A stretch of 11,594 nucleotides of DNA from Bacillota bacterium (GTDB taxonomy: Bacteria; Bacillota; Clostridia; Acetivibrionales; DSM-2933): NCBI GenBank assembly GCA_023441845.1, contig JAEZNF010000129.1:1-11594 (forward strand), read 5' to 3'. This document shows positions 1 to 11,594 of this stretch, piece by piece; positions within the stretch are counted from its first letter, which is position 1, and every line of letters starts with the position of its first letter. The notes below the pieces were generated by a model that was not told where the DNA came from, did no database searches, and saw nothing but the letters and a program-made list of their open reading frames with translations. The position numbers and the translations under genes were made by a program.

Positions 1-1
1 G

Positions 2-340
2 AACGATGCTGCTATAAAAATGGCAACAGGGTTTGGTGCAGGATTAGGAGCTTCAAAATGCAGCTGCGGTTCGCTAACCGGAGCGGTATTGGTTTTAAGT
101 GCCGTGAAAGGCAGAACAAGCATTGAAGATAGTGTAGATGAAGTGTTTGCACTTACACAGGAACTGCATGACAGGTTTAAGGAAAGATACAAAGCAACCT
201 GCTGCCGTGTATTAACTAAGCCGGTTGAATGGGGTGCTCCGGAGCATCACCAATACTGTGAACAGTTTGTAAGCGGAGCAGTAGAAATTCTGGTTGATAT
301 TCTGGGAAAAGGCAGCAAGGAAAATAAATCGGATGAATAG
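2..340 (+). CDS. C_GCAxxG_C_C family protein, 3' end only
   Basis: The reading frame is open from the window edge, so the ATG at 20 is probably internal and the true start lies upstream. The visible 112 residues contain the glycine-rich stretch GFGAGLGASKCSCGSLTGAVLVL followed by a CC pair (KATCCRVLT) and a later single Cys (QYCEQFVSGAVEIL). This matches the spaced-cysteine pattern of the family named C_GCAxxG_C_C, small proteins thought to bind a metal or redox centre but without a settled function. The N-terminal cysteine part of the family signature is outside the window. The protein ends with a charged tail (GSKENKSDE). No terminator with a T-run follows; only a short palindrome (AGCAGTTTAAATTGCT) lies just after the stop. 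Family assignment is from pattern recall; the function is unknown. Confidence 0.7.
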   Translation, partial: NDAAIKMATGFGAGLGASKCSCGSLTGAVLVLSAVKGRTSIEDSVDEVFALTQELHDRFKERYKATCCRVLTKPVEWGAPEHHQYCEQFVSGAVEILVDILGKGSKENKSDE

Positions 341-471
341 CAGAAAGCAGTTTAAATTGCTGAATCGTACCACTGCTGTTACACGAATTTCACATCAGGA
401 TAGGATAGAAGAAATATGTGGCAACACTCAGATAATTATTATTAAAATTATGGAATTATGACAAATAATCA

Positions 472-501
472 TTGACACACTACTGATTTGTTGCCGATTA
501 T
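472..501 (+). promoter_or_regulatory. Possible promoter for the His-rich micro-ORF
   Basis: A perfect TTGACA (472-477) is followed after 18 bases by GATTAT (496-501), which matches only four of six -10 positions. Transcription from here would give a leader of roughly 50 bases before the GTG at 560. The weak -10 and long spacer make this tentative; it could also feed transcription into cysK. Confidence 0.35.
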
Positions 502-559
502 CTATAAATAAATTCAATAAACATATATGAAAATAACAATTGGTTAAGGGGGCAGTTTT

Positions 560-703
560 GTGGATAGCCATGAAAGAAGATTTCATCACGGACGATTTGA
601 AAACGGAGAACATTATCACCATGGGAAAGATGTAGCAAAAAGTTGCGGACACAATGAAATATCACCAAAGCCGACAAAATTGATTGGAATTATTTTGAAA
701 TAA
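560..703 (+). CDS. Candidate His-rich micro-protein, 47 aa
   Basis: A GTG start is preceded at seven bases by a very strong Shine-Dalgarno run AAGGGGG (546-552). The frame encodes 47 residues and ends in TAA. The N-terminal half is strongly basic and histidine-rich: seven His at residues 4, 9, 10, 18, 20, 21 and 31, plus a single Cys at 29 in SCGH. The C-terminus turns hydrophobic (KLIGIILK). Such a His/Cys composition could bind metal, but I recognise no family. Support comes from the ribosome binding site, the upstream TTGACA and the position just before the cysK promoter; the length is short enough to arise by chance in AT-rich DNA. It could instead be leader sequence. Confidence 0.4.
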   Translation: MDSHERRFHHGRFENGEHYHHGKDVAKSCGHNEISPKPTKLIGIILK

Positions 704-715
704 ATATTAAATATA

Positions 716-744
716 TTGACATATTTTCTCGGCAGGATTAAAAT
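716..744 (+). promoter_or_regulatory. cysK promoter
   Basis: TTGACA (716-721), a 17-base spacer and TAAAAT (739-744) form a near-consensus vegetative promoter. Downstream, AAAACTTGGAATAAT (762-776) lies between the expected start of transcription and the ribosome binding site. Its TTGGAAT core resembles the right half of the CymR operator as I remember it from Bacillus, so cysteine repression is plausible. I did not find the complete CymR consensus with correct spacing. Confidence 0.75.
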
Positions 745-795
745 GGTATAAATCATATAAGAAAACTTGGAATAATTTATGTTGGAGGCGATGAA

Positions 796-1728
796 ATGTC
801 CAAAATTGCAAAAAATCTCACTGACCTTGTTGGCAATACACCATTGTTGGAATTAAACAATTATGGCAAGGAAAATAATCTAGGAGCAAAGGTTATTGCA
901 AAGCTTGAATTTTTTAATCCTGCATCCAGTGTCAAAGATAGAATTGGATATTCAATGATAAAAGATGCTGAAGAAAAGGGCTTAATTAACAAAGATACGG
1001 TTATTATCGAGCCTACAAGCGGAAACACCGGAATAGCGCTTGCGTTTGCTGCGGCTGCGAAGGGCTATAAACTTATTATTACTTTGCCCGATTCTTTTAG
1101 CGTTGAAAGAAGAAACCTAATGAAGGCGTTGGGTGCGGAGCTGGTACTTACTCCTGGCGCTGAAGGCATGGATGGGGCAATTAAAAAGGCTGAAGAATTA
1201 GCCGCGCAGAATCCGAATTCTTATATACCAAACCAGTTTAAGAACCCTGCAAACCCTGAAATTCACAGAAAGACAACGGCAGAAGAGATATGGAGAGATA
1301 CCGACGGTGCTGTCGATATATTTGTAGCAGGTGTTGGCTCAGGTGGTACAATAACAGGTGTGGGAGAGGTAATAAAGCAAAGAAAGCCGGAGTTTAAGGT
1401 GGTTGCAGTAGAGCCCTATGATTCGCCGATACTGTCAGGCGGCAGAAAGGGTCCGCATAAATTACAGGGCTTGGGGGCGGGGTTTGTGCCGGAAGTTTTA
1501 AATTTGAAGATTGTGGATGAGGTATTCAAGGTAAAAAATGAAGAGGCTTTTGAGACGGCAAGAAAGCTGGCGAGGACAGAAGGTCTTCTGGTTGGAATAT
1601 CTTCAGGGGCTGCGGTATTTGCAGCGGCGCAAATTGCAAAAAGGCCGGAAAACAAAGGCAAAAATATAGTTGTTGTACTTCCGGATACGGGAGAAAGGTA
1701 TCTTTCATCACAACTTTTCGAGGATTAA
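796..1728 (+). CDS. cysK: Cysteine synthase A (O-acetylserine sulfhydrylase)
   Basis: This 310-residue cytosolic PLP enzyme of the fold-type II family makes L-cysteine and acetate from O-acetyl-L-serine and sulfide. The PLP lysine is K47 in the canonical NPASSVKDR block. The substrate loop TSGNTG is at residues 74-79, the phosphate-binding [10 protein letters not shown] around 179-188, and [12 protein letters not shown] at 262-273. The C-terminal PDTGERYLS is typical of CysK rather than of cystathionine beta-synthase or threonine dehydratase. Length matches the family. The start is the ATG at 796, seven bases after GGAGG (784-788); an overlapping ATG at 791 is out of frame. The Nudix gene follows after three bases. 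No cysE is present in the window. In Bacillus, CysK also binds the repressor CymR, and a CymR homologue lies two genes downstream, so this protein may have a regulatory role too (inference). Confidence 0.95.
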
Positions 1729-1731
1729 CAT

Positions 1732-2235
1732 ATGGAAGAGACAAAAGTGTATGACGGATGGCTGAAGGTATTTAAGAGAAGGGTCGGAGAAAAGGACTAT
1801 GATGTTTTAAAAGATTATGATGCAGTTGCTGCAATTATTGTAAACGAATATAATGAACTGCTTCTTGTGAAGCAGTTCAGACCTGCACTCATGGAAGAAA
1901 CATTCGAAATACCGGCAGGATGTTTGGATATAGATGGAGAGAATGAGATATCATCAATTGTACGAGAGATTTTTGAAGAAACCGGTCTCAGGATAAAGCC
2001 GGAAGAGGCGAAACATGTTTTATCATATAAGCCGATGGTCGGTTTTAGCAATAGTCTCATGAAGTTATACCTTATAAATGTGGAAAAAGCACCGGTAAAG
2101 CTGGACAGAACAGAAGATGAAGATGTATATGAAGTGTTATGGATGGATATAGATAAACTTGGAAATGAGATTTCACAAGGAAAAAACCATGATGTAAAGA
2201 CTATACTTGCATATTACTATTTGAAGAGCTTGTGA
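1732..2235 (+). CDS. Nudix hydrolase, ADP-ribose pyrophosphatase-like
   Basis: The 167-residue product carries the Nudix catalytic box at residues 63-86, ending in REIFEETGL, with the metal-binding glutamates in REIFEE. The first part reads G-x6-E-x7-RE, one residue longer than the usual G-x5-E spacing. VKQFRP (46-51) followed by EIPAG (59-63) is characteristic of the ADP-ribose and ADP-sugar pyrophosphatase branch, which cleaves ADP-ribose to AMP and ribose 5-phosphate. Substrate cannot be fixed from sequence. The gene starts three bases after the cysK stop, with GAGG (1720-1723) inside the end of cysK, so it is co-transcribed and probably translationally coupled. No terminator follows, but the next gene has its own promoter. 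Its link to cysteine synthesis is not obvious; the pairing may be accidental or relate to nucleotide-sugar turnover. Confidence 0.88.
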   Translation: MEETKVYDGWLKVFKRRVGEKDYDVLKDYDAVAAIIVNEYNELLLVKQFRPALMEETFEIPAGCLDIDGENEISSIVREIFEETGLRIKPEEAKHVLSYKPMVGFSNSLMKLYLINVEKAPVKLDRTEDEDVYEVLWMDIDKLGNEISQGKNHDVKTILAYYYLKSL

Positions 2236-2264
2236 GAAGAATTTGTCGAAATAAAACATGATTA

Positions 2265-2293
2265 TTGACAAAAACAAGTATATGTAGTATTAT
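2265..2293 (+). promoter_or_regulatory. Promoter of the cymR-like gene
   Basis: TTGACA (2265-2270), exactly 17 bases and TATTAT (2288-2293) give an almost ideal promoter in the gap after the Nudix gene. Immediately downstream, AAAAC (2294-2298) and TCGGATAAC (2302-2310) overlap the expected start of transcription. They resemble the motif seen at the other promoters of this window, which would fit autoregulation. Confidence 0.8.
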
Positions 2294-2333
2294 AAAACAT
2301 ATCGGATAACTTTACATTAAAGAGGTGTGAATA

Positions 2334-2783
2334 ATGAAAATTTCTACAAAAGGAAGATATGGTTTAAGAGCTATAATAGATCTGGCAATCAATTCGGCTG
2401 GAGACCATGTAGCGCTTTACAGCATAGCACAAAGGCAGGGCATATCTGAAAATTACCTGGAGCAAATGTTTTCCACTTTAAGAAAAGCCGGACTTGTAAA
2501 GAGTGTAAAAGGAGCTCAAGGTGGCTACTCCCTTGCGGGTAAACCTTCTGAAATAACATTGGGGACTGTCCTTAGGGCTTTAGAAGGAAGTTTATCCATA
2601 GTTGATGAAGATTCGGAGATTGATGACAGTAATTCTTCCAGCCTTCAGTGCTGTATTAAGGAAACATTATGGGATAAGATCAATGAGAGTATAAATGCTG
2701 TTGTAGATGCAATTACTATTGAAGATGTTGTTAATGAGTACAAAAAAAGAAGTGAAAGTCAATCGGTTATGTTTTATATTTGA
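2334..2783 (+). CDS. cymR: Rrf2-family repressor, CymR-like
   Basis: This 149-residue protein begins MKISTKGRYGLRAIIDLA, the standard Rrf2 N-terminus, with a winged helix-turn-helix covering about residues 1-80 (SIAQRQGISENYLEQMFSTLRKAGLVKSVKGAQGGY). It lacks the three spaced cysteines that bind the Fe-S cluster of IscR; only an adjacent CC pair occurs in SSLQCCIKE. The last residues, VMFYI, match the C-terminus of Bacillus CymR as I recall it. CymR represses cysteine uptake and synthesis genes and uses CysK as co-repressor when cysteine is plentiful. The genomic setting, between cysK and metI-metC, supports that role over IscR or NsrR. The ATG at 2334 follows AAGAGGTG (2320-2327) at good spacing. 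An insertion of acidic and serine residues around 94-105 (DEDSEIDDSNSSS) makes it slightly longer than the Bacillus protein. Confidence 0.85.
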   Translation: MKISTKGRYGLRAIIDLAINSAGDHVALYSIAQRQGISENYLEQMFSTLRKAGLVKSVKGAQGGYSLAGKPSEITLGTVLRALEGSLSIVDEDSEIDDSNSSSLQCCIKETLWDKINESINAVVDAITIEDVVNEYKKRSESQSVMFYI

Positions 2784-2820
2784 TTTCCGGTTAGCGGAAG
2801 TTCATTTATAGAGCATTTTT

Positions 2821-2848
2821 TTGATCTAATACCTAGTAAAAGTATATG
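2821..2848 (+). promoter_or_regulatory. Weak candidate promoter for metI-metC
   Basis: TTGATC (2821-2826) and TATATG (2843-2848) with a 16-base spacer could start transcription about 60 bases before metI. The gap after cymR has a small hairpin (TTCCG/CGGAA near 2785-2800) but no T-run, so read-through from cymR is equally possible. TTATCCGA at about 2859-2866 is the reverse complement of the TCGGATAA seen at the cymR promoter. I found no S-box here, although the Bacillus metIC operon has one. Confidence 0.3.
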
Positions 2849-2912
2849 AATAGTCTTTTATCCGAGGTTGCAGTAATAAATATTTATATATATCATTGAT
2901 AAGGAGACAGGG

Positions 2913-4076
2913 ATGGTGAGTTTAAATGGGAATGAGAAAAGATTAAACATTGAAACAAGGGTTGTACATGGAGGAAAATGTTATGAGCCTCAAACAGGAG
3001 CGGTAAGTTTTCCTATATACCAGAGTGCGACTTTCAGGCATCCGGGTTTAAATCAAACTACAGGTTATGATTATTCAAGACTTCAAAATCCTACAAGGGA
3101 AGAGGTGGAGAATACCCTGGCATGTCTCGAAAACGGCAGTTATGCTTTTGCATTTTCCAGTGGTATGGCTGCAGTTTCCACAATATTATGCCTATTTACC
3201 CCAGGTCAGCACATAGTAGTGTCAGATGACCTTTATGGTGGCACTTACAGGCTTTTTGAAGAGATTTATAAAAAATTCGGTATGGAGTTCAGCTATGTCG
3301 ATACAAGTGAAATAAAGGAGATAGAAGCTTCTCTTAAAGAAAATACTGCTGCAATATATATTGAGACACCTTCAAATCCAACCATGAAGGTAGCCGATAT
3401 CAAGCTGATTGCAGAATTGGCTAAAAAACATGACATTCTAACTATAGTTGACAATACTTTTCTTACTCCATTATTTCAAAAGCCTTTAGATATAGGGGCC
3501 GATATTGTTGTTCACAGTGGTACCAAATACCTGGGCGGCCATAATGATACGCTGGCGGGATTCATTGTAGTAAATGATTTAAGCCTTGCAGATAGGTTAA
3601 AGTTGATTCAAAAATCTGAAGGTGCTGTTTTGTCACCATTCGATAGTTGGTTGATACTTCGTGGGATTAAAACCCTTAGTGTGAGGCTTTTGAAGCAGCA
3701 GGAAAATGCGGCGGCAATTGCTCAATGGCTCAAAAACAATGATAAGATTGAAAAGGTATACTATGTGGGCCTTCCTGAGCATGAGGGCTATGAAATAAAC
3801 AAAAAACAGGCTGAAGGCTTTGGCGCTATGTTGTCCTTTACTGTAAAGGACGAAGCTCTGGTTGAGAGGATTTTGGAAAGGCTTGAACTGGTAATGTTTG
3901 CAGAAAGCCTGGGTGGAGTTGAAACGTTGATAACCTACCCCATAGTTCAGACACATTCTGCAATACCCAAGGAATTACGGGACAGGATAGGGGTCAATGA
4001 AAAGCTTTTAAGGCTTTCGGTGGGTATTGAGAATGCGGAGGATATTATAAAAGACCTTGAGCAGGCAATTGGCTAG
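2913..4076 (+). CDS. metI: Cystathionine gamma-synthase / O-acetylhomoserine thiolyase, MetI-like
   Basis: This 387-residue cytosolic enzyme belongs to the Cys/Met-metabolism PLP family (fold type I). The PLP lysine is K205 in HSGTKYLGGH, and the cofactor contacts YSRLQNPT (54-61) and SSGMAA (82-87) are intact. R367 in LLRLSVGIE is the substrate carboxylate-binding arginine. ESLGGVET carries E337, the position that is Glu in gamma-synthases and gamma-lyases and Tyr in the enteric beta-lyase. Overall it reads very much like Bacillus MetI (DLYGGTYRLFE, ESLGGVE, THxxIPxE). MetI condenses an O-acylated homoserine, O-acetylhomoserine in Bacillus, with cysteine to give cystathionine. AAGGAG (2901-2906) lies six bases before the ATG. 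metC follows directly, reproducing the Bacillus metI-metC order. Exact reaction (gamma-synthase versus thiolyase) cannot be decided from sequence. Confidence 0.87.
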   Translation: MVSLNGNEKRLNIETRVVHGGKCYEPQTGAVSFPIYQSATFRHPGLNQTTGYDYSRLQNPTREEVENTLACLENGSYAFAFSSGMAAVSTILCLFTPGQHIVVSDDLYGGTYRLFEEIYKKFGMEFSYVDTSEIKEIEASLKENTAAIYIETPSNPTMKVADIKLIAELAKKHDILTIVDNTFLTPLFQKPLDIGADIVVHSGTKYLGGHNDTLAGFIVVNDLSLADRLKLIQKSEGAVLSPFDSWLILRGIKTLSVRLLKQQENAAAIAQWLKNNDKIEKVYYVGLPEHEGYEINKKQAEGFGAMLSFTVKDEALVERILERLELVMFAESLGGVETLITYPIVQTHSAIPKELRDRIGVNEKLLRLSVGIENAEDIIKDLEQAIG

Positions 4077-4108
4077 TAGTGTGTTCTCAAACAAGAGGGG
4101 GGAAAGCC

Positions 4109-5242
4109 ATGAAATTTGGTTCAAAATTGATACACAATGGACATGAAATAGATAAAACTACCGGGGCATTAAGTACACCTATATACCAGGTGTCTACTTA
4201 CCATCAGGATGTTTTTGTTCCACAGGAATACGATTATTCGCGCTCCGGAAACCCCACAAGAAAGGCATTGGAAGAGACTATTGCCATTCTTGAAGGCGGC
4301 AAAAGGGGATTTGCTTTTTCATCAGGTATGGCAGCTACATCATCGGCGCTTTCCATATTTGCATCAGGGGATCATATCATAGTATGCGAGGATGTTTATG
4401 GCGGTACTTACCGCATTACAACAACCTTTTTTCAAAGATTTAACCTTGAAGTTACATTTGTGGATGCTTCAAATCCTGACAACATAAAAAACAATATAAA
4501 GGAAAATACCAAAGCGATATTTCTTGAGACGCCTTCAAATCCTTTGCTGAAGATAACCGATATTAAAGGTGCTGTAAAAATTGCCAGGGATAACGGACTG
4601 CTTGTTCTAATTGACAACACGTTTATGTCGCCATATCTTCAAAGGCCTTTGGAGCTTGGTTGTGATATTGTAATACACAGCGCGACCAAGTTTATAGGGG
4701 GCCACAGCGATGTTATTGCCGGACTTGCGGTAGTTAAGGATGAAGCTTTGGCAAGAAGAGTTTATGCAGTACAAAACGGTTTCGGAGCAATTCTGGGCCC
4801 GCAAGACAGCTGGCTTTTGCTAAGGGGGCTGAAAACCCTGAAGGTAAGGGTGGATTACCAGCAGCAAAATGCTATAAAGCTTTCGGAGTGGCTATCGAAG
4901 AATCCTAATGTAAGCAAGGTGTACTATCCCGGACTTGAAGGACATCCAGGAAAGGAAATCAACGAAGGGCAGGCTGATGGGCCTGGGGCAGTGCTATCCT
5001 TTGAGGCAAAAGATGAGGAAACAGCCGGGAGATTTATGAAAAAGGTTAAGCTGGCAGCAGTCGCAGTGAGCCTGGGAGGGGTTGAAACTATTGTTTCTTA
5101 TCCGGTAAGGATGTCTCATGCAGCCATTCCAAAGGTTGAAAGGGAAAGACTGGGTATAACCGACAGGCTTATCCGTGTTTCGGCAGGTTTAGAGGACATT
5201 GACGATTTGATTGAGGATTTTGGAAGAGCGCTGGAAGAGTAA
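4109..5242 (+). CDS. metC: Cystathionine beta-lyase, MetC-like
   Basis: This 377-residue PLP enzyme is the second member of the pair and a paralogue of the preceding protein. The PLP lysine is K194 in [41 protein letters not shown] and the C-terminal MSHAAIPKxERxRLGIT follow Bacillus MetC closely. MetC splits cystathionine into homocysteine, pyruvate and ammonia, completing transsulfuration after MetI. SLGGVET keeps a Glu (E326), as in Bacillus-type beta-lyases, so a gamma-lyase activity is not excluded. I chose the ATG at 4109 because a GAGGGGGG run (4095-4102) lies six bases upstream; an in-frame GTG at 4079 would add ten residues but has no ribosome binding site. The gap to metI is 32 bases with no terminator, so the two are co-transcribed. 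A strong terminator follows at 5337-5375. Confidence 0.87.
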   Translation: MKFGSKLIHNGHEIDKTTGALSTPIYQVSTYHQDVFVPQEYDYSRSGNPTRKALEETIAILEGGKRGFAFSSGMAATSSALSIFASGDHIIVCEDVYGGTYRITTTFFQRFNLEVTFVDASNPDNIKNNIKENTKAIFLETPSNPLLKITDIKGAVKIARDNGLLVLIDNTFMSPYLQRPLELGCDIVIHSATKFIGGHSDVIAGLAVVKDEALARRVYAVQNGFGAILGPQDSWLLLRGLKTLKVRVDYQQQNAIKLSEWLSKNPNVSKVYYPGLEGHPGKEINEGQADGPGAVLSFEAKDEETAGRFMKKVKLAAVAVSLGGVETIVSYPVRMSHAAIPKVERERLGITDRLIRVSAGLEDIDDLIEDFGRALEE

Positions 5243-5336
5243 AAATACCTATCATCCCTAAAGTACCTGGTAGAATCTTATTCTTTAGCACAAAGTTACA
5301 GCTATAAATATAGATTGGAACAGGGAGCAATAATAT

Positions 5337-5375
5337 AAACCCCATGAACCATTGATGAATTGGTTCATGGGGTTT
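5337..5375 (+). terminator. Intrinsic terminator after metC
   Basis: A perfect 15-bp stem (AAACCCCATGAACCA against TGGTTCATGGGGTTT) encloses a 9-base loop and ends in TTTTATT. The A-rich 5' edge and T-rich 3' edge mean it could work in both directions, stopping metI-metC and any transcription that passes the end of larE. Confidence 0.9.
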
Positions 5376-5404
5376 TATTGGGGAGTTTTTGAGTTAACTG
5401 TATT

Positions 5405-5543
5405 AAAATCAAGTGGGTTGAATGCGAGGCTTCTGAATAAGTACTATTTTCCGAAAAGTCAATAAAGTTATAAGAGGGAATAGGCAAAAATTTCAGTGAA
5501 AAGTACTTTTTTAAGTGGCCTCACATTCAGCCCACAGGATTTT
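5405..5543. repeat. Large imperfect inverted repeat between metC and larE
   Basis: The left arm, 5405-5445, starts with AAAATC and contains GTGGGTTGAATGCGAGGC (5413-5430). The right arm, 5502-5543, contains GGCCTCACATTCAGCCCAC (5517-5535) and ends with GATTTT. Counting G-U pairs, about 29 of 33 core positions (5413-5445 against 5502-5535) can pair, with one bulge, leaving a 56-base AT-rich loop. The element ends seven bases before the larE stop codon and is flanked by TATT on both sides (5401-5404, 5544-5547), which could be a target duplication or chance in AT-rich DNA. It could be a small non-autonomous mobile element (MITE-like), or a structured 3' end for larE or metC transcripts. Confidence 0.7.
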
Positions 5544-5550
5544 TATTGTT

Positions 5551-6363
5551 TTACTTAAAAGTTTCATTCATACTTCCGGTTCTGTAGCCATTTAAGTCCA
5601 GGGAAGTATATGTAAAACCAAGGTTTTTGAAATATGTGTATATATCATTTGCTAAATTCCTCTGAAATACTTGCTCAATTTCATCGGGAGATAGCTCAAT
5701 TCTGGCCAACTCTCCGTGATGCCTTACCCGAACTTGCCCAAATCCCAAATCAATAAGAAACTGTTCTGCCTTATCGACCATATTAAGCTTTCCCCTTGTT
5801 ATTGTCTGACCATAAGGGAACCTCGAAGATAGACATGCAAAGGATGGTTTGTTCCAGGTGCTAAGCCCCATTTCTTTAGATAAGAGTCTAATATCATCCT
5901 TTGTTAGTCCGGCTTCCCTCAAAGGGCTTACCACCAAAAGCTCTTCAATTGCTTTTAATCCAGGCCTGAAGTCACTTAAATCATCACGGTTTGAACCTTC
6001 AAGTACATATTTATAATTTTCATTTTTGGCAATATCATTTATTTTGCTGAAAAGTTCATGCTTGCAAAGATAACATCTGTTCTTAGGATTTTGTGCAAAG
6101 CCTTCCACATCAAGCTCTTCTGAAACAATTGACAAATGTCTTATACCATATTTGCCTGCAAATTCAACTGCCTCATTATATTCTCTTTCAGGGAAGGTTG
6201 CTGATCTTGCGGTTACACCAAGAACATTATTTCCTAAAACATCGAAAGCTACCTTTAAAAGGAAGGATGAATCTACTCCCCCTGAAAATGCAACAACAGC
6301 ACTTTCTAATGACTTTATACGGTTTTTAAGCCTTTCAAGCTTGGCAGATACACCCTCATCCAT
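5551..6363 (-). CDS. larE: LarE-family ATP-dependent sulfur transferase
   Basis: This 270-residue PP-loop ATPase has the signature SGGVDSS at residues 27-33, the LarE block KPSFACLSSRFPYG at 172-185, and the DLxGYRTGSMNE C-terminus. In lactobacilli LarE adenylates the pyridinium-dicarboxylate precursor of the nickel-pincer cofactor and donates sulfur from one cysteine (C176 there), equivalent to C177 here. Two further cysteines sit in NRCYLC (C97, C100). That three-cysteine set fits the Fe-S-cluster type of LarE described for Thermotoga, which need not sacrifice its own sulfur. No larA, larB or larC is visible. The gene starts seven bases after the metY stop, with AGGAGG inside the end of metY, so the two are one operon. 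That pairing suggests a role in sulfur supply for homocysteine synthesis or for another thiolation (inference). Confidence 0.85.
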   Translation of the reverse strand: MDEGVSAKLERLKNRIKSLESAVVAFSGGVDSSFLLKVAFDVLGNNVLGVTARSATFPEREYNEAVEFAGKYGIRHLSIVSEELDVEGFAQNPKNRCYLCKHELFSKINDIAKNENYKYVLEGSNRDDLSDFRPGLKAIEELLVVSPLREAGLTKDDIRLLSKEMGLSTWNKPSFACLSSRFPYGQTITRGKLNMVDKAEQFLIDLGFGQVRVRHHGELARIELSPDEIEQVFQRNLANDIYTYFKNLGFTYTSLDLNGYRTGSMNETFK

Positions 6364-6369
6364 AAAAGC

Positions 6370-7680
<1,311 letters not shown>

Positions 7681-7774
7681 TCATGATTTATCCTATATCA
7701 TTGGTCGGATTTTCTGTGAAAATATAAAATAGGACCGGTGTTATAATTGAATGCCGAGTTAACCTATTTGTTTT

Positions 7775-7803
7775 ATGCTACTATAAGTCCGGAGTTTTGT
7801 CAA
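7775..7803 (-). promoter_or_regulatory. metY-larE promoter
   Basis: Reading on the minus strand, TTGACA (7803-7798), a 17-base spacer and TAGCAT (7780-7775) form the promoter. AAAAC directly follows the -10, then TAGGTTAACT (7766-7757), another instance of the shared start-site motif. The leader contains competing stems: GGTC...ATTTT with AAAAT...GACC (plus-strand 7703-7713 and 7726-7736), and TCCTAT with ATAGGA (plus-strand 7691-7696 and 7729-7734). No T-run follows these stems. Confidence 0.7.
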
Positions 7804-7836
7804 TGTTTATCTTATATTAAAATACTAAAATAATTG

Positions 7837-7857
7837 AGCCCGCGAGCAGAATGGGCT
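7837..7857 (-). terminator. Weak terminator after the second metY
   Basis: AGCCC and GGGCT form a 5-bp GC-rich stem with an 11-base loop just past the stop codon. On the minus strand it is followed by CAATTATTTT rather than a clean T-run. It may stop only part of the transcripts, so some read-through into metY-larE is likely. Confidence 0.35.
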
Positions 7858-7858
7858 A

Positions 7859-9160
7859 TTAAAAGGCTTCTGCAAAAGCCTGCTTCAAGTCGGCAATCAA
7901 ATCATCCGCATCCTCGAGGCCTATTGAAAGTCTTACTGTTTCAGGCGGGATATCAGCTGTTTTGCGTTCATCAAAGTTTAATTCGCCATGAGTTACTCTT
8001 GGCGGATCAATAATCAGTGACCTGGCGTCTCCGATGTTGGCTTGATAACTGAATAGTTTTACGGAGTTTAAAAACTTCTCCAATTCACTTGCTGTTCCTT
8101 TGAATCCAAAGGTAAAGTTTGAACCGGCTCCTTTTGGAAGGTACTTCTTTGCCAAATCCTTATAGGGGCTTTCTTTAGCTGATGGGTGCTCAACCCATGC
8201 AACCTGCTCTGCACTTTCCAGATACTTTATAACTTTTTCCGCATTGGAAACCTGTTTCTGCACTCTTTCGGACAATGTTTCCAACCCCAATAAAACAAGG
8301 TATGCATCAAAAGGACTTAGGGCCGCTCCAAAGTAAGCGAGGTAATGGAACCGCAATTTTGCAATAAATGCTATTTCAGGCAGTGCTTCAAGAAAGCTTC
8401 TTTCTACGCCCTGACTGTCCCGCAAAAAATAGCTTGTTTCGGTAAATTGAGGGAATTTTCCATTGCCCCAGTTGAATTTACCGCTTTCCAAAACGAGGCC
8501 CGCTATAGCATTGCCATGACCGCTGATGGCTTTGGTAGCAGAGTATATCACGATGTCTGCACCAAATTTGATGGGATTTAAAAGATAGGGAGTGGCAAAG
8601 GTATTATCAACAATTAAAGGAATATCATGCTCGTGGGCAACCTTTGCAATAGCTTCGATATCTGCTACTATTGCACCCGGATTGCTTATTGTTTCGATAA
8701 ATATTGCTTTTGTGTCTTCCTTTATAGCTTTTCTATAGGCTTCAGGATCATTTGGGTTTTTAACCTTGTCTATTTTTATACCAAATTTGGGGTAGAGCTT
8801 TCTAAAGCCGTCAATAGTACCGCCGTAGAGCTGTTCTGTAGTCAAAATCCTTCCTCCGCATTCAGCTACATTAAATAACGTCAATGTTATAGCCGCCATA
8901 CCGGATGCTACTGCAAGGGCTGCTGCCGCTCCATCCAAAGCTGCAATTCTTTCTTCCAGAACGGAAACTGTCGGATTACCGAGTCTGGTATAAAAATAAC
9001 CTGCTTCCTGAAAGGTTCTAAGCCTTTCAAATCTTTCAGTACCGCCCAGTTCAAAGGATGCTGTCTGGTAAATCGGAACCTGTACGGAATAATTATGATC
9101 CTTTGGATTGTATCCAGCCCTAACCTTAAGTGTATCGAATCCTAAATTTTGCTCTGACAT
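7859..9160 (-). CDS. metY: Second, divergent O-acetylhomoserine sulfhydrylase-like PLP enzyme
   Basis: The 433-residue protein is collinear with the neighbouring MetY and keeps the PLP lysine (K210), FYTRLGNPT, ASGMAA, VDNTFATPYL and a C-terminal RLSIGLED. It departs at several otherwise constant places: the PLP-lysine block is YSATKAISGHG instead of [11 protein letters not shown], and the HPASTTH segment is replaced by DPPRVTHGEL. These changes lie near the cofactor and active-site entrance, so acceptor or donor specificity may differ (sulfide, methanethiol or a protein-bound sulfur carrier are options; inference). AGGAGG lies eight bases before the ATG. It is transcribed from its own promoter with a leader of about 165 bases containing a hairpin-terminator element. 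Assignment to the MetY family is firm; the exact reaction is not. Confidence 0.85.
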   Translation of the reverse strand: MSEQNLGFDTLKVRAGYNPKDHNYSVQVPIYQTASFELGGTERFERLRTFQEAGYFYTRLGNPTVSVLEERIAALDGAAAALAVASGMAAITLTLFNVAECGGRILTTEQLYGGTIDGFRKLYPKFGIKIDKVKNPNDPEAYRKAIKEDTKAIFIETISNPGAIVADIEAIAKVAHEHDIPLIVDNTFATPYLLNPIKFGADIVIYSATKAISGHGNAIAGLVLESGKFNWGNGKFPQFTETSYFLRDSQGVERSFLEALPEIAFIAKLRFHYLAYFGAALSPFDAYLVLLGLETLSERVQKQVSNAEKVIKYLESAEQVAWVEHPSAKESPYKDLAKKYLPKGAGSNFTFGFKGTASELEKFLNSVKLFSYQANIGDARSLIIDPPRVTHGELNFDERKTADIPPETVRLSIGLEDADDLIADLKQAFAEAF

Positions 9161-9194
9161 AATATTATCCTCCTGTTAAATTTGTTTTTTTAAT

Positions 9195-9255
9195 AAAAAA
9201 AGACCAGTTAAATTTTGTGGTTAACACAAAACACTTAGTCTCCAGTCATCTGGTC
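9195..9255 (-). promoter_or_regulatory. Hairpin-plus-terminator leader element of the second metY
   Basis: On the minus strand the leader reads TTGACCAGATGACTGGAG and then ACTAAG. CCAG and CTGG form a 4-bp hairpin with an ATGA loop (plus-strand 9242-9253). After one A comes a stem in which GACTA pairs with TGGTC (plus-strand 9202-9206), enclosing a 7-bp hairpin TTTTGTG/CACAAAA (9213-9231). Seven U residues follow (9201-9195). Alternatively the upstream GACCAG (9255-9250) can pair fully with CTGGTC (9207-9202) next to the U-run, which would melt the small hairpin. These two states exclude each other, as expected for transcription attenuation. The first 25 bases match the plus-strand element at 9444-9468 with one difference. 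Confidence 0.65.
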
Positions 9256-9331
9256 AACAATACGTATATTAAGTTTTACAGCCATAAATAATGATACTGA
9301 TAAAATATTATTAATCATATCGTTTTAGTAT

Positions 9332-9360
9332 ATTTTATTCTTGTATTTGATTCATGTCAA
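9332..9360 (-). promoter_or_regulatory. Promoter of the second metY
   Basis: On the minus strand TTGACA (9360-9355), 17 bases and TAAAAT (9337-9332) form a near-consensus promoter. Six bases after the -10 comes AAACGATA, exactly as at the metN promoter (AAACGATA at the same distance from TAAAAT). This points to a shared operator or conserved initial transcript. Confidence 0.8.
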
Positions 9361-9374
9361 CATTTTATTTTATA

Positions 9375-9403
9375 TTGACAGTAAAAAAATTAAGTGTTAC
9401 CAT
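9375..9403 (+). promoter_or_regulatory. Promoter of the methyltransferase unit
   Basis: TTGACA (9375-9380), 17 bases and TACCAT (9398-9403). The -10 is only 4/6, but -35 and spacing are ideal. It diverges from the second metY promoter with the two -35 boxes 14 bases apart. TAAACAAAGCGGATTATC (9414-9431), in the early transcript, is a weaker version of the motif at the other start sites. The resulting leader is about 217 bases long. Confidence 0.65.
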
Positions 9404-9448
9404 ATGAAGCAATTAAACAAAGCGGATTATCCGGCTATGATTAGTTGA

Positions 9449-9512
9449 CCAGAAGACTGGAGACTAAGCTGCAGGCACTTTTTAGGTGCTTCGGCTTAGT
9501 CTTTTGTTTTTT
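9449..9512 (+). terminator. Leader element 1 of the methyltransferase unit: hairpin plus terminator
   Basis: CCAG/CTGG (9449-9460, loop AAGA) is followed by one A and an 8-bp stem GACTAAGC/GCTTAGTC (9462-9469 and 9494-9501), with an inner GCAC/GTGC stem. TTTTGTTTTTT follows directly. This is a convincing intrinsic terminator about 115 bases before the start codon, so transcription must be conditionally allowed past it. The sequence GTTGACCAGA...GACTGGAGAC repeats that of the divergent metY leader. Confidence 0.8.
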
Positions 9513-9551
9513 GGCAAATAAATTTGATGTATAAAAATATAAAAGCACTAA

Positions 9552-9595
9552 CCAGTAAACTGGAGGTCGTATTCTATTCTTTGAATATGGCCTTT
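9552..9595 (+). promoter_or_regulatory. Leader element 2 of the methyltransferase unit
   Basis: A second copy of the same architecture lies 90 bases downstream. CCAG/CTGG (9552-9563, loop TAAA) is followed by one A, then a 10-bp stem with two G-U pairs, GGTCGTATTC/GAATATGGCC (9565-9574 and 9583-9592). Only TTT follows, so termination would be weak. It could be a second attenuator or a translational control structure; GGGGGA and the ATG begin some 20 bases later. Confidence 0.55.
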
Positions 9596-9626
9596 AAATA
9601 TTCCAGAACAAAGTGGGGGATTTTAT

Positions 9627-10703
9627 ATGGGGATCTATGAAAATCAGGATCAAATGACACCAAAGGAAAGATTGACGGCAATTAGGGAAGGTAAGCAGGT
9701 TGACAGGCTTTCCTTAAATGCATTTATTGGTGAACATGCCGCTTGGATTCAAGGATTAAGCGTATCGGAATATCATCATTCTCCTGAAAAGATGGCGAAA
9801 GCCCAGATTGATGCTTATAGAAAATATGGCACTGATGGGATAAGCGTTGGAGTCGGCCTTACAGGTATAGCTGAGGCATTGGGGAGCAGGATTGGCTACC
9901 CCGACGACAATACGCCATATGTGGCCGAGCATGTTTTAAAGGACATTAAGGAGGTTGATAAATTAAAGCTGACCGATAATAAAAAAGACGGGAGATTGCA
10001 AATAATAATTGATACCGTTAAAATTTTGCTGGATGAAGTCGGTGATGAGGTTCCGGTTACTGCAGGAGTCATAGGGGCTTTTAGTAATGCAGCCAATACA
10101 AGAGGAACAGAAAGCTTTTTAAGAGATATCATGTATGATCCTGAAAATGCCCATAAGCTTTTGAGGCATGTAAACAAATGTACAATTGAGTTTGTGAAAG
10201 AGGTTTCGAAGCTCGGTGTCAGTATAAGCATTGGTGATCCCACAGCTTCCGGAAGCCTTATAAGTCCAAAGCAGTTTAGAGAGTTTGCATATCCGTATAT
10301 AAAGGAATTATCGGATGCAATAAAGGAGCATGGTGCACCGGCACCGCAGCTGCACATTTGCGGCAACAGCAAAAAGATATGGGGGCAAATGGCTGATACG
10401 GGTGTGGGAGGACTAAGCCTTGACGACGTCATTGATCTTGAAGAAGCAAAAAAGGAAGTTGGTGACAGGATTACACTGATTGGAAATGTAAGTCCTACCA
10501 GGACCATGTATCTTGGAACTCCTTCCGATGTGGTTGAAAATGTAAAGGATAATTTAAGAAAAGCATATGATACTAAAAAGGGATATGTCATATCATTAGG
10601 CTGTGGTTTACCTATACGGACAAAGCCGGAAAATGTCCATGCTTTTGTTGATGCCGCAAAAAAATACGGAAGGTATCCCTTAAAATTGGAAAATTTTATT
10701 TAA
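9627..10703 (+). CDS. UroD-fold (MtaA/CmuA-type) corrinoid-dependent methyltransferase
   Basis: The 358-residue protein is in the uroporphyrinogen decarboxylase superfamily but in its methyltransferase branch. It has the zinc-ligand set LHICGN (H243, C245) and SLGCGLP (C326), matching the His-x-Cys...Cys site of MtaA-type methylcobamide:thiol methyltransferases. True UroD lacks these cysteines, and haem genes are absent. Family members move a methyl group from a methylcorrinoid protein to a zinc-activated thiol such as coenzyme M. In this organism the acceptor would have to be another thiol; homocysteine is an obvious candidate given the neighbours (inference). No corrinoid protein is in the window. 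GGGGGA lies six bases before the ATG. A leader with two hairpin-terminator elements precedes it, and the GNAT gene follows after 12 bases in the same transcript. Confidence 0.8.
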   Translation: MGIYENQDQMTPKERLTAIREGKQVDRLSLNAFIGEHAAWIQGLSVSEYHHSPEKMAKAQIDAYRKYGTDGISVGVGLTGIAEALGSRIGYPDDNTPYVAEHVLKDIKEVDKLKLTDNKKDGRLQIIIDTVKILLDEVGDEVPVTAGVIGAFSNAANTRGTESFLRDIMYDPENAHKLLRHVNKCTIEFVKEVSKLGVSISIGDPTASGSLISPKQFREFAYPYIKELSDAIKEHGAPAPQLHICGNSKKIWGQMADTGVGGLSLDDVIDLEEAKKEVGDRITLIGNVSPTRTMYLGTPSDVVENVKDNLRKAYDTKKGYVISLGCGLPIRTKPENVHAFVDAAKKYGRYPLKLENFI

Positions 10704-10715
10704 GAGGTGTATTAG

Positions 10716-11219
10716 TTGAGTAACATATCATTTATCCGTGTTAAGGATGAACATGTAAAAAAAATAACCGAGATTTATAATTACTACGTAAAAAACACTA
10801 CTGTCACATACCATTATTTTGAGCATACTGAAGAACAAATGAAGGAAATACTTTATTCAAATGATCAAAGGTTCAATTCCTTTGCAGTTATAGATGGCGA
10901 TGCAGGTGAAGTTATCGGTTACTGCCTGATATGCAGGTTCAAAAACAGGGAAGCATTTGACAGATGCGGAGAAGCTGTTATATATCTTGACAATAAATAT
11001 TCAGGCAGGGGAATTGGAAAGCAGGCGTTGGATTTTTTGGAGGAGGAAGCCGGAAAGCAAAATTTTCATACCCTTGTAGTGTCAATTTCAAGTGACAATG
11101 AGCACAGCATCAAGCTATTCGAAAAGAACGGATATTTTCTGTGTGCCCGTTTTAAGGAAGTTGGAATTAAATTCGGCAAAGTTCTGGATCTTTTATATTA
11201 TGAAAAGATTTTAGAATAA
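10716..11219 (+). CDS. GNAT acetyltransferase, phosphinothricin/methionine-derivative type
   Basis: This 167-residue protein has the GNAT fold. The N-terminal IYNYYVKNTTVTY motif is typical of phosphinothricin acetyltransferase-like enzymes, and the acetyl-CoA pyrophosphate loop is SGRGIG (about residues 95-100) after EAVIYLDNKY. SSDNEHSIKLFEKNGY is the usual motif B region. Relatives in this subfamily acetylate the amino group of methionine sulfoximine and methionine sulfone (MddA-type); the location between a methyltransferase and metN makes such a methionine-related substrate attractive, but this is inference. Translation starts at a TTG, chosen because AAGAGGTG (10702-10709) lies six bases upstream. 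It is the second gene of the methyltransferase unit. No terminator follows before the metN promoter. Confidence 0.8.
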   Translation: MSNISFIRVKDEHVKKITEIYNYYVKNTTVTYHYFEHTEEQMKEILYSNDQRFNSFAVIDGDAGEVIGYCLICRFKNREAFDRCGEAVIYLDNKYSGRGIGKQALDFLEEEAGKQNFHTLVVSISSDNEHSIKLFEKNGYFLCARFKEVGIKFGKVLDLLYYEKILE

Positions 11220-11231
11220 TCTAAAAAATCA

Positions 11232-11260
11232 TTGACAATGGGATAAATATGCAGTAAAAT
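11232..11260 (+). promoter_or_regulatory. metN promoter
   Basis: TTGACA (11232-11237), 17 bases and TAAAAT (11255-11260) form an almost perfect promoter 13 bases after the GNAT stop. AAAACGATAGGAATTAT (11266-11282) covers the likely start of transcription. Its TAGGAATTA matches the right half of the CymR consensus as I remember it and shares AAACGATA with the second metY promoter. Confidence 0.8.
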
Positions 11261-11306
11261 TGATAAAAACGATAGGAATTATAAGAAATAGACATATAGA
11301 CGCTGA

Positions 11307-11371
11307 CCTGAGCTACAGGAGGCTGGATGAATGGTATAATCTTTGGATTATGAACATTTCCAGCTTTTTTT
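11307..11371 (+). terminator. Hairpin-plus-terminator leader element of metN
   Basis: CCTG/CAGG (11307-11319, loop AGCTA) is followed by one A and a long interrupted stem. GCTGGA (11322-11327) pairs with TCCAGC (11359-11364), AATG with CATT, and ATAAT with ATTAT around a CTTTGG loop. Seven T residues follow. The preceding TGACC and following GGAG match the elements at 9242-9255 and 9449-9462 although the stem bases have changed together (CCAG/CTGG to CCTG/CAGG). It lies about 26 bases before the metN start, so it must be bypassed for expression. Confidence 0.8.
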
Positions 11372-11397
11372 ATTTAAAAAAGTTGTGAGGAATTATT

Positions 11398-11594
11398 ATG
11401 ATTGAAATTAAAAATTTAAGTAAAACATTTATAACTTCAAATTCAAAAATAAAGGCTCTGGATAACATAAACCTCAAAATCGAGAAAGGGGATATTTTCG
11501 GTATCATTGGATTTAGCGGAGCCGGTAAATCAACTCTTATAAGATGCTTAAACCGGTTGGAAGAGCCTGATTCGGGAAGGATACTTGTAGAAGG
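11398..11594 (+). CDS. metN: Methionine ABC transporter ATP-binding protein, 5' part
   Basis: The first 65 codons are visible and the gene runs off the window. [52 protein letters not shown] is the characteristic MetN N-terminus: the Walker A motif is GFSGAGKST, and GDIFGIIG followed by RCxNRLE is typical of D-/L-methionine importers rather than of other amino-acid ATPases. MetN powers uptake through MetI-type permease and the MetQ binding lipoprotein, which are expected downstream outside the window. GTGAGG ends seven bases before the ATG. The gene has its own promoter and a terminator-containing leader. No S-box riboswitch is recognisable in the leader, although metNIQ operons in Firmicutes often have one. 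Confidence 0.88.

Follow-up and report, generated by a model that had tools for sequence, protein, structure and literature searches.

A recurrent leader hairpin predicted to compete with a transcription terminator, and YezD/DUF2292 as the candidate protein that flips the switch

Introduction

Why should the leaders of three neighboring methionine-related transcription units all carry the same compact RNA element, and what does that element do? The question arose from an earlier note on a contig of a Bacillota bacterium (JAEZNF010000129.1, 11,594 nucleotides, hereafter the window), which described four copies of a short hairpin and suggested attenuation by a ligand or a protein. Here, we investigated the copies in the window, their recurrence in other genomes, and the genes that accompany them.

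Results

Four copies of the element in three leaders

All four copies were found where the earlier note had placed them. Copy 1 lies on the minus strand in the leader of metY2, an O-acetylhomoserine sulfhydrylase-like gene (7859..9160, minus strand). Its antiterminator hairpin, TGTTGACCAGATGACTGGAGACT, occupies 9237..9259, and a competing terminator, called like the others from sequence and folding, occupies 9195..9240. The 5' arm of this terminator starts with the final four nucleotides of the hairpin (9240-9237), its 3' arm ends at 9202, and a U tract follows at 9201-9195. Copies 2 and 3 stand in tandem on the plus strand, in the leader of an MtaA/CmuA-like methyltransferase gene (9627..10703, plus strand). 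The copy 2 hairpin, AGTTGACCAGAAGACTGGAGACT, spans 9443..9465 and its terminator 9462..9514; the terminator 5' arm opens with the shared GACT (9462-9465), the 3' arm ends at 9503, and the U tract covers 9504-9514. Copy 3, CACTAACCAGTAAACTGGAGGTC, lies at 9546..9568 and has AA in place of GA. Its competing stem, GGTCGTATTC...GAATATGGCC (9565..9592, plus strand), is long, but only TTTAAAT follows on its 3' side, which is not a real U tract. Copy 4, CGCTGACCTGAGCTACAGGAGGCT, is at 11301..11324 on the plus strand and shares GGCT (11321-11324) with a terminator at 11321..11371, whose 3' arm runs through TCCAGC to 11364 and is followed by a U tract at 11365-11371. Downstream is the start of an open frame of 65 amino acids (11398..11594, plus strand), truncated by the window end, which we take to be metN, a methionine ABC transporter ATPase; the name comes from recognizing the sequence, without a profile match.

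U-rich tracts follow copies 1, 2 and 4, which agrees with the three reported. The proposed constant sequence TGACCwG is exact in three copies, and copy 3 departs from it with TAACCAG. The compensatory change described for the metN copy (P1, CCTG/CAGG) is present.

We also searched positions 9160-11400 for sigma-70-like sites. The three best matches (11, 11 and 10 of 12 positions) precede the three leaders, each on the correct strand: 9332..9360 on the minus strand for metY2, 11232..11260 on the plus strand for metN, and 9375..9403 on the plus strand for the methyltransferase gene, the last with TG before the -10. In total, 16 sites were found in this region against 8.7 expected by shuffling. 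Elsewhere, the window encodes a CymR/Rrf2 homologue (2334-2783), which scores below NCBIfam's CymR cut-off.

The element is one hairpin with a GA/A internal loop

Each copy can be written as a single hairpin, NNYU-GA-CYNN-(A-rich loop)-NNRG-A-GRNN. The earlier note had drawn a 4-bp hairpin, an unpaired A, and a terminator stem side by side, with loops that were not conserved, and this picture had to be revised. The hairpin comprises 7 or 8 pairs, as the nucleotides before TGA pair with the first nucleotides of the "second stem." The single A forms one side of a GA/A internal loop. Of 143 instances, 135 have an A-rich terminal loop of 4-5 nt. The "second stem" doubles as the lower 3' strand of the hairpin and the 5' arm of the terminator, so that the lower helix shares the terminator's nucleotides.

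The lower helix was recovered by RNAalifold from 13 sequences picked without regard to it; alignment columns 7 and 26 hold seven UA, five CG and one UG pair, with none broken. Across 144 distinct model matches, in an alignment that is itself fitted to the model, 96.8% of paired cells are occupied by pairs versus 81.5% after shuffling, and both-sided changes number 245 versus 80.8. Covariation is strong in both helices, in agreement with the earlier reading of the repeats as RNA with compensatory changes. The four leader elements are a real RNA structure.

The hairpin overlaps the terminator

Because the "second stem" serves both as the hairpin's lower strand and as the terminator's 5' arm, the full hairpin excludes the terminator. 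This mutual exclusion can be read from the sequence for window copies 1, 2 and 4. The upper helix alone is compatible with the second stem, and copy 3 is predicted to fold in this way. For copy 4, folding predicts that the leader already favors the hairpin form without protein. Among 235 strict instances, the shared nucleotides form part of a terminator stem in 143, versus 17 after the downstream DNA was shuffled. Judged from sequence, the element is an antiterminator hairpin that competes with a transcription terminator, and the attenuator logic suggested for these leaders holds.

The element recurs before sulfur genes and matches no Rfam family

The leaders had been said to fit no known class, and indeed no Rfam model overlaps the four copies at E<=1. 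A scan of 8, 20 and 15 further sources at Rfam gathering scores returned known leaders, none of them at an element. We used a covariance model (R1) built from 19 examples, the four window copies among them, which scores those copies at 35.6, 34.3, 29.6 and 29.5 bits (copies 1 to 4). The element recurs in Clostridia, Paenibacillus, heliobacteria and Geobacter relatives, where it lies 5' of genes for sulfur, methionine and SAM. None of the outcomes that the earlier note had named as refuting its idea (an Rfam match, missing covariation, missing recurrence) was obtained. In one sample, 25 of 199 genomes have a match at E<=1e-3 versus ~0.2 expected, if rough E-values hold. The proposed methionine/homocysteine theme stands as far as the sulfur and methionine link goes; the regulon is wider and takes in sulfur/SAM metabolism at large.

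The element usually travels with YezD

DUF2292/YezD (PF10055) is an uncharacterised protein of ~55 amino acids. We compared its occurrence with that of the element (E<=1e-3) in three genome samples of 243, 199 and 98. PF10055 is present in 14/21, 23/25 and 21/22 element-bearing genomes, and in 21/243, 35/199 and 26/98 genomes overall (Fisher P of 6e-13, 3e-19 and 1e-15, kinship ignored). Ten element-positive genomes have no PF10055 match (7, 2 and 1 in the three samples); some of their elements look like chance, but in G018, G091, G230 and G332 they look genuine. In the other direction, no element reaches this threshold in 7, 12 and 5 of the genomes with PF10055. For 43 of 116 PF10055 matches, the nearest element is on the same strand within 250 nt downstream, starting 2-223 nt past the end of the match; it is upstream for 3 and on the opposite strand for 0. 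PF10055 exceeds its curated cut-off in 16/16 genomes of loci with an element or R1 match and in 1/14 control genomes (B. subtilis). Two relatives of the window organism (G001 and G005) each carry yezD, and the window organism presumably does as well.

The pairing extends beyond sulfur genes. YezD plus element precedes phage late genes in all five intact phage YezD loci. Viral pattern matches with a terminator belong to such a pair in 10 of 18 cases, versus 0 of 50 for those without one. The pair is also found 5' of surface-protein genes, behind cobalamin riboswitches. Among 38 loci, chosen mostly via YezD or the element, YezD is the only protein cluster in all three contexts (sulfur, surface, phage). 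Furthermore, diverged YezD-like genes that a simple pattern had missed adjoin the element in L216, L232 and L265. By the strict pattern, no element was found in three loci that have both a riboswitch and a YezD-like gene (L190, L192 and L193). We recognised no RNA-binding fold in YezD, and its homologues are listed with PF10055 only and without a CAT domain (precomputed Pfam column). Tandem fusions of YezD hint that the protein is dimeric.

Some yezD genes are themselves preceded by regulatory RNA. An S-box lies before yezD in L055 and L304 and a T-box in L088; a cobalamin riboswitch precedes the shorter YezD-like type in 10/10 loci. An S-box or T-box precedes yezD in only 3 of the 26 other cellular sources scanned (a fourth has a TwoAYGGAY RNA), so that leaders of these kinds would account for sulfur sensing by YezD in few cases. 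Some yezD genes stand behind the element itself (L088 and G190), and one leader (L112) has an S-box and the element in series.

Discussion

We consider it quite likely, from sequence comparison, that the element is a protein-dependent antiterminator, with YezD the candidate that binds the hairpin and antiterminates; YezD/DUF2292 probably operates the switch. The nascent leader would fold either as an intrinsic terminator (OFF) or as the small GA/A internal-loop hairpin (ON), in which the lower 3' strand is taken from the start of the terminator 5' arm. YezD, whose gene lies elsewhere in the genome and in many cases immediately 5' of one element, would bind and stabilise the hairpin, and polymerase would then read through into sulfur-scavenging operons, raising their expression. 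In some genomes yezD has a leader of its own (SAM or T-box, or cobalamin in the case of paralogues), and the signal read there would then reach many operons in trans. In phages, YezD and the element would act before the late genes. Several findings count against this reading: element-bearing genomes that lack PF10055, PF10055 genomes and riboswitch loci that lack the element, the scarcity of S-box and T-box leaders before yezD, the failure to recognise an RNA-binding fold, and the preference of the copy 4 leader for the hairpin without protein.

Other readings are less probable. The hairpin might be read by some factor other than YezD, such as NusA, a NusG paralogue, a ribosomal protein or a further RNA-binding protein, with YezD only modulating that factor or being co-inherited. 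Terminator-bearing elements without a detectable YezD gene (G091, G332, the G018 prophage, and viral L219, L257 and L268) are in its favor, as is the lack of a visible RNA-binding fold in YezD. We regard it as unlikely, given that YezD is the sole cluster common to the three contexts, in loci mostly chosen via YezD or the element, and that even diverged YezD-like genes adjoin the element. Quite improbable, in our estimate, is that the hairpin is a tiny aptamer for a sulfur metabolite such as O-acetylserine, SAM or homocysteine and that yezD is just another gene of the regulon. Sulfur genes are most of the targets read, some yezD genes do sit behind the element, and terminator-type ligand riboswitches are common in such bacteria. 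However, the phage late and cobalamin-linked surface loci have the element and their own YezD-like gene with no sulfur link, the element measures just ~24 nt and has few constant bases, and the L112 leader places it in series with an S-box. Of the two kinds of sensing offered in the earlier note, a protein bound by the element may well stand, and a ligand bound by the leader is less likely than YezD/DUF2292. That the repeats are DNA operators of a sulfur repressor is very doubtful. In its favor, a short inverted repeat makes up the core and the window has a CymR-like gene, albeit below NCBIfam's CymR cut-off; yet variation is compensated in both helices, and the constant GA/A bases form no palindrome. 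The elements also follow promoter-like sites and adjoin terminators.

Chance likeness of ordinary terminators within one genome has a negligible probability. The element is short, and many viral pattern matches arise by chance (no terminator accompanies 50 of 68), but a per-genome E near 1e-7 was reached in all three samples and in two phyla, alongside covariation and gene-class enrichment. The recurrence tests refute chance similarity.

Returning to YezD as the candidate factor, we find it reasonably probable that DUF2292/YezD is an unrecognised RNA-binding antiterminator family with its own RNA site, which together make a portable two-part switch. In cells, this switch would pass riboswitch and T-box readings (SAM, cobalamin, aminoacyl-tRNA) in trans to a whole regulon, nitrogenase-like operons for sulfur scavenging among its members; in phages, it would activate the late genes. 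If so, a widespread domain of unknown function would gain a role, and a missing regulator of sulfur scavenging would be named in many anaerobes, nitrogenase-like operons included. Cells would turn a cis riboswitch signal into a trans one via a 55-residue protein, and phages would have, in this pair, a highly compact switch for their late genes. Since both protein and RNA are so small, the idea lends itself to direct testing.

Comparison with known systems

The closest parallels are the RAT sites of BglG, LicT and SacT: small hairpins with an asymmetric internal loop that overlap the 5' arm of an intrinsic terminator, with the protein gene often just upstream of the operon controlled. The present element has the same layout. 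However, the RAT consensus has two internal loops, whereas our alignments show another sequence and loop arrangement with one GA/A internal loop. BglG-type proteins join a CAT-RBD to PTS domains and serve sugar genes, whereas the candidate here is a single ~55-aa DUF2292 domain and the element serves sulfur, B12 and phage genes. S-box (RF00162), T-box (RF00230) and cobalamin (RF00174) leaders, which control similar genes by terminator/antiterminator choice, are present before some yezD genes. Unlike them, the element is Rfam-unmatched, spans ~24 nt and apparently depends on a protein acting in trans. In phages, the pair recalls lambda N/boxB and Q, where a small phage protein likewise acts with a nucleic-acid site before late genes; here the RNA hairpin would compete directly with one local terminator, and the proteins are unrelated. 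ANTAR RNAs have two hairpins with conserved six-base loops, whereas this element is one hairpin with an internal loop and an A-rich 4-5-nt terminal loop, and its candidate protein belongs to PF10055. With the ANTAR antiterminators EutV and NasR (PMC3369931, PMC8934654), the element would share the principle of a protein-stabilised antiterminator that excludes a terminator, YezD being the candidate for the protein's part.

Elements of the window

The window holds a sulfur island with cysK, genes for a nudix protein, a CymR-like Rrf2 regulator and an MtaA/CmuA-like methyltransferase, two genes of the cystathionine lyase/synthase type, larE, two copies of metY and a GNAT gene. It also includes the first part of metN, a name assigned from sequence. 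All four hairpin elements reported in the earlier note were recovered, with copy 1 in the leader of the second metY (minus strand, 9259-9237), copies 2 and 3 in the methyltransferase leader (plus strand, 9443-9465 and 9546-9568) and copy 4 in the metN leader (plus strand, 11301-11324). The three top promoter-like sites, of 16 in the region, lie 5' of the three leaders. No known leader class had seemed to fit, and an Rfam scan agreed, giving no match at the four copies even at E ≤ 1. Elsewhere in the window, a palindromic hairpin at 5330-5380, which weakly matches a plastid 3'UTR family once per strand, is probably a bidirectional terminator.

Two helices and a shared terminator

RNAalifold revealed a second helix in 13 sequences, whose selection it had played no part in. 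The four nucleotides 5' of GA pair with the first four of the "second stem" described earlier, and column 7/26 of this alignment shows UA/CG covariation with zero broken pairs. The complete element reads NNYU-GA-CYNN-loop-NNRG-A-GRNN; of its 8 possible pairs, the window copies have 7 or 8. Pairing cells make up 94.7% across 19 examples and 96.8% over 150 covariance-model matches, of which 144 are distinct. These were the top 150 of 166 matches, in 100 of the 109 loci having terminator-bearing strict instances. In this set, which was aligned to the model and is biased towards it, we counted 245 both-sided changes versus 80.8 in shuffles, supporting the earlier proposal of a covarying RNA structure.

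The 3' strand of the lower helix (NNYU/GRNN) doubles as the beginning of a terminator 5' arm. Counting terminators with ≥7 net pairs and a tail rich in T, we found one sharing these nucleotides in 143 of 235 distinct strict pattern instances (all loci fetched up to then, chance matches included), versus 17 with the downstream DNA shuffled. Terminator stems frequently start up to 3 nt further 5', within the hairpin. The isolated window hairpins fold at -4.9 to -8.6 kcal/mol, and the 3' segments, comprising the terminator and whatever follows within 95 nt, at -13.0 to -27.4 kcal/mol. For the unaided 95-nt leaders, the predicted fold includes a terminator-like stem for copy 1, is the terminator form for copy 2, P1 (the upper helix, CYNN/NNRG) plus a second stem for copy 3, and the hairpin form for copy 4. 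The original picture of a hairpin with a second stem corresponds to the predicted fold of copy 3. Since the unaided leaders of copies 1-3 are predicted to fold otherwise, these copies should depend on help to adopt the full hairpin; the argument from copy 4 is less clear.

Distribution and downstream genes

We fetched metY loci with an alignment of close homologues of the second metY (best 80 of 517). Search patterns required P1 complementarity and the flanking GA/GAG, leaving the lower helix unconstrained. Recurrence in related genomes, as sought by the earlier note, was found in Clostridia and beyond: heliobacteria, Cohnella/Paenibacillus and Geobacter relatives also carry the element in metY leaders and in those of other genes. 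P1 variants are CCAG/CTGG, CTAG/CTAG, CTTG/CAAG, CTGG/CCAG, CCGG/CCGG and CCGT/ACGG, the CTNN variants having been chosen by eye among printed leaders. Among 13 metY leaders inspected by eye, no element was seen in L007, L009, L010, L021, L024 and L068; it is thus absent from some metY leaders. A Geobacter genome paper reports numerous conserved sequences, a repeat element and SAM riboswitches ahead of metC/metX, and its passages seen hold no description of the hairpin (PMC2700814).

Searched with a covariance model of the hairpin (R1), as had been suggested, 11 genomes of the studied loci each gave 2 to 26 matches at E ≤ 2. Downstream genes were named from translated N-termini, recognized by sequence and not by profile. 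They include metY, metN, metQ, metK and cysK; sulfate adenylyltransferase, APS kinase/APS reductase-like and sulfite reductase-like genes; sulfate/sulfonate transporters, corrinoid proteins and methyltransferases; and NifB/NifX-type genes and nitrogenase-like NifH/NifD-type proteins. The latter bring to mind methylthio-alkane reductase, whose product is methanethiol (PMC12552129). Tandem elements are frequent. In C. tyrobutyricum DNA, L114 carries six copies within 1.6 kb (1431-3007, minus strand).

YezD often accompanies the element

A small open frame of the YezD family (DUF2292, PF10055; ~55 aa) stops just short of an element in L055, from C. tyrobutyricum, and at further loci. All 16 genomes whose loci have an element or an R1 match contained PF10055, versus 1/14 control genomes. 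We then compared three genome samples at E ≤ 1e-3 for the element. The class-wide first sample (243 genomes) had PF10055 in 21, the element in 21 and both in 14 (Fisher P 6e-13); the second, of the phylum (199), 35, 25 and 23 (P 3e-19); and the third, drawn from the class to which a Desulfuromonadales genome belongs (98), 26, 22 and 21 (P 1e-15). These P values ignore kinship between genomes, the element was already known in the centre genomes and in G006 and G008, the first two samples overlap in at least G039 and G043, and R1 E-values are rough, with stricter search filters for >40 genomes. The element occurred without PF10055 in G018, G083, G091, G122, G134, G151 and G230 (first sample; L168, L172 and others among these exceptions lack a terminator by eye), G332 and G384 (second; L292 of G384 lacks a terminator) and G456 (third). 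PF10055 occurred without the element in 7, 12 and 5 genomes, respectively.

The nearest element lies ≤250 nt downstream on the same strand for 43/116 PF10055 matches (9/25, 15/53 and 19/38), within 250 nt upstream for 3/116, and at that distance on the opposite strand for 0; this count used R1 cut-offs of E ≤ 0.05 (first sample) and ≤ 0.02 (others), took matches from PF10055-bearing genomes only, and includes G043 in two samples. A second-sample rescan of 41 entries, with tandem domains merged and five matches of G006, G010:C1, G039 and G043 omitted, placed an element ≤150 nt downstream in 14 and ≤500 nt upstream in 2.

AlphaFold2 predicts an alpha-beta-beta unit for YezD (pLDDT 80) and two such units for a natural tandem fusion of Heliophilum (pLDDT 73). 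Tandem fusions of ~120 aa, seen at L019 1562-1939 (minus strand) and G009:C73, suggest that YezD works as a dimer. Conservation is highest for Q-D-G of the beta turn and for E, E-K and L towards the end; structure comparison returned no meaningful relative. Among the published mentions found, B. subtilis yezD is listed as "Unknown", upregulated during deep starvation but not needed to survive it (PMC6385201), a DUF2292 gene is among those downregulated in Pseudomonas fragi biofilms (PMC7921472), and a B. subtilis genome note mentions YezD/DUF2292 (PMC7953295).

Riboswitches, surface proteins and phages

A shorter cellular YezD-like type occurs at ten loci, all with a cobalamin riboswitch upstream (10/10). 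The riboswitch is ~0.6 kb away in L185, and a cobalamin adenosyltransferase-like gene intervenes in L187. The element follows in 7/10 loci; it is weak in L334 (15 bits) and 3.4 kb off in L187. In all eight loci whose neighbours were read (L183-L187, L190, L192, L193; the other two are L333 and L334), large surface or secreted proteins are encoded behind the riboswitch and YezD-like gene. The one in L184 resembles DUF4430 in appearance, a hint that B12 may be captured at the surface of the cell.

An S-box or T-box precedes yezD in 3/26 other cellular sources, a set in which one locus is counted twice and some have little upstream DNA. L055 and L304 have the order S-box, yezD, element; in L088 a T-box is followed by an element, yezD and another element. 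A fourth of the 26 sources, L200, has in front of yezD a TwoAYGGAY RNA (3676-3832; RF01731, barely over the cut-off) that stops ~0.26 kb short of the PF10055 match; an element follows the gene. Such arrangements support a relay from riboswitch to YezD in some genomes; as a general rule it is unproven. In L112 (11940-12151, minus strand), an S-box and an element share a single leader, one after the other, ahead of a gene that looks alcohol-dehydrogenase-like by eye, and two attenuators may thus be combined.

Prophages of G183 and G124 carry a YezD-like gene, then element and terminator, then late-type genes (gene kinds by eye). A phage YezD query matched seven viral stretches: all five intact genes have an element and terminator 166-943 nt downstream, and the remaining stretches are a fused/truncated copy without element and a 35% match inside a longer frame. 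The DNA pattern found 68 viral stretches, 18 with a terminator. Ten of these 18 have a YezD-like gene by HMM (five contigs common to the YezD query), L216 has a marginal match (E 0.09), judged YezD-like by eye, upstream DNA is under 450 nt in three, and four lack a YezD-like gene. Among the 50 stretches without a terminator, the HMM found no YezD-like gene at E<1e-3. Additionally, a near-identical element (GCTGACCGGAAAACCGGAGGCA core) occurs in prophages of three Clostridia genomes (L159, L163, L167, L188); G018, whose copy is seen in L167 and L188, has no PF10055 match at E ≤ 0.001.

Among 481 proteins from 38 loci, YezD is the sole cluster found in sulfur, surface and phage contexts, detected in 32/38 loci by the ORF caller used. 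Since the loci were mostly picked via YezD or the element, and proteins were clustered by blastp alone except for YezD, whose members an HMM brought together, this comparison says only that no other family appeared.

Comparison with known antiterminators

As an antiterminator the element is real and widespread, and none of the Rfam 15 models describes it. From co-occurrence, gene order and reuse across three contexts we infer that YezD binds the hairpin, a step beyond association. In mechanism the element resembles the BglG/LicT-RAT kind; however, neither its RNA nor its candidate protein is a member of that family.
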